64,000 bases of DNA from Alicyclobacillus pomorum DSM 14955 (lineage in GTDB: Bacteria > Bacillota > Bacilli > Alicyclobacillales > Alicyclobacillaceae): contig NZ_AXAR01000007.1 of assembly GCF_000472905.1 (NCBI RefSeq), positions 62,001 through 126,000 of the forward strand. Direction: 5' to 3'. Position 1 is the first letter of the stretch. Each line of letters starts with the position of its first letter. The position numbers were made by a program, and so were the translations under genes. The notes beneath the pieces were generated by a model that was given only the letters and a program-made list of their open reading frames with translations, made no database searches and was not told the origin of the DNA. Shown in pieces: positions 1 through 64,000 of this stretch.

Positions 1-356
<356 letters not shown>

Positions 357-369
357 GGAGGTACATCTT

Positions 370-2817
370 ATGAAACTATCCTTTCAATGGATCAGCGATT
401 ATGTGGACCTCCACGACCTGACTCCGGAAACCCTCGCAGACAAGTTAACGGGCGCCGGTCTGGAAGTGGAGGCGATAACGCCGCGCAACCAAGGGGTCAG
501 CGGCGTTGTTGTGGGGGAAGTGGTGGCCTGTGAACCCCACCCCAATGCGGATCGGCTGCGGGTGTGCCAGGTCAATGTCGGCGATGGACCACTGCGCACC
601 ATCGTCTGTGGTGCACCGAACGTGGCAGTCGGACAGAAGGTGCCGACTGCGCTGCCAGGCGCAAAGCTGCCTGGTGGATCCATTGGGGTGGCGAAGCTGC
701 GCGGCATTGAATCATACGGCATGCTGTGTTCGGCGAAGGAAATCGGTCTGGAGACCAAGCTGTTACCCAAGGAGCAGACGGAAGGGTTGTACGTCCTGCC
801 CGCCGACGCTCCCGTTGGCGCTGACATCGTGGAGTACCTCGGCCTGGACGATGTGGTGCTCGAAATTGGTCTCACGCCGAACCGCAGCGACTGCCTGTCC
901 ATACGCGGCTTTGCCTATGAAATTGCAGCCTTGTTAGACCGCCCCACGACGTTTCCAGAAGACGTCAGCCCGGAAACGAGCGGCGCGTCGCCCGTTCAGG
1001 TTCGGATTGATACGCCCCTGTGCCAGCGGTATGAGGCACAGGCCTTCACCGGTGTGAGAACAGGGCCTTCACCTTTATGGATGCAGATGCGTCTGATGGC
1101 CATGGGCATACGTCCCATCAGCCTGCCTGTCGACATCACGAACTATGTGATGTTGGAATGGGGGCAGCCGCTGCATGCATTTGACCTCGACGAAGCCCAC
1201 GAACACACCATCGTTGTACGGCAAGGCCGTTCGGACGAAACTTTGGTGACGCTAGACGGAGAGTCGCGTGAGTTGACCGAGGACACGATTGTGATTGCGG
1301 ACCCAGACCGCGCTATTGGCATCGCCGGTGTCATGGGCGGACAGAATTCAGAGATCACGGCGCAGACGAAGGCGGTGGTTCTGGAATCTGCAGCGTTTGA
1401 CGCCATCTCGGTCCGCAAAACCGGGCAGCGGCTGGGGCTAAGATCCGAGGCGCAGCAGCGGTTTGAAAAAGGCATTGACCCGCAGGCGGTAACTGGGGCG
1501 ATTGTCCGCGCGACGCAGTTGTTCCGGGACCTGGCGGGTGCAGAGGCGTGGGGCGGCGTGGTCCGCGCTACATTTCACGATGCCTATGCGCAGCCTACCG
1601 GCACGGTGGTTGAGTTTTCTCCGGAACGGTGTAATCGACTGCTGGGGACACAGCACAGCGAAGAGACGATGCGCGACGTGTTTCGTCGCCTCGGATTCAC
1701 CGTCGAGTCCACAGAGGGGCAGGTCTGGCGGGTCCATGTTCCGCCGCGCAGGCCGGACATTTCACTGGAGGCTGACCTCGTGGAGGAGGTTGGACGTTTG
1801 GCGGGGTACGACCGTATTCCGACGACGCTGCCTGTGGGGCCAGTCACTGTGGGGGCACGCAATGCGTCGCAGACGCTTCGGAAACGCACGCGTGACGTGT
1901 TGATGAGCTGTGGCATGAGCGAAGTGGTCACGTATGCGCTCACCCATCCTTCGGATCTCGACAAGTTGCGCGTGTCCCCAGACTCACCGTATCGGCAAAT
2001 GATACCGCTCCTGCATCCCATGTCGGAAGAGCGTGTGGCCCTGCGGACCCATTTGCTCCCAAGCCTGGCGCAAGTGGCAGCCTTCAACATGGCCCACGGG
2101 GTAGACGGTGGAGCCATTTTTGAAATTGGACGCGTCTACTGGCCGACGAAGTTGCCGTTGGAGGAGCAGCCCTGCGAGCGTACGCAGTGGGCAGGACTTT
2201 GGTTTGGCGAGACAGAGCCCGGCATCGGCGAGCGAGCCAGGCCGTACGACTTTTACGATGCCAAGGGCGTCGTGGAAACGTGGTTGCAGGCTTTAGGGTG
2301 GCAGGACGAAGTTCGCTTTGCGCCGGTGCAGTTGAGCTGGCTCCATCCAGGTCGCAGTGCTGAAGTGGTGCTGAACGGGCAGCGGATTGGTTCCATCGGT
2401 GAACTGCACCCTGAGACCGGGGCGGCGTTTGATCTCCATCGGGCCGTTTACGCAGAGTTTGACCTGGACGTGCTGGTTTCATTCCTCCAGACGTCGTGGA
2501 AGGTCCATCGCATGCCAAAATTCCCCGCCTCGCGCAGGGATTTGGCCGTGTTGGTCACGAAGGACGTACCGGTCCAAGCGTTACTGGACACCGCGCGCGA
2601 AGTCGCAGCCTGTGATGAGGAATCCATCCTGGAGGATTGCCGGATATTTGACATTTACACGGGGAAAGGCATTGCAGACGGGTACAAGAGTGTCGCTGTG
2701 GCGTTCCGCTATCGCGCCGACGACAGGACGCTGACGGACGACGAGGTCGTGCGGGTGGAACAGCGCATTTTGGACGCATGGACGAAGAAGTACGGAGCGG
2801 TGCTGAGGACGAACTAG
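370..2817 (+). CDS. pheT: Phenylalanyl-tRNA synthetase beta subunit
   Basis: An 815-residue protein, normal length for bacterial PheT. Domains in order: an OB-fold tRNA-binding domain at about 40-150, a B3/B4 editing region at about 205-380 that clears mischarged Tyr-tRNA-Phe, a B5 DNA-binding-like fold at about 415-480, a catalytic-like core, and a C-terminal ferredoxin-fold anticodon-binding domain from about 717 (FPASRRDLAVLV). The ATG follows GAGGAGGT with a spacing of 6 nt. It partners PheS, encoded just upstream. The downstream order zapA-cvpA-mutS2 is the usual Bacilli arrangement. Confidence 0.98.
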   Translation: MKLSFQWISDYVDLHDLTPETLADKLTGAGLEVEAITPRNQGVSGVVVGEVVACEPHPNADRLRVCQVNVGDGPLRTIVCGAPNVAVGQKVPTALPGAKLPGGSIGVAKLRGIESYGMLCSAKEIGLETKLLPKEQTEGLYVLPADAPVGADIVEYLGLDDVVLEIGLTPNRSDCLSIRGFAYEIAALLDRPTTFPEDVSPETSGASPVQVRIDTPLCQRYEAQAFTGVRTGPSPLWMQMRLMAMGIRPISLPVDITNYVMLEWGQPLHAFDLDEAHEHTIVVRQGRSDETLVTLDGESRELTEDTIVIADPDRAIGIAGVMGGQNSEITAQTKAVVLESAAFDAISVRKTGQRLGLRSEAQQRFEKGIDPQAVTGAIVRATQLFRDLAGAEAWGGVVRATFHDAYAQPTGTVVEFSPERCNRLLGTQHSEETMRDVFRRLGFTVESTEGQVWRVHVPPRRPDISLEADLVEEVGRLAGYDRIPTTLPVGPVTVGARNASQTLRKRTRDVLMSCGMSEVVTYALTHPSDLDKLRVSPDSPYRQMIPLLHPMSEERVALRTHLLPSLAQVAAFNMAHGVDGGAIFEIGRVYWPTKLPLEEQPCERTQWAGLWFGETEPGIGERARPYDFYDAKGVVETWLQALGWQDEVRFAPVQLSWLHPGRSAEVVLNGQRIGSIGELHPETGAAFDLHRAVYAEFDLDVLVSFLQTSWKVHRMPKFPASRRDLAVLVTKDVPVQALLDTAREVAACDEESILEDCRIFDIYTGKGIADGYKSVAVAFRYRADDRTLTDDEVVRVEQRILDAWTKKYGAVLRTN

Positions 2818-2910
2818 GCACGCGTCCCGATTGCGAACCACGACGGTGAGGGCAGGATTTTTGGCGGCGAAGCAGAATAACCCATTGTGAGGTAAAGGGG
2901 GCTTCGCGGC

Positions 2911-3180
2911 ATGAGCAGGGATGAAATCCACCGTGTTCGAGTGAACATTGCGGGCACGGAATACACACTGCGCGGTCGAGAGAAAGAACAGCGCCTGTTC
3001 GACATCGCCAAAATGGTGAATGACACGATGCAAACCGTGGTGCAGGCGAACCCCAATCTGGACACGAAACGGGTTGCGGTGCTGGCCGCTCTGAACCTAG
3101 CGGAAGAATTACTCAAACTTCGCGACCAGTACGACGCGCTGATGGAGCTTCTGGACGAGCAGACCAAGACGTCGTCCTAA
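2911..3180 (+). CDS. zapA: Cell division protein ZapA
   Basis: An 89-residue protein with the ZapA fold: an N-terminal beta region (HRVRVNIAGTEYTLRG) followed by a long helix (residues ~25-85) that forms the dimer and tetramer coiled coil. ZapA bundles FtsZ filaments and stabilises the Z-ring in the cytoplasm. ATG start behind a G-rich Shine-Dalgarno. The 93 nt from pheT contain no terminator that I can see, so it may be read through from pheST. Position after pheT and before cvpA-mutS2 matches B. subtilis (yshA-yshB-mutS2). Confidence 0.93.
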   Translation: MSRDEIHRVRVNIAGTEYTLRGREKEQRLFDIAKMVNDTMQTVVQANPNLDTKRVAVLAALNLAEELLKLRDQYDALMELLDEQTKTSS

Positions 3181-3209
3181 AATGCTTGCTCCACATGGGA
3201 GTGTGACTG

Positions 3210-3722
3210 TTGGATTTACTGGATCTGATCTTTGTGGGCATCATCGTGCTGGGCGGTTGGAACGGGTACCGTACGGGACTGATTCGACAGATCATGCGGC
3301 TGTTCGGCGCAGTGATTGCGTACTTCCTGTCACTCTGGCTGAAGCCGTACGTTGCGCCGGCCGTGGCGACGCTTCTGCAACGTCACCAAACGGCTGTCCA
3401 TACGCCAGGTGTGTTGGGGCTGTTTTTGGGGGATTTGTCGGGCGCTATCGCCTTCGGGCTTGTGTTCGTTGTGACATTTCTCCTGCTTCGGTACGCCATT
3501 GGATTGGTGGACGCACTGTTTCAATTGCCGATTTTGTCGACCGTGAACCGTTTGGCAGGATTGGTTGTTGGCTTGATTCTCGCCATCGTGTTCGTGTTCG
3601 TCGCCACGCTTGTGGCAGGGTACGTAAACAACGACTGGTTGCAGACTCAACTACATCACTCGTCCTTCGTCCATTGGCTGTCTGTACAGCAATGGTCTCA
3701 GTGGGGCGGACTATCCAAGTAA
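3210..3722 (+). CDS. CvpA family membrane protein
   Basis: A 170-residue protein with a TTG start (MDLLDLIFVGIIVLGG). About four hydrophobic segments are visible (near residues 5-25, 28-45, 70-95 and 105-130), the usual CvpA/YshB topology. The family member in E. coli was found through colicin V export; the role in Bacilli is not settled. It follows zapA by 29 nt and ends directly in a strong terminator. Start choice: the TTG lies within a weak SD context, but the conserved N-terminus begins there. Confidence 0.85.
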   Translation: MDLLDLIFVGIIVLGGWNGYRTGLIRQIMRLFGAVIAYFLSLWLKPYVAPAVATLLQRHQTAVHTPGVLGLFLGDLSGAIAFGLVFVVTFLLLRYAIGLVDALFQLPILSTVNRLAGLVVGLILAIVFVFVATLVAGYVNNDWLQTQLHHSSFVHWLSVQQWSQWGGLSK

Positions 3723-3765
3723 AAACACCGACAATCCGCCGTTAAAGGCGGATCGTCGGTGTTTT
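3722..3765. terminator. Bidirectional intrinsic terminator
   Basis: Perfect inverted repeat: arms AAAACACCGACAATCCGCC and its near-complement around the 6-nt loop GTTAAA, flanked by an A-run and a T-run. It ends the pheST-zapA-cvpA unit on the plus strand and the opposed YvlD-like gene on the minus strand. Confidence 0.9.
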
Positions 3766-3772
3766 ACTCTGT

Positions 3773-4117
3773 TTACCTCTGTCTCCCCCGTATTTCGGTG
3801 GGTACAAACAGGTCGATAATCCCAATAATTAGTGAAGCCAGTAATGCGCCGAGCACTGTCACGCGCATGCCTGGTACAAACAACCCAGCAACGTACAATA
3901 CCACGGCCCCGGAAAGGAATCCCACGATTCCGCGACCGTAGGGAGAAATCCGAGGTCCAAACAGCGCTTCAATTGCCCATCCCAAGAGGGCAATTACGAC
4001 CGCTGCGAACAGCGCTGTCCAGAATCCTGATACGCCGAAGCCGGGGACGAGGAAACCGACAAACATCAGAACCAAAGCAGACACCACGAAGCGAACGATG
4101 GTTCCCAAAATGTTCAT
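3773..4117 (-). CDS. YvlD-like small membrane protein (Phage_holin_4_2 family)
   Basis: A 114-residue, almost wholly hydrophobic protein with four predicted membrane segments and no soluble domain. Sequence features such as an N-terminal helix ending in LVPGF and a second LFVPGM turn are typical of the YvlD/PF04020 family, present in many Bacillota and not in fact phage holins. B. subtilis YvlD is in a cell-envelope stress operon; the function is unknown. SD GGAGGAG lies 5 nt upstream of the ATG. It is convergent with cvpA and divergent from mutS2. Confidence 0.8.
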   Translation of the reverse strand: MNILGTIVRFVVSALVLMFVGFLVPGFGVSGFWTALFAAVVIALLGWAIEALFGPRISPYGRGIVGFLSGAVVLYVAGLFVPGMRVTVLGALLASLIIGIIDLFVPTEIRGRQR

Positions 4118-4174
4118 TCTGCTCCTCCTTTCTGAGTGCTGATTGTAGCGTTACCGAAGCCGCAATGGATCATG

Positions 4175-4183
4175 TGGTACAAT
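4175..4183 (+). promoter_or_regulatory. Candidate extended -10 promoter for mutS2
   Basis: TGGTACAAT is an extended -10 (TGn-TACAAT). No good -35 is visible at 17 nt. It lies 48 nt upstream of the chosen mutS2 start in an otherwise empty gap. Confidence 0.45.
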
Positions 4184-4230
4184 GTATGGGATTTGCACGT
4201 AGGAGCACAGGAAAAGGGTAGATGAGGTGC

Positions 4231-6567
4231 ATGAACGCGCGCGTATTGGACGTGCTTGAATTTGACAAGGTGCAGAAACAACTGGAGAGATACGCGGCTT
4301 GTTCATTGGGTCGCGAACAAATCAGTCAATTAGCGCCATATTCTAACATGGAAGATGCCGAACGGGAACTTGAAATGGTGGATGAGGCACTTCGGTACCT
4401 TCATCGATTTGGCGGGTTGCCATTCGGCGGGATCACGGACATTCGCAACGCGCTCCACAAGGCTTCCATAGGCGGAGTCCTCGGAGCTGAGGAATTGAAC
4501 GACATCGTCAACTTTATTGCAGGGGCGCGCAGAGCGCGCATGGCACTGGAAAGCGTTTCTGAAGAAGGCGAGTACCCTCGGCTCACGGAACACGTGCAGG
4601 CCATCTTCGACGCTCGACAGGTGGAAATCGAAATACGTCAGGCTGTCTCTGAAGATTCCACGATTCATGACCACGCAAGCCCGGAGTTGCGGCGAATTCG
4701 CACGTCGCTGCGCCAATTGGAAAGCCAGATGCGGCAACAGTTGGAACAGATGTTGCGAAGCCACCAACGATACTTGCAGGACCCGATTATTGCCGTGCGT
4801 GGCAACAGCCTGTGCTTGCCGGTGAAAGTCGAGTTTAAGAACCAGATTCCCGGTATCATTCACGATTATTCTGCGTCTGGTGCGACCGTCTTTATCGAAC
4901 CACAGGTGGTTGTGGACAGTAGCGCCAAGGCGCGTGCCTTACGCGTGGAAGAAGAGCGGGAGATAGAGCGCATTTTGCAGCGGTTGTCCGGTCTGGTTGC
5001 AGGGGTTGCCGAGGAACTGTCGCACAATGTGACCCTGGTGAGCCACCTGGATCTTTGGTTTGCGAAAGCCGCGTATGCCAAGAACGAGCGTTGTGAACGC
5101 CCAACGCTTCGCGCCGATGGAGTCTGGTGTCTGCGGCAAGCGAGGCATCCACTCATTTCCCGAGACGTGGCGGTACCTGTGGACTTGACGCTCGGCAAAG
5201 ACTTTCGAATGTTGATCATTACCGGCCCGAACACGGGCGGCAAAACGGTGACCTTAAAAACGGTCGGACTTCTCACGTTGCTGGCCATGGCGGGGTGCTT
5301 CATTCCGACTGGTCGGCCGAGTGACATCGGCTGGTGCGACAACATTTTTGCCGACATCGGTGATGAGCAGAGCATCGAACAGAGCCTGTCCACCTTTTCA
5401 TCCCATATGCGCAATATCGTTGAAATGATGGAACAGGTGACGGGTGACAGTCTCGTCCTACTGGACGAATTGGGGGCGGGCACGGATCCTGCGGAAGGCG
5501 CAGCGTTGTCCATGGCAATTCTGGATCACTTAAAAGGTTGGGGCGCCAAAGTGGTGGCCACAACGCACTACGCCGAGTTAAAGGCGTACGCGTTTAAAGA
5601 ACCGCAAGCGATGAATGCGAGTATGGAATTTGACGTTCAGACGTTGCGGCCGACCTACCGCTTGATGGTTGGCATCCCGGGTCGCTCGAATGCGCTCGCG
5701 ATTGCTACGCGACTTGGGCTGTCTGAGCGGATTGTCCAACGCGCCAAAGCGTTGCTGACCTCGGAGGACTTACGGGTAGAGGACCTGATTGCCAAGATGG
5801 AACAGGCCCGGAGGGAAGCAGAGGAACTCCGGCAGCAAGCGCTGGAAGATCAACAGCGCGCAGAACAACTCCGCGCCAAGGTGGAGGCGGAGTGGGAGGA
5901 ATTGACGCGGGAATCCGAGAAATTGCGGGAACGGGCTGTGCAAGACGCGCGCGACATTGTACGCAAAGCGGAGCGCGAGGCGGAACAGGTCATTCAGGAG
6001 CTTCGTCGGTTGCGCGATACTGCAAATGTGAAAGACCACCAGCTCGTCGAATTGCGCAAAGCACTTCACGAGGCGCTGCCGGACGATGCGCCGAAGCCAC
6101 GGCGTAAGAGCTCGTCCAAGGAAGACATCCAGGTGGGGGCCGAGGTGCGCGTGCTGTCCCTCGGGCAAAAGGGAGAAGTCCTGGAGAAGAGTGACGACGG
6201 CACCGAGTACACGGTTCAGCTTGGGTTGTTGCGAATGAAGGTGGCGCGGTCCGACCTGCAACTGATTGGCCAGCCGAAGGCGAAACCAGCGACGCAGTCG
6301 TTCCGGCGCGGCATGCCGAAATCTATGCCGCTTCAGTTGGACATCCGGGGGGCGACGGTGGAAGAATCCATCCCGACCGTTGACAAGTTTCTCGACGACG
6401 CAGTGGTACATGGATTGGCTCGAGTCACGGTGATTCACGGAAAGGGTACGGGTGCTCTGAGAGACGGTATTCGCCGATACCTCGCTCGCCATCCACACGT
6501 GAAGTCGTGGTCGCCGGGAGGGCCTGGTGAAGGCGGAGACGGGGCCACAGTCGTCGAGTTAAAGTAG
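4231..6567 (+). CDS. mutS2: Endonuclease MutS2
   Basis: A 778-residue protein. The Walker A GPNTGGKT is at residues 332-339 and Walker B (LVLLDELGAGTDP) about 80 residues later. A Lys/Glu/Arg-rich coiled coil covers ~510-610, and a C-terminal Smr domain begins near 700 with LDIRG and HGKGTG. MutS2 lacks the mismatch-recognition domain; it acts on branched DNA, and B. subtilis MutS2 also splits collided ribosomes. An in-frame ATG exists at 4222, but the ATG at 4231 has the better SD (GAGGTG) and gives the conserved N-terminus MNARVLDVLEFDKV. Followed by a strong terminator. Confidence 0.96.
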   Translation: MNARVLDVLEFDKVQKQLERYAACSLGREQISQLAPYSNMEDAERELEMVDEALRYLHRFGGLPFGGITDIRNALHKASIGGVLGAEELNDIVNFIAGARRARMALESVSEEGEYPRLTEHVQAIFDARQVEIEIRQAVSEDSTIHDHASPELRRIRTSLRQLESQMRQQLEQMLRSHQRYLQDPIIAVRGNSLCLPVKVEFKNQIPGIIHDYSASGATVFIEPQVVVDSSAKARALRVEEEREIERILQRLSGLVAGVAEELSHNVTLVSHLDLWFAKAAYAKNERCERPTLRADGVWCLRQARHPLISRDVAVPVDLTLGKDFRMLIITGPNTGGKTVTLKTVGLLTLLAMAGCFIPTGRPSDIGWCDNIFADIGDEQSIEQSLSTFSSHMRNIVEMMEQVTGDSLVLLDELGAGTDPAEGAALSMAILDHLKGWGAKVVATTHYAELKAYAFKEPQAMNASMEFDVQTLRPTYRLMVGIPGRSNALAIATRLGLSERIVQRAKALLTSEDLRVEDLIAKMEQARREAEELRQQALEDQQRAEQLRAKVEAEWEELTRESEKLRERAVQDARDIVRKAEREAEQVIQELRRLRDTANVKDHQLVELRKALHEALPDDAPKPRRKSSSKEDIQVGAEVRVLSLGQKGEVLEKSDDGTEYTVQLGLLRMKVARSDLQLIGQPKAKPATQSFRRGMPKSMPLQLDIRGATVEESIPTVDKFLDDAVVHGLARVTVIHGKGTGALRDGIRRYLARHPHVKSWSPGGPGEGGDGATVVELK

Positions 6568-6612
6568 CACACAAAAAGGGCTGCCGCACGGCGCGGCAGC
6601 CCTTTTTGTGTG
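6568..6612. terminator. Bidirectional intrinsic terminator
   Basis: 20-bp arms (cacacaaaaagggctgccgc and its complement) around a short loop, with A- and T-runs on both sides. It terminates mutS2 and the opposed penicillin-binding protein gene. Confidence 0.93.
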
Positions 6613-6635
6613 GATTCATTCACATCATACGGGAG

Positions 6636-9509
6636 TTATCCTCGAGCCCGCGACTGTTCTTCACTCGGCCACAGCATCTCCGGGAGACCGTTACCGTTTG
6701 CCGTTCCCGTACCGGGCGTGTTTCCGGTGCTGTTATTCGTACCACCTGGATTCCCCGGCTGGCCCGGTACTCCTGGCACACCGAACACGGTGACCGCGAC
6801 GGGCTGAGAAGGCGGGGAGAATCCCGAGTTCGATGTGGCGTACACTTCGTAGTACAACGTGCTTGCTCCTGTCGGCAACTTGGAGTCTGTAAAATCCGTC
6901 TTCGCCATCGGGCCCGCGATATTCGAGAATGGGCCGTCTGGCGAGGTGGCGCGCCACACCGAATATCGTGTAGCTCCTTTCACGGCATCCCAAGACAGAT
7001 GCACCTTGCCGGATGGATCCGCCATGGCCTGAATATGAGCCGGAGCTGGCAACGACTGTAACTGAGTCTTCGTCGAGGCCCGCAAAATGGTGCCACCACG
7101 TGGGTCTGGCTGTGACGGGAGATATTCTGCGCTGTCCGCCGTGACAACGCCAGGAGGCAGCGGTTCTGGAGGGACCAGGAACACCCCTTGCCGAATTTCT
7201 CCCGGCGGCGTGTTGGTTGTCGCTAGGTACTTCCTGCCGTTGACGACCGTATACAATGCGTTGACGTGCGTTTTACAGGGACTGGTTGGCTCCGTGCCCT
7301 GAATAAACAACTCAGAGTACACGTCGTTATCCGACTTGCAGAGACTCGTGGGCAGCTCCCCGGATTTGCTGCACACTGGCATGGTCGTGATACCAGGTGG
7401 CCTTTGCCAAGGCGTCGTCGGTGGATCTTTCTTGAGTATTGGATCCATCATCATGTTCCAGACTTTGAACTTGAGGTCGTACCAGTCCGGGCCGCCGTTG
7501 GATCCATTGGGGATGACTTCATTGTAGTCGTACCCCATCCACAGTCCCATCGTGTACTTCTGCGTGTACCCGATGAACCATCCGTCCCTGTGGTCGTCTG
7601 TGGTACCGGTTTTTCCGGAGATGTAATACCCCGGGAAGTGACTCCCGACAGCGGTAGCGGTGCCGTCTCTATCGTACAGCACCCCGTGTAGGATATCTGT
7701 CATGATGTATGCCGTCTGCGGCGAAAACACCTTTTGCGGCGTAACCGCCTTGTGTTGGTATAGAATCGTGCCATCCCTGTCTGTAACCTTCTGAATCATG
7801 TACGCCGGACGCCACACGCCTTGGTTTGCGAACACCGTGTAGGCGCTCGTCATCTGCTGCACTGTCAAGCCGTACGTCATACCGCCGATGGCAGCCGACA
7901 AATGCGATTCGTCATCTGGCGTCAGCGTCGTCTGCCCGCGCAGTGTCTTCGATTGTGGCGTAATGCCCATTCTGGCCATGTAGGGCCAGGCTGCTTTGGG
8001 CGTAATTTGCTGTAGCAGACGAACCGCCGGCAAGTTGCGCGACTGCACGAGAGCCCGCCGTGCTGTCATGATGCCTTCCCAGTCGGGTTCGGCGTCTCTC
8101 GGCGACCAAGCACCGCCTGCTCCAATCCACGTGTGGGGGGCGTCAAACAGCGGACTTGCAGCAGTGATATCACCCATGTCCAACGCCGGGCCGTAGTCGA
8201 GCAACGGCTTAATCGCTGACCCAGGTTTACGCGGAATATCCGAATGGTCCACGTACGCTCCGTTGTTGAAGTCGCGGCCGCCGCCGATGGCCAGAATGCC
8301 GCCTGATTGATTATCTATCAACGTGGCGCCAGCTTCGTACAAGTCCTGAAGCTGCTTGCCGTTCTTTCCTCGAATCGGTTGTCCGTTTGCCCCAACGGCG
8401 CCGACCGTACTGCCTTGAAACAGGGCGTTGTTCTTCAACACCTTGTCGATGGCATCCTGCGCTGACAAGTCGATGGTGGTGTAGATTTTGAATCCCGCCG
8501 TCGGCAGCGCTTTCTCGGCGTCGTCTACAGTGGCGTACTTACCGCTCTGCACCAGAGCCTGTGCCACCAATGGTTCCACGTTGTCCCGCATCACGTACGG
8601 ATATGGAGTGGATTCAGGAGGGGGTTCCTTCAGCTCCTTGACTACGTCCACTTTCATAGCGGCATCGTACTGCGCTTTGGTGATCATTTTATCTTGCAAC
8701 ATCTGATCCAAGATGTAATGTTCGCGCTGGACTGTATTTTTTGGATTTAAGTACGGTGAAAACAAGGACGCGTTGTTTGGGATAGCAGCAAGAAACGCAG
8801 CTTCCGGCAGGGTAAGATACTTGACATCCTTATGGAACATAATGTCAGACGCTACTTTGACACCATACACGTTGTTGTTACCCATGCGACCCATGTAGAC
8901 CCAATTCATGTAATCGGTCATGATTTCGTCCTTGGTCAGCATGTGGTTGACTTCTAGTGCCAAGGCAATTTCCTGGATTTTGCGCTTGGCCGTCCGCTCT
9001 TGTTCCGGGAACATTGCGAGTTTGACGGTTTGCTGCGTGATGGTACTGGCGCCGCTGAGAATGCGGTGGCCGAGCAGATCTTGAATCACGGCGCGTCCCA
9101 TGGCCAGCGGGTTGACACCGATGTTGCTGTAAAATGTCTTGTCCTCCGCCGCAATGAACGCGTTGACAAGGAACGGAGAGACCTGCTTTACGGACTCAAT
9201 CGGCTGTCGGTCACCGTTTGTGGAAAACCGCCCGATGACCTTTCCGTTCCTATCGTATACGACCGATGGTTCACTCATATTTGCAAACGTTTTGGCCGAG
9301 ACCGAAGGCAGGCCTTTCAACATTGAGGTCACATAACCGACCGCTGCGCCAGCGACAACCGTAACGCACGCTCCTACACCCAGGGAGGTGTATCCAATCC
9401 AGCGCCATACAGGATGGCGGCGCTCGCGTTTTGCGTCTTTGGCACGGCGTGCATCCGCTTGCTCACCGCTGCGAGACGGCGGTTGTGTGTGGTTCCCCAT
9501 TCGGTTCAC
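6636..9509 (-). CDS. Class A penicillin-binding protein 1A with C-terminal FN3 domain
   Basis: A 957-residue bifunctional peptidoglycan synthase. A Lys/Arg-rich cytoplasmic tail precedes one membrane anchor (~37-60). The GT51 glycosyltransferase follows, with EDKTFYSNIGVNPLAMGR and GASTITQQTVK. The transpeptidase has the SxxK serine at about 433 (PGSAIK), SRN at about 490 and KTGTT at about 632. A fibronectin type III module (~825-915) and a Gly/Asn/Pro-rich tail close the protein. It polymerises and cross-links glycan strands outside the membrane. ATG start behind GAGGAGTG. Whether it is ponA or another class A paralog cannot be told from this window. Confidence 0.95.
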   Translation of the reverse strand: MNRMGNHTQPPSRSGEQADARRAKDAKRERRHPVWRWIGYTSLGVGACVTVVAGAAVGYVTSMLKGLPSVSAKTFANMSEPSVVYDRNGKVIGRFSTNGDRQPIESVKQVSPFLVNAFIAAEDKTFYSNIGVNPLAMGRAVIQDLLGHRILSGASTITQQTVKLAMFPEQERTAKRKIQEIALALEVNHMLTKDEIMTDYMNWVYMGRMGNNNVYGVKVASDIMFHKDVKYLTLPEAAFLAAIPNNASLFSPYLNPKNTVQREHYILDQMLQDKMITKAQYDAAMKVDVVKELKEPPPESTPYPYVMRDNVEPLVAQALVQSGKYATVDDAEKALPTAGFKIYTTIDLSAQDAIDKVLKNNALFQGSTVGAVGANGQPIRGKNGKQLQDLYEAGATLIDNQSGGILAIGGGRDFNNGAYVDHSDIPRKPGSAIKPLLDYGPALDMGDITAASPLFDAPHTWIGAGGAWSPRDAEPDWEGIMTARRALVQSRNLPAVRLLQQITPKAAWPYMARMGITPQSKTLRGQTTLTPDDESHLSAAIGGMTYGLTVQQMTSAYTVFANQGVWRPAYMIQKVTDRDGTILYQHKAVTPQKVFSPQTAYIMTDILHGVLYDRDGTATAVGSHFPGYYISGKTGTTDDHRDGWFIGYTQKYTMGLWMGYDYNEVIPNGSNGGPDWYDLKFKVWNMMMDPILKKDPPTTPWQRPPGITTMPVCSKSGELPTSLCKSDNDVYSELFIQGTEPTSPCKTHVNALYTVVNGRKYLATTNTPPGEIRQGVFLVPPEPLPPGVVTADSAEYLPSQPDPRGGTILRASTKTQLQSLPAPAHIQAMADPSGKVHLSWDAVKGATRYSVWRATSPDGPFSNIAGPMAKTDFTDSKLPTGASTLYYEVYATSNSGFSPPSQPVAVTVFGVPGVPGQPGNPGGTNNSTGNTPGTGTANGNGLPEMLWPSEEQSRARG

Positions 9510-9583
9510 TCCTCTCGAGGAAAAATTATATCATAAGGTACGATGACCAACTGCTTGTCACTTTGCGGCAACCTGGTCGTCGT

Positions 9584-9613
9584 TTGACGGTCAACCGTAG
9601 CGTTTGTTATACT
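9584..9613 (+). promoter_or_regulatory. Promoter of the tyrS T-box transcript
   Basis: -35 TTGACG, 18-nt spacer, -10 TATACT. The predicted start near 9620 leaves a leader of about 275 nt, as expected for a T-box gene. Confidence 0.7.
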
Positions 9614-9639
9614 GGCACAAATTCATACTGACCGAAGAA

Positions 9640-9824
9640 AAAGGTAAGTACGCGGACGGTGCGCGCATTCAGAGAGTCGGTGGTGGGTGTGAACCGACCG
9701 CGCGTCCGCGGAAGTTACGCCTTTGGAGGTGTGTCGGCGAGAGTCGGCACCGGAGGCCCCGTTATCGCCGTGAAAGTGGTTGTCGACGCTGCTCGGCAAC
9801 AAGCAGGGTGGTACCGCGAGGCAA
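9640..9824 (+). promoter_or_regulatory. T-box leader (tyrosine specifier)
   Basis: The leader carries the T-box core AGGGTGGTACCGCG (9805-9818). The stem I motif AGAGAG (9671-9676) is followed by GGTGGGTGTGAACC, typical of stem I. The specifier loop reads GAAGTTACGCC, giving codon TAC (Tyr) at 9716-9718, which agrees with the downstream gene. Uncharged tRNA-Tyr should bind the specifier and the T-box bulge and stabilise the antiterminator. The competing terminator is listed separately. Confidence 0.93.
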
Positions 9825-9854
9825 GCCTCGTCCCGCATGGGATGTGGCTTTTTT
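9825..9854 (+). terminator. Regulated terminator of the tyrS T-box
   Basis: Stem GCCTCGTCCC / GGGATGTGGC (one mismatch) with loop GCAT, followed by six T. It shares sequence with the antiterminator region just upstream, as T-box terminators do. Confidence 0.88.
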
Positions 9855-9894
9855 ATTTGCACTTTGACGACACAAGAACAGGAGGAGATGTGAC

Positions 9895-11151
9895 GTGGAA
9901 ATTTTACAAGAACTGACATGGCGTGGGCTTGTTCATCAAGTGACAGACATGGAAGGTCTGGAGAAACAGTTGGCTAATCCGACCACGTTGTACGTTGGAT
10001 TCGACCCGACCGCAGATAGCTTGCACATCGGAAGTTTGCTGCCCATCCTGACGCTGCGTCGGTTCCAACTGGCAGGACACCATCCCATCGCGCTGGTGGG
10101 CGGTGCGACAGGGTTGATTGGGGACCCGAGTGGAAAGGCGAGCGAACGGACGTTAAACGACCGGGAAACGGTGGAACAGTGGAGCCAGCGAATTCGCGAG
10201 CAACTCGAGCGCTTTCTCGACTTCGAAAACGTGCCAAATCCCGCAGTCATCGTGAACAACTACGACTGGACACACAGTCTTGACGTCATTTCCTTTTTGC
10301 GGGACATCGGGAAAAACTTTTCATTGAACTACATGCTGGCGAAGGAATCTGTGGAAACGCGCCTAGAACGCGGGATTTCGTTTACAGAATTCAGCTACAT
10401 GATTCTGCAAGCGAACGACTTCTGGAATTTGTTCAAGACCAGGGGGTGTCGCCTAGAAATTGGCGGCAGTGACCAGTGGGGCAACATCACGGCAGGTCTT
10501 GAACTCGTCCGCAAGTTGTCCGGCGAAGAAGTGTACGGCCTAACGATACCTCTCGTGACGAAAGCCGATGGAACGAAGTTCGGCAAGACGGAAGGCGGCG
10601 CGATTTGGTTGGACAGGAACAAGACCACGCCGTATCAGTTTTACCAATTCTGGTTGAACGTGGACGACCGCGACGTCGTTCAGTACCTGAAGTACTTCAC
10701 CTTTTTGTCTCAGGACGACATCGCCGATCTCGCGCACAAGGTCGAGACCAATCCAGGAGCCCGCGAGGCGCAGCGCACGCTGGCTCGTGAAGTCACTACA
10801 CTGGTGCACGGGAAAGCAGATACAGACAGGGCGGAGCAGATTTCGAAGGCGTTGTTCAGCGGCGACATCCGCGAACTGTCGAAGGACGAAATTGCCATGG
10901 TCTTTCGGGACGTTCCCTCGACCGTCCTGGCGAAGTCCGCTGAACCGCTGTTGGTAGATCTCCTGATTCAAGTTGGCGCGTGCTCGTCCAAACGGCAGGC
11001 TCGTGAAGACATTGGCAATGGCGCCGTGTCGCTGAACGGAGTGCGCTGTACTGATGTCGAAAAAGTCGTGGGCGTGGAGGACAGAATCGAGGGAGAATAC
11101 GTCGTGCTGCGGCGCGGCAAGAAAAAGTACTTCCTCGCCAAGTTCGAGTGA
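9895..11151 (+). CDS. tyrS: Tyrosyl-tRNA synthetase
   Basis: A 418-residue class I synthetase that charges tRNA-Tyr. The HIGH-type motif is HIGS (in DSLHIGSLLPI) and the KMSKS equivalent is KFGKT (in ADGTKFGKTEGG). A C-terminal S4 RNA-binding domain occupies about 350-418. The GTG start lies behind AGGAGATG at a good distance. The gene is controlled by the T-box leader directly upstream. A TyrZ-type paralog is not visible in this window. Confidence 0.97.
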   Translation: MEILQELTWRGLVHQVTDMEGLEKQLANPTTLYVGFDPTADSLHIGSLLPILTLRRFQLAGHHPIALVGGATGLIGDPSGKASERTLNDRETVEQWSQRIREQLERFLDFENVPNPAVIVNNYDWTHSLDVISFLRDIGKNFSLNYMLAKESVETRLERGISFTEFSYMILQANDFWNLFKTRGCRLEIGGSDQWGNITAGLELVRKLSGEEVYGLTIPLVTKADGTKFGKTEGGAIWLDRNKTTPYQFYQFWLNVDDRDVVQYLKYFTFLSQDDIADLAHKVETNPGAREAQRTLAREVTTLVHGKADTDRAEQISKALFSGDIRELSKDEIAMVFRDVPSTVLAKSAEPLLVDLLIQVGACSSKRQAREDIGNGAVSLNGVRCTDVEKVVGVEDRIEGEYVVLRRGKKKYFLAKFE

Positions 11152-11202
11152 CCGCGCTTCCTAGAGCCTTCCAAGCGTACACTCATCTCTTGTCCAGATT
11201 GT

Positions 11203-11235
11203 CCCCTCCTCTGCGTATACATGACAGAGGAGGGG
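11203..11235 (+). promoter_or_regulatory. SD-sequestering hairpin before the yunB-like gene
   Basis: Perfect 11-bp inverted repeat CCCCTCCTCTG / CAGAGGAGGGG with an 11-nt loop. The 3' arm is the Shine-Dalgarno of the gene starting at 11242. The loop holds TATACA (11216-11221), and AGATT lies 15 nt further upstream, a possible sigma-E type -10/-35 pair. There is no T-run after the stem, so it is not an ordinary terminator. Confidence 0.6.
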
Positions 11236-11241
11236 ATGTTT

Positions 11242-11961
11242 ATGTCCGCCAAGGGATTTCAATCGGTGAGGTCTTCTCCTACGCAAGGACGGCGAAGTCC
11301 GCGTCGCCCACACTGGTCCTACGCGATTCTCCTGTCCATCCTGGCGTGCGCTTTGCTGATGCTGTACGCCCTCAATGTCAAGATTCGTCCAGCCATCGCC
11401 GCCGGTGCCAAGGCGGTGGCCACACGTGCCGCGAATGCCGCCTTGAACAAGGCAGTAACCGAGGAACTGGCGCGAAGCGCCGCGGCCGAGAACATCGTCC
11501 ACTACAACATGAACCGCACTGGCGATTTGAAAGTGGCTGATTTTGATTTCGCCTACGTGACGAAAGTTCAGTCTGCCGCAACTCAATTGGCAGAAAATTA
11601 CTTGGCGGATTTATCAGACGAAACACTGAGACTCCCGATTGCGCAAACGTTTGGTGGCGCCGTGTTTTCCACCCTGGGGCCTGCCATTCCCGTCCGAGTG
11701 AATCTGGTAGGTTCCGCGCATTCCTCCGTCAGCGTGGAATCCAAGTCCGTGGGTATCAATCAGACGGTGCATATCCTTTACTTGCAATTGAACGCCGAGG
11801 TGCAGGTTGTGGCTCCCCTTGTGGCGCAACCCGTATCCGTACAATCACGGGTGCCTCTGGCCTACGTGGTGTTCAACGGGCAGGTACCGAACACGTATTA
11901 CGGTGGATGGTCGCAAAGTCCTACTTTGCCACCGACGTCTTCCGGGCAAGGCGGTCACTAG
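11242..11961 (+). CDS. yunB: Sporulation protein YunB family
   Basis: A 239-residue protein with a Ser/Arg/Pro-rich N-terminus and one membrane anchor at ~28-46. A long extracytoplasmic domain follows (KIRPAIAAGAKAVATRAAN..., then IPVRVNLVGSAHSSV), the YunB layout; these motifs resemble the YunB/SpoIIR-neighbour family. B. subtilis yunB is a mother-cell gene needed for efficient sporulation; its biochemical role is unknown. ATG 11221 and 11236 are in frame, but 11242 has the best SD spacing (8 nt from GAGGAGGGG). It is separated from tyrS by 90 nt holding the hairpin described above. Confidence 0.8.
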   Translation: MSAKGFQSVRSSPTQGRRSPRRPHWSYAILLSILACALLMLYALNVKIRPAIAAGAKAVATRAANAALNKAVTEELARSAAAENIVHYNMNRTGDLKVADFDFAYVTKVQSAATQLAENYLADLSDETLRLPIAQTFGGAVFSTLGPAIPVRVNLVGSAHSSVSVESKSVGINQTVHILYLQLNAEVQVVAPLVAQPVSVQSRVPLAYVVFNGQVPNTYYGGWSQSPTLPPTSSGQGGH

Positions 11962-12085
11962 TATTCATGCGTGCTGACACGGTCTTGAAACGCCTATTTT
12001 TGTGCTTCAAATGGGCACTTTCTGGGCATCCGCATATACTGGCAGGGACGTTGCGCCACAGCGGGCGCCAAGGGAGGCAGGATGC

Positions 12086-13087
12086 ATGAAGAAGTACATT
12101 GTTCGCGACGGCGATACGATGTGGACCATCAGCAAAGAGACAGGCGTGCGTTTAAACCTGTTGATGGCGGCCAATCCGCAGGTCACAGACCCGAATCGCC
12201 TGAGGCCGGGGAACGTCATTGTCATCCCGGAACTGTACAAAAAGACAGAGACCAAGCCATCCGGGGAACCTTCAAGACCTCCGACTCAACCAGCGCCGGC
12301 AGGCGCAGTGCCGCCATACTTTGGATTCGTCTGGCCTCATGTGGTCAAGGCGGGCGAGACGTGGGAATCCATCGCAGCCGGATACAACGCATCCGTAGCA
12401 CAATTAAAGGAGCTCAATCCCAGTCAACCCGAGGGGCGGGTGCGCGAGGGGCAAGTCATTTACGTTCCCGGTGTCACATCACAGGGGACGCCTACTCCAG
12501 GCTCCGAGACACAAGCCATGCCTTCGCCTACGGGTCAGCCGTATGGGGCACCCGACCAGTATCCACCTGAGGACATGCAACCGTGGCCACCGGAGACATT
12601 TGGCTCGGGAGCCCAACCGTATCACCCGCCGACGGGTTACCCCCCGAATGCTATGCCGTATCCGCCTGGCGGAATGTACCCAGGACCGGGTGTCATGCCG
12701 CAACAGGGTACTGTTCCGCAACCGGGTTTCGAGCCGTACGGCCCGCATACACATTATCCGTACCGCACCCGTAAGGCGCCGAAGCTCATTCCAGGTGCGA
12801 ACATGGTGAGGCCCGCGTACTCCGGCTACTGGGCATTCATTCCATACCAACCGCATCTGTACGGAATGCCCCCAGTGCCCATGGCACCCAGTCCACCGAT
12901 GCACTTGCCAGCGGCTTGGTACAGCGACGGGAATGACAGTAGCTCGAGTTGGCGTGGTGGTGAAGACTCCGACTGGACTGTCATGGAGTGGGAAGAATCT
13001 GTTGCATCGCAGGAAAATCGAGCTTCCCGCTCTCATGTCGAGAAAGCGCATGATGAATCCCGAGAGACCCAACGCGACTCGGATTGA
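12086..13087 (+). CDS. LysM-domain spore-coat-type protein, Pro-rich
   Basis: A 333-residue protein. Two LysM modules are visible, at about 3-48 (YIVRDGDTMWTISKETGV) and 86-133 (HVVKAGETWESIAAGYNA). The rest is rich in Pro, Tyr, Gly and Met, followed by an acidic/basic tail. There is no signal peptide, which fits a cytoplasmic mother-cell coat or cortex-interface protein such as SafA or SpoVID rather than a secreted hydrolase. The ATG at 12086 has SD AGGGAGG; a longer in-frame ATG at 12002 has none. It overlaps the next gene by 35 nt. Confidence 0.8.
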   Translation: MKKYIVRDGDTMWTISKETGVRLNLLMAANPQVTDPNRLRPGNVIVIPELYKKTETKPSGEPSRPPTQPAPAGAVPPYFGFVWPHVVKAGETWESIAAGYNASVAQLKELNPSQPEGRVREGQVIYVPGVTSQGTPTPGSETQAMPSPTGQPYGAPDQYPPEDMQPWPPETFGSGAQPYHPPTGYPPNAMPYPPGGMYPGPGVMPQQGTVPQPGFEPYGPHTHYPYRTRKAPKLIPGANMVRPAYSGYWAFIPYQPHLYGMPPVPMAPSPPMHLPAAWYSDGNDSSSSWRGGEDSDWTVMEWEESVASQENRASRSHVEKAHDESRETQRDSD

Positions 13088-14042
13088 CAAGCGGAAACTG
13101 GCCGCGGCACTGGAACGCTTTTACGGTCTTTCCGTCGTCCGTGTAGTCCAAATGCGCACGGTCTGCGGCGTCTTCACGACAACGGGCGAGCGGTGGATCT
13201 GGAAATGTGTTCGCCGACAGTCCGTCATTCCGCTGCGCCTACAGGTTCAGACCTCCGTCTCTGCGGCGTTGCAGGAACACGGCATTGTGGCGCCGATGCC
13301 CACGCGAAACCGTTACGGCGAATGGGTTACACAAATCGGGACTGACCTTGGCTACCTGCAGCCGTGGGTATCCGGCAGGCACGTGAATTTAGGAGACCCG
13401 TCGGAGCGGCTCAGAGCCGTAGCGACGTTAGCAGCGTTCCACAGTGTCGCAGGCCGTCTCCTGCTCCATCCGCGCCCTGAGTTGATGCGTCCACCACTGT
13501 GCGCGAAACTCGCGATGAAGCGAGATTTTCTCTACGCCAAATGGGACCAGGTCACAGTTTGTTGTCCGGAGGCGAAGAGTCAGGCAGAGGCGCTCTTCAG
13601 TGCAGCGGACCTTGCAGTGCATGCCGCCAGGCGCGTGCATATCCTTCGTTACGCACATCGCGACATGGCACCACACAACCTACTGTTGCAAGCGGACGGC
13701 AACGTGGCACTGATTGACTTCGATGAGGCAGGTTTTGACGATCCGCTCGTCGATATTTTGCAGTGTACAAATCATGGGATTCACTTCGGCGGTCTCGGTG
13801 CAGGTTACTTTTGCGACATCCTCGAAGCGTACCGGCGGAATTGCCCGATGGATGGAGAGCGCGAGCAGGCGCTGTGGGCGATGTTCGGCTTTCCTGAATT
13901 GCTGTATCGAGCAGTCTTGGAGTGGATGCGCGAAGGGCATGCCGATGGAGACCAGAGGCTGGAGGAAGCGTTGACGTTGGAGCGGATGCGGAGATTGGTG
14001 CTGACAGAGGAACGGACGCCGAACGGTGGGCACAGCCGATGA
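13053..14042 (+). CDS. CotS/YsxE-type phosphotransferase-like protein
   Basis: About 329 residues of aminoglycoside/choline kinase fold. The catalytic loop HRDMAPHNLLL and the metal-binding IDFDEAGFDDP are present, so it looks catalytically competent. Bacilli use this family for spore-coat proteins (CotS, CotI, YutH, YsxE). It overlaps the LysM gene, and the pairing of a LysM morphogenetic protein with a YsxE-like kinase recalls spoVID-ysxE of B. subtilis. Start is uncertain: ATG 13050 or 13053, with a poor SD, suggests translation coupled to the LysM gene. Substrate unknown. Confidence 0.72.
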   Translation: MNPERPNATRIDKRKLAAALERFYGLSVVRVVQMRTVCGVFTTTGERWIWKCVRRQSVIPLRLQVQTSVSAALQEHGIVAPMPTRNRYGEWVTQIGTDLGYLQPWVSGRHVNLGDPSERLRAVATLAAFHSVAGRLLLHPRPELMRPPLCAKLAMKRDFLYAKWDQVTVCCPEAKSQAEALFSAADLAVHAARRVHILRYAHRDMAPHNLLLQADGNVALIDFDEAGFDDPLVDILQCTNHGIHFGGLGAGYFCDILEAYRRNCPMDGEREQALWAMFGFPELLYRAVLEWMREGHADGDQRLEEALTLERMRRLVLTEERTPNGGHSR

Positions 14043-14055
14043 CTGTGCCCATTTG
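14027..14055 (+). terminator. Weak terminator overlapping the kinase-like gene's stop codon
   Basis: Stem TGGGCACAG / CTGTGCCCA with loop CCGATGA, which contains the TGA stop, followed by a short T-rich stretch (TTTGCTTTC). Confidence 0.5.
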
Positions 14056-14119
14056 CTTTCACCAAGCGGCAGGGTATACTGAGAGGCGGTGAAAATAACA
14101 CGAAGAGGCCTCTGGGAGT

Positions 14120-14998
14120 GTGACGTACGTGACGCAGCAGGTGAGAGTGGCACTTGGACAAGTTCGGCCAGTGCTCGGCGACGTCAAGGCAAATCTGGAC
14201 AAACACCTGACATGGGTCGAACAGGCTAAGGGAGAGGGCGCTTCTGTCGTCGTTTTTCCGGAGCTTGGACTGACCGGCTACCAAGTGCAGGATCTGACAC
14301 TTGATGTCGCCCGTACGCTGAAAGACGCGGACATCCGCCAAATGGTGGATGCCAGCCGCGACATCGATATTACATTCAGTTTCGTGGAAGAATCGCAGGA
14401 ACATCTTTTTTATGTATCCACAGTCTATGCGTCCGAGGGGGAAATTCGGCACGTGCACCGCAAGGTGTATTTGCCTACATACGGCATGTTCGATGAAGGA
14501 CGTTATTTTGCGCGCGGCGACCGCTTTGACACAGTCCAGACGAAGTACGGGACAACCGGGATGTTAATCTGCGAGGACGCTTGGCACGTGTCCAGTCCGT
14601 ACTTGTTGTCTTTGGCTGGATCGGACCTCTTGATTCTTCCGGCGGCCAGTCCTGCCCGCAGTGTGACCGAGCAAGACCAGTTCGGATCTCAAAAATTCTG
14701 GCAGGATTTGTTGCAGGTGTACGCGCAGCTGTTCGGCGTGTTTATTGTGTTTGTCAACCGCGTGGGGTTCGAAGACGGCATTAACTTTTTCGGGGGCTCT
14801 GGCGTAGTCAGTCCGACGGGCGAGTGGGTGGTGCACGCCCCGACTCTCGAGGAAACGCTTGTGGTGGGTGATCTGGATATGACACTCATCCGGCGCGCTC
14901 GCTTTACAACCCCGATTTTGCGGGACGAAAATAAGGACTTGGTCCTGCGTTCACTGAATCGACTGGTACATGGGCAGGAAGCGAGGGACGCGTGGTGA
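14120..14998 (+). CDS. Nitrilase-superfamily amidohydrolase, likely glutaminase partner of NadE
   Basis: A 292-residue carbon-nitrogen hydrolase with the Glu-Lys-Cys triad in FPELGLTGY (E), HRKVYLPTYG (K) and LICEDAWH (C). The sequence around the Lys (YLPTYGMFDEGRYF) closely resembles the glutaminase half of glutamine-dependent NAD synthetases. The GTG start is at 14120, with a second in-frame GTG at 14129. Its stop overlaps the nadE start (GTGGTGA), so the two are translationally coupled. I infer that it hydrolyses glutamine and passes ammonia to NadE; a separate omega-amidase-like activity is possible. Confidence 0.75.
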   Translation: MTYVTQQVRVALGQVRPVLGDVKANLDKHLTWVEQAKGEGASVVVFPELGLTGYQVQDLTLDVARTLKDADIRQMVDASRDIDITFSFVEESQEHLFYVSTVYASEGEIRHVHRKVYLPTYGMFDEGRYFARGDRFDTVQTKYGTTGMLICEDAWHVSSPYLLSLAGSDLLILPAASPARSVTEQDQFGSQKFWQDLLQVYAQLFGVFIVFVNRVGFEDGINFFGGSGVVSPTGEWVVHAPTLEETLVVGDLDMTLIRRARFTTPILRDENKDLVLRSLNRLVHGQEARDAW

Positions 14999-15846
14999 AT
15001 ACGGAGATTGCACGCCGCCTTCAGATCAATGAGAAACTGACGGCTGAAGTACTGACGGCGTTTATCCGGGAAGAGGTCGAGAAGGCAGGGTTTCAGAAGG
15101 TGGTTTTCGGCCTGTCCGGTGGCATCGACTCGGCGCTTGTGGCATATCTGGCTGTACGCGCTTTGGGATCGGAACGGTGTCACGCTGTGATGATGCCGTA
15201 CACCACAAGTAACCCGAAAAGCTTATCCGACGCTCAGGCCGTGGTGGATGACTTAGGTTTGCAGGCACTGGTGGTTCCCATCAGTGCGCCTGTGGATGCG
15301 TTTTTTGCGGCGATGGACGAACGATTAGGGGTCCCGGCAACCCCTCTGCGACGAGGCAACCGCATGGCGCGCGAGCGAATGAGCACGTTGTTTGACCTGT
15401 CCGCCCACTTTTCTGCCTTGGTTCTTGGCACAAGTAACAAGACCGAGTTGTTGTTGGGGTACGGCACGCAGTTTGGCGATCTCGCGAGCGCACTCAACCC
15501 TATCGGCGACCTCTACAAGTCGCAGGTGCGACAGTTGTCGCGTTATCTGGGGGTTCCGCAGTCAATTCTCGAGAAGCCCCCAAGTGCCGACCTATGGCAA
15601 GATCAGACGGACGAAAAGGAGCTTGGTTTCACGTACGAGTTTGCCGACGAGGTGTTGTACCAACTTGTGGACCTTCGCTGCTCCGTCGACGATTTGATCC
15701 GCCAAGGGTACGACGCCGCCACGCTGCAAGCCATCGTCCGTCGCGTGGAGCGCAATCAATACAAGAGAAAGCCGCCCATTATTGCGAAGTTGTCGTCGCG
15801 TACGGTCGGCGTCGACTTTCGTTATTTACGCGACTGGGGGCAGTGA
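14992..15846 (+). CDS. nadE: NAD+ synthase
   Basis: A 284-residue ATP-pyrophosphatase-fold enzyme that converts deamido-NAD to NAD. The P-loop is LSGGIDSALVAYL. Downstream signatures are GTSNKTELLLGYGT, GDLASALNPIGDLYK and KPPSADLWQDQTDE. The length is that of the stand-alone (NH3-type) enzyme, without a fused glutaminase domain. The start GTG (14992, or 14995) overlaps the nitrilase stop by 7 or 4 nt. Confidence 0.94.
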   Translation: MVNTEIARRLQINEKLTAEVLTAFIREEVEKAGFQKVVFGLSGGIDSALVAYLAVRALGSERCHAVMMPYTTSNPKSLSDAQAVVDDLGLQALVVPISAPVDAFFAAMDERLGVPATPLRRGNRMARERMSTLFDLSAHFSALVLGTSNKTELLLGYGTQFGDLASALNPIGDLYKSQVRQLSRYLGVPQSILEKPPSADLWQDQTDEKELGFTYEFADEVLYQLVDLRCSVDDLIRQGYDAATLQAIVRRVERNQYKRKPPIIAKLSSRTVGVDFRYLRDWGQ

Positions 15847-15887
15847 AGCGTACAGCATGGTTGATACAACACTGAGGGGGGAAATCC

Positions 15888-16619
15888 ATGGCTGGGCATT
15901 CGAAATGGCACAACATCCAACGGCGAAAGGGAAAGCAGGACGCGATTCGCGGCCAGTTGTTCACGAAGTTGTCCCGAGATATCTACTTGGCTGCGAAGGA
16001 AGGCGGGGGGAATCCGGAGACCAACTTCCGGCTGAAGGTCGCCATTGAACGGGCAAGGCAAAACAATTTGCCTGCGGACAACATTGCTCGCACGATTGCG
16101 AAGGCGACGGGAACCCTGCAAGGTGTTTCGTACGAGGAATTGATGTACGAAGGGTACGGTCCGTACGGCGTGGCCATCATGCTGGATATTGTGACGGACA
16201 ACCGCAATCGGACAGCGGCCGATGTACGTCACATTTTCTCCAAGCGGGGCGGAAACCTCGGTGAAGCCGGTTGTGTTTCGTGGATGTTCCACCGCATCGG
16301 CGCTATCACCATCCTGAAGGAAGGCTGTCCCATGAGCGGGGATGAATTGATGCTGCAGGCTTTGGAAGCCGGAGCAGATGACATCAAGGAAGACGAGGAT
16401 TCCTACCTTGTCATTACGGCGCCAGAGGCATTCAAGTCAGTCCGGGACGCGTTGGAAGGTGCGGGCTTGACGTTGGAGGACGCGGAGTTGACGTACCAAC
16501 CAGACAACTGGATGACGCTGGACGGCGAACAAGCAGAAGCAGTCATGGACCTGATAGAAGCGCTCGAGGCGCACGATGACGTGCAAAACGTCTATACGAA
16601 CTTCGAGCCCGCAGACTGA
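15888..16619 (+). CDS. YebC/PmpR family (TACO1-like) protein
   Basis: A 243-residue protein with the family hallmark N-terminus GHSKWHNIQRRKGKQD and the conserved NLPADNI and GYGPYGVA segments. Members have been described as DNA-binding regulators and, more recently, as factors that help ribosomes through proline stretches. Three-domain length is normal. ATG behind GAGGGGG. In Bacilli it lies near bofC-ruvAB, as here. Confidence 0.95.
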   Translation: MAGHSKWHNIQRRKGKQDAIRGQLFTKLSRDIYLAAKEGGGNPETNFRLKVAIERARQNNLPADNIARTIAKATGTLQGVSYEELMYEGYGPYGVAIMLDIVTDNRNRTAADVRHIFSKRGGNLGEAGCVSWMFHRIGAITILKEGCPMSGDELMLQALEAGADDIKEDEDSYLVITAPEAFKSVRDALEGAGLTLEDAELTYQPDNWMTLDGEQAEAVMDLIEALEAHDDVQNVYTNFEPAD

Positions 16620-16647
16620 ATAACCGTAGATCCCGAGTGGCATGCTA
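16618..16647 (+). promoter_or_regulatory. Sigma-G/sigma-F type promoter
   Basis: GAATA (16618-16622), 18-nt spacer, CATGCTA (16641-16647). This fits the B. subtilis sigma-G consensus (GHATR, 17-18 nt, CATNMTA) at every constrained position. The -35 overlaps the yebC stop codon. It would start transcription near 16654, 25 nt before the secreted protein gene. Confidence 0.7.
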
Positions 16648-16678
16648 GTCTCGACCAGGATGGAGAGGGTGAGGAAGC

Positions 16679-17056
16679 ATGCCGAAGCGGACTCGGACAT
16701 TTGCCAACTGTGCAGTAGGCGGCATAGCGACAGGGCTATTTCTTCTGTGTGGTGCACTGTTTTTGCCTCAAGTCGCATGTGCCGATACTCCGTCGGTATT
16801 CGACTTTGGCCAACCCGTCACAGCGCAGGCGTGGGCTACCGTGCAATCGCACCCTCAGCCGGCGGCGTTTGTCACGCTGTACCCGGATGGGAGAGGCAGT
16901 ATTCAGGTGCGCCAGATTGCGGACGACACGCTCAACGCCTTCGCGACAGAATCCTCCAGTTGGCGGATGGACCATGGGCTGACGTGGTTTGTTCAGATGC
17001 CTGTGTATGTGAAAGAGGTCGCGCCGCTGCCGGGGTTTGGCGAAAGTTCAGTATAG
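16679..17056 (+). CDS. Small secreted protein in the bofC position
   Basis: 125 residues with a clear signal peptide (hydrophobic core ~12-32, likely cut after ACA-D) and an ~90-residue exported part (AAFVTLYPDGRGSIQV, GLTWFVQMPVYVKEV). I do not recognise a family from sequence. Its place between yebC and ruvCAB and its forespore-type promoter match bofC, which B. subtilis makes in the forespore and exports to the intermembrane space to restrain SpoIVB signalling. BofC-like function is therefore inferred from context only. SD GTGAGG; followed by a strong terminator. Confidence 0.7.
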   Translation: MPKRTRTFANCAVGGIATGLFLLCGALFLPQVACADTPSVFDFGQPVTAQAWATVQSHPQPAAFVTLYPDGRGSIQVRQIADDTLNAFATESSSWRMDHGLTWFVQMPVYVKEVAPLPGFGESSV

Positions 17057-17144
17057 CCCTACTGTGCATGTTGCGTGCCCGGATATCTTTATAGGAACAG
17101 ATGTATCAAGCGATTCGTTTTGCACAATTTCATTGGAATGGTTC

Positions 17145-17179
17145 AGGCATTCGTTTCCGCGCGGAACGAATGCCTTTTT
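17145..17179 (+). terminator. Intrinsic terminator
   Basis: Stem AGGCATTCGTTTCCGC / GCGGAACGAATGCCT (one bulged T) followed by a run of T. It closes the bofC-position transcription unit. Confidence 0.9.
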
Positions 17180-17212
17180 GGTGTGGAGGGAGAAATTTAC
17201 GTGTAAGCCCTC

Positions 17213-17248
17213 TTGTATTAAGTGTATTACATGTTATGATACACTTAA
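17213..17248 (+). promoter_or_regulatory. Promoter with YtrA-type operator
   Basis: -35 TTGTAT (17213-17218), 16-nt spacer, -10 TATGAT (17235-17240). A perfect 10-bp inverted repeat TTAAGTGTAT / ATACACTTAA (arms 17218-17227 and 17239-17248) covers the promoter. Within it AGTGTA and TACACT are separated by exactly 13 nt, the arrangement reported for the B. subtilis YtrA operator. The gene downstream is a YtrA-type GntR regulator, so autorepression is likely. Confidence 0.8.
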
Positions 17249-17286
17249 ATCACATGATACTCCTGGGTCTCTCGATGGGAGGGAGG

Positions 17287-17688
17287 ATGTTGGATGAACG
17301 CCAAGTTGGCTCACTGCGCTTTCGCTTGGATCTCAGCCGGCCGATTTACGAGCAAATTCTGGAGCAAATGAGCAGCGCCATCGCCAGGGGAGACATTCCC
17401 CTCGGTGAAAAAATCCCGTCGGTTCGAGAAATGGCGCAAGCCCTGAGGGTAACGCCGAATACGGTCATGCACGCGTACCAGGAAATGGAACGAGAGGGCT
17501 TGACAGAGACGCGGCGAGGGCAGGGTACGTTTATCACCACGTCGCAGGAACGCGTGGAACAATTTCGGACAGAACTGGCTCACCGCGTGATGGAAGAGTT
17601 CTTGCAGAAGATGAAGAGCCTTGGCTACTCCTGGGAAGACATTCTGAAATACCTACAAGCGAAACGGGGAGGCGACAGTGACCCATGA
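17287..17688 (+). CDS. GntR-family transcriptional regulator, YtrA subfamily
   Basis: A 133-residue protein with an N-terminal winged helix (RPIYEQILEQM, IPSVREMAQALRVTPNTV, RRGQGTFI) and the short helical C-terminus typical of YtrA regulators, without an effector domain. YtrA-type repressors control ABC transporters for cell-wall-active antibiotics. ATG 17287 directly follows a GGGAGG; a TTG at 17290 is the alternative. Its stop overlaps the start of the ATPase remnant (ATGA). The gene looks intact while both transporter genes are broken. Confidence 0.88.
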   Translation: MLDERQVGSLRFRLDLSRPIYEQILEQMSSAIARGDIPLGEKIPSVREMAQALRVTPNTVMHAYQEMEREGLTETRRGQGTFITTSQERVEQFRTELAHRVMEEFLQKMKSLGYSWEDILKYLQAKRGGDSDP

Positions 17689-18193
17689 CAGACGCCGCAG
17701 TCATCTGCACGGAAGTCACGAAGCAATATGGGCAGAAATACGCCCTACAACAACTCAATCTCACCATTCCCAGCGGCCGTGACCGGTATTGTCGAACCGG
17801 ACGGAGGCACGGCGCAGATGTTCGGTTTGAACGCGGCCACAGACAAAAACGTCATTCGCAGGCAAGTTGGGTACGTACCTCAGAGCATTACGTTGTACGA
17901 AAAGCTGAGCCATTGCCGAAGGGCCCTTAAAGGAGTTGCTGCAGCGCTTTGGCACCGAGTCGGTGTACGTGGAAGCCGACGGTTTCGAAACATTGCCGCC
18001 GTTTCCCGGCGCCAGAAAAACCTGTCGCCAGGGCAACGGCTGGGTGATTGAAACGGATGACGTGATGGATGCGATGCAACACATCTTGCACACAGCGTCG
18101 GAACACGGGGTGGAGATAGAAGCGCTGGAAATGGTTCGCCCCTCGCTGGAATCCGTGTTTCTCTCACTGACAGGAACAAGTTTGCGGGATTGA
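17685..18193 (+). pseudogene. ABC transporter ATP-binding protein, degraded by two internal deletions
   Basis: The start reads normally (AAVICTEVTKQYGQKYALQ to LTIPSG). It then jumps in another frame to AAVTGIVEPDGGTAQMFG and GYVPQSITLYEKLS, and then in a third frame to EGPLKELLQRFGTESVYVEA through LESVFLSLTGTSLRD. The first junction (near 17775) removes the Walker A segment, roughly 20 residues. The second (near 17910) removes the signature, Walker B and H-loop, roughly 130-150 residues. What remains is the two ends of a BcrA/YtrB-type ATPase. It cannot bind ATP. Fresh-looking ends suggest recent loss. Confidence 0.85.
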
Positions 18194-18231
18194 CGTGACC
18201 GCTTTCTGGACCGAAGGAGGGTACTAAAGAG

Positions 18232-19268
18232 ATGTGGAGCATCGTCCGCAAAGAGTTGAAATTGCTGTTGAAGGGAAAGGGAAACTTCTTTTTTCTCATC
18301 ATCAGCCTATATTGTTTATCGTGTTGTTTGGCTCGGTCTTCTCCGGAGCTTCCAATTCGACGCTGACGGTCAACTATGTGGATCTGGATCAGTCCACTGT
18401 GTCCAGGAGCTTCTTGCAGGCAGTCGGCCACGTGAACGGATTCGCTTTGAAACCGGCTGCGTCGTCCTCGGTGGATGACGAGATTCAGAAGATCAAAGAC
18501 GGGAAAATGGACTCGCTGGTTGTCATTCCGAAAGGCTTTGGCCAGGCCATTGCGTCCGGCCAACATCAAGCCAACATTCAATTTTACCGCGACGTCACGG
18601 CGAACACGGTATCCGGACCCATTGAATCGGTCTTGAATGCCGTCGCGAACGAATATCAGAAGCAGCACATTGCCAATGTACTGACTGCGGCGGGCAAGAG
18701 TCCGCAACAAGTACATGAGATCTTGCAACCCTCTGTGCTGATTCAGGAGATCCAGGAAAGTGGCGACAACGGGACGAAGGTGAGTATGCTGGACCAGGTC
18801 GTGCCTGGGTACACTGTGATGTTCGTCTTCTTCATTATTATGAGTATGATGCGAAGCTTTCTGGGAGAGAAAGAATCTGGAATGCTGGCGCGCTTGCGCA
18901 GTACACCGATGCGTCCCATCACGTATCTCCTCGGCATGTGGGTACCTGCCATTATCGCCGTTTTGATTCAGTGTGTCATTCTACTGGGGTTCGGACATTT
19001 TGTCTATGGGGTGAATCTCGGAGACTTGAGCGCCATCAGTCGCATCGTGCTCTGTCTGTCGATTTGCGGAACCGGCATCGGTTTGGCCGTTTCCATGTGG
19101 ATACGCGGAAAAAACCAAGGCAGAGCCATCACGATGCTGATTACGTTGGGAGGCGCCGCGCTCGGCGGCGTGTGGCAGACGTCGGCTGTCCTGTTTGCGT
19201 TTGGCCTGGCTGGTCTGCTCGCCGCTTTCCTGCGCTTTCCTCATTTCCTGCGCACTGCCACCAACTGA
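18232..19268 (+). pseudogene. ABC-2 type permease, frameshifted and truncated
   Basis: ATG 18232 gives MWSIVRKELKLLLKGKGNFF and LIIS, then runs out of frame. The continuation PILFIVLFGSVFSG lies in another frame, restored if one C were added at 18306-18307. The large extracytoplasmic loop and the membrane segments VPGYTVMFVFFIIMSMM and GMWVPAIIAVLIQ follow. Near the end ALGGVW passes directly to a final membrane helix, missing the usual ~40-50 residues between. It is the partner of the broken ATPase upstream. An assembly error could explain the 1-nt shift but not the other losses. Confidence 0.78.
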
Positions 19269-19294
19269 AGTTTGCAAAATCAGCTCGCGACAAG

Positions 19295-19324
19295 GCATCC
19301 ATTCTCCTTGGAATGGATGCTTTT
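19295..19324 (+). terminator. Intrinsic terminator
   Basis: Perfect stem GCATCCATTC / GAATGGATGC, loop TCCTTG, then TTTT. It separates the decayed transporter unit from ruvCAB. The remaining ~120 nt before ruvC show nothing else I recognise. Confidence 0.85.
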
Positions 19325-19444
19325 GGTTTGAGAAGGGGGTTGAGCCATCCTCCACGGATGGCGCGTATGCCATTCCGTACTGGTCGTCAAGTAGGATTTC
19401 TTGATCCAAAACGCGAAGTCATATAGCCTAGGGAGGACCTACAG

Positions 19445-19996
19445 ATGGACGAACAGCGCATCATTGGAATTGACCCTGGTATTGCACGAATGGGATACGG
19501 TATTGTTGCCGTTGCTGGAAATCACACGCAGGCTATTGATTACGGCTGTATTGAGACGCCGCCGGAATGGACGGTTGCACAGCGTCTACAAAAGATATAT
19601 CAGGATTTGCGAAACATCGTGGTTGAATATCACCCGCACGTGATGGCGGTCGAAGAACTGTTTTTCAATCGAAATACAACCACGGCGTTCGTCGTCGGTC
19701 AAGCCCGAGGCGTTGCGCTGTTGGCAGGTGTAGAAGCAGGGCTGACGATGGCAGAGTACACGCCAATGCAGGTGAAAATGGCTGTAACAGGCTATGGAAA
19801 GGCGGATAAGAAACAGGTACAGGAAATGGTTCGAGTGTTACTCAACCTGGCCACCGTGCCGAAGCCGGATGACACAGCCGACGCGTTGGCCGTTGCGATA
19901 ACGCATGCGCATTCGACGCCCATGTTAAACTTGGTAGAACGCGTGGCGTCTCCCCGGGCGCGCACGGTGAACTACGGAAGGGGTGTCAAGCCGTGA
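19445..19996 (+). CDS. ruvC: Holliday junction endonuclease RuvC
   Basis: A 183-residue resolvase. Acidic catalytic residues are visible in [12 protein letters not shown] (first Asp), VEELFF (Glu) and [13 protein letters not shown] (last Asp pair). It cuts four-way junctions handed over by RuvAB. B. subtilis lacks ruvC and uses RecU, so its presence with ruvAB separates this organism from Bacillus proper. SD GGGAGG. Its stop TGA overlaps the ruvA start GTG. Confidence 0.96.
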
Positions 19997-20607
19997 TTGC
20001 GTTTTTGCGCGGCATCGCACATACGGTCGGGGAAGGGTACGTCGACGTCGACGTGCACGGTGTTGGCTATCGCGCCTTTGTGGCGCAAAACGTCGCAGAC
20101 AGCCTGCAAAGCGGTCAGGAAGTGTTTTTGTTCACTTACCAGGCCGTGCGGGAAGACGCCATATTGCTGTACGGATTTCCCACCGAAGACGACCGGAACT
20201 GGTTTGAATTGTTGATTGGCGTATCGGGAATCGGTCCCAAAGGCGCCTTGCAAATTCTATCTGGCATCAGCGGGGCGGACTTTGCGGAAGCCATTTACGC
20301 GGAGGATGTCGACGCGCTCTGTCGATTGCCTGGCGTCGGGAAAAAGACGGCACAGCGTTTGGTCGTGGAACTCAAGGACAAATTGGAGGCTATGTGGCGC
20401 GTGTCAAGGACGACGTCTCGTAAACAGGTCGCTGCGTCCGCCGCGACGGAGGCGAGCCAGGTTGAACGAGATGTCGTTGAGGCATTGGTGAGCCTTGGCT
20501 ATAATGAAAGGCAAGCTGTGGAGCAAGTGCGTCAAGTCCTCTCAGAAGCGCCATCCATCGCCGTTGAAGACGCGTTGCGACTGTGTTTACAGAGGATGTC
20601 TCGCTGA
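19993..20607 (+). CDS. ruvA: Holliday junction branch migration protein RuvA
   Basis: 204 residues: an N-terminal OB fold, a double helix-hairpin-helix region ([16 protein letters not shown] and [16 protein letters not shown]) and a C-terminal RuvB-binding domain ([18 protein letters not shown]). It binds the junction as a tetramer and docks RuvB. The GTG start overlaps the ruvC stop by one base pair step (GTGA), so translation is coupled. Confidence 0.97.
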
Positions 20608-20669
20608 CTTACACTGTCGAGAACTCACGGTTGGGATGACCCGAGGGCGCAAGATGGAGGGAATGACGT

Positions 20670-21686
20670 TTGACTGAACGAGTGATATCTGCGGACTGGA
20701 GTGGCGAGGACGCTGCGTTTGAATCCCTTCGGCCTCGCTTTTTGGACGATTACATCGGACAAGATAAAATCAAGGACAACTTGCGCGTCTTTATCGAGGC
20801 GGCCAAGGAGAGGTCCGAATCGCTGGACCACGTGTTACTGTACGGACCACCTGGGCTGGGCAAGACGTCGCTTTCGATGATTATTGCGAATGAACTTGGC
20901 GTACATATTCGTATTACGTCAGGGCCTGCCATTGAAAGACCGGGAGATCTTGCCGCGCTGTTGACGAACCTGCAGCCGGGCGACGTCCTGTTCATTGACG
21001 AAATTCACAGGTTGTCGCGGGCCGTGGAAGAAGTCCTGTATCCAGCCATGGAGGATTACGCCATTGATATTATGATTGGCAAGGGGCCGAGCGCGCGCTC
21101 CGTACGCTTGGACTTGCCGCCGTTTACGTTAATAGGCGCCACGACGCGAGCAGGTTTGCTGTCGGCGCCGCTGCGAGATCGGTTTGGTGTGATTGCACAT
21201 TTAGACTATTACACCGTGGAAGATTTGACGAAAATTATTCGGCGCACTGGAGATATCCTGCGTCTTCCGATGGACGACGAAGCTGCGGCCGAAATTGCGC
21301 GCCGGTCGCGGGGGACGCCAAGAATTGCAAACCGCTTGCTGAAGCGCGTGCGCGACTTTGCCCAGGTGGAACGCGCCGCCGTTCTCACGAAAGAGATTGC
21401 TGCCCACGCGCTCAGCAAACTGAATGTGGACGACCTAGGACTGGATGAATTGGACTACAAAGTATTAATGACGATGATCCAGAAATTCGGAGGGGGTCCG
21501 GTGGGACTCGACACCTTGGCAGCTGCAGTCGGTGAAGAGTCTGGAACCATTGAAGATGTCTATGAACCCTATTTAATTCAAATGGGCTTGATACAGCGTA
21601 CGCCGCGTGGCCGAATTGCCACCGTACGCGCCTATCAACACTTGAATTACCCTGTCCCAGAGCGGATTGGTGGAGATGTGGAATGA
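20670..21686 (+). CDS. ruvB: Holliday junction helicase RuvB
   Basis: A 338-residue AAA+ motor that drives branch migration. Walker A is [11 protein letters not shown], Walker [10 protein letters not shown], with sensor 1 in GATTRAG and a C-terminal winged helix. Normal length. The TTG start lies 8 nt behind GGAGGG. Confidence 0.97.
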
Positions 21687-21709
21687 ACATATGTCCCGCG
21701 CGGGCTGCG

Positions 21710-21740
21710 ACCCCAAGAAACACTGCGTCGAGAACGAAAA
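21710..21740 (+). promoter_or_regulatory. Candidate SigI-dependent autoregulatory promoter
   Basis: ACCCC (21710-21714) and CGAAAA (21735-21740), 20 nt apart, resemble the -35 and -10 elements described for sigma-I promoters and sit just upstream of sigI. The spacing is longer than I would expect, so this is tentative. Confidence 0.3.
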
Positions 21741-21761
21741 TAGTGGAGCGAGGTGGAATGC

Positions 21762-22508
21762 GTGCGTGGATTGCTCTTTCGCCGCAAGAACACCGAGGAC
21801 AACCGTCAACTGGATAAGTTGCTTCAACGAGCGCAGGCGGGGGATGAGGACGCCCGCAACGCCTTGATTGAAACGTATTCTCCATTCGTGCTACGCATTG
21901 CCTCGCAGGCCTCGAGGCGGTACATTGAACGGGGACGGGATGACGAGTACAGTGTGGCTTTGCTTGCGATGAACGAAGCCATCGACAGGTACAATCCGGA
22001 TCGGAACGTCAATTTCCTCGGATTTGCGGAAACCATCATCCGACGCCGTCTGATTGACCACTTCCGGACACAACGGACCCAGTCGAGGGCAGTGCCCTGG
22101 ACCGAGTTCGATGTCGTCGACGATGAAGACAACGTGACGAACTACGTGGAAGTACAGACTTCCATCGCAGTTCACCAGCGGGCGGAAGAACAGGAGGCGC
22201 GCCGCCTGGAGATTGCGGAGTACGCGGAGCGTTTGCGAGACTACGGACTGTCGTTCAGCGAACTTGTGGATTTGTCGCCGAAACACGCCGATGCGCGTGC
22301 ACACGCCATTCAGGTCGCGCGGATCGTCGCAGACGACGCAGAACTTCGTGAATACGTCCTCGAGAAAAAGGCGTTGCCCCTGAAAGCCTTGGAGGACCGC
22401 GTCGGCGTCTCGAGAAAGACGATGGAGCGCCAACGAAAGTACATCCTCGCCGTGGTCTTGCTGCTGTGCGGAGATTTTCAGCACCTGCAGTCATTCATTT
22501 CCGAGTAG
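21762..22508 (+). CDS. sigI: RNA polymerase sigma factor SigI
   Basis: About 248 residues. A sigma-70 region 2 is visible (NALIETYSPFVLRIAS, MNEAIDRYNPDRNVNFLGFA, IIRRRLIDHFR), followed by the SigI-specific C-terminal domain (YGLSFSELVDLSPKH, VSRKTMERQRKYILAV) in place of region 4. In B. subtilis it responds to heat and envelope stress and controls wall-related genes. GTG 21762 is chosen because GAGGTGG lies 8 nt upstream; GTG 21753 is in frame but too close. rsgI follows 15 nt downstream. Confidence 0.93.
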   Translation: MRGLLFRRKNTEDNRQLDKLLQRAQAGDEDARNALIETYSPFVLRIASQASRRYIERGRDDEYSVALLAMNEAIDRYNPDRNVNFLGFAETIIRRRLIDHFRTQRTQSRAVPWTEFDVVDDEDNVTNYVEVQTSIAVHQRAEEQEARRLEIAEYAERLRDYGLSFSELVDLSPKHADARAHAIQVARIVADDAELREYVLEKKALPLKALEDRVGVSRKTMERQRKYILAVVLLLCGDFQHLQSFISE

Positions 22509-22523
22509 AGAGGGGGGGCAAGG

Positions 22524-23966
22524 ATGCGCCGTCGAGGGATTGTGATGGATTTGACGGTGGATTCCGCAGTCGTGTTATCTGCGGACGGAGAATTTTGCAG
22601 GTTGCCGCGCAGCGCCGACATGGCCGTGGGCAGTGAGGTTTCCTGGGAGTCCCACGATGTGGCCCCAAACCGTGGAGCGAGAGCGCGGCGCTGGGGATTT
22701 TCTGGAATCTGGTATCGCGTTGGCATCGCGGGTGCGGCAGCGTGTCTGGCGATTGCGGCCGGCGCGTGGTGGAGCGTCGGTGTGGAGCACCCGGTGGAAG
22801 CGTATGCGCGCGTTTCCATTGACATCAACCCGAGCGTCGCCGTCACCGTGAATTCGCAGATGGTGGTCATTGACGCGACGGGGATGAATGCAGATGGCCG
22901 ACGATTGGTGTCCCAATTGAAATTGAAAGGTGAACCCTTAAAACGTGCTGTTTCGGACGTGCTGAATGCTGCTGCACAAGACGGCATGCTGCCGGACGCA
23001 GACACCATCCTGATTTCGGCAGCACCGGCGCAGTCGAATGCAAAGGTGGATCAGACGGCCGAGAAAATCGCGACGCAAGCCGAACAAGATGTGCAGTCGG
23101 CCATCTACAGCAATCCACTGGTGCAGAAACACCACCCGAAGGTGTATGCGCTGGGACTGTCGAGCATGATTTGGAGCGCGGCGAATCAGGCGAACATATC
23201 ACCTGGGAAATTGGCCGCATACCTGATTGCGAGTACCGAAGGACAGTCGGTCAGTCTGAACCAGTTGCAGGGTGAAACACTCGGTAGCATCCTGTCGAGC
23301 ACCAAGTCGAAATCAGCGATGCAGGTACTTCATGCGAACGATGTTGAACAAATTGAAAAATGGCTGAAACAACTGCCAGTTCCTACACCTTCGGTTGTCA
23401 CAAGTAACGCAGTTCCGAGCCTAGGCCATGCGCCGAGCGAAAAGGTGTCCAGCAACCGACCTGCAATACCGAGCGCCTCGGAGCACAAGGGTTCATCTGC
23501 ACAGACCGTCGTCGGAAATCATCTGAGCGTTGGTGGTCCATCCTCAAATCACACTGGCAAAGGTCCAGGAACTGGGACGGGCAACCAGGCTTCGAATAAG
23601 GCGCAAGACTCAGAGAACAGTGTTACCGTACATCTGGGGAACAGTGTGATCACTGTCCCCCTCGGTGTTCTCCTGCTGCCTAGCGTCAATTCACAGGCGC
23701 ACGAGCAGACTGGTGGTTCGAAGAATGACGACAAGGGCAATCACCATGTCAACATGGACAGACCGTGGAATGATATCCGAGCGGACGATGAGAAAGAGAC
23801 AGCAGCTTCTGCTGCCCTGGGTGGCCCAGGTTCGTCTGGAAACTCAAAGAAGCACGACAAGGAAAAGAAGTGTGGGCATTGCCACCCGTCAACAAATCAC
23901 TCAAAAAGTGAATCAAAAAACGGTGGACTGCTCAGTGGACTATTCGGTTTATTACGGAATCATTAA
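22524..23966 (+). CDS. rsgI: Anti-sigma-I factor RsgI
   Basis: 480 residues. The N-terminal RsgI domain (~1-50, GIVMDLTVDSAVVLSADGEF) should bind SigI in the cytoplasm; it is followed by one membrane helix (~64-84). The conserved extracytoplasmic domain begins AYARVSIDINPSVAVTVN and contains the Asn102-Pro103 pair, where RsgI proteins of this type are reported to cleave themselves. The distal ~200 residues are low-complexity (Ser/Gly/Asn/His/Lys), ending in a Cys/His-rich tail (KKCGHCH). No sugar-binding module is visible. It follows sigI, and a terminator comes after. Confidence 0.9.
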   Translation: MRRRGIVMDLTVDSAVVLSADGEFCRLPRSADMAVGSEVSWESHDVAPNRGARARRWGFSGIWYRVGIAGAAACLAIAAGAWWSVGVEHPVEAYARVSIDINPSVAVTVNSQMVVIDATGMNADGRRLVSQLKLKGEPLKRAVSDVLNAAAQDGMLPDADTILISAAPAQSNAKVDQTAEKIATQAEQDVQSAIYSNPLVQKHHPKVYALGLSSMIWSAANQANISPGKLAAYLIASTEGQSVSLNQLQGETLGSILSSTKSKSAMQVLHANDVEQIEKWLKQLPVPTPSVVTSNAVPSLGHAPSEKVSSNRPAIPSASEHKGSSAQTVVGNHLSVGGPSSNHTGKGPGTGTGNQASNKAQDSENSVTVHLGNSVITVPLGVLLLPSVNSQAHEQTGGSKNDDKGNHHVNMDRPWNDIRADDEKETAASAALGGPGSSGNSKKHDKEKKCGHCHPSTNHSKSESKNGGLLSGLFGLLRNH

Positions 23967-23987
23967 GCTACTTATTCGATGAATACC

Positions 23988-24019
23988 AACGGACGCCAGC
24001 GAATGCAGGTGTCCGTTTT
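23988..24019 (+). terminator. Terminator of sigI-rsgI
   Basis: Stem AACGGACGCC / GGTGTCCGTT (one G-T pair), followed by TT and a short pyrimidine stretch. Moderate strength. Confidence 0.65.
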
Positions 24020-24047
24020 GCATGTGCGCACGGCACGAGCCGCTGAT

Positions 24048-24076
24048 TTGGGACATTGTCTGTGTTCGCGTATAAT
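24048..24076 (+). promoter_or_regulatory. Sigma-A promoter of queA-tgt-yajC
   Basis: TTGGGA, 17-nt spacer, TATAAT. It is 30 nt upstream of the queA start. Confidence 0.75.
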
Positions 24077-24105
24077 AAGACCCGCACGTACAGATTGAAA
24101 GGTGA

Positions 24106-26326
<2,221 letters not shown>

Positions 26327-26328
26327 GT

Positions 26329-26607
26329 TTGGGCAACATTATACTGATTGTTGTTATGCTGGTGGTATTTTACGCGCTGCTCATTCTGCCTCAACGCAGG
26401 CAGCAGAAACAGCGTCAACAAATGATGCAAAGCATGGGCCCCGGCGCGAAAATCATGACCACCTCGGGGATTTACGGTCGCGTTGTGTCTGTGCAAGATG
26501 ACATATTGCGCGTGAATGTGGCCGACGGCGTGGAATTGGAGATGGATCCGCGCGCAGTGATGCGAGTTATCGAGCCGGCTCCAGAGGCGGCCAAGTCAGA
26601 AGCGTAA
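26329..26607 (+). CDS. yajC: Preprotein translocase subunit YajC
   Basis: A 92-residue single-pass protein: membrane helix ~4-22 (IILIVVMLVVFYALLILP), then the conserved RRQQKQRQQMMQSMGPG and a small beta domain (GAKIMTTSGIYGRVV). An accessory of SecDF. The TTG start is 2 nt after the tgt stop, with SD AAAGGAAG. Terminator follows. Confidence 0.95.
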   Translation: MGNIILIVVMLVVFYALLILPQRRQQKQRQQMMQSMGPGAKIMTTSGIYGRVVSVQDDILRVNVADGVELEMDPRAVMRVIEPAPEAAKSEA

Positions 26608-26613
26608 TTCTGA

Positions 26614-26638
26614 GCCCGCGCGAAGCGCGGGCCTTTTT
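26614..26638 (+). terminator. Intrinsic terminator after yajC
   Basis: Stem GCCCGCGC / GCGCGGGC, loop GAA, then CTTTTT. Confidence 0.9.
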
Positions 26639-26674
26639 GATGGAATGAATCGATGTGGATTGGGGCCTCGGTGC

Positions 26675-27073
26675 TCAGTCAGAGACGGTGTTGACGCCGA
26701 TAATTCCTCCAAAACAGCCTATCAGGCACATCAGCAACAACCGAAACAGTCCACTTGGATCCATCGAGAACGTGGTAAATACGACAAGTCCGATACCAAT
26801 CATGACGAGAGCGTACAACAGGCCAACCATTCCGCCGTAAAACCAGCCTCGTTCCGCAGCAGCACGGCTTCCGGAGATACCGCCGAGAAAGATGGCCAAA
26901 CAGTGAATCACGTACGCCGCCACGAGTATGTGGCTGTCGCTTGGAGATCCATAATGAGCCCATACTGCGACACACAGGATGCCTACCAGAGCCAGAAACA
27001 AGCTCCAAGCCAGACCATAAAGGACGGGAAAGCGCCGGAGGACCCCCATTGTTCCGCGCAACGACATATCCAA
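26675..27073 (-). CDS. TIGR04086 (YrzE-like) membrane protein
   Basis: About 132 residues with four hydrophobic segments and the conserved GGISGSRAAAERGWFYGG loop. The family sits beside yajC in many Bacilli (yrzE in B. subtilis), as here on the opposite strand. Function unknown. I choose TTG 27073 because AAAGGAG is 8 nt upstream; ATG 27067 is the alternative. The gap to DUF421 contains the hairpin noted below. Confidence 0.82.
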   Translation of the reverse strand: MDMSLRGTMGVLRRFPVLYGLAWSLFLALVGILCVAVWAHYGSPSDSHILVAAYVIHCLAIFLGGISGSRAAAERGWFYGGMVGLLYALVMIGIGLVVFTTFSMDPSGLFRLLLMCLIGCFGGIIGVNTVSD

Positions 27074-27254
27074 TGTACTCGCTCCTTTCACAACTGAAAT
27101 CATTGAGCCCCTGCCTTTGCCTGTCTGACTTATTCATATTCTTGCATGGCCACTGCTATGAAATGATGTGATACAATGAATATACAAAACATTCCAAACA
27201 TCCTATCGGAATCATGGTGCTGTATGACGCCTCAGAAGTCGTCGATGGTAAGTC

Positions 27255-27291
27255 AGCCCCCTTCCGGTCATACTATGGCCGGAAGGGGGCT
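27255..27291 (+). promoter_or_regulatory. SD-sequestering hairpin with internal sigma-G-like -10
   Basis: Perfect 13-bp inverted repeat AGCCCCCTTCCGG / CCGGAAGGGGGCT around an 11-nt loop. The 3' arm is the SD of the DUF421 gene (GTG 5 nt later). The loop contains CATACTA (27269-27275), the sigma-G -10 consensus. No convincing -35 (GNATA) is seen 17-18 nt upstream, and no T-run follows the stem. Confidence 0.65.
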
Positions 27292-27296
27292 ACGTT

Positions 27297-28037
27297 GTGT
27301 TAAAGATACCAATCTGGGAGTTTTGCCTGCGCATTGTCATCCTCTACATCGTCGTCGGGATTGCCTTGCGCGTGATGGGAAAGCGCGAAATTGGACAACT
27401 TTCTGTATTCGACTTCGTCGTTTCGGTGATGATTGCGGAGCTGTCCACAGTACCGATGGAGGATACGGATCAACCCTTGATGCAGGCGCTGCTGTCTGTC
27501 GGCTCCCTGGTGGCCTTGCAAGTGTTGGTCGCGATAATACAGTTAAAGAGCCGCCGTTTCCGACACCTGATTGACGGTGAACCGACGATTCTTGTGGAAC
27601 ACGGTCAGATTCAGGACAAGGAAATGCGAAAGATGCGGTATACCGTCAACGACCTGATGATGCAACTGCGTGAAAAGGGCATCGCAAACGTAGCGGACGT
27701 GGAGTTTGCGATTCTCGAAACCTCAGGAAAACTCAGTGTGTTTCCAAAGGCGGAACGGAGACCCGTGACGCCGGCTGACCTCCACCAGAAAGTGTCTCCT
27801 GAGAGCATTCACATGCCTGTGATCAAGGACGGGCAACTGATTCAAAAGACGCTAGACCACTTGCATCGCGACAAACAGTGGCTGCTGCAAGAGTTGAATC
27901 GGCGCGGATACAAGCGCGTGGAAGACGTGTTCTTCGCATCAGTGGACCCCGATGGCACGCTGTTCATTGACGCGATGGATAACGGGGATGGGAACAGCGA
28001 CAAGCGTGAAGGAAACGCCGGCGACGGGTCACATTGA
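27297..28037 (+). CDS. DUF421 (YetF/YrbG family) membrane protein
   Basis: 246 residues: three membrane segments in the first ~85 residues (including VVGIALRVMGKREIGQLSVFDFVV), then a soluble YetF-type alpha/beta repeat domain ending in a charged tail. The conserved MGKRE motif is present. In Bacilli such proteins sit in the spore inner membrane and affect spore resistance or germination. yrbG occupies the same position in B. subtilis. GTG start inside a hairpin-controlled leader. The last 9 nt overlap spoVB, which is convergent. Confidence 0.88.
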   Translation: MLKIPIWEFCLRIVILYIVVGIALRVMGKREIGQLSVFDFVVSVMIAELSTVPMEDTDQPLMQALLSVGSLVALQVLVAIIQLKSRRFRHLIDGEPTILVEHGQIQDKEMRKMRYTVNDLMMQLREKGIANVADVEFAILETSGKLSVFPKAERRPVTPADLHQKVSPESIHMPVIKDGQLIQKTLDHLHRDKQWLLQELNRRGYKRVEDVFFASVDPDGTLFIDAMDNGDGNSDKREGNAGDGSH

Positions 28038-29609
28038 AAACGGAATGGCCGACACCATGATGGACAGCCAACGGCCCACCCGTGGAATGCGGCGAACTCG
28101 TCGGGTGGTGATGACGCGTAACATGCACAGCAGGACGAAGTAGAACAACAGTCCAGCACTGATGGCAAACAATAGTTGCAGACCGGACATGTGGTCGTGC
28201 GGTGGTGTGAGGATGTGGAAAAATACGGTCATGGCTACGGTAGAAAAGAGAATTTTCGCCGTATCCACGGCGTCAATCGTCAGACCCACAATACGGTTCA
28301 AACTCCACAGGTGCAGGATGGCTGTCAGGCACACGGATATTGTCAGCGCCCAGGCGACCCCCCGAATGCTCAGGCGCGGATCGGACGCGAGGACGTAGAT
28401 CAGCGCCAGCCGGACCACGCCGCCAATGACGTCGTTTCTCATGGCAATCCCCGCGCGGTTCAGCCCCTGTAAAATCGCTGACAAGGGTCCCTGTAGGTAC
28501 AAGAGAAACCCGGCAGGTGCCATGATGGCCAATATCGGGCCTACCGATGGCTCCTTAAAGATGGTGCGGCACAGGGGCTCGGCGTATAGCCACAGGACGA
28601 TGGACGTTGGAAGCCCAACCAGCGCTGTCGCTGTCCAACTTTGCACGACTCGTCGGCGTACGCGGTGATGGGACCGGGCCGCCACCGCTTCCGAAACGGA
28701 TGGAACGAGGTTGGTCCGCAGTGAGCTTGTAAACACGGTTGGGAACACGAGCAACGGGATGGCCATGCCGCCGTACTGCCCGTACAGCATCGTCGCCGTC
28801 GCGGTCGTCAGACCCGCGGCGAGGAGCGCCCGCGTGACAAGGACGGGTTCCAGGGCGTAAATGACAGACCAGATGAGCCGGCTCAGCGTGACAGGCGCTG
28901 CGACTTCTACAATCGACTTCAAAGTCTTACTGGTACTCTCCATGCTGCGCATCGGTGCATTCGGGAGAATGAGTCTGGGGCGACCACGCCACATGTACTG
29001 TGCTGCTAGGAACAGCATGCCTGCCAACTCGCCCAGAACCATCCCCATCATCGCGGCGGCGGCGGCAAACGCCAGTGAGTATTGCATGAAGTACGTGGCC
29101 AGCGCCCACACGCTGAGAATGCGAACGGTTTGTTCCAGTATGGACGCCCAAGCCGGGGGCGCCATGTCCTGCAGGCCTTGGAAGTAACCGCGAAAGATGG
29201 CGGACACAGCGATGACGGCGACAATTGGAATCATCGCAAGATACGTTGTGTAGGCGTTTGGATCTGTCAACCAATGTTTCTGCACCTGGTGGCGTAGGAG
29301 CCACATCAGGACGGTAAACACGGCGGCCATGGTCAGAATGACAGCCGTACTCACTCGAAGGATTCGCTGGATGCGGACGCGGTCGTGTTGAACGTACGCT
29401 TCCGCAACGAGCTTGGAGATGGCAATCGGTAGACCCGCTGTCACAAAGGTCATCACGAAACCGAGCAGCGGGAACACCATTTGGAACAGGCCTATCCCTG
29501 ATGCGCCTATCATACGGGTGAGCACAATTCGGTAGGCAAAGCCCATGACTCGGGTTACGAGCATGGCAACCATCAACACCATGGCTCCGTGCAGGAAAGA
29601 TCTGTTCAT
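28029..29609 (-). CDS. spoVB: Stage V sporulation protein B (MOP flippase family)
   Basis: A 526-residue polytopic protein of the MATE/MVF (MOP) superfamily with about 14 membrane segments. It begins MNRSFLHGAMVLMVAMLVTR with the family's conserved RMIGASGIGLFQMVFP. SpoVB is needed for spore cortex synthesis and is thought to flip lipid-linked precursors. ATG 29609 follows GGAAAGGTG. The same order (yrzE-yrbG-spoVB-comN-secDF) exists in B. subtilis. A 6-bp CCTTTC / GAAAGG repeat brackets a CATGCTA on the minus strand just upstream. Confidence 0.88.
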   Translation of the reverse strand: MNRSFLHGAMVLMVAMLVTRVMGFAYRIVLTRMIGASGIGLFQMVFPLLGFVMTFVTAGLPIAISKLVAEAYVQHDRVRIQRILRVSTAVILTMAAVFTVLMWLLRHQVQKHWLTDPNAYTTYLAMIPIVAVIAVSAIFRGYFQGLQDMAPPAWASILEQTVRILSVWALATYFMQYSLAFAAAAAMMGMVLGELAGMLFLAAQYMWRGRPRLILPNAPMRSMESTSKTLKSIVEVAAPVTLSRLIWSVIYALEPVLVTRALLAAGLTTATATMLYGQYGGMAIPLLVFPTVFTSSLRTNLVPSVSEAVAARSHHRVRRRVVQSWTATALVGLPTSIVLWLYAEPLCRTIFKEPSVGPILAIMAPAGFLLYLQGPLSAILQGLNRAGIAMRNDVIGGVVRLALIYVLASDPRLSIRGVAWALTISVCLTAILHLWSLNRIVGLTIDAVDTAKILFSTVAMTVFFHILTPPHDHMSGLQLLFAISAGLLFYFVLLCMLRVITTRRVRRIPRVGRWLSIMVSAIPFSM

Positions 29610-29767
29610 GCCGCGTTCACCTTTCCGATAGCATGTCTCTATGACCATATGCAGTAGAAAGGACCGTTAGTCCGCAGCACTTGTCGAAACAACGCAGGAA
29701 TCTTCGATGGATTTGTAGAAATAGCTCTTGTCATGAAGGATAGAAGCGTTTCGGTGGAGGGATCAAT

Positions 29768-30028
29768 GTGGAGGACCAACCAACGACAGAGGTGTTTACT
29801 TGGGATGCCTACATCCAGGATCTCTTGCCACTTTGTGCTGTGAAAGCCGAAGAGTTCCGCCTACTCGGTTATGAAGAAGTGACCGCGTTCGACGTTCTCG
29901 AGTGTGTCCAAGGTACAATGAAGGGAAACCTTGCTTTACATCAAGTGGTTGCTGCTATATTTGGCCTTAGCCCTGGTAAATTTATGAACTATTTGACCAT
30001 GAACGCGTACAAGGGAAATCTTGGATAA
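29768..30028 (+). CDS. comN: Post-transcriptional regulator ComN family
   Basis: An 86-residue acidic protein (YIQDLLPLCAVKAEEFRLLGYEEVT..., LSPGKFMNYLTMNAY) of the ComN/YrzD family. In B. subtilis ComN controls comE mRNA and locates near division sites. GTG start behind GGTGGAGGG. It lies between spoVB and secDF as in B. subtilis. Assignment rests on similarity and synteny. Confidence 0.85.
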   Translation: MEDQPTTEVFTWDAYIQDLLPLCAVKAEEFRLLGYEEVTAFDVLECVQGTMKGNLALHQVVAAIFGLSPGKFMNYLTMNAYKGNLG

Positions 30029-30036
30029 CGCTCCGT

Positions 30037-30065
30037 TTGACGGTGACAAGTTTCCTTATTATACT
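30037..30065 (+). promoter_or_regulatory. Sigma-A promoter of secD-secF
   Basis: TTGACG, 17-nt spacer, TATACT, 86 nt upstream of the secD start. Near-consensus. Confidence 0.82.
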
Positions 30066-30150
30066 AGGAAAAGTGTCATGGTGCTTCACGTCTTCAGCCA
30101 CAGCACCCCGGATTCATTCTGAAAATACTACGCGTTAGGAGATTGTCCGC

Positions 30151-31440
30151 TTGAAGAACAGAAGCAGCAGGAGATGGGGCCGTTTTGGCCTGTTTTTCGT
30201 GATAATCTGTATCGTTGTTGGGCTGACGGCGGGAACGTCCATGAAACTGTGGAATTCCATTCCGCTGGGTTTGGATCTCAAGGGCGGTTTTGACCTGCTG
30301 TATCAAATTGAGCCCACCAAAGACCATCCGTTGACGAAAGAGGGCGTGCAGGCTGCGTTACAAGCCGTGCAACTACGCGTCGATTCTCTGGGCGTCTCAT
30401 CGCCCATCATTGAATTGGAGGACGGAAATCGCATTCGCGTTCAAATCGCAGGCGATTTTGACCAAAATTACTATCAGCAGATTATTGGCGAGCAAGCGAA
30501 TTTGGAGATTTACGGGAGCGCCACTCTGAATCCGAAGACGGGGAAATGGACGCCAGCTCCCAAGCAGAAGCCACTCGCCACCGGCGCGGACTTGAAAAGC
30601 AATTCACAATGGGCTACCGACCAAAACGGACAGAATGTCGTCACGCTGGAATTCAAAGATCCGGCCAAGTGGGAAAAGATCACCAAGGACTACCTGGGTA
30701 AGCCGATTTACGTGTTCTTGAACGGCAACCTGTTGACGAATCCGGTGATTCAATCGGTGATGTACGACGGAAAATCGGAAATCTCTGGCGGCGACTTGAA
30801 TACGCCGGAGAAGTGTGAAACGCTCGCTAAGCAGCTGAACGCTGGCGCGTTGCCATATCCACTCAAGCTGGTGAGTTCGACCAACGTGGGTCCGTCACTC
30901 GGTATTGCCTCTTTGAAGGCCACGATGTGGGCCGGGCTTGCTGCAATTCTCTTGATTTTCCTGTTTATGTTGGTCCTCTACCGATTGGCCGGATTGATTG
31001 CAGACATTGCCTTGGTGGCGTACCTATACCTGATCTTGTTGACGTTTGCGGGCTTGCACGTCGTGTTGACGCTGCCTGGCTTAGCGGCTCTCGTACTCGG
31101 TGTGGGCATGGCGGTCGATGCCAACATCATCACGTACGAGCGCATCAAAGATGAGATGAGGAACGGTAAGAGCTTGCAGTCGAGCGTCATTGCCGGTAAC
31201 AAGCGCGCGCTGCGCGCCATCATAGACTCCAACGCCACGACGTTCATCGCAGGCGCAGTGATGTACTGGTTCGGACAAGCTGACATTCGCGGATTCGCCA
31301 TCTCACTGATGCTGAGCATTGTCATCAGTCTGTTGACAGCTGTGCTCTTGAGCCGCGCGATGTTGCTCTTGTTTACCAAGTCGAACGTGGTCAACCACCC
31401 CTGGTGGTATGGTGTCGGAAAAGGGGTGGTGCAGAAATGA
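30151..31440 (+). CDS. secD: Protein translocase subunit SecD
   Basis: A 429-residue RND-family protein: first membrane helix ~11-30, LGLDLKGGFDLLYQIEP, a periplasm-type domain to ~250, then five membrane helices with ALVLGVGMAVDANIITYERI. With SecF it uses the proton gradient to pull exported proteins through SecYEG. TTG start, SD AGGAG at 9 nt. SecF is a separate gene, unlike the fused SecDF of B. subtilis. The stop overlaps the secF ATG. Confidence 0.96.
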   Translation: MKNRSSRRWGRFGLFFVIICIVVGLTAGTSMKLWNSIPLGLDLKGGFDLLYQIEPTKDHPLTKEGVQAALQAVQLRVDSLGVSSPIIELEDGNRIRVQIAGDFDQNYYQQIIGEQANLEIYGSATLNPKTGKWTPAPKQKPLATGADLKSNSQWATDQNGQNVVTLEFKDPAKWEKITKDYLGKPIYVFLNGNLLTNPVIQSVMYDGKSEISGGDLNTPEKCETLAKQLNAGALPYPLKLVSSTNVGPSLGIASLKATMWAGLAAILLIFLFMLVLYRLAGLIADIALVAYLYLILLTFAGLHVVLTLPGLAALVLGVGMAVDANIITYERIKDEMRNGKSLQSSVIAGNKRALRAIIDSNATTFIAGAVMYWFGQADIRGFAISLMLSIVISLLTAVLLSRAMLLLFTKSNVVNHPWWYGVGKGVVQK

Positions 31441-32348
31441 AGGCGCGGTTTGATATTGTAAAGCGGAAATGGTGGTTCTTTGGCCTGTCCCTGGCTATCA
31501 CCGTCGCTGGCCTGGTCATCTTCGCCTTGTTCGGATTCAACCTGGGTACGGACTTTAAGGCCGGGTCCCGGGTTCAGCTGCAGTTGAATGAGCCTGTCAA
31601 CGTTGGAAAAGTCCGCAGTATGTTGAACGATATTGGTTTGAGTGTCGGTGAAGGTTCCATCACCGTTGCCGGGACGCGCGGAGACATTGCTGTGATTCGT
31701 TTCCCTACCACGCTGTCACAGGCGCAAATCGCGAAAATCGGAGCCGAGGAGAAAAAGGACTTCCCGAAGTCCACGGGAGACACGGTTGATACTGTCGATC
31801 CCATTGTCGCCCGGCAAACCTCTCAGAAGGCCGTCTGGGCCGTGCTGTTGGCCTCTCTGTTCATCGTGGTCTACATGGCGATTCGCTTTGAATACCGCTT
31901 CGCCGTGTCTGGAATCATTGCGCTGTTGCACGACGCGTTCATCGTCATGGCGGTGTTTGCGATTTTGCGCCTGGAAGTGGACCTGACGTTCGTGGCGGCG
32001 ATTTTGACCATCGTCGGTTATTCTATCAACGACACCATCGTCATTTTTGACCGGATCCGAGAGAACATGAACGTGGCGAAGCCGAGGTCGCGCGGCGAAC
32101 TGGAGCGGTTGGTGGACAAGAGTCTGTGGCAGACCATGTCGCGCTCCATCAATACCGTCGTTACTGTGTTGATTGCAGCGGTGATGCTCTACTTCTTCGG
32201 CGGTCAGTCGATTCACAACTTCACGTTTGCGCTGATTGTGGGGCTCGTAAGCGGTGCGTACAGTTCCATCTTTATCGCAAGTCCAATCTGGGTGACTTGG
32301 CGAAGCAGAAAGTTGCCAAAGTCCAAACCTGCCGAGTCCGTTGAGTAA
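31437..32348 (+). CDS. secF: Protein translocase subunit SecF
   Basis: A 303-residue partner of SecD: FNLGTDFKAGSRVQLQ after the first helix, then five helices with ILTIVGYSINDTIVIFDRIREN. ATG 31437 overlaps the secD stop (ATGA), indicating coupled translation. A 10-bp hairpin follows. Confidence 0.96.
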   Translation: MKARFDIVKRKWWFFGLSLAITVAGLVIFALFGFNLGTDFKAGSRVQLQLNEPVNVGKVRSMLNDIGLSVGEGSITVAGTRGDIAVIRFPTTLSQAQIAKIGAEEKKDFPKSTGDTVDTVDPIVARQTSQKAVWAVLLASLFIVVYMAIRFEYRFAVSGIIALLHDAFIVMAVFAILRLEVDLTFVAAILTIVGYSINDTIVIFDRIRENMNVAKPRSRGELERLVDKSLWQTMSRSINTVVTVLIAAVMLYFFGGQSIHNFTFALIVGLVSGAYSSIFIASPIWVTWRSRKLPKSKPAESVE

Positions 32349-32359
32349 ATCGAACATCA

Positions 32360-32386
32360 AACGCGCTCCTGAGGGGGCGCGTTATT
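32360..32386 (+). terminator. Probable terminator after secF
   Basis: Stem AACGCGCTCC / GGGGCGCGTT (one G-T pair), loop TGAG, then ATTCTTCT. The T-run is interrupted. Confidence 0.6.
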
Positions 32387-32447
32387 CTTCTCCAGCACGT
32401 TGGAGAATGCCATGATGCAACAGGGTACCGGGTAAGGAGGACTCCGC

Positions 32448-33389
32448 GTGATTGAGCAAGATGAAACCCACGTTCGCCAACCAGCCCATCGGGAAGCGGC
32501 GGTGGCAGCGTGGATTTCTGTCATTGTCAATGTTTTGTTGATGGTAGCCAAAGGTGTGGTGGGCCTGTGGACCGGGAGCCGCGCATTGTTTGCGGACGCA
32601 GCACATTCCGCGGCCGACCTGGCGGGATCCGTGGCCGTGATGATTGGCTTGCGGGTGGCTCGCAAACCACCGGATGAGGATCACCCGTATGGCCATGGCA
32701 AGGCAGAGTTGATCAGCACTGCGCTCGTTGCGTGCTTGCTGATGGCCGCCTCTCTTGATGTTGGTTACCGCTCCATTCACGCCTTTTGGTCTGAACCGTC
32801 AAAACCGCAGTGGCTTTCGGCGTATGCTGCGATGGCTGCCATTGTGATCAAGGAATTGTTGTACCGATACAACTACCGCCTGGGCAAAAAGTTGAACAGC
32901 AAGAGCCTTTTGGCGAGCGCCACGGATCACAGATCTGACGTCTATTCGTCCATTGCTGCGCTGGTGGGGATCTTGCTGTCGCTGGCGGGAGAGTGGCTCG
33001 GCGTGCGCTGGCTCCTCTACATGGATGCCGTGGCGGGTGCGTTTGTGGCTCTGCTGGTCCTGAAAATGGGATATGCCATCGCCATGGACTCCACGCAGTT
33101 GCTCATGGACCGCGCGGTTGCAGAAGAAGACCTGAAGCCTTATCATGCATTGATTCAGACCATCCCTGGCGTGATTGCGATAGATGAACTTCGCGCCAGA
33201 GACCACGGTACATATGTGATTGTGGACGTAAAAATTCAGGTGGACGCCACCATCACGGTGGCGGAAGGGCACGGCATCGCTGCCGAAGTCAAGCGTCAGA
33301 TGATGCGTGACTTCCCGCGGGTTCACGACGTGTTTGTCCACGTGAATCCAAGTCATTCCAATTCTCGGCAGGAGAGTGAGTGCCCGTGA
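32448..33389 (+). CDS. Cation diffusion facilitator transporter
   Basis: A 313-residue CDF protein: six membrane segments with the metal-site patterns FADAAHSAADL and ATDHRSDVYSS, and a cytoplasmic C-terminal domain (IPGVIAIDELRARDHG, VHDVFVHVNP). It exports divalent metals (Zn, Mn, Fe or Cd) in exchange for protons. The linker HPYGHGKAE is His-containing. The metal cannot be assigned. GTG start behind AAGGAGG. It overlaps recJ by 10 nt. Confidence 0.92.
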   Translation: MIEQDETHVRQPAHREAAVAAWISVIVNVLLMVAKGVVGLWTGSRALFADAAHSAADLAGSVAVMIGLRVARKPPDEDHPYGHGKAELISTALVACLLMAASLDVGYRSIHAFWSEPSKPQWLSAYAAMAAIVIKELLYRYNYRLGKKLNSKSLLASATDHRSDVYSSIAALVGILLSLAGEWLGVRWLLYMDAVAGAFVALLVLKMGYAIAMDSTQLLMDRAVAEEDLKPYHALIQTIPGVIAIDELRARDHGTYVIVDVKIQVDATITVAEGHGIAAEVKRQMMRDFPRVHDVFVHVNPSHSNSRQESECP

Positions 33390-35371
33390 CCACCCCCCTT
33401 TGGCGAACAGCACAGGTTGATGACGCTTTGGCTGAACGTATTGCGAGTCGATTTCACTTGCCACACCGGGTGGCCAAGTGGTTGTGCATCCGGAATATCC
33501 CTGAAGACAGGATTGCAGCATGGCTTCGACCGGAGTCTTCGGAGTGGCTGAGCTCTGGGGTGTTTTGGGATATGGACGCGGCGGTGAACAGACTGTTGGC
33601 AGCCGCTGAAGCCGGAGAGCGCGTCTGCATCGTCGGTGATTACGACGTCGATGGTGTCACCGCGAGCGCGATTCTCGCAACGACAGTGGAAGCCCTGGGC
33701 ATCACCTGGCGTTGCTTGATCCCTCATCGCGTGGAGGATGGGTACGGTCTGTCACAACGGCTGGTGGACCAGGCCTACGCATTGGGCAGCACCGTGCTCG
33801 TGACCGTCGACAACGGGATTCGTGCGCATGAAGCTATCGATTATGCGGTGTCACTGGGCATGGACGTGGTCCTCACGGATCACCATGAACCAGGGGACAC
33901 CCTGCCCGAGTCCGCGCTGGTGACGTTGCACTGGGCCCGCGCCGATGGCAGTGAGGCACGAACGTTGTCCGGCGCTGGTGTCGCCCGTAAGTTCGCAGAT
34001 GCATTGTTACGGCGTGCCGTACAAAGTGCCGATGCAACACCGCTGCTGAACTGGCATACGGGACTGGCCGCGCTCGGCGCACTGGCGGACATGATGCCCA
34101 TGAGCGTGGAAAACCGCAAGTTGGTGAAGGCGGGCCTTTCCTTCTTGCGCCAGTGTGATCACCCAGGTTGGCGGGCGCTTTGCCACGTTGCGAGGGTGGA
34201 TGCACAGACGCTGTCTGAAACAGCGGTTCTCTGGTCCATTGCTCCGCGTTTAAACGCCGCCGGGCGGATGGGAACAGCCACGGTCGCGCTGGATCTCCTG
34301 ATGTCCAAGACGGACGAAGAGGCTGCGCCGTTGGCGGAGCGCATTGAAGCGTGGAACCGGGAACGGAAGGAGGACACCGAGCGGGTCTTTCAGGAAGCGC
34401 TGGCGCAACATCAGGCACTCGATCCGCACGGCACCTCACCCGTGATTGTGGTCTCGGGACCCTGGAATCTGGGCGTGGCGGGGATTGCCGCAGCGAGACT
34501 CGTGAACGCCACGGGGCGTCCGGCGCTGGTTCTCGCGGACGACGGTACCGGACTTCTCCGTGGCTCTGGGCGGGCCTCTGACGGCTTTCCCTTGCACGAA
34601 GTCGTGACACAGTGCAAAGATTATTTGGTTCACTTTGGCGGGCACGAAGCGGCGATTGGCTGCGCAGTCGAAAAGGAACAGCTGGAGCAGTTCCGTGAGG
34701 CGGTCTGCGCCGCTGCCAAACCGTACGACAAGCGTTTCGGGGCTTCACTCGATGATGAACCCGTTGCTGACGACTACTTACCGCTTGGCGAAGTGACGCT
34801 GGAGACCTTGGAGTGGGTGGAACGGTTTGCGCCGCACGGGCCGGACAACCCGCCACTGACGTTCTACGTAGGTCCAGTGACCGTGGTTCAGGTCACGCCG
34901 ATGGGCGGCGGGAAGCACGCTCGGATTCGCGTGCGAGAAGGAAAGCAGGAATGCGACTTGGTGTGGTTTCGAGCGCCCGAGGATGTGGTGCGTTGGGAAC
35001 GGGGGTGGACCGTGGCCGCAGTGGTTTCACTCGAGCGCAACACCTGGAAGGGGAGAACCTCTGCACAACTGCGCGTGACGGATGCGTTTGTTCTCCGGAA
35101 GCCGTTGTTGCGGCAAGAACTTGGATACTTGTACCGCTTGTTGCACGCACGCCGCAAACTGACGCTGCAGGAGGCGGTCTCTTCGGTGCCGGAGCGCAGT
35201 GCGGAGGAGGCGCAAATCGCGCTGGAGACGTTTGTCGAACTTGGGTTTGCCGAACGGACAGAGAGCGCGTATCATGTTGTTGAACATGTTGTCCCACGCG
35301 ATTTGCGAGACTCCAAACACTACCAAAGTCATCTTCGGCGCTCCGCCAGTGAGGTGCGATTCACCTCGTGA
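33380..35371 (+). CDS. recJ: Single-stranded-DNA-specific exonuclease RecJ
   Basis: A 663-residue DHH-family 5'-3' exonuclease. Visible are VGDYDVDGVTA (~87), VTVDNGIRAHEA, VVLTDHHEPG, the DHHA1 motif GGHEAAIGCAV and an OB-fold region. It is close to the Thermus enzyme in size and about 120 residues shorter than B. subtilis RecJ, so an extra C-terminal domain is lacking or reduced. GTG start inside the CDF gene end. It acts in recombination and repair. Confidence 0.95.
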   Translation: MPVTTPLWRTAQVDDALAERIASRFHLPHRVAKWLCIRNIPEDRIAAWLRPESSEWLSSGVFWDMDAAVNRLLAAAEAGERVCIVGDYDVDGVTASAILATTVEALGITWRCLIPHRVEDGYGLSQRLVDQAYALGSTVLVTVDNGIRAHEAIDYAVSLGMDVVLTDHHEPGDTLPESALVTLHWARADGSEARTLSGAGVARKFADALLRRAVQSADATPLLNWHTGLAALGALADMMPMSVENRKLVKAGLSFLRQCDHPGWRALCHVARVDAQTLSETAVLWSIAPRLNAAGRMGTATVALDLLMSKTDEEAAPLAERIEAWNRERKEDTERVFQEALAQHQALDPHGTSPVIVVSGPWNLGVAGIAAARLVNATGRPALVLADDGTGLLRGSGRASDGFPLHEVVTQCKDYLVHFGGHEAAIGCAVEKEQLEQFREAVCAAAKPYDKRFGASLDDEPVADDYLPLGEVTLETLEWVERFAPHGPDNPPLTFYVGPVTVVQVTPMGGGKHARIRVREGKQECDLVWFRAPEDVVRWERGWTVAAVVSLERNTWKGRTSAQLRVTDAFVLRKPLLRQELGYLYRLLHARRKLTLQEAVSSVPERSAEEAQIALETFVELGFAERTESAYHVVEHVVPRDLRDSKHYQSHLRRSASEVRFTS

Positions 35372-35404
35372 CAGAGGCACTTGCCGACATGGATGGACAG
35401 TTTC

Positions 35405-35471
35405 GCGATTTGCAAAACGCAAGCATCTTGGCAGAGTGTTGAGCCCATTCGATGAGGCGTTTGCAAATCGC
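35405..35471 (+). promoter_or_regulatory. Long imperfect hairpin in the apt leader
   Basis: Arms GCGATTTGCAAAACGC and GCGTTTGCAAATCGC are complementary except for one extra base, and an inner CATC / GATG extends the stem. It ends 25 nt before the apt start. There is no T-run, so it is not a simple terminator. Confidence 0.5.
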
Positions 35472-35496
35472 CTACAGTATGAGAAGGAGCGAGTTT

Positions 35497-36012
35497 ATGG
35501 ACTGGAAGAGCAAAATTCGGGACATCCCCGACTTTCCACAGCCCGGAATTCTGTTTCGGGATATCACGCCATTGCTTGGGGATGGGCCGATGTACCGCGC
35601 CGCCATCGAGCAGCTGGCGCGCTTCGCCAAGGCGCAGGGCGCCGAAGTTGTTGTTGGGCCAGAAGCCCGAGGCTACGTGGTAGGCGCACCACTGGCACAC
35701 CACTTGGGTCTTGGATTTGTGCCAGTCCGCAAGAAAGGCAAACTGCCGGCCGAGACGGTCGCTGTAGAATATGATTTGGAATACGGGAAAGACACCTTGG
35801 AAATCCACAAGGACGCTCTACTGCCTGGACAGCGGGTGGTGGTAGCGGACGACTTGTTGGCGACGGGGGGCACCATTTCCGCCACAGTCGAGCTGGTTCG
35901 CAAGCTGGGTGGCGTTGTTGTGGGCGCCGCGTTCTTTATTGAGTTGAAAGCCCTCCAAGGCCGCAAGCGACTACAGGGTATTGCCATTGAAACCCTGGTC
36001 CAATATGAATAA
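35497..36012 (+). CDS. apt: Adenine phosphoribosyltransferase
   Basis: A 171-residue purine salvage enzyme that makes AMP from adenine and PRPP. The PRPP motif is VVVADDLLATGGT; also RDIPDFPQPGILFRDITPLL and VVGPEARGYVVGAPLA. ATG 35497 has AAGGAG 7 nt upstream; an upstream in-frame ATG has no SD. It lies between recJ and relA as in B. subtilis. Confidence 0.97.
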   Translation: MDWKSKIRDIPDFPQPGILFRDITPLLGDGPMYRAAIEQLARFAKAQGAEVVVGPEARGYVVGAPLAHHLGLGFVPVRKKGKLPAETVAVEYDLEYGKDTLEIHKDALLPGQRVVVADDLLATGGTISATVELVRKLGGVVVGAAFFIELKALQGRKRLQGIAIETLVQYE

Positions 36013-36029
36013 CATGACGATGCATCAGC

Positions 36030-36055
36030 GGGCTCACTCATTTTGAGGTGAGCCC
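36030..36055 (+). promoter_or_regulatory. Hairpin between apt and relA
   Basis: GGGCTCAC-TCA / TGA-GTGAGCCC with one bulged G. The relA SD (GGGGAGGTG) begins just 3' of the stem, outside it. No T-run follows, so it is a processing or attenuation hairpin at most. Confidence 0.45.
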
Positions 36056-36075
36056 CGACGAGGGGAGGTGACGCG

Positions 36076-38232
36076 TTGGGTATTGATCGGTTGTGTGAAC
36101 TGGTTTTGACGTACGGCAAGCCGGAAGATGTGGAGCTGATTCGCCGTGCGTACAAGTATGCAGAAGAAGCGCATCGTGGGCAACTGCGCCGTTCTGGAGA
36201 ACCGTACATTACCCACCCGGTTGCGGTGGCCACCATTCTCGCCGAGTTGCAGCTGGATGCCGTCACACTGGCGGCAGCGCTTCTACACGATGTGGTAGAG
36301 GACACGAAAGTCACGGACGAAGAGATTGTGCGCCAATTCGGTGCGGAAGTCGCCGCACTGGTGGACGGCGTGACGAAGTTGAAACGCATCAAGTTTGACT
36401 CTACGGAAGAGCAGCAGGCGGAAAACCTCCGAAAGATGTTCATGGCAATGGCCAAGGACATTCGCGTGTTGCTCATCAAACTTGCGGATAGACTGCACAA
36501 CATGCGCACATTGAAGTTTCAACCGCCGGAGAAGCAGGCGCGAACTGCGCGCGAAACCCTGGAGATTTTTGCGCCATTGGCTCACCGACTGGGGATTTAC
36601 ACGGTGAAGTGGGAACTCGAAGACACTGCGCTTCGTTATCTGAATCCGCAGCAATACTATCGCATCGTCCACCTGATGGCGCAAAAACGCAAAGAACGCG
36701 AGTCATACGTCAATGAGATTATGAAATTACTCAGCGAGAAATTGAGCGCGCTGGACATTTCCGCCGAGGTGTCAGGCCGTGCCAAGCATATCTACAGCAT
36801 TTATCGAAAGATGATGACACAGAATAAAGAATTCAATGAAATTTATGATCTCTTCGCCGTTCGCGTGATTGTCGACAGTGTCAAAGACTGCTATGGGGTA
36901 CTCGGCGTCGTCCACACACTATGGAAGCCGATGCCCGGACGCTTCAAAGACTACATCGCGATGCCGAAGGCAAACATGTATCAGAGCCTGCACACCACTG
37001 TCATTGGCCCGCGGGGCGAGCCGCTGGAAATCCAGATTCGGACCTGGGAAATGCACCAGACTGCGGAGTACGGAATTGCTGCCCACTGGGTGTACAAAGA
37101 AGGTGGACAGAAGGCCGATGGTAAGTTTTCGCAGAAGTTGGCCTGGTTCCGTGAAGTCCTGGAGTGGCAACAGGATTTTCGCGACGCGCAGGAGTTCATG
37201 GAGACGCTGAAGCTGGACCTGTTTTCGGATGAAGTGTTCGTGTTCACACCGAAAGGCGACGTTATGGAGCTGCCCGCAGGTTCCGTTCCGATAGACTTTG
37301 CGTACCGCATTCACACGGATATTGGCAATCGGTGTATCGGCGCGAAGGTGAACGGAAAAATCGTCCCTTTGGACTACCGGCTACGAACCGGCGACATCGT
37401 CGAAGTCCTGACGTCTAAGCACAGCTACGGTCCGAGTCGAGATTGGTTGAAAATTGTCCAGTCGTCACAGGCGAAAAGCAAGATTCGGCAGTGGTTTAAG
37501 CGTGAGAAACGCGAGGAGAATGTGGCGCGCGGTCGCGAGCTGATTGAAAAGGAAATCGTGAAGCAGAAGCTCGAGCCCCATTTGCTCATGACGCCAGCTG
37601 CCATGCAGGACGTCCTTCAGAAATTCAATTTTTCGAAGGAAGAAGATATGTTCGCAGCCGTTGGGTACGGAGGACTCAGCGCGGTACAGGTCGTCACGCG
37701 ACTGTTGGACAAGTTCCGGCGAGATCATGCGGGACAACCGCTCGACAAGGTTTCTCTGGAGTTGCGGGACAGAGGCAAGACGTCGTACAACGGCGTCCGC
37801 GTGCGCGGCGTTGACAACTTGTTGATCCGCTTTGCGCGCTGCTGTAACCCGGTGCCCGGCGACGAGATCATCGGTTTTATCACGCGGGGCCGCGGAGTCT
37901 CCGTCCATCGCACGGATTGCCCGAACGTTGAGGCACTGACCAGAGACGAGAACCGCGTGATTGAGGTCGAGTGGGCTGGCAGCGCCGACTCGTCGTACTT
38001 GGTAGACCTCGACATCCTTGCGTTGGACAGGCACGGATTGATCAATGAAGTCATGAACGCAGTGGCCGAGACCAAGACGGACATCACAGCAGTCAGCGGT
38101 CGCGTAGATGCGAAGAAGATTGCTCACATCTCTCTCACGGTGCGGATTCGCAATTTGGATCACTTGCGGTCCGTCGTAGAGCGCCTGAAACGCATCAAGG
38201 ACGTGCATGCGGTGCGACGCCTGGTGCAATAG
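36076..38232 (+). CDS. relA: Bifunctional (p)ppGpp synthetase/hydrolase RelA/SpoT family
   Basis: A 718-residue Rel protein. Domains: an N-terminal HD hydrolase (HDVVEDTKV at ~74, with intact HD), a synthetase domain (RFKDYIAMPKANMYQSLHTT; EIQIRTWEMH), TGS (~388-450), a zinc/RIS region with the conserved RCCNPVPGD, and a C-terminal ACT domain. It makes and degrades the stringent-response alarmone at the ribosome. TTG start, SD GGGGAGGTG. Confidence 0.97.
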   Translation: MGIDRLCELVLTYGKPEDVELIRRAYKYAEEAHRGQLRRSGEPYITHPVAVATILAELQLDAVTLAAALLHDVVEDTKVTDEEIVRQFGAEVAALVDGVTKLKRIKFDSTEEQQAENLRKMFMAMAKDIRVLLIKLADRLHNMRTLKFQPPEKQARTARETLEIFAPLAHRLGIYTVKWELEDTALRYLNPQQYYRIVHLMAQKRKERESYVNEIMKLLSEKLSALDISAEVSGRAKHIYSIYRKMMTQNKEFNEIYDLFAVRVIVDSVKDCYGVLGVVHTLWKPMPGRFKDYIAMPKANMYQSLHTTVIGPRGEPLEIQIRTWEMHQTAEYGIAAHWVYKEGGQKADGKFSQKLAWFREVLEWQQDFRDAQEFMETLKLDLFSDEVFVFTPKGDVMELPAGSVPIDFAYRIHTDIGNRCIGAKVNGKIVPLDYRLRTGDIVEVLTSKHSYGPSRDWLKIVQSSQAKSKIRQWFKREKREENVARGRELIEKEIVKQKLEPHLLMTPAAMQDVLQKFNFSKEEDMFAAVGYGGLSAVQVVTRLLDKFRRDHAGQPLDKVSLELRDRGKTSYNGVRVRGVDNLLIRFARCCNPVPGDEIIGFITRGRGVSVHRTDCPNVEALTRDENRVIEVEWAGSADSSYLVDLDILALDRHGLINEVMNAVAETKTDITAVSGRVDAKKIAHISLTVRIRNLDHLRSVVERLKRIKDVHAVRRLVQ

Positions 38233-38301
38233 TCGAAGTTCCATCTCGTCGTTCCAGGTGTGAGCGGTCGTCTGGACACAAGTGGGAGTGGGGAGGATTT
38301 C

Positions 38302-38751
38302 ATGAGAGTTGTCTTGCAGCGATGCCGCAGTGCCTCCGTGGCGGTGGCCGGCGAGGTGGTCGGGGCCATTGACAAGGGCTATGTTCTGTTGGTCGGTGTG
38401 CGGCAGGGAGATACAGAAAAAGATGCGCAGTACCTGGCTGAAAAAATTGCGCATGTACGCGTGTTTGAGGACGAAGACGGAAAGATGAACAAGGACATCC
38501 TGACCGTGGGCGGCGAAGTGCTCTCGATTTCGCAGTTCACGCTGTACGGCGACGTCCGTAAAGGTCGCCGCCCGAATTACATGGAGGCGGCACGTCCTGA
38601 ACAAGCGTCCGTCTTGTATGAAGTGTTCAACGACGAATTACGGAAGTACGGGCTCCGCGTAGCGACGGGCCGATTTGGTGCCATGATGGACGTTTCTCTC
38701 GTCAACGATGGACCTGTGACAATCCTTCTGGACAGCCAAAAGACGTTCTAA
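38302..38751 (+). CDS. dtd: D-aminoacyl-tRNA deacylase
   Basis: A 149-residue DTD enzyme that frees D-amino acids (and glycine) from mischarged tRNAs. The two active-site motifs, SQFTLYGD and the GPVT equivalent (NDGPVTIL), are present. ATG 38302 lies 5 nt after GGGGAGG. Position after relA matches B. subtilis. Confidence 0.97.
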
Positions 38752-38841
38752 TCTGAGTGTCGTTCCATTCCGGGTGTGACTCCCGTAACCTTGTTTACAA
38801 CCTTGCATAACCCGGAACAATACCCGCGAGGAGGGGTTCAC

Positions 38842-39471
38842 ATGCACATTCAATCGTTTGTCATCAGCCCCATCGGTTCGAACTGTTACGTGCTTGCCGA
38901 GTCTCCAGAGCCTGGGGCGCGCGCGGTACTCATTGATCCAGGGGATAGAGCGCTGACACCCGTGTTTGAGTACATTGCGGATCGGCAATTTCAGGTGGAG
39001 GCCATTTGGTGCACGCATGGCCACTTTGACCACATGCTAGGGGTGGATGTCGCGAGAGAGCAGTACAAAGTTCCCGTATATCTCCATCGAGCGGACATTC
39101 CCGTCTGGGACACTGCGCCCGTAGTGACGGCGCAGTGGCTGCGGCAAACTGTGCCACCCGTCGCGCACCCGGATATCTACTGGGAAGAGGGGACCGTGGT
39201 CACACTCGGCGACACTCGCTGGAACATCATACATACACCAGGTCATTCGCCTGGAAGTGTTTGCATTGTCGGAGACCAGGTCGCGTTTACCGGCGATACA
39301 CTGTTTGCCGGGTCCATTGGTAGAACAGACTTTCCGCTGTCCAGTCCCGAAGACATGCAGGCTTCTCTGCAGCGGCTCCGAACGCTGCCCGAGGATCTCC
39401 GCATCTATCCCGGACATGGCGGCCCGAGTTCCATCGGAACCGAATGCAGGACCAATCCATTCTTCATCTGA
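38842..39471 (+). CDS. MBL-fold metallo-hydrolase (glyoxalase II-like)
   Basis: A 209-residue metallo-beta-lactamase fold. Metal ligands are visible in CTHGHFDHMLG, HTPGHSPGSV, FTGDTLFAGSIGRTDF and YPGHGGPSSIG. This is the short YqgX-type subgroup, often annotated as hydroxyacylglutathione hydrolase; in a bacillithiol-using organism the thioester substrate would differ. ATG 38842 behind GAGGAGGGG. Ends in a strong terminator. Confidence 0.9.
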   Translation: MHIQSFVISPIGSNCYVLAESPEPGARAVLIDPGDRALTPVFEYIADRQFQVEAIWCTHGHFDHMLGVDVAREQYKVPVYLHRADIPVWDTAPVVTAQWLRQTVPPVAHPDIYWEEGTVVTLGDTRWNIIHTPGHSPGSVCIVGDQVAFTGDTLFAGSIGRTDFPLSSPEDMQASLQRLRTLPEDLRIYPGHGGPSSIGTECRTNPFFI

Positions 39472-39523
39472 GCGTCGTTTTTCGCCATTCTGCAAATCGC
39501 TGAACATCATCGAGCGAAAGAAA

Positions 39524-39557
39524 AACGTTGTCTGGTATTTCCGGATAACGTTTTTTT
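39524..39557 (+). terminator. Intrinsic terminator after the MBL gene
   Basis: 12-bp stem AACGTTGTCTGG / CCGGATAACGTT (two G-T pairs), loop TATTT, then a run of seven T. Confidence 0.88.
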
Positions 39558-39911
39558 CGTTGTTCGGCGACGTCCGCGTTGTACCCCGAGGGTCTATTTG
39601 AACGTAGGTTTGCATACTTTCCAGTAATCTGGACAAGAGTGTAGTAAGGGGGGACAGGCATGCGAGTCAAAGTCGGAGAATGGCGCCGACTCTCTTTACT
39701 GGAGCGCTGGCTGATCCTAAATGGCGTGTACGCGTTGCAGACCGGGCGTGGGAAGCTGTAATCGATATGCGAGCTGCACTGGAAATTTGCGGGGAGCGCC
39801 GCTGCTCGTTGGCGGTGGATGAATTCGGACAGTCCATGATAGGCAGGTGCCCTCCAGGCTGCTACTGTCTTCGCATACCCTAACAGTGCAACTTGTGATA
39901 CGTGGGGGTGG
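39558..39911. other. Gene-poor stretch
   Basis: I see no gene that I can support. A 33-codon ORF (39660-39761, MRVKVGEWRRLSLLERWLIL) has a G-rich stretch (GGGGGACAGG) before its ATG and could be real, but it has no recognisable family. A 67-codon ORF overlaps it in another frame without an SD. Confidence 0.4.
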
Positions 39912-40019
39912 ATGGGGGTGGCAGGGTTGTCGCCTTGGATTGTCGGATTTCTCGCGATGTTCGCCCTGTTCTTCGTTGTGATAACTGTGGTGCAGGCTCG
40001 TCCAGCAACAGAGTTGTGA
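39912..40019 (+). CDS. Possible 33-35 residue single-pass membrane peptide
   Basis: ATG 39912 or GTG 39918 (6 nt after GGGGGTGG, the better start) opens a frame whose central ~20 residues (SPWIVGFLAMFALFFVVITV) form one membrane helix, followed by a short polar tail (QARPATEL). Such small membrane proteins are common in spore formers. No family recognised. Short length makes chance possible. Confidence 0.4.
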   Translation: MGVAGLSPWIVGFLAMFALFFVVITVVQARPATEL

Positions 40020-40175
40020 ACTGACAAGCGGTTCGTGCGGACTTCGCGTCAGTCCTCGCGACGGATTTCACCACGAGCGATGTACCAACATTTCAATCGA
40101 CTGATTCAGTGCGTGTCCCTGTTATGCTCGTGCCTTTACATACCTCAGGTGACCTGTGGATAGACTAGGAACACC

Positions 40176-40358
40176 ATGAGCGACGCGAGGTGGTTCCCGT
40201 TGGAAGTGCGATATGAGGCGCGGTGTCGGTACTGTGGAGATTCTTGGGAGATTGACTTGGGGTCAGATTACGTATCTGACGAAGAATTTCTGGAGGTGAC
40301 GCGCAACAAACCCATGTATGTCGTATGCGAGAACTGCGAGCGGTCGTATTTGGGGTGA
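40176..40358 (+). CDS. Small zinc-ribbon-like protein
   Basis: A 60-residue acidic protein with two Cys pairs, CRYCGD (~17-22) and CENCERSYLG near the C-terminus, 30-odd residues apart. This is a zinc-ribbon layout; the segment between is acidic (SDYVSDEEFLEV). ATG with a modest SD (AGGAAC). Function unknown. It precedes the large palindrome. Confidence 0.6.
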   Translation: MSDARWFPLEVRYEARCRYCGDSWEIDLGSDYVSDEEFLEVTRNKPMYVVCENCERSYLG

Positions 40359-40899
40359 TTCCAGAGCGCTGTCATCGGTGGCGATGTGCAAGACGCCATC
40401 GATTTTGGCGCACGCGAGTGTATCCCAGTGTAAGCCATGCCCCCAACGGTGCGTTTGGACCGTTGGGGGCATGGCTTATTTCGGATGGAACACGTTGTCG
40501 GGCAGCGACTGTTGCACGGAGAGTGTGCCCGCGGCAATCGCGTCCGAGGTGAACGGCCAACTGATGTACTTCCAGAAGGGAACCCGGACGAGGAAAGCCC
40601 GAAACTTCCGCCGTTTGGAGATAGGTTTGCGATGCTGCATGGCGAGTACGTGGCTCGGGTGTCGATGGTTCCAGGAGAGAATTCGATATTCGGGCTGTCT
40701 TGCTGGATGAAGGATGATGAACATCTTCATGTAGACCCCTCCCATCGCTACGGTATTTTACTTTTCTATGTGGAATAAAATGCCAGTCCTAGATACGAGT
40801 CACACGAATTGTCGGATGGAGTCTGATTCGAGCTTGAACGTGGATAGATAGCACGAAATGGGGGAATTTAGGGGTATCAGGCAAAAGGAGGCTTCACAA
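40359..40899. other. Unassigned stretch with a palindrome and a doubtful ORF
   Basis: Apart from the palindrome at 40431-40478, the only candidate is a plus-strand frame from ATG 40485 to 40778 (97 codons; MEHVVGQRLLHGE to YGILLFYVE). Its C-terminal half (FAMLHGEYVARVSMVPGE) looks protein-like, but no SD precedes the ATG and no family is recognised. It could be a decayed gene. Confidence 0.35.
40431..40478. repeat. Perfect 20-bp-arm palindrome
   Basis: Arms TAAGCCATGCCCCCAACGGT and its exact complement around an 8-nt loop GCGTTTGG. Very stable. The right arm is followed by TTTC only, so it is a poor terminator. No similar sequence elsewhere in the window. Confidence 0.9.
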
Positions 40900-41385
40900 G
40901 TGGGATTTCGAACGTGGATGGCCTTGATGGTCCTAGGTTTCACGATTTCGGTCAGCGGCTGTGGGAACACAGGAGCCACAAATCATGCCGCCGGCTTTGC
41001 GGCAAACACCAACGACGCTGGCCTCATCCAAACAACAAGGATAGATCCAAAGACGAAGACGTTGTACCTCAAGATTGTGCGGAACCACAGTGTGAAAGTC
41101 GGCGGACCCCATGAGTCTCCAACGATTGAATATAAGGCGCAGGAGATTACCATTCCGACGGGGTGGACGGTGCGTGTGTCGGCTCGGGACAAAAACGGGC
41201 CTGTGGGTACTTCTATCGTTCGGTACCCGGTTTCTTCAAGCCTAGAACGCTATGGCACGTCCTTTACCGCCGTGAAACCAGGGCGCTATGTCGTGCTGCC
41301 AGATGCTTCTGGATCACATGGGTCTGTGTTGGATTACATCACGGTTTCGAACGCTGCAAAGGTTCCTTCCGTTTCTTCGAAGTGA
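40900..41385 (+). CDS. Putative lipoprotein of unknown function
   Basis: 161 residues from GTG 40900 (SD AAAGGAGG). The N-terminus WMALMVLGFTISVSGCGN is a lipoprotein signal with the modified Cys in VSGC. The mature part looks all-beta (EITIPTGWTVRVSARDKNG, GRYVVLPDASGSHGS), suggesting a cupredoxin- or Ig-like fold, but I see no Cys/His/Met copper set. It faces the fibre gene (convergent, 92 nt apart) and might belong to the same surface system; that is only a guess. Confidence 0.65.
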   Translation: MGFRTWMALMVLGFTISVSGCGNTGATNHAAGFAANTNDAGLIQTTRIDPKTKTLYLKIVRNHSVKVGGPHESPTIEYKAQEITIPTGWTVRVSARDKNGPVGTSIVRYPVSSSLERYGTSFTAVKPGRYVVLPDASGSHGSVLDYITVSNAAKVPSVSSK

Positions 41386-41477
41386 TATCAACCTCTGCAG
41401 GACGTAAGACCTGCGGCTGGCACGGCACTGCGCCCTACATACACCACGAGGGAGTGGTTGCAGCTTCAGACCGACAT

Positions 41478-44381
41478 CTATCGAAACAGGACGAGAATCT
41501 GATTTGGTCCGGTTCGTTCCATGACCCTATAACCTGAACTCGCTGCCGTTGCAATTCCGTCTTCGTTGGGCATGCAATACTCGTCGACACGACACGTCCC
41601 ATCGTCTCGAACCCGAAGTTTTCCGAGAAGCCCGACGGCAACCCATTCTGGACGCTTTGACCGGGGCAGGTAATTTGTCGTGAAGTCCCAATCCGGATGC
41701 AAGATGGGTTGCGTTTCTGTGCGCTCCGGAACGATAACCTGCCCCTCCGAATCGGTAACCGCGGGTACCACGATTTCTTGATACTGCACCCTGCCCCACT
41801 CGTCCGTCAAGAACTTGTTTTTCCATCTCAACTCACCGCCGTCAGCCAAAAATGAAGAATCTGCACTGGTAATTCCGAGGATGAACTCGTCGTGACTGTT
41901 GGCTTTGCGAATTTTCGAACCTTGCAAAGTGACAAAGTAGCCGACATCGATGGGTTGCCCGGCCACAGTTTCAAACATCTCCCCATAATCCAAGCCACGT
42001 CCAAGCCACCCCTGGTCGACGTACCCTTTCCCATCGCTCGAGATTTTTGCTGCCAGACCCTTGACGTTCGAGCTGAGTCCATTTGCCAAGAACCAGGAGT
42101 ACGCCGCATCTGCATCTCCGTAGCGACCCATCACGTGTGAACCCTCGTACGCTGACGAAGTCTCGACACCCTCAACCGTGGAGGCCATTCCGAGTGCAAC
42201 GGTGCGAATGCCTTCCGCATGGGAGGCACATCCGTGTGCAGCTGTACTGACTCCTTCCGTATGCGAATACGGTCCATAGGACTTTGTCTGAAGCCCTTCT
42301 GCATGAGAAGCAGGTCCGTGTGCTTCTGTTTGCTTTCCTTGTGTGTGAGAAGCTTCTCCGCTCGCGACCGTACTGTCACCGACCGCAAAGGAATTCAAAC
42401 CGTCGGCAACGGTCTCCACTCCCGCTTGAAGACCACCTCGGAATACAGTGGTCCCGGTGACTGTCAGATTGCCGTTGACATGAAAGTCGCCGTGCAAGGC
42501 ATTGGACGTGTCTGAGCGCAAGATTTGACTGGCAGAAAGATGGCCTAACTTGCCCGCGTTGGTTGCAAAGTCGGAAGTACTTGCATGTAAGGCGGTATCG
42601 GCTACCTTGGTATGTTCCGCGTTCACTGCCGTCTCGGCTCGATTCGCATGGACTGCTGAACCTGCTTTGATGGCTGTGTCGGCATGGACCGCCGTATCTG
42701 CATGGACAGTATGCTTCGCTTTTTCAGCCGTTTCCGCACGTACAGCCGTCATGGCTGTATCTGCCGTCGTGGCGGAGTCAGCTTGGACGGCGTGGTCTGC
42801 GTGACCTGCATGGTCCGCGTTGTCCGCTGTATTGGCATGATTGGCACCATCTGCTGTCGTTGCGTGATCTGCCGTCTTGGCTTTGTCTGCGGACATCGAC
42901 GCGTCCGCGTGCAGCGCGTGGTCCGCCCTTGCCGCATGCGCTGCGTTCGTTGCCGTCTCTGCCTCGATGGCAGAATCGGCACGCAATGCATGGGCTGCCG
43001 TCCCTGCTTTGTCCGCTTGCGTTGCGGTGTCTGCGTGAACCGCACGGTCCGCCACGCCTGCACGCTCTGCGTCGGTCGCTGTGTCGGTTGTTTTCGCATG
43101 GTCTGCCTGCGCAGCGTGGTGGGCCGTTATCGCTTGGTCGGCCTGCTTTGCGTGAGACGCTTGCTCTGCGGTATCGGCTTGTAATGCATGGTCGGCATGT
43201 TTGGCACCCTCCGCATGTGCAGCAGTGTTCGCGCGGAGGGAGTGGTCTGACTTTGTCGCGTGATCGGCCTGGTAGGCTGTGTCCGCCACTGTCGCGATAT
43301 CTGCATGGTCGGCATGGCTCGCTTTGTCCGCTTCCGTCGCGATATCTGCGCGCTTGGCGTGACTGGCCTTGTCCGCCGCTGTCGCGGCATCTGCGTGTTC
43401 GGCATGATCAGCGCTTGCTGCGTGATCTGCATGTGCAGCCGTGTCTGCGTGACCCGCAATCGTCGCCGCTCCTGCTTTCACCGCGGTATCCGCGCGCAAC
43501 GCATTGTCTGCTTCTTTCGCGTGGTCAGCCCTTTTTGCCGCGTCGGCATTTCGGGCGCTGTCTGTGTGCTTCGCATGAGCGGCATCGGTTGCCGTCTCCG
43601 CAGTCTTGGCCGCATCCGCCTCCAAAGCGTGGTTAGCGGTCTTCGCGTGGTCTGCCTGCGTCGCCGCATCTGCACGTTCCGCCGTCTTCGCTGTCACCGC
43701 TTTAGCGGCGACATCCGCACGTAACGCGTTGTCTGCATTGGTCGCACTGTCGGACGTGGTTGCTGAATCGGCGTGGAGGGCAGTGTCCGCAGTCGCTGCA
43801 TGATTGGCTGTGGTTGCACTCTGGGCGGTGTCAGCACCCACTGCCCGCACGGCGAGGTCCGCCACCTTGGCGCGGTCCGCGCTCGCAGCGGATTCTGCAC
43901 GATCCGCATTCGTCGCACAGTCTGCCTTGGATGCTTCCTCCGCGTGAAGGGCATTCAGCGCACGTTCTGCATTTGTGGCCGACTCTGCACGCTCTGTATT
44001 CATTGCACGCTCTGCGGTCGCCGCTGAATCCGCACTTCTGGCACGGTCTGCCGTGGTAGCGTGTGATGCCGTCGCGGCGGTGTCCGCAGTCCGAGCCGTC
44101 TCGGCTCGCTCAGCGCGCTCTGCGTTTTTTGCGTGTTCAGCTGTATCCGCATGGGTCGCGTTTTCAGCAATGCGCACCCATTCTTCGCCGGTATCACGAT
44201 ATACGTTTCCCGACCGGTTATCTACAAACAGCCTGCCAGCCACCCCAGCTGGGGGCCTGTCTCGTGAACGTGACTCCTGAATCGAAGCGGACGTTCTGTT
44301 GTTGAACACGAAGATGCAAGAGTGATTGTTTTTGTTGCTCTTCGGTTTTTTCCCTTTTTCCTTTTTATCTGACTTCTTCAT
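41478..44381 (-). CDS. Giant Ala-X-X triplet fibre protein with YadA-like head repeats and Peptidase_G2 domain
   Basis: 967 residues. Order: a Lys-rich disordered tail (1-25), a small beta module (AGRLFVDNRSGNVYRDTG, ~45-74), 179 Ala-X-X triplets (75-611), a linker with HVNGNLTVTGTTVFRGG, seven 14-residue head-type repeats (~664-760; SHAEGLQTKSYGPY, SHAEGIRTVALGMA), and a C-terminal domain (~765-967; GYFVTLQGSKIRKANSHDEF, VGLLGKLRVRDDGTC) that fits the Peptidase_G2 chaperone that cleaves itself off tail spikes. No signal peptide or anchor is seen, and no phage genes adjoin. ATG 44381 follows GGGGAGAG. Likely a trimeric surface or spore fibre; a phage-derived orphan is possible. Confidence 0.8.
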   Translation of the reverse strand: MKKSDKKEKGKKPKSNKNNHSCIFVFNNRTSASIQESRSRDRPPAGVAGRLFVDNRSGNVYRDTGEEWVRIAENATHADTAEHAKNAERAERAETARTADTAATASHATTADRARSADSAATAERAMNTERAESATNAERALNALHAEEASKADCATNADRAESAASADRAKVADLAVRAVGADTAQSATTANHAATADTALHADSATTSDSATNADNALRADVAAKAVTAKTAERADAATQADHAKTANHALEADAAKTAETATDAAHAKHTDSARNADAAKRADHAKEADNALRADTAVKAGAATIAGHADTAAHADHAASADHAEHADAATAADKASHAKRADIATEADKASHADHADIATVADTAYQADHATKSDHSLRANTAAHAEGAKHADHALQADTAEQASHAKQADQAITAHHAAQADHAKTTDTATDAERAGVADRAVHADTATQADKAGTAAHALRADSAIEAETATNAAHAARADHALHADASMSADKAKTADHATTADGANHANTADNADHAGHADHAVQADSATTADTAMTAVRAETAEKAKHTVHADTAVHADTAIKAGSAVHANRAETAVNAEHTKVADTALHASTSDFATNAGKLGHLSASQILRSDTSNALHGDFHVNGNLTVTGTTVFRGGLQAGVETVADGLNSFAVGDSTVASGEASHTQGKQTEAHGPASHAEGLQTKSYGPYSHTEGVSTAAHGCASHAEGIRTVALGMASTVEGVETSSAYEGSHVMGRYGDADAAYSWFLANGLSSNVKGLAAKISSDGKGYVDQGWLGRGLDYGEMFETVAGQPIDVGYFVTLQGSKIRKANSHDEFILGITSADSSFLADGGELRWKNKFLTDEWGRVQYQEIVVPAVTDSEGQVIVPERTETQPILHPDWDFTTNYLPRSKRPEWVAVGLLGKLRVRDDGTCRVDEYCMPNEDGIATAASSGYRVMERTGPNQILVLFR
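42549..44159 (-). repeat. 9-nt-period coding repeat (179 Ala-X-X triplets)
   Basis: Every third codon is Ala from residue 75 to 611 without a register slip. The exceptions are about ten positions where Ser or Thr replaces Ala. A weaker 6-residue period (A-D-X-A-X-X) is superimposed. Codons vary, so the repeat is held at protein level rather than as identical DNA. Confidence 0.92.
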
Positions 44382-44532
44382 TGTTCTCACTCTCCCCAAG
44401 CAGCTTCGGCATCATATGCCTGGGCTTCGCACCAGGGGCACGGCAAAAGCCTGCACATTGGGCACTAGCGACATGAGCGATGTGCTAAATGCTACGACAG
44501 TAGGGCAGCACGACTTTGACATCATTGCAACG

Positions 44533-44562
44533 AAAAAATCCGGGCCTTCGAGGACCCGGATT
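44533..44562 (-). terminator. Terminator of azoR
   Basis: Read on the minus strand: AATCCGGGTCC / GGCCCGGATT stem followed by a T-run. It lies 54 nt beyond the azoR stop. Confidence 0.85.
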
Positions 44563-44615
44563 GTGATCAGATCTCCTGGGTGTACTTCGCCAGAGGTGAG
44601 GAAGCGTCGCCCCGT

Positions 44616-45278
44616 TCAGGATTCGACCGGTGCTGTGTCCTTTGCAAACCTTTTGGCGACTTCCTTCGCCTGCACAATCGCCTTTTCTTGAATTTCCTGG
44701 GCTTTTTCAGGCATGAAAGCCATTCCTTCAACAGCGATGGTCTCCACATCGGTGATACCGATGAACGCTAAGACAGCTCGAAGATAGCGGTCACCAAACT
44801 CCATGTCCACACCAGGACCTTCGGAATAGATTCCGCCTCGTGCCTGAATGTGTACGGCTTTTCGACCCATCAGGAGTCCAACAGGGCCGTTTTCGGTGTA
44901 TTTGAACGTCTTGCCCGCAATCATGATGGTATCGATAAATGCTTTGAGTCTTGGAGGGATGCTGAGGTTCCACATGGGGCTGACGAATACGTACTTGTCG
45001 GCACCCACGAATTGCTCAGTCAGTTCGTTGATGCGCGTGATTTTGTCTTGCTCAGCCAAATTTAACGATTCAAAAGGGGTACCTTGTCGAAGCTTGTCCC
45101 AGCCACTCAGGACATCGCCATCGATTTCTGGAATGTTCATTTGGAAGAGATTGAGTTCCACAATTTCATCCTTAGGGTTTTCTTCACGGTATGCTTCTAA
45201 GAAAGCTTGTCCGACCTTCAATCCAAAGGATGCTTCCACAGGTTTTGGATTCGCCGTAATGTAGAGCAATTTCGCCAT
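44616..45278 (-). CDS. azoR: FMN-dependent NADH:azoreductase / quinone reductase
   Basis: A 220-residue flavodoxin-fold enzyme: FMN phosphate loop [16 protein letters not shown], conserved [18 protein letters not shown] and the [16 protein letters not shown] segment. AzoR enzymes reduce quinones and azo compounds with NADH and protect thiols against electrophiles; the bacilliredoxin in this window fits such chemistry. ATG 45278 has GAAGGGATGG upstream; ATG 45287 is too close to it. A palindrome in the AT-rich upstream region may bind a repressor. Confidence 0.92.
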
Positions 45279-45340
45279 GACTACCATCCCTTCGTTGTTT
45301 GCATGTCATACGATGCATTTATAAGCTACTATAATAAAAT

Positions 45341-45354
45341 AAGTTAGTCAACTT
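45341..45354 (-). promoter_or_regulatory. Candidate operator upstream of azoR
   Basis: AAGTTAGTCAACTT is a palindrome (arms AAGTT/AACTT) containing a minus-strand TTGACT that could be the -35. The surrounding 60 nt are unusually AT-rich. Quinone-sensing MarR/DUF24 repressors control azoR genes in B. subtilis; whether this is such a site is a guess. Confidence 0.35.
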
Positions 45355-45563
45355 GAAATAAGTGACAACCGTTGAGAACGTCTCGACACTTTCCGGTATG
45401 TGTTCACATCTGCCATGAGAACTCGGATACCCGCCAAGAAATTTGGAAGAGAAAGCGCATACAATTTGAACGATTTGTGAAACGACGGCGTTCGTCAATT
45501 TTCGCGATGAGATCGTGGTATCCTGTGCCATGTGTTGGATGAACAGCGGAAGGGTGTCGATGA

Positions 45564-45806
45564 ATGGTTGCGGCCGACAAAATCGTGGAGTTTTTGCGGA
45601 GAAAAATGGTTAAGATGGCCGAAAAAAAGGGGAGCTTGACGCACCCTGAAGTTCTCGCCATCAGTCAACAGCTAGATCGGTTTATTGTGAAGATGCAGCG
45701 GCGTGGAATGCAGCCCACCGGCGTTCGCCGTGGTTATTCACATCGACGGTTCTGGACCCCGCAGTTATCGCCATCTTCCCGGTCTGGCCAGCGGGCCAAC
45801 GCGTAA
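45564..45806 (+). CDS. Spo0E-family aspartyl-phosphate phosphatase
   Basis: 80 residues. The first 50 follow the Spo0E pattern: IVEFLRRKMVKMAEKKGSLT, then HPEVLAISQQLDRFIV containing the SQxLD signature whose Asp is needed for activity. These proteins dephosphorylate Spo0A~P and so delay sporulation. The C-terminal 30 residues are basic and of low complexity. ATG behind AAGGGTG. Lone gene, convergent with hemY. Confidence 0.85.
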   Translation: MVAADKIVEFLRRKMVKMAEKKGSLTHPEVLAISQQLDRFIVKMQRRGMQPTGVRRGYSHRRFWTPQLSPSSRSGQRANA

Positions 45807-45991
45807 GACTCGTACCAAACACACGATGATCTCGAAATCCGGTGATATGGCTGCCAACCAAGGCCCGTAGGCTGGACGTGGCCGTTCGTCACCTCATCAT
45901 CAGATATAACCCGTATGAAACGACCACATCGCAGAGAACGAATGTACAACCTTTATCAAACACGAATCCTTCATAGAGAACCAGGCTGTGT

Positions 45992-47422
45992 TCAATGTTC
46001 AAACCCGACAAACTGCAGCGCGCGTTCGGCAGCAGATTCTCCGTCTGCGATGCAATCGGGAATGCCGACCGCATGGTATCCGGCACCGGCCAAAAAGAGG
46101 CCAGGCGCCAAAGTACGCAGCTTCTCCTGAACGTTTTCCACTTTTTCTCGATGGTGTACCAGGTACTGCGGCATCCCCGCGTTCCAGCGCACGACACGGG
46201 TGAACCAGGGCTTCGACGTGAGCCCGACAATATCCTCGAGTTCGGCACGCACCATGGCCACCATGTCTTCGTCGCTTTGTTGTAGCGGTTCCTGTTGTCC
46301 GGCCCGCCCTACGTAGCAACGCAGAAGCGCTTGACCGGATGGCGCCGTATGTGGCCACTTGCTGGACGTCCAGGTGCAGGCCGTGATCCCGCGACCTTCG
46401 GCACGCGGAACGACAAAGCCAGACCCCTCCAGAGAAACGTTGAGGGTGTCTTGATGATATCCCAGGAGCACAGCTGCGGTGGACACGTAGGGAATGTGCC
46501 CAAGTGTCTCGGCCTGCGGGCACAGTGGTCTCAACAAGTGGGCGGCCACGGGTGCTTGGGCCGTCATCACAACGGCGTCGGCTGTGAGCGTAAAAGTGCC
46601 GTTCGGACGCGTCGCAGTCAACCTGTATTGACCGCCCTCTGTCCGGTGGATGGCAGTCACCGCGGTGTTGATGTGCAGATCAGCCCAGGTGTGCAGTTCG
46701 TCATGCAGTCGTTCCACAATGGTTTGCAAGCCGCTCCTCAGTGTGATAAACACGCTTCGACCGTGGTTGGCTGTCAATGTGGGGACCTTCTGTCGTTGTC
46801 GGAGAGAGCCTCGAATGAGTGATCCATATTCTTGCTCCAACTGCAGAAACTGCGGGAACGTCGCTTTGAGGCTCAACTCGTCCACGCTACCTGCGTAGAT
46901 CCCCGCGAGCAGCGGTTCAATGATGTTGTTTACGACTTCGTCGCCGAGACGTCGGCGTAAAAACGGACCCAGTGCAACGTCGGATTCAACAGTGGACTTC
47001 GGTATCACCAAGTCCAATAGGGCGCGCGCTTTGCCCGGCAAGGACAGAAGCTTAGTGGTGGCAAAAGGACGAAATTGCATGGGAACGCCCATGTTGGTCC
47101 CGGGCGGGATGCTCTCCAGCTTTCCTCGGTGCAGAATGTACGTCTTCATTCCCTTTGGGTTACTGCCCACAATCTCCGACTCAATCCCAAGTTCGCGGAT
47201 GAGTTCTACACCTGCAGGTTTGCGGGCCAAGATGGAATCCGGACCTTCTTCCATCACAAACCCATTCTCGCGGTGCGTTCTGATTTTGCCGCCGAGGCGG
47301 TTGTCTTTTTCCAGGACGGTGCAGGTCAGATTGAGTTTGTCCCGCTTGGCGCGTTTGAGCAGCGCGTACGCGGCGGACAGACCAGTGATGCCACCTCCAA
47401 CGATGACAACGTGTTTCTTCAT
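45992..47422 (-). CDS. hemY: Coproporphyrinogen III / protoporphyrinogen oxidase (HemY/CgoX)
   Basis: A 476-residue FAD enzyme with the N-terminal dinucleotide fold VVIVGGGITGLSAAYAL and the second FAD signature GLFLAGAGYHAVGIPDCIADG. In Gram-positive bacteria HemY mainly oxidises coproporphyrinogen III. ATG 47422 overlaps the hemH stop (ATGA), and AGGAGG lies 8 nt upstream; the frame extends further upstream but without need. Last gene of hemE-hemH-hemY. The final heme-pathway enzyme (HemQ) is not in the window. Confidence 0.95.
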   Translation of the reverse strand: MKKHVVIVGGGITGLSAAYALLKRAKRDKLNLTCTVLEKDNRLGGKIRTHRENGFVMEEGPDSILARKPAGVELIRELGIESEIVGSNPKGMKTYILHRGKLESIPPGTNMGVPMQFRPFATTKLLSLPGKARALLDLVIPKSTVESDVALGPFLRRRLGDEVVNNIIEPLLAGIYAGSVDELSLKATFPQFLQLEQEYGSLIRGSLRQRQKVPTLTANHGRSVFITLRSGLQTIVERLHDELHTWADLHINTAVTAIHRTEGGQYRLTATRPNGTFTLTADAVVMTAQAPVAAHLLRPLCPQAETLGHIPYVSTAAVLLGYHQDTLNVSLEGSGFVVPRAEGRGITACTWTSSKWPHTAPSGQALLRCYVGRAGQQEPLQQSDEDMVAMVRAELEDIVGLTSKPWFTRVVRWNAGMPQYLVHHREKVENVQEKLRTLAPGLFLAGAGYHAVGIPDCIADGESAAERALQFVGFEH

Positions 47423-48363
47423 ACGCGACCTCCTGTGGCTTGCTGCTCGCGCTCGCGTACGACTTCGGCCAGCGCGTGGAGAAATGCCGGATCTGCGTTC
47501 AGCGACTTGGTTCGCGTCAGGTGAATGCCGAGATGGCGTGCGACGGCCTGGGCTTCGATGTCGATGTCGTAGAGTACTTCCAGGTGATCCGACACGAAGC
47601 CCGCAGCGCAGATGACGATGCTGGTTTGGCCACTTTCGCGAAGCTGGCGCAACTTGTCCAAGATATCGGGACCCAGCCAAGCCTCCTCTGTGCGCCCCGC
47701 GCTTTGCCAGGCAAACGTAAAGTTCTGAAGGCCAAGTTTGGCGGCCACGGCTTCACCCGTTTCACGCAGTTGCTGTGGGTAAGGGTCACCCGCGGCGAGG
47801 ATGCGCTCCGGCAAACTGTGCGCGGAGAAAACGACAGTGACATCATACGGGTGCTCGTAGTGCGAGAGCGCCTCCTGTACCCTGCCTGCGAGCACATCCA
47901 GAAATCTCGGCTGCAAATGCCAATCGTTAACGTGCCACAGGACAGGGCCTCCGTGTCGTTCGGCAGCCTCGTCAGCAGCTCGTTGATAGGCCGCAATGCT
48001 CAAGGTGGAGTAATGCGGCGCGAGCACCAAAGTGACAGCTTCGCGGATTCCGTCCGCGGCCATTTGTGCGACAGCATCCGCAATAAACGGGGAGGTATGC
48101 TTCATCCCGAAGTAGACCTTGCACGGCCGCCCCCCGTCGCGGTTCAACCATTCTTCTATCCCGAGGCCTTGGGCGGTCGTAATTTCGTTTAGAGGCGAGA
48201 CGCCGCCGATGGCTTGATAGCGAGAAACAAGTTCTTGCAACAACGCTGGGGTTGGCCTACGACCGCGCCGGATATGCGTGTAATACGCCTCGACTTCCTC
48301 CAGATTCTTCGGCGTGCCGTACGCCATCACCAAGACGCCGAGTGTGTCCTTCACTTCGCTCAC
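47419..48363 (-). CDS. hemH: Ferrochelatase (coproporphyrin type)
   Basis: A 314-residue monomeric chelatase that inserts iron into the porphyrin. Conserved motifs: VLVMAYGTPKNLEEVEAYYT, LLQELVSRYQAIGGVSPLN, VVFSAHSLPERI (active-site His) and AAGFVSDHLEVLYDIDIEA. The GTG start at 48363 overlaps the hemE stop (GTGA); GTG 48354 is an alternative. In the Gram-positive pathway it acts on coproporphyrin III. Confidence 0.95.
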   Translation of the reverse strand: MSEVKDTLGVLVMAYGTPKNLEEVEAYYTHIRRGRRPTPALLQELVSRYQAIGGVSPLNEITTAQGLGIEEWLNRDGGRPCKVYFGMKHTSPFIADAVAQMAADGIREAVTLVLAPHYSTLSIAAYQRAADEAAERHGGPVLWHVNDWHLQPRFLDVLAGRVQEALSHYEHPYDVTVVFSAHSLPERILAAGDPYPQQLRETGEAVAAKLGLQNFTFAWQSAGRTEEAWLGPDILDKLRQLRESGQTSIVICAAGFVSDHLEVLYDIDIEAQAVARHLGIHLTRTKSLNADPAFLHALAEVVREREQQATGGRV

Positions 48364-49418
48364 CCTCTTTGTGCGCGAAGCAATTCCGCGCTGTATTCGT
48401 GTACAAACGCTGTCAACCGCTGCAGGGTCGCTGTTTCAACCGGCGGGTTGTGGTGCGTCACACCGTGGCCCAGGTTGAAGACGAAGCCGGAGTGTTGAAT
48501 CCCAGCTTCGACAATCGCTCGAGCGCGCCGCTCAATGACATCCCATGGTGCGAAGAGGAGCACCGGGTCCAGGTTGCCTTGTACGGCGAAGTTCCGGCCG
48601 ACGCGCCTGCAAGCTTCGGCGAGCGGGATTTTCCAGTCCACACCAATGACGGTGGCCCCCGTTCGTGTGAAGTCGACCAACAGTTCAGCGGTATCCTTTC
48701 CGAAGTAAATCATTGGCACGTCCAGATCTGCTAAAGCGCCGAAGATCTTCTGCATGGTGGGGAATACATACGCAAGGTAGTCTTCCTTGGACAGGCTGCC
48801 CACCCACGAGTCAAACAACTGCACTGCAGCAGCGCCCGCAGCGACCTGTGCTCTGAGATAGACAATGGTGGCGTCTGCCAGCTTGTCCATGAGTTTTCGC
48901 CAGATGTCCGGGGCACTCCACATCAACTGCTTGGTCTTGACGTAGTCTCGCGACGGGCGACCTTCCACCATGTAACTGGCCAGCGTAAACGGAGCGCCCG
49001 AAAATCCTATCAATGGCACGTTCAAGTTTTGCTTCAGCAGTTGAATACTTTCCAGCACAAATGGGAGGCTTTCTTCTGGATGAAATACGCGAAGCCTATC
49101 CACATCGGCTGCAGTCCGGATGGGATTCTCAATCACGGGGCCCACATGTTCCTTGATCTCAAACGCGAGACCCATGGCACCCACGGGAACCATGATGTCG
49201 GAAAAGAGAATGGCGGCGTCAACCCCCAACTGGTCTACCGGCAGTTTCGTGACTTGTACGCAGAGTTCAGGGATCTGGCAAATTTCAATGAGTGAGTATT
49301 TCTCTCGGATTTTACGGTACTCCGGTTGATATCTTCCGGCCTGACGCATATACCACACCGGCGTGTGCGTCACCGGCTGTCTGCGGCAGGCGTTGAGGAA
49401 GTTGGATGTGATAGGCAT
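48360..49418 (-). CDS. hemE: Uroporphyrinogen decarboxylase
   Basis: A 352-residue TIM-barrel enzyme making coproporphyrinogen III. Signatures: TPVWYMRQAGRYQPEYR (substrate-binding Arg) and GFSGAPFTLASYMVEG. ATG behind AGAGGA. First gene of hemEHY, with short stop/start overlaps throughout the operon. Confidence 0.97.
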   Translation of the reverse strand: MPITSNFLNACRRQPVTHTPVWYMRQAGRYQPEYRKIREKYSLIEICQIPELCVQVTKLPVDQLGVDAAILFSDIMVPVGAMGLAFEIKEHVGPVIENPIRTAADVDRLRVFHPEESLPFVLESIQLLKQNLNVPLIGFSGAPFTLASYMVEGRPSRDYVKTKQLMWSAPDIWRKLMDKLADATIVYLRAQVAAGAAAVQLFDSWVGSLSKEDYLAYVFPTMQKIFGALADLDVPMIYFGKDTAELLVDFTRTGATVIGVDWKIPLAEACRRVGRNFAVQGNLDPVLLFAPWDVIERRARAIVEAGIQHSGFVFNLGHGVTHHNPPVETATLQRLTAFVHEYSAELLRAQRG

Positions 49419-49727
49419 GCGGATCCTCTTTTCTCTCGGCGTGACAGAAACGTCCGTAAAGGTTTTCCTGCTTGTCGCGTAGAATACTTCTTATTAAGAT
49501 ACTTCCCCATCGAGCGACGCGAAAACGTCCGTTCGGACTATTTCTACGGGATGATTTGAATACGTTTCTAAAAGTACATTTCAAGTTATACCCGTACATA
49601 GATCCCTGATGCAACCGCAGAGGACCCGAAATTGCGGACGTTTCGAAAACTGTCAATGGCGGGGCGGAAGCGATATAATGAATTGTAGGTAATCCAGCGT
49701 CTTCAACTCATAAAGGAGGTCTGGCCC
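49419..49727. other. Divergent intergenic region hemE / bacilliredoxin
   Basis: A TATAAT at 49674-49679 may be the -10 for the bacilliredoxin gene; its -35 is poor. Toward hemE, an ATACTTC motif is repeated at 49484-49490 and 49499-49505 in an AT-rich patch that could hold the hem promoter. Nothing else recognised. Confidence 0.5.
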
Positions 49728-50159
49728 ATGAGCCTGGAACTCGACTTTTATCAAATGATGGTTCAACCCATGCGCGATGAATTGACCGGCATCGGTTTCC
49801 GCGAACTACGTACGCCAGAAGAGGTGGATGAAGTTCTCCAAGATAAGACCGGAACCACACTGGTGGTGGTGAACTCCGTCTGTGGATGCGCGGGTGGTAT
49901 TGCTCGTCCCGGCGTGGCCATGGCTCTCCAAGGCGATAAGAAGCCGGACAAACTGGTGACGGTCTTCGCAGGTCAGGACAAAGAAGCCACCGCGCGAGCG
50001 CGCGAGTACTTCGAGAACAATCCACCATCCTCACCGTCCATGTGGCTGTTCAAAGACGGCAAACTGGTCGATATGTTGCACCGCAGCGACATCGAAGGGA
50101 CGAGTGCAGAACATGTCGCAGACCGTTTGAAGAAGATGTTTGAAACGTATTGCGCGTAA
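49728..50159 (+). CDS. Bacilliredoxin (BrxA/BrxB family)
   Basis: A 143-residue DUF1094 protein with the CGC active site in VNSVCGCAGG, a thioredoxin-like fold and the terminal FETYCA. Bacilliredoxins remove bacillithiol from mixed disulfides on proteins, so the organism probably makes bacillithiol. SD AAAGGAGGT. Followed by a terminator. BrxA and BrxB cannot be told apart here. Confidence 0.95.
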   Translation: MSLELDFYQMMVQPMRDELTGIGFRELRTPEEVDEVLQDKTGTTLVVVNSVCGCAGGIARPGVAMALQGDKKPDKLVTVFAGQDKEATARAREYFENNPPSSPSMWLFKDGKLVDMLHRSDIEGTSAEHVADRLKKMFETYCA

Positions 50160-50273
50160 GCGCGGAGCCCACGGATTTGCGGTAGGGTACACGGTGCATT
50201 TTCAGGTAGGAAAACTCCGGTGAGGAGTCCCATGCGTCGAAAGCCGGTATCCCTCTACCTGTGGGACAATGAG

Positions 50274-50304
50274 AAGGCGGCTGTGTTTGGACAGCCGCCT
50301 TTTT
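50274..50304 (+). terminator. Intrinsic terminator after the bacilliredoxin gene
   Basis: Perfect 11-bp stem AAGGCGGCTGT / ACAGCCGCCTT, loop GTTTGG, then TTT. It lies 115 nt past the stop. Confidence 0.88.
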
Positions 50305-50358
50305 GCTCAGCGCATGGCGAAAGCACTGACTTGGCTATGCAGAACTCAACTTGTCGCC

Positions 50359-51054
50359 TCATTGAAGTTGGATCAAGCCGCGTCGCGATGCGGCAAGCAG
50401 GGCCTGGGTGCGGTCATATACACCCAGTTTGCCGAGAATGTGGCTGATGTGCACCTTCACCGTCTTCTCTGCGATGCCCAGCTCGGCGGCGATTTCCTTG
50501 TTCGACATGCCTTGTGCGAGCGCTTCCAGCACGTCCTGTTCGCGCTGCGTAAGGGCTTCTTGTCGTCCGGCGGACGACGTGTTTCTCGCGTGGTGAACAG
50601 GGGTTCCCGAGGATCCAGACTCGTTCTGAAGGCTCCGAAGTGCGTCGAGAGCGGCTGGGTCCAGTACTGTTCGACCCACCGCAGCCTGTCGGATGGCAGT
50701 CAGTAAGTCCTCAGGACTCACGTCTTTCTGAAGATAGCTGATGGCGCCAGCTTGGATGGCTCCCACCATCCGGTCTTTTTCCTGATACGACGTGAGCGCA
50801 ATGATGTGGATGTCGGGGTGAGACTCGGCAATGCTCCGAATGGCGGCGACGCCATCGTACTTGCCTGGCATGACTAAATCCATCAACATCACGTCAATCG
50901 CTTCGCTTTCCGCAAGTTCCACGGCCTCCGCTCCGGTGCCGACTTCCGCCACGATGTCTATGTCGCTCGACAACTGCAGAAAGGCGCGCAGTCCCTCGCG
51001 GACCATGGGGTGGTCATCGACAATCGCGATTCGGATGGTGTCCTGTTGGCTCAC
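50359..51054 (-). CDS. NarL/LuxR-family response regulator
   Basis: 231 residues: a receiver domain with the acid pair DDH, phospho-acceptor Asp in MLMDLVMPG (~57) and the conserved Lys in LQKDVSPEDL. A LuxR-type helix-turn-helix follows (LTQREQDVLEALAQGMSNKE, IAEKTVKVHISHILGKL). GTG start 6 nt after the kinase stop, SD AAGGAG within the kinase end. It is the partner of the upstream histidine kinase; targets unknown. Confidence 0.94.
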   Translation of the reverse strand: MSQQDTIRIAIVDDHPMVREGLRAFLQLSSDIDIVAEVGTGAEAVELAESEAIDVMLMDLVMPGKYDGVAAIRSIAESHPDIHIIALTSYQEKDRMVGAIQAGAISYLQKDVSPEDLLTAIRQAAVGRTVLDPAALDALRSLQNESGSSGTPVHHARNTSSAGRQEALTQREQDVLEALAQGMSNKEIAAELGIAEKTVKVHISHILGKLGVYDRTQALLAASRRGLIQLQ

Positions 51055-51060
51055 GACGGT

Positions 51061-52698
51061 TCACTCCTTCCTCGAGTCTTCGCGGTCCAGTGCGTTTCGG
51101 CCGCAACGCAGCGGCAATTCACACACCACTTCGGTGCCTTTCCCGGGTTGACTCAAGAGCCGCAAGGATCCACCGATGTGGTGCATGCGCTCGTACATCG
51201 TAGTGGTTCCGAGGCCGTGTGAGACGGTGGTCTCGTCGAAACCCACACCGTCGTCGCGGATGGAGATGGCGAGTCGGTGCGCCTCGTGCAAGATGTGGAT
51301 GTATGCGTTCTTGGCTTGGGCGTGTTTCAAGGTGTTGTGGAGGGCTTCGTCCACCACCTTGAGCAGCGCCTCACGTTGTTCAAAGCTGAGAGCGATGTCC
51401 TCTGCGCCTTCCGCCGTCAGGTGGATCCGGGTTTGTCCATGCAGTTGCAGCGGAGCCACCCGCTCGCGGACGAGCGCGAAAAAACTTCGGTCGTCGGGCG
51501 GCCTCAATGTGTGGATGAGGTCTCGCATCTCTTGCTGGCTGTCGGCAATCAGTCGCTCCACTTTGGCTACGGCTTCGGTGACTTCTGACGCTGTGGGCGA
51601 GGACTGCAACAACAGCTTTGCAGTCCGCGTCAATAACAGCGCGGAAAACAGCCGCTGACTGACGGCGTCGTGCAGATCTGCAGCCAGTTTCCGGCGCTCC
51701 GCCCACTTGGCGTCGTCCAATGACTGTTGGTACAAGCGTGCGTTTTCCAGCGCAGCCGCCAGATGCCAGGCAAAGGCGGACAGCAAGTCTTCGTCCGTCT
51801 CGCGGTAGCTGTTTGGACACTGGCTTTCGAGTCGAATGAAGTAGTCGCTGTGCGGAATTTGTCGTACGAGGACACTTCTTGTATTAGAAAGTAGAATTCG
51901 CTCGTGTTCAGGCAACAGTGGCGTCTCGTCAAAATTCTTGTACGAGTAGCTGTGTTGTCTTTCCGCATCCAATCGGTGCGCGGCAGCTACGAGGCGAGGT
52001 TTGTTCCGTTGGCCATCCGGACTTCCCACAGTGATTCCGCAAGACTCGTACCCCAGATGTTCGACAAAGCGCGTAACGGCAAATTGTAGAATCGCACGCG
52101 GTTGCACGAAGCTTACAAGTTCGGCAGCCATCTCCGACATCGCTTTCAACTGTTTGGCGCGGTGGCGTTCATCGGCCAGAATGCCTGCTCTGTCAACCGC
52201 CACGGCCACGTTGTGACCAATCGTACTCAGCAACTGAAGTGCAGGTTCTGTAAAGACACTGTGACCCGAAGCGGCGACGTTCAAGATGCCAAGCGGCTTG
52301 CCTTTGCTGCGCAGAGGGATACTCGCGTGATAAACCAGTCCCGCCTTATCGCCTGCGGCGTCCCGCAGGCGGCTGCAGCGGACGATGTTGACAGCCTTGT
52401 TCAGACGCCCCGCGACAAACTGTTCTTGGCACTCGCACCACCCATCTTTGAGTGCGGCCGCGTCGTTGCAGGCGAGCGCCGGCGGTAGACCACTGGCGCC
52501 GACTTCGACGAAGCTGCTGCGGTCTGGGTCGTAGCGGAACGCCCATGCCGTGGATAGCCCCAACACGTTGCTGAGCCGAGGCAGAATGGCTGCCATCGCT
52601 TCCGAAACATCGGTCGCTTCATTCAACGCTTCTGCCAAATCTTTGAGGATTTGCAGCCGTTGCGTATCCGTTGTGAGTTGGTTGTCAGAGGATGTCAC
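51061..52698 (-). CDS. Soluble GAF-domain sensor histidine kinase (HisKA_3)
   Basis: A 545-residue protein with no membrane segment. Two GAF-like domains occupy about 25-180 and 195-330; the first has a Cys/Trp-rich stretch (DGWCECQEQF). The phospho-acceptor His is in LAADLHDAVSQ (~342), then a HATPase with a G-box HGLGTTTMYERMHHIGG. The signal is probably cytoplasmic (redox, ligand or light); no cofactor is proven. GTG start with AAGGA upstream. Two-gene operon with the regulator. Confidence 0.92.
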   Translation of the reverse strand: MTSSDNQLTTDTQRLQILKDLAEALNEATDVSEAMAAILPRLSNVLGLSTAWAFRYDPDRSSFVEVGASGLPPALACNDAAALKDGWCECQEQFVAGRLNKAVNIVRCSRLRDAAGDKAGLVYHASIPLRSKGKPLGILNVAASGHSVFTEPALQLLSTIGHNVAVAVDRAGILADERHRAKQLKAMSEMAAELVSFVQPRAILQFAVTRFVEHLGYESCGITVGSPDGQRNKPRLVAAAHRLDAERQHSYSYKNFDETPLLPEHERILLSNTRSVLVRQIPHSDYFIRLESQCPNSYRETDEDLLSAFAWHLAAALENARLYQQSLDDAKWAERRKLAADLHDAVSQRLFSALLLTRTAKLLLQSSPTASEVTEAVAKVERLIADSQQEMRDLIHTLRPPDDRSFFALVRERVAPLQLHGQTRIHLTAEGAEDIALSFEQREALLKVVDEALHNTLKHAQAKNAYIHILHEAHRLAISIRDDGVGFDETTVSHGLGTTTMYERMHHIGGSLRLLSQPGKGTEVVCELPLRCGRNALDREDSRKE

Positions 52699-52799
52699 CC
52701 TGCGTCCTTCCTATACTGCGTTTTGAGTAGATAGTATCACAGAAAGTAGAGAGTGTTGCGAGAATTTGCACGTATATGCATTTGGTGTTTGAAGATAAC

Positions 52800-52820
52800 G
52801 CCTCATTCACAGAATGAGGC
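52800..52820 (-). terminator. Probable terminator overlapping the end of the QueA-like gene
   Basis: Perfect 9-bp stem GCCTCATTC / GAATGAGGC with a 3-nt loop; the stop codon is inside it. The following T content on the minus strand is weak. Confidence 0.55.
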
Positions 52821-53874
52821 TGACGTCCCCGAACTCATGCCACAGGTAGCCACGCTCGACTGCGTCTTGATAGGCTTTCTGCAAATAAACCGGCCGGGTG
52901 AACGCGTACATCATCGCGAGGTGGCTGGTCTGGCTCTCGTGCAAACCCGTGACAATACCTGTCACGACTTTTGGCGGGGTGTCGGGTGTCACCAGATGTG
53001 TGGTCCAAGCGGAGGTCGGCGCCACGCAGCCGTCTGTGTCTGCGGCGCTCTCCAACGCGCGTACCACAGTGGTTCCGACGGCAATCACACGTCGCCCTTC
53101 CCTCGTCGCCTGATTCACTGCGGCTGCGGTTCCTTCGGGAACCGAATACCACTCAGGCAACACCGGGTACTGACTAAGATCCGTCTCCACTTCATGGCTG
53201 GAGACCCCGGTATGCAGCACCAACGAGCGCACTTTGATGCCTTTGAGGGTCAGATTGCGCAGCACGTCATGTGTAAATGGCCGACCCGCGGACGGCATTT
53301 CCGCCGAGCCGGGATGGTGGGCGAAGACGGTCTGGTACATGGATGTGTCGTAGTGGCCATCCACGTAGTTGTAGCGAATGGGTGCTCCAACCCTCGCGGC
53401 GAGCGCGAACAAGTCGCGGTCACAGGTTACTTCCCACAGCCGGCTGTTTGGGTGAAAGCGCTGCTCGACCACCAGCGTTGCAACCACCTGCTCCGTCAAA
53501 GGGTGGAGAATGTCAATGGTTTCGTGGGCGGCAAACGCCTGCCGGTCGGGCCCGCCACCGGCCGTCCGGCGCTCGACGATGTACCGATGTGCATCGAGTT
53601 TGGTGGCCAAATGAATGTACAATGTCTGACCTCGGACTCGCGCCTTCAAACGCCCCGGAATAGTAGCTGACGTGTTGACCACGACGACGTCACCGGCTGC
53701 GAGGTAGTCCGGCAGCTCGTAAAATCGCGCATGACTGCGTGCTCCGGTGTGCTTGTCGATGACGAGCAGTCGCACCTCGTCGCGTCTCAATCCGCGGTAT
53801 TCTGGAGGCCGCGATGCAGGGGCAGGCACTTGCGACAGATGTAAATGGAGGTCGAGAGGGCTCGCCGCAGTCAT
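52807..53874 (-). CDS. Divergent QueA-like ribosyltransferase-isomerase paralog
   Basis: A 355-residue protein with the QueA fold throughout, but changed signatures: AEMPSAGRPFT for the canonical APTAGLHFT, LHTGVSSHEVE for LHVGIGTFRPV, and GLHESQTSHLAMMYAF for NFHLPKSTLIMLVAA. GTTVVRALES is retained. A true queA is at 24106, so this copy is not needed for queuosine. A conserved QueA-like subgroup exists in Bacillota and Actinomycetota without a known role, as far as I know. Its ATG follows the SDR stop by 1 nt. Confidence 0.85.
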   Translation of the reverse strand: MTAASPLDLHLHLSQVPAPASRPPEYRGLRRDEVRLLVIDKHTGARSHARFYELPDYLAAGDVVVVNTSATIPGRLKARVRGQTLYIHLATKLDAHRYIVERRTAGGGPDRQAFAAHETIDILHPLTEQVVATLVVEQRFHPNSRLWEVTCDRDLFALAARVGAPIRYNYVDGHYDTSMYQTVFAHHPGSAEMPSAGRPFTHDVLRNLTLKGIKVRSLVLHTGVSSHEVETDLSQYPVLPEWYSVPEGTAAAVNQATREGRRVIAVGTTVVRALESAADTDGCVAPTSAWTTHLVTPDTPPKVVTGIVTGLHESQTSHLAMMYAFTRPVYLQKAYQDAVERGYLWHEFGDVSLIL

Positions 53875-53875
53875 G

Positions 53876-54625
53876 TCATCGTTCCTCCTTCAGTACTAGG
53901 TTTTGACCGCTCACTTGCATGCGAGAACCGCTGGGATACGGGAACTCGGAGCCGTCTAGCAAGGGATGAAACAGGCGTGAGATGACCTTCGCCACGTCGG
54001 CTGGATCTGCCAAGCCTTCGTCGCCCGGGCTGGCCGCTTCGTGCATGTCGGTCTGCATGTCGCTCGGATCGACCGAGTAGAACACAACAGGGCCTGCGGG
54101 GCGTTCGGCTGCCCAGGTCTTGGTGAGCAAATCAAGGGCAGCTTTGGAACTTCCGTACACGCCCCAACCAGGGTAGCCGCCCACCGCAGCGTCGCTGGAC
54201 AATGACAGGACGATGGCCTTCTTCTGTCGCTCAAGGTAAGGGCTGGCCTCCTGAATCAACATCATCGGGGCGAACGTATTGACCTCGAACACGTTGCGGA
54301 AGTTGGCCGCGGAGGTGTTGCTCAGTTGTGGAAGCGGCAGGTCTCCTAGTGTGGAAGCATTGTTGACGATGCCGTCCAACCTGCCGAAACGTTCGAGGGT
54401 CTGCTTCACGAAATGACCGCGAAAGTAGGGGGCTGCCACATCCCCAGTGAATCCGACCACGTTGCCAAGGGGCGCGAGTGATTGCAGTGCCTGCTTGAGC
54501 TGCTGTGTCCGCCGGGCGCAAATCGAAACCGATATCCCAAGCTGAAGAAGTTCTTTGGCCAGAGCGTAGCCCAGTCCCATACTGGCCCCCGTGATTGCGA
54601 TGACAGGTTGCGGTGTTGGCGTCAT
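53876..54625 (-). CDS. Short-chain dehydrogenase/reductase
   Basis: A 249-residue classical SDR: cofactor loop TGASMGLG, NNAS motif (VNNASTLGD), catalytic Ser in LSLSSDAAVGG and YGSSK (Tyr and Lys). An Arg-rich segment after beta-2 (CARRTQQL) favours NADPH. Substrate unknown. ATG 54625 behind GAGGAGG; the longer frame upstream lacks support. It is coupled to the QueA-like gene (TGACATG) and divergent from the next gene. Confidence 0.9.
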   Translation of the reverse strand: MTPTPQPVIAITGASMGLGYALAKELLQLGISVSICARRTQQLKQALQSLAPLGNVVGFTGDVAAPYFRGHFVKQTLERFGRLDGIVNNASTLGDLPLPQLSNTSAANFRNVFEVNTFAPMMLIQEASPYLERQKKAIVLSLSSDAAVGGYPGWGVYGSSKAALDLLTKTWAAERPAGPVVFYSVDPSDMQTDMHEAASPGDEGLADPADVAKVISRLFHPLLDGSEFPYPSGSRMQVSGQNLVLKEER

Positions 54626-54790
54626 ATTGTTGTCCTCCTCGTCGTCGGCCTGCAGCCGACTGTGTGTGAACACAGCGTACGACGTGAAGGGGGCGCCGGA
54701 CATCCAGCGCGCGGGTTAGGACGGTACGCCATCAGGATTAAGACTTTCGGCCTTCACAATCCTGTGAGGGAAGCTGGGCATACTCCCGAT

Positions 54791-55810
54791 ATGGGACATT
54801 CAATATGGAAGTGGTTCATCAACATCAGTCCAATTTGGAAGACGGCGTTGGCGGCAGGCGTGGCGTGGGAAGTCGCGCAGTGGACCGGATCAGAGCGCCC
54901 GTACTTCGCCCCGTTGGCCGCGATTTTATGTCTGCAGGTGACGGTGGAAGAGTCCATTTGGCGGGGGTATCAGCGGGTCATTGGGATTGTCGTCGGCGTT
55001 TTATTGGCCACAGGTATCGTGCGGTGGATTGGCCTGCACGGCTGGAGCATTGCTCTGATTGTGCTTATCGGCACGGGACTGGCGACCTGGCTCCGCCTTG
55101 GCTCGCAGGCGATTCCCCAGGTCGGTGTCAGTGCGATGATGGTCATGACCGTGGGCGGCCACCACTACACGTACTATGCGTACGAGAGGGTAGTAGATAC
55201 CGTACTCGGTGCTGTCATTGCTGTCTTGGTGAATATGTTTATTGTTCCGCCGGACTATACACCGACCGCAAGAGCCGCTGTGACGCAGGCCGGTGAGCGG
55301 CTTGCCAGCCGTTTTCGGGAAATGGGTGAATGGGCCTTGCAAGGTGCAGATTTGTCTGCCGGGGTGAAACTACAGAAGGAGACGCGAGGTTACATTGAAG
55401 AATTGCACCGCGCTTCCGACGATGTGCAGAAAGCCATCCGCGCTGTTCGATTCAGTCCATTGGTTGTGCACCGCAGCAACATCCTCATGAAACTGGAGAA
55501 AGACCTGTTTCACTTGCGGCAAGGATATGCGCACGCCGCCGGTTTGCTGCGAACGCTGATGGAATGGAAGGAAAGTGGGGCATTGGGAGACGATGCGTTG
55601 CGTGGATGGGGGCAGCGGATGATGGACGTGGGTCATGTTGTCTCTGCGTGGTCACAAACCGTGAGCGGATTGGACACCAGGACAGAAGCTGAGACGGCGG
55701 ATGCAGCGGCAACATCCATGAAGGAAAGCCTCGGGGATATATATGCGTACGAGGCTGCGCTGTGGAACGACCTGCGCCAAGTCATGCACGATTTTCGTGT
55801 GATAGAATAG
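54791..55810 (+). CDS. Aromatic acid exporter-like (ArAE_1/DUF939, FUSC-type) membrane protein
   Basis: 339 residues: an N-terminal half with about four to six membrane segments (SPIWKTALAAGVAWEVAQW, YFAPLAAILCLQVTVEES, MVMTVGGHHYTYYAYERVVD) and a soluble helical C-terminal half. This is the half-size FUSC/ArAE layout of Bacilli YqjA-type proteins. Possible role in exporting organic acids; unproven. ATG 54791 is chosen because the conserved N-terminus begins there, but its SD is weak. Confidence 0.82.
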   Translation: MGHSIWKWFINISPIWKTALAAGVAWEVAQWTGSERPYFAPLAAILCLQVTVEESIWRGYQRVIGIVVGVLLATGIVRWIGLHGWSIALIVLIGTGLATWLRLGSQAIPQVGVSAMMVMTVGGHHYTYYAYERVVDTVLGAVIAVLVNMFIVPPDYTPTARAAVTQAGERLASRFREMGEWALQGADLSAGVKLQKETRGYIEELHRASDDVQKAIRAVRFSPLVVHRSNILMKLEKDLFHLRQGYAHAAGLLRTLMEWKESGALGDDALRGWGQRMMDVGHVVSAWSQTVSGLDTRTEAETADAAATSMKESLGDIYAYEAALWNDLRQVMHDFRVIE

Positions 55811-55841
55811 GAGCGAATGGATTCGTGGGGGGAGTAGACTG

Positions 55842-56513
55842 GTGCAGGGACGCGTGTTTGGGGAAGTGTTTCTATCCGCCGCGAAGGCGCGCGAGGCGGT
55901 TCGCAACATCTTTTGCGTAGGACGGAATTACCAAGACCACGCCTTGGAACTGGGCAACGCAGTTCCAGAGGCGCCGTTGATTTTTGGCAAGCCGACACAT
56001 GCCATTGCAGTGGCGGCTGGAGACCTGGTCCTTCCCGAGGCGAGGGCCAATATTCATCATGAACTGGAGATTGTCTTATATATGCAGGACCGTCATCGTC
56101 CAGGCCGCGCTTACACGGAGAGTGTAGGTGGGATAGCGCTCGGCTTGGACTTGACGGACCGGGATGCGCAGAATCGGCTGAAGGCCGCTGGGCAGCCGTG
56201 GGAATTCGCGAAGGGATTCCGGAACTCCGCGGTGCTCACCGATTTCCGCAGGGTAAAAGACTGGGACTTGTTGGTGGAAACGCCGTTTACTCTTGAGAAA
56301 AATGGGACTATCGTCCAAAAAGGCGTTGCTCGCGACATGTTGTTTTCGTGGCAGGCGCTGCTGGACTACATTGCGACACACTTTGACTTGGCAGCGGGTG
56401 ACATTGTGTATACCGGGACACCCGCTGGGGTTGGTCCGCTGGACCACGACGACCATGTAACCCTCGCTTTCGCGGGAGAGCCGTGGGGACACTGTCGGGT
56501 CCTGCGAGGATAA
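55842..56513 (+). CDS. Fumarylacetoacetate hydrolase family protein
   Basis: 223 residues of FAH fold. The metal ligands are in HHELEIVLYM (E-x-E) and GLDLTDRDAQ (D), with the catalytic-region Lys in WEFAKGFRNS and TGTPAGVGPL at the end. Members hydrolyse or decarboxylate 2-oxo acids (oxaloacetate, acylpyruvates); the exact substrate cannot be read. GTG 55842 with GGGGGAG 7 nt upstream. It is followed 14 nt later by the DtxR-type gene. Confidence 0.9.
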   Translation: MQGRVFGEVFLSAAKAREAVRNIFCVGRNYQDHALELGNAVPEAPLIFGKPTHAIAVAAGDLVLPEARANIHHELEIVLYMQDRHRPGRAYTESVGGIALGLDLTDRDAQNRLKAAGQPWEFAKGFRNSAVLTDFRRVKDWDLLVETPFTLEKNGTIVQKGVARDMLFSWQALLDYIATHFDLAAGDIVYTGTPAGVGPLDHDDHVTLAFAGEPWGHCRVLRG

Positions 56514-56527
56514 GAGAGGAGGACGCA

Positions 56528-57217
56528 GTGGTGCCACGCACACACGGACTGGAACAGTACCTCGAGGCCATCTACGTACTAGACACGGAAGGTGAGACGG
56601 TGCTGGCCTCCGTACTGGCTGATTACTTACATGTTGCGCGGCCGACCGTGACACAGACCGTGCAGCGAATGACGGCAGCAGGATACGTCACATCGGGCGA
56701 AGGGCGTGAAATCGTGCTGACGCCGGAGGGTCGCAAGAAAGCGGAGGTGATTGTCCGGCGCCACCGGCTCTTGGAGCGCTGGCTGAGCGATGAACTCGGG
56801 CTGGACTGGGCGGACGCCCACGTGGAGGCGGGGCGCTTGGAACACGCCGTGTCGCCGCTGGTGGAAGAGAGGTTGTACGAGAAACTCGGGCACCCGACCA
56901 CATGCCCCCACGGCAACGTGATTCCTGGGTCAGGCGCACGCCAAACCAAGGGCACTCCATTAACGGACATTGCGGCACCGGCCACGGTCAAGGTCATCCG
57001 CATTTACGAGCAGGCGGAGGAAGACCTTGATCTATTGCGCTTTCTCCACACGGCCGGCATCGTACCGGGAGCCATTTTGGACGTGCCCGATGGGCGGAGC
57101 CCGTATGAGGTGGGTGTACCCATTCGCGTCGGAGACCAGTCGTACGCATTAGACGAGCAGGTGGCGCGTCGAATTCTCGTGGCGCCTGAAAACCCGGCGC
57201 CGTCAGAGGAGACGTAA
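56528..57217 (+). CDS. DtxR/MntR-family metalloregulator with FeoA-like domain
   Basis: 229 residues: a winged helix (SVLADYLHVARPTVTQTVQR), a dimerisation/metal domain and a C-terminal SH3/FeoA-like domain. The numbering aligns exactly with DtxR: His79, Glu83 and His98 of the ancillary site and Glu105/His106 are present, but Met10 is Gln and Cys102 is Gly. MntR-type Asp8 and Glu99 are also absent at those places. GTG 56528 or 56531 behind GAGGAGG. Metal identity is open. Likely targets are metal uptake genes; none adjoin. Confidence 0.9.
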   Translation: MVPRTHGLEQYLEAIYVLDTEGETVLASVLADYLHVARPTVTQTVQRMTAAGYVTSGEGREIVLTPEGRKKAEVIVRRHRLLERWLSDELGLDWADAHVEAGRLEHAVSPLVEERLYEKLGHPTTCPHGNVIPGSGARQTKGTPLTDIAAPATVKVIRIYEQAEEDLDLLRFLHTAGIVPGAILDVPDGRSPYEVGVPIRVGDQSYALDEQVARRILVAPENPAPSEET

Positions 57218-57256
57218 GCGCAGTCGGTCACCAAAGCGCAGAATGTCGAACATCCG

Positions 57257-57305
57257 GCATAAAACCGAAAACCTTCGCTCATTTTATAGGGGAAGCGAGC
57301 GAAGG
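57257..57305 (+). promoter_or_regulatory. Sigma-G type promoter inside an SD-sequestering hairpin
   Basis: GCATA (57257-57261), 18-nt spacer, CATTTTA (57280-57286) matches the sigma-G consensus except for the M position. A 9-bp perfect inverted repeat CCTTCGCTC (57272-57280) / GAGCGAAGG (57297-57305) surrounds it, and its 3' arm begins the gene's SD (GAAGGAG). Transcripts from this promoter would start near 57293, after the 5' arm. Confidence 0.7.
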
Positions 57306-57314
57306 AGTGTTCGG

Positions 57315-58196
57315 ATGAACGGGCTACGTGAACGAATTCGAAGACACAAATGCAAACGGTTGACGTCCAAATTCGCGACATTCGCGTTGACAATCCTCTT
57401 TGGCATGGCTGCGTGCTTGGTTCAAGGATCAAGTGTTGACGCTGCGGAGCGGGTTTTCATCAACGCGAAGTCGGCGATTGTCATGGACGCGGATTCAGGA
57501 AAAGTAATGTACAGCAAGAACGTGGATACTCCGATGTATCCAGCCAGTACCACCAAACTGATGACCGCCATCTTGTTAGTGACCCACTTACAACCGACAG
57601 ATCCCGTGTACGTCAGCGCCACGGCCACGAGCCAGCCCCGAGTCCGTCTCGGCTTGAAGCCGGATACCACCATCACAGCCGAAGACGCGCTGCACGCCAT
57701 TCTGCTGAAGAGCGCGAACGACGTCGCTTACGCCGTAGCTGAGACGGTGGGCGGCTCTCAAGAAGGATTTGCGCGGATGATGAACCTCAAGGCGCGACTG
57801 ATTGGCTGCACGCACACCAACTTCATTACCCCCAACGGCTTGCATGACGACGACCACATGTCCACTGCGCGCGATATCGCGCTGATTCTCAAAGAAGCCA
57901 TCAAATATCCGCGCATTGTGGCTGCGATGCAGACCAAGGATTACACGGTGGCGTCCAAGAAGATTCGCAACGGAAACCGACTCATGTACCTGGAAAACAC
58001 CACTTTCGGAGACGTCATTGGGGGAAAGACCGGGTATACCTCCAAAGCCATGTATTGTCTGGCGTTTGCTGCGAAGCAAGGAGACCATGTTCGCATTTCG
58101 GTGGTTCTCGGCGCGCCGCGCAAGAGCCACATGTACCGGGAAACACGGCGGCTCCTGGAGTTTGCTGAGAAAGGTCGGTCGGTGAAACTGGTCTGA
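57315..58196 (+). CDS. D-alanyl-D-alanine carboxypeptidase, DacF-like
   Basis: A 293-residue low-molecular-weight PBP. Signal peptide ~22-44 (cut near VDA-AE). Active site SxxK in YPASTTKLM, SxN in LKSANDVAY, KTG in IGGKTGYTS. The C-terminal PBP5 domain and amphipathic anchor are missing, so it ends just after the catalytic core. It trims peptidoglycan cross-link peptides. The promoter type suggests forespore or sporulation expression, as for dacF. ATG 57315 behind GAAGGAG. Confidence 0.88.
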   Translation: MNGLRERIRRHKCKRLTSKFATFALTILFGMAACLVQGSSVDAAERVFINAKSAIVMDADSGKVMYSKNVDTPMYPASTTKLMTAILLVTHLQPTDPVYVSATATSQPRVRLGLKPDTTITAEDALHAILLKSANDVAYAVAETVGGSQEGFARMMNLKARLIGCTHTNFITPNGLHDDDHMSTARDIALILKEAIKYPRIVAAMQTKDYTVASKKIRNGNRLMYLENTTFGDVIGGKTGYTSKAMYCLAFAAKQGDHVRISVVLGAPRKSHMYRETRRLLEFAEKGRSVKLV

Positions 58197-58214
58197 GCGA
58201 GACGGCCCCATTGT

Positions 58215-58332
58215 CAACTCGCCTCCGCATGTGATATGTATTAACAAACGCTATTGAAAGCGTCGCGGAAATCCGGGATGCAGTAGTGTCCGGCGTAAAG
58301 TCTGCACGGACCACGTTTCGCGACGCGAGTTG
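58215..58332 (+). promoter_or_regulatory. Structured region upstream of the amino acid permease
   Basis: Long-range nested inverted repeats: CAACTCGC (58215-58222) with GCGAGTTG (58325-58332), and GCGTCGCGGAAA (58260-58271) with TTTCGCGACGC (58316-58326). Inside lie GTCCG / CGGAC arms. No known riboswitch consensus was recognised. The transcription start is not defined. Confidence 0.4.
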
Positions 58333-58363
58333 AGCTGAGCGCATCGGGAGAAGGAGAGTTAGC

Positions 58364-59719
58364 ATGAGTACAGGTCAGGAAGAGCAGAGTTTACAAAGGA
58401 GTCTCAAGGCGCGCCACATTATGATGATGGCCCTCGGCGGCGTCATCGGCGCGGGGTTGTTCCGGGGATCAGCGGACACCATCAGTGAGGCTGGACCCTC
58501 GGTGATTTTGGCATATCTGGTCGGCGGACTGATTCTCTTATTTGTTATGCAGGGACTGGCGGACATGACCGTGAAACACCCGGCGGCCAGGACATTTCGC
58601 GATTTGATTGAAACCGCCCTCGGGCGCTTCCCAGCCCACGTGGCAGCCTGGATGTACTGGCTGGATTGGGTGCTCGTGATGGCGGTGGAGACGTTTACTG
58701 CAGCTGCTCTGCTGCAGCGCTGGTTTCCTGGTGTTCCTCTGTGGTGCCTGTCCCTGATTGTTTCGGTTGCCATCACCTTGGTCAATCTATACCAGGTTGG
58801 CGTGTACGGCGAGACAGAGTATTGGCTGGCGGGCATCAAGATTGCCGTTTTGATTTTATTTATCTTCCTCGGCGGCGCCCTGTTGTTCACGGGATTCAAC
58901 CACCACCCCGCCGTTGGGTTTTCAAACGTCCTGAGCCACGGGGGACTGTTCCCGAAGGGGATTGCCGGATGGTTTTCGGCGATGGTCGTGGTCATGTTTT
59001 CATTTGGCGGCACAGAGATGGTCGGCATGGCCATTGGCGAGACGGAACACCCTGAGCGCGTCATTCCGCGGGCCGCGCGCGGTGTGATCTTCCGTATCTT
59101 GTTGTTTTACGTGCTGCCTTTGTTCGTCATCATCAGCCTGGTGCCGTGGAATCAGGTGAGTGCGGTAGGCAGTCCGTTTGTGACCGTCTTCGAGGCGATT
59201 GGCGTACCCGCTGTGCCGGATATCATGAACTTCGTCATACTGACAGCAGTACTGTCTACGGCCAATTCCGGGATGTTTGCAGCGTCTCGCGTGCTGTACT
59301 CCCAAGCGCTGGAAGGCCAGGCGCCGCGGTGGTTCGCACGCCTGTCCAAGCGAGGGGTCCCCGTACGCGCCCTCCTCGTGAGCACATCGTTTCTCTACGT
59401 GGGTGTCATTGTCGCTATCTTCGCCGGCGCTGACACGTTCAACTATCTTATGGTCATCCCAGGGTATTCTGTCGTACTGGTGTGGATGATGTTGGCGCTC
59501 GCTCACATTCGAAGCCGGGCGCGGGATGCTGAGCGTGGGTTTCCGTTCGGTTCTCTCGTTGCGCTGCTGGCTTTGGCAGTCATTTTCGTCGGCATTGTTG
59601 CGACCTCGCCGTTGTATGGAACGTTGCTGACCGCCGGCGCGGTAATCATCGTCTGTGTACTGTACGTGTTCACGAGCGGTGCATCCAATGGAAACACATC
59701 CTCATCAAAATTGATGTAA
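58364..59719 (+). CDS. Amino acid permease (APC superfamily)
   Basis: A 451-residue protein with 12 membrane segments. The first carries MMMALGGVIGAGLFRGSAD, the substrate-binding signature of the AAT/GABA permease group; also SFGGTEMVGMAIGETEHPER. It imports an amino acid with protons or cations; the substrate is not readable. ATG behind GGAGAAGGAG. A strong terminator follows. Confidence 0.92.
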   Translation: MSTGQEEQSLQRSLKARHIMMMALGGVIGAGLFRGSADTISEAGPSVILAYLVGGLILLFVMQGLADMTVKHPAARTFRDLIETALGRFPAHVAAWMYWLDWVLVMAVETFTAAALLQRWFPGVPLWCLSLIVSVAITLVNLYQVGVYGETEYWLAGIKIAVLILFIFLGGALLFTGFNHHPAVGFSNVLSHGGLFPKGIAGWFSAMVVVMFSFGGTEMVGMAIGETEHPERVIPRAARGVIFRILLFYVLPLFVIISLVPWNQVSAVGSPFVTVFEAIGVPAVPDIMNFVILTAVLSTANSGMFAASRVLYSQALEGQAPRWFARLSKRGVPVRALLVSTSFLYVGVIVAIFAGADTFNYLMVIPGYSVVLVWMMLALAHIRSRARDAERGFPFGSLVALLALAVIFVGIVATSPLYGTLLTAGAVIIVCVLYVFTSGASNGNTSSSKLM

Positions 59720-59724
59720 GCTGC

Positions 59725-59770
59725 TCACAAAGGCCTCCGTGTGCATCTCGCGCGGAGGCCTTTGTGGTTT
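59725..59770 (+). terminator. Intrinsic terminator after the permease
   Basis: Perfect 14-bp stem CACAAAGGCCTCCG / CGGAGGCCTTTGTG, 13-nt loop, T-rich 3' side. Confidence 0.85.
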
Positions 59771-59872
59771 GGTCTACATTCAGACAGGCTCTCCCAGCAT
59801 ATGGTAAGTTGAAGGCGCTGATCCATTGAAGTCCAGATCCGTTGGGCATGTCGCGCTGGTGGGGGAGTGAGT

Positions 59873-60097
59873 ATGGGAAAATCGGTGGCACTTGCTTATG
59901 TACTCTGGTTCTTTCTCGGCTACTTGGGCATTCATCGAATGTACTGTGGCAAGGTTCCCAGCGGTGTCGCCATGTTGGCGTGCACTGTGATTGGGGGGCT
60001 CACGTTCCCAATTGTCATCGGGCACCTCTTGCTGTTCATCGTCGGCGTGTGGTGGCTCGTCGACCTTTTCCTTACCGCAGGTATGGCCATGCACTAA
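59873..60097 (+). CDS. TM2 domain protein
   Basis: A 74-residue protein with two membrane helices joined by the TM2 signature LGYLGIHRMYCGKVPSG. TM2 proteins are widespread, small and of unknown function. ATG 59873 follows GGGGGAG; a GTG 6 nt upstream is in frame. It precedes dusB by 157 nt. Confidence 0.88.
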   Translation: MGKSVALAYVLWFFLGYLGIHRMYCGKVPSGVAMLACTVIGGLTFPIVIGHLLLFIVGVWWLVDLFLTAGMAMH

Positions 60098-60254
60098 TCC
60101 TGCATATCGGGGATGACGACGCTGCTTTGGAAATGAAAATGGTTTGCACAGGCACTCCCGATTCTGGTACCTTATGTGAGTGACGTTTTGCAAAACACAG
60201 GAATGGTGCGGTGTTCAAAACGGCGTTCACATGAATGACGGAGGAGGGGATTGC

Positions 60255-61229
60255 ATGCAAATCGGCAACGTCGTGATTGACAATCCCGTGATCCTGGCGC
60301 CTATGGCTGGCGTGTGCAACCCACCGTTTCGGAAGATTGCCAAACACCTCGGCGCGGGCATGGTCTGCGCGGAGATGGTCAGTGATAAAGCGCTGGTGAA
60401 CGGGAGCAAAAAGAGCCAGCATATGTTAACGATACTCCCCGACGAGCATCCTGTGAGTTTGCAGCTTGTCGGCTACGATAAGGAATCCATGGTGATGGCC
60501 GCCGAGATGGTCGGCGAGACCAATGCGGACATTATCGATATCAATATGGGCTGTCCGGTCTTGAAAATCTACAAGAACGGTTCCGGAGCAGCACTCGCAC
60601 GCGATCCAAAATATGCTGCGGAGATTGTCCGCGCGGTCGTCAAACGGGTCAATAAACCTGTCACTGTCAAGTTCCGCAAAGGTTGGGACGACAATCACGT
60701 CAACGCTGTGGAAGTGGCCAAGGCGGTGGAAGATGCGGGCGCCCAGGCGGTGGCCGTGCATGGTCGGACGGCGAAGCAAATGTACAGCGGGCGCGCCGAC
60801 TGGTCTATTATTCGCCAAGTCAAAGAGGCGGTGAGCATTCCCGTCATCGGGAACGGCGACGTGGCGGAGCCGGAAGACGCGCTGCGACTGCTGAATGAGA
60901 CTGGGTGCGACGGCGTCATGGTAGGCCGTGCGGCACTCGGCAATCCATGGATTTTCCGCGAAATCACTCACTTCCTGAAAACCGGTCAACGGCTTCCACG
61001 GCCGAGTTTTGAAGAGCGCATCGAGGTGGCTATCAAGCACCTGCGCCTGTTGGTCGAGGATAAAGGGGAAGTTATCGGTGTTCGCGAGATGCGGAAGCAC
61101 GCGGCGTGGTACATCAAGGGCATGCCAGGAGCCGCTCAGCTTCGAGAGGAGATCAACAAGCAAACCACACAGGACGGCATGGAGGAACTACTCCGTGGGT
61201 ACCTCGAGAGCTTGCTGGTCGCAGTGTAA
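60255..61229 (+). CDS. dusB: tRNA-dihydrouridine synthase DusB
   Basis: A 324-residue FMN enzyme that reduces tRNA uridines (DusB type, U16/U17 region). The active Cys is in [11 protein letters not shown]; substrate and FMN motifs are [35 protein letters not shown] and NGDV. ATG 60255 behind GGAGGAGGGG. Terminator follows. Confidence 0.95.
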
Positions 61230-61285
61230 GTTTGCCGTCGCCATACAAGTGAACTGCGCACAACGCAGTTGCGAAGATTCAAAAT

Positions 61286-61320
61286 CCAAACGACCTGCCA
61301 CCCGTTGGCAGGTCGTTTGG
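61286..61320. terminator. Bidirectional terminator dusB / MFS
   Basis: Perfect 15-bp stem CCAAACGACCTGCCA / TGGCAGGTCGTTTGG with a 5-nt loop. It lies between two convergent genes. Confidence 0.82.
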
Positions 61321-61340
61321 TTATGTGAGGCTTCAGAACT

Positions 61341-62567
61341 TTACCCGATGTTTTCGCCTTTCGTCTCGCGTCCAAATCCGGATACCACGAGGAATCCCAT
61401 GATGAGTACAACGAAGAAGACGGTGAAAATGGTGCCGAACCCAACATGCGCCTCTATCAACGCACCGACCATCCACGGTGCTAGGATGGAGCCAATGCGT
61501 CCAAATCCTGCCGCCCATCCAATGCCAGACGCGCGGGCGTGTGTGGGAAATTGCTCGACAGTAAAAATGTACGTGCAAGCCCACGCACCGAGCATAAAGA
61601 AGTTCAGCAACAGGCCAAACGCGAGTACCCACGCAGTCCCGTATGCGAAGCCCAAGCCCAGCGTTGAGACCGCAGCGAGGAACATGAACGGAACCAGGGT
61701 GCGTTTGCGTCCCCACTTCTCCACGAGCCAAGCCGCTGCGAGATAACCCGGAATTTGAGCAATGTCCATAATCAGTACGTAGCTCAGGCTGTTGACGACC
61801 GAGTACCCTTTTTGGGCGAGGATGGAAGGTAGCCACAGAGCCACGCCGTAAAACGCAAAGTTCATGGCAAACCACAGCAGCCACGTGACAACCGTTCCCC
61901 GAATCACGCCTGGTTGCCACAGGGTGGAAAACGTCTTCGCAATGGACTGCCTCGTCAACGCCTGAAACTTCGGCGACTCCGGCAGTTGTCGCCGCAGCAC
62001 GAGGACGTACAGTGCGGGCAGCGCTCCAATCAAGAAAACCATGCGCCAACCGATGGATGGAATCACCAACCGCGAGATGATGGCCGCGGCCAGGGAGCCA
62101 AACGCGTAGAACATTTCGAGCAGGACGACGCGGCGGCCACGCTCCGAATCTTCCGAGGACTCCAGAACATACGTCGTGGCAATCGGCAGTTCGCCGCCAA
62201 GGCCAAATCCAACCAAGAACCGCAGGACCATGAAAATGCCGATGCCCCAGGCAAACGCCGTCAAGCCGGTGGCAACGCTGTAAATGAGCAGCGTCCACAT
62301 GAACATCGTTTTTCGCCCGAATCGGTCCGCAAGCAACCCTGCCAAAGCGGATCCGACCGCCATGCCGAGAAATCCAAGACTGCCGAGCAGCCCCGCAACG
62401 CTTTGATGCAGGTGCCATTGCTTTGACAGCACAACCAGAACAAATGAGAACAGCCCAACGTCCATCGAGTCAAACAAGAGCCCAACACCAGATACCATCA
62501 ACAGGCGCGTTTTCGAGACCGATTTGGACGGTGGCCGTATCTCCAGCGACGCCTCGTGCGTGGACAT
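61341..62567 (-). CDS. MFS transporter (sugar/acid symporter type)
   Basis: A 408-residue protein with 12 membrane segments and the MFS motif between helices 2 and 3 (GLLADRFGRKT) plus FGLGGELPIATT and PESPKFQ. These are typical of the sialate/aromatic-acid or sugar porter groups; the substrate is not assignable. ATG behind GGAAGGAG. It is divergent from the YhaO-like gene. Confidence 0.9.
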   Translation of the reverse strand: MSTHEASLEIRPPSKSVSKTRLLMVSGVGLLFDSMDVGLFSFVLVVLSKQWHLHQSVAGLLGSLGFLGMAVGSALAGLLADRFGRKTMFMWTLLIYSVATGLTAFAWGIGIFMVLRFLVGFGLGGELPIATTYVLESSEDSERGRRVVLLEMFYAFGSLAAAIISRLVIPSIGWRMVFLIGALPALYVLVLRRQLPESPKFQALTRQSIAKTFSTLWQPGVIRGTVVTWLLWFAMNFAFYGVALWLPSILAQKGYSVVNSLSYVLIMDIAQIPGYLAAAWLVEKWGRKRTLVPFMFLAAVSTLGLGFAYGTAWVLAFGLLLNFFMLGAWACTYIFTVEQFPTHARASGIGWAAGFGRIGSILAPWMVGALIEAHVGFGTIFTVFFVVLIMGFLVVSGFGRETKGENIG

Positions 62568-62750
62568 GGCAACGTGTCACTCCTTCCAAGATTCGTGACG
62601 ATGCTAGGTGCTATATCTATCGACATATGCCTACGCGCGACAATGTGTGCGAGAGGATCCGTGCTGCGTATGTGGATGGGGATGGAAATTGAATCCGAGG
62701 CGAGGATGGGCTACAGTGTAGGGATGAAAGGACAGTTCGGAGGGGTTATC

Positions 62751-64000
62751 GTGCTGCGTCCGTTTCGATTTTTACATACAGCGGACATTCATCTCGGTAC
62801 ACCGTTTGTCGGGGCCAACCAGCGCGTGTCGGAGGCGTGGTTGGAGCGGTTGAAAGACGCGTCGTACCGCGTGTTTGAACGCATTGTCCGGGCGGCGCTG
62901 GACCACGACGTGCAGTTTGTCACCATCGCTGGGGACTTGTTTGACTCCGCGTCCGTTCCGATGAGTGTCTTCTTTGAACTGCGGCGTGGTTTTGAGACCT
63001 TGCAGCGCGCCGGAATCAAAGTTTTTCTGTGTCACGGCAATCACGATCCGCTCGATGCCACGCACCCGTTCACTTGGCCAGACAACGTGGTGACCTTTCC
63101 TCCAATTCCTGCATCGTTGTCGGATGATGATGTCGTGGCCTCCCATGTATTTGAAACGGCAGGACAAACTCGAGTCCAGGTCAGCGGATTCAGCTATCGC
63201 AGCCCGCAACTGTTTGCCTCGTTGGCCGCACAGTTTGTGCGCCGACCGGATGTGGACTACGCGATTGGACTGTACCACGGCGTGGTCGGATCCGCATCCG
63301 GACATGCCAACTACGCGGCCACGTCCCTTGCAGAGTTGGAGAAACGGAATTTCGACTTTTGGGGACTTGGCCACATTCATCAGGCGGGCGTGTTAAAGCC
63401 GCAAAACCCGGTTGTCTTGTACCCGGGAAATCCTCAAGGACGACACATCAAGGAGAGCGGTGCTCACGGCGTGTACCTCGTCGACGTCCTGGAGGACGGC
63501 CGGACGAAGCTGCAGTTTGTGCCCACCGATACCGTTCGTTTTGCCACCGTGAAGCTGGCATTGGATGATATCGAAGATCTTGCCGAGGTGCGAGAACAGC
63601 TTCGCGACGAGATTGCACACGTCATGCAACGGAACGCACAGCACGGTGGAGGTGTGGTCCTTCGCATTCAGTTGTCGGGACGGACGCGTCTGCACAACGT
63701 ACTGTCCGGTCAAGAGGTGGACATGGCCGAAGCGCTCCAAGCGGATCTGGAACATCTCCAGTGGCCTGTCTGCATTGAACGAGTCGACGTGGAAACGGAA
63801 CCTCCGCTGGATCGCGCGGCGTTAGCACACAGTCGGACCTTTGTGGGTGAAGTCCTGCGGCTGTGCGACGACTATCGACAGGACGCCGAGGCTACCCGTT
63901 CGGCATTGCGGCGGTTGTTGCAAGATCTCTTTCACCCTGGCACAGGCCTTTCCGTTGACAACTGGTCCGACGAAGACGTGCTCCAATTGCTCCGCGATGC
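62751..64000 (+). CDS. YhaO/SbcD-like DNA repair nuclease (3' end missing)
   Basis: The frame is open from GTG 62751 (SD GGAGGGG) to the window edge, 416 codons so far. Calcineurin-type metallophosphoesterase motifs: HTADIHLG (Asp12, His14), GDLFD (~63), GNHD (~96), HGVVGS and GHIHQ (~207). It belongs to the SbcD-Mre11 family, nearer to YhaO, whose partner YhaN is an SMC-like ATPase expected just downstream. The enzyme processes DNA ends. Confidence 0.88.
   Translation, partial: MLRPFRFLHTADIHLGTPFVGANQRVSEAWLERLKDASYRVFERIVRAALDHDVQFVTIAGDLFDSASVPMSVFFELRRGFETLQRAGIKVFLCHGNHDPLDATHPFTWPDNVVTFPPIPASLSDDDVVASHVFETAGQTRVQVSGFSYRSPQLFASLAAQFVRRPDVDYAIGLYHGVVGSASGHANYAATSLAELEKRNFDFWGLGHIHQAGVLKPQNPVVLYPGNPQGRHIKESGAHGVYLVDVLEDGRTKLQFVPTDTVRFATVKLALDDIEDLAEVREQLRDEIAHVMQRNAQHGGGVVLRIQLSGRTRLHNVLSGQEVDMAEALQADLEHLQWPVCIERVDVETEPPLDRAALAHSRTFVGEVLRLCDDYRQDAEATRSALRRLLQDLFHPGTGLSVDNWSDEDVLQLLRD

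Follow-up and report, generated by a model that had tools for sequence, protein, structure and literature searches.

A predicted spore-surface fibre of Alicyclobacillus pomorum with an alanine-triplet stalk and a Peptidase_G2 chaperone domain

The window analysed here, a 64,000-nt stretch of the Alicyclobacillus pomorum DSM 14955 genome, carries a gene for a long and strictly repetitive fibre-like protein. Does this fibre belong to a phage or to its bacterial host, and on what surface could it stand? The open reading frame, 41478-44381(-), comprises 967 codons and a stop, with its ATG at 44381. It encodes, in this order, a Lys-rich tail, an N-terminal module (N-module), a run of triplets, a short linker, a head, a stem and a Peptidase_G2 (G2) domain, and the following features can be placed on it and around it:

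41478..44381, minus strand: whole gene, 967 aa, with N-module, Ala-X-X stalk, predicted YadA-type head and Peptidase_G2
44316..44381, minus strand: Lys-rich tail, residues 1-22, by sequence
44169..44312, minus strand: N-module, residues 24-71, common to this protein and a collagen-stalked relative (L156), by local score
42549..44168, minus strand: stalk, residues 72-611, 180 Ala-X-X triplets or about 90 hexads A-[DE]-y-A-[TKLAV]-y
42081..42431, minus strand: predicted YadA-type beta-roll head of 14-residue repeats, residues ~651-767, by AlphaFold2 and VIA-align
41481..41990, minus strand: Peptidase_G2 chaperone by homology, residues 798-967, expected release product of ~19 kDa
41988..41993, minus strand: predicted scissile bond L797|D798, by alignment with 3gqh, 3suc and 6qz9
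44410..44418, minus strand: candidate SigK/SigE-like -10, CATATGATG, 37 nt 5' of the ATG
44537..44562, minus strand: terminator-like hairpin 3' of the upstream oxidoreductase gene

The gene lies among housekeeping genes (SecDF-like, RecJ, RelA/SpoT, a flavodoxin-fold oxidoreductase, an amine-oxidase-family oxidoreductase, ferrochelatase and uroporphyrinogen decarboxylase). This neighbourhood contains neither an integrase nor a tail or lysis gene, and the gene is not inside a virion module, in agreement with the original prediction, which had noted that no phage gene adjoins. Since the terminator-like hairpin ends the upstream oxidoreductase gene, the fibre gene is probably a unit of its own. 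It had also been called an orphan, and within its genome this is true: a genome-wide profile search finds no second PF11962 gene, and the gene is absent from the one other genome of the same genus, its nearest genus mate. A convergent lipoprotein-like ORF of 175 aa (LGFTISVSGC) lies at 40858-41385 on the plus strand of the window and has no Pfam or PHROG match.

The most conspicuous part of the protein is its stalk, in which each third residue is Ala (170), Ser (5) or Thr (5). These 180 triplets begin at residue 72 and run to 609/611 without one slip. The original count was 179 triplets from residue 75; its register is borne out by the recount. In 2000 shuffles of the protein's own residues the longest such run was 21. 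The Ala codons of the stalk are mixed (GCG 58, GCA 55, GCC 40, GCT 17), third bases of codons at lags of 3, 6 and 18 codons match no more often than by chance, and TRF reports only two short arrays in the stalk DNA; it is thus the protein sequence that keeps the pattern, which is not a recent DNA repeat or tandem-DNA artefact.

The two residues following each Ala obey different rules. Position 2 contains 57 Asp and 1 His, position 3 contains 2 Asp and 43 His. Ala-triplet stalks are otherwise common in phage fibre ORFs, and in 17 Ala-triplet stretches from viral contigs the counts at positions 2 and 3 are 80 vs 3 for Asp, 89 vs 1 for Gly, 2 vs 33 for His and 4 vs 131 for Phe plus Tyr. The sequence rule of the stalk is thus not new, because many phage fibre ORFs obey the same one. 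Three viral Ala-triplet stalks (L061, L114 and L104) have exact 9- or 12-residue periods of Gly, Asp or Asn after Ala; they resemble nonad alpha/beta coiled coils, which may be a common phage fibre element. A 398-aa Ala-triplet ORF on the minus strand of another locus (L058) begins with an apparent signal peptide (MKKVLLALVAILFTVATNAQ), and therefore not all Ala-triplet proteins are phage fibres.

Within the stalk, when position 2 holds an acid, that of the next triplet rarely does too (12 of 79 cases, p 3.5e-12). When the residue after Ala is modelled as alternating between two states, the fit improves on independence by 44.5 log units, compared with about 10 for shuffles, the best of which reached 16. 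The states are D/E and then T/K/L/A/V, and 80 of the 95 alternation steps are exactly 6 residues, or one hexad, long. The six-residue overlay suggested originally is therefore strong, and such strict alternation defines the stalk repeat as the hexad A-[DE]-y-A-[TKLAV]-y. The two variable residues of the triplets show no acid-base pairing with each other, and Pro is absent from the stalk.

We looked for similar stalks in Bacilli with a GCN7 DNA pattern, which is palindromic and also picks up many tandem repeats and antisense collagen. Among the loci inspected, only this gene has a run that is long, varied and poor in Gly and Pro; two Ala-rich ORFs of other Bacilli (L253, L254) turned out to be low-complexity repeats instead. 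Ala triplets were counted in homologues at 75 genome loci and ~75 viral loci, and in no case did more than 7 follow in a row; the combination of an Ala-triplet stalk with a G2 domain was seen, among them, in this protein only.

What fold could such a stalk adopt? A search of PDB sequences with the stalk alone gave zero matches. A profile of triplet windows gave three: 7o92 at E 0.0054, a run of Gly, Ala and Ser in a CDC27 chain at E 0.014, and 5apz at E 2.1. The matches to 7o92 and 5apz are of low complexity, for which such E-values are weak, and 7o92 was compared by sequence and name. The former, a Giovannonibacteria protein, has three AETATK hexads, each an exact instance of A-[DE]-y-A-[TK]-y, and the latter is the trimeric alpha/beta coiled coil of Tcar0761, with MATKDDIAN nonads. 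The alpha/beta coiled coil fibre was described by Hartmann et al. 2016 (PMC4786415), who suggested a minimal version built on hexads. In each hexad three residues would be helical and three would form the beta-layer, whose central place goes to a small residue, Ala for instance; at that time this version was a proposal, neither detected as a continuous repeat nor built (PMC4786415). The stalk agrees with the hallmark of the fold, a hexad or nonad repeat with a small residue mid beta-layer, both in its hexad alternation and in its 170 Ala out of 180. We therefore tentatively take a hexad alpha/beta coiled coil as the best fold candidate, and put it no higher because E-values for low-complexity sequence are weak.

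Another reading of the stalk, one long alpha-helix per chain, in single helices or loose bundles, appears rather unlikely. AlphaFold2, run on residues 45-330 alone, returns two long helices (mean pLDDT 81), to which we give no weight because this was a single-sequence monomer run on an Ala-rich stretch. A period of 3 is unable to line one face of a helix, Thr and Asp are abundant, and i,i+4 acid-base pairing is missing. The stalk would be ~81 nm long only if alpha-helical, and ~151 nm if collagen-like.

The C-terminus, originally described as Peptidase_G2-like, matches PF11962 at residues 779-957 with E 6e-36 and 124 bits, over the curated cut-off of 25. In the PDB this domain is matched by phi29 gp12, both by sequence (E 4e-21) and by structure comparison. 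The solved C-terminal fragment of phi29 gp12 (3gqh) starts at the Asp of SDFAEYFE, which is aligned with LDYGEMFE here, placing the bond in L797|DYGE801; E801 aligns with the Glu that is replaced by Gln in uncleaved gp12 (3suc). The scissile Asp and the Glu are conserved in 92 of 92 retained homologues, a set for which the motif was required at extraction, so that two further sequences without it, from phi105 and Monoglobus, were left out. Self-cleavage at L797|D798, freeing a chaperone of ~19 kDa, is thus probable by homology; of the self-cleaving end domain proposed originally, the gp12-type domain and the conserved residues can be read directly, and the cut itself is what we infer from them. 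Distant G2 domains occur also in DUF2793 proteins on Phaeobacter and Leisingera plasmids, one of which (L286, 2314-3498) adjoins nucleotide-sugar genes.

Between stalk and chaperone, residues ~651-767 form about 6 repeats of period 14. AlphaFold2, provided with 44 homologues, predicts a regular 14-residue beta-roll head (pLDDT ~98), which VIA-align superimposes on the heads of BpaC, BoaA and YadA with Z 19-21 over 132-143 residues at 2.0-2.4 A. The head is thus predicted to be a YadA-type 14-residue left-handed beta-roll. The original expectation of YadA-like head repeats stands as regards this fold; the YadA profile proposed as its check, PF05658, has no match in the protein itself and matches its relatives L156 and L186. 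Two giant relatives in Clostridium tarantellae carry 70 head repeats in 1635 aa (L226, 93-4997) and 91 in 1959 aa (L228, 173-6049).

Several lines of evidence connect this family to spores. The 80 best genome loci, with one genome per species, are all from Bacillota and nearly all from genera known to sporulate. The host had been taken for a spore former, and this is supported by two sigma factors above the SigK model cut-off (SigK/SigE-type) and by SpoIVA in its genome. With start codons of the relatives picked by a ribosome-site heuristic, CATANNNTA is found upstream in 25 of 76 homologues, as compared with 1 antisense, 5.4 in shuffles and 17 of 149 neighbouring genes (Fisher p 2e-4); with AC at 14-18 nt the numbers are 14, 0, 1.3 and 6 of 149. 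The fibre gene's own CATATGATG is imperfect in its last base and a clear -35 is missing. SigK sites of this type are carried by bclA, with CATATGTTA, and by bclB (PMC4750369).

One relative (L290, 3982-5925, plus strand) starts with ALDPNLIGPTLPPIPSF and has an exosporium leader, LIGPTLPPI, followed by Gly-Pro-Thr collagen, head repeats and G2, on a contig that is filed as viral and may be a host flank. In Bacillus this leader docks BclA-type proteins to ExsF (PMC11952670). A second collagen-like protein with a BclA-type leader (SIGPTLPPT) lies on the same contig at ~11599 on the minus strand. The 16-kb Peribacillus plasmid p16118 (L030) carries a G2 fibre gene together with 'exosporium protein C', a collagen-like protein, a glycosyltransferase, a methyltransferase and an integrase, and on Priestia plasmids G2 genes lie near a YjcZ sporulation protein, a small acid-soluble spore protein or YheC/YheD. 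Plasmid genes are required for the exosporium of B. megaterium QM B1551 (PMC4674009).

In the A. pomorum protein the exosporium leader is absent, TIGR03720 gives nothing over its cut-off in the genome, and the F-ENA subunit DUF4183 is absent from it. Collagen-like PF01391 matches elsewhere in the genome come from both strands of one repetitive stretch and are probably not a real collagen gene; this stretch (L373, G000:C32:143500-150800) reads as collagen-like Gly-X-Y on both strands and lacks a clear gene.

The original prediction had considered a spore or cell surface filament possible, and given homologues in spore-forming lineages and SigK-like promoters, the spore surface is probably the one. 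That it stands on vegetative cells instead, as a fibre or adhesin, we hold unlikely. Glycosyltransferases and sugar epimerases among the neighbours of the relatives would suit it, being usual also by cell-surface polymer genes, but the start of the protein (MKKSDKKEKGKKPK) has by eye no signal peptide and fits assembly of a spore layer in the mother cell better than secretion, and the SigK-like promoters and the exosporium leader of relatives also speak against it.

The top match of the genome scan, a protein of Clostridium polyendosporum (L156), shares the N-module, the head repeats and the G2 domain. Its N-module aligns to that of A. pomorum with a local score of 106, the best of 500 shuffles being 39, and between N-module and head it carries 100 Gly-X-Y triplets (Pfam Collagen, 9e-46). 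Six further relatives (L158, L159, L179, L186, L196 and L203) also start with Gly-rich collagen-like stretches, that of L158 being short. The A. pomorum protein has no Gly-X-Y repeats, its third positions being held by Ala, not Gly.

The original prediction saw collagen logic in the triplets. This survives in so far as the stalk occupies the collagen slot of its best-matching relative, and not in so far as the stalk is hexad-periodic and its matches among solved sequences include alpha/beta coiled coils. In collagen, Gly at the axis is structurally required, and a left-handed triple helix of collagen type in which Ala takes the part of Gly is decidedly doubtful: an exact period of 3, distinct and constant preferences at the post-Ala positions (Asp 57 vs 2, His 1 vs 43) and the Gly-X-Y stalk in the same slot of L156 are in its favour, but collagen does not demand so strong a 6-residue alternation, the stalk has no Pro, and the PDB sequence matches include alpha/beta coiled coils. 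It is conceivable, as a bolder form of the hexad reading, that the stalk is one continuous alpha/beta coiled coil of ~90 hexads, a spore former's drop-in for the collagen rod, freed from a self-cleaving chaperone.

The phage side of the family remains to be considered. Homologues lying always inside prophage tail modules would have spoken against the original prediction, and this is not what is seen. Phage G2 proteins are located in tail modules, but the close homologues come from genomes and plasmids of Bacillota, nearly all of spore-forming lineages. The G2 tree shows the same split, in which 46 Bacillota genome or plasmid rows (45 and the query) are apart from the phage side, which consists of 8 rows only, with support 100/95. 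The row nearest to the A. pomorum domain is L156, followed by L158, and the domain does not group with the G2 domains of these 8 phage rows. Among 149 genes flanking 25 relatives, virion structural families are absent from the 25 most frequent of 80 PHROG families, the G2 family excepted, and a triplet stalk and G2 occur together in no viral relative examined. Judged by its descent and its surroundings, the fibre gene is probably not a phage gene. A search of 300 Bacilli genomes for the N-module returned only the protein itself and one prophage-like fibre (L237); since the stalk type and the N-module are also found in phage or prophage fibres, a phage origin of these parts is likely. That the gene is a relic tail fibre or spike, left alone when its prophage decayed and without a role in spores, is very improbable: matches to PHROG 4775 'pre-neck appendage', the frequency of Ala-triplet stalks among viral ORFs, the likeness of the N-module to the start of L237 and the G2 proteins of phage tail modules would agree with it, but the frame is intact and full-length, the neighbours are housekeeping genes without integrase, tail or lysis genes, and the tree, the flanks of relatives and the stalk-G2 combination all point away from phages.

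We thus consider it likely that the protein is a homotrimeric spore-surface fibre, expressed in sporulation and built like the collagen filaments of BclA type with another stalk. Against this stand the lack of an exosporium leader, the imperfect promoter of the gene and its absence from the nearest genus mate. Read from sequence are the order of domains, the hexad rule, conservation at the cleavage site, the range of hosts and the promoter enrichment; the making of such a fibre might proceed as follows. The gene would be transcribed in the mother cell from a SigK/SigE-type promoter, and the C-terminal G2 chaperone would register three chains, as in phi29 gp12. The 14-residue repeats would then fold into the predicted YadA-type head, and the 180 Ala-X-X triplets could zip into a long, straight trimeric stalk. 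The folded trimer might trigger the cut at L797|D798, where the residues are conserved, so that the ~19 kDa chaperone would come off and the head become the exposed tip. The N-module or the Lys-rich tail may anchor the fibre on the spore surface, and its likely role would be to display an adhesive tip at a distance.

If so, the fibre links the chaperones of phage spikes, the heads of trimeric adhesins and the collagen filaments of spores, three systems that are usually handled apart. The best 80 genome loci point to a family, for the most part undescribed, whose members are probably spore-surface fibres of Bacilli and Clostridia; in a limited literature search no study of this family was found. 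As a candidate for the hexad alpha/beta coiled coil the stalk is natural, very long and well suited to putting that fold to the test, and it could serve materials work as a rod free of proline and of hydroxylation.

Compared with known systems, the protein is in each case partly familiar. With the phi29 gp12 pre-neck appendage (3gqh, 3suc) it shares a homologous C-terminal chaperone, predicted to be autocleaving here too, with Asp and Glu at the scissile site; gp12, however, is a virion spike, whereas here a predicted YadA-type head and a triplet stalk precede the domain and a phage context is missing. Trimeric autotransporter heads (YadA, BoaA, BpaC) have the same 14-residue beta-roll repeats, the fold being a prediction in our case (Z ~20); unlike those autotransporters, the protein lacks a membrane anchor, belongs to a Gram-positive spore former and has G2 after the head. 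In phage fibre ORFs such as L080, L061 and L146, Asp or Gly likewise comes right after Ala and His, an aromatic residue or Asn next, but these ORFs lack G2 and are nonad-periodic (L061 and L114) or mixed. Alpha/beta coiled coils (5apz, 7o92) likewise repeat in triplets around a small central residue, though so far they are known over short lengths, 3 hexads in 7o92 and 14 nonads in Tcar0761, as compared with the ~90 hexads for which we propose the fold here.

The exosporium filaments of BclA type (BclA, F-Anchor, F-BclA) have a long trimeric stalk and a compact trimerising C-terminal end on spores, and a similar plan is proposed for this protein. It differs from them in having no Gly-X-Y, exosporium leader or C1q-like end, its end domain being a predicted self-cleaving chaperone; some G2 relatives (L290) bear the BclA-type leader as well. 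The closest comparison is that with L156, in which N-module, 14-residue head repeats and G2 follow in the same order, with 100 Gly-X-Y triplets vs 180 Ala-X-X triplets in the stalk and 17 vs ~6 repeats in the head. As a natural pair, alike in their ends and unlike in their stalks, these two proteins allow the rules able to replace collagen to be tested.
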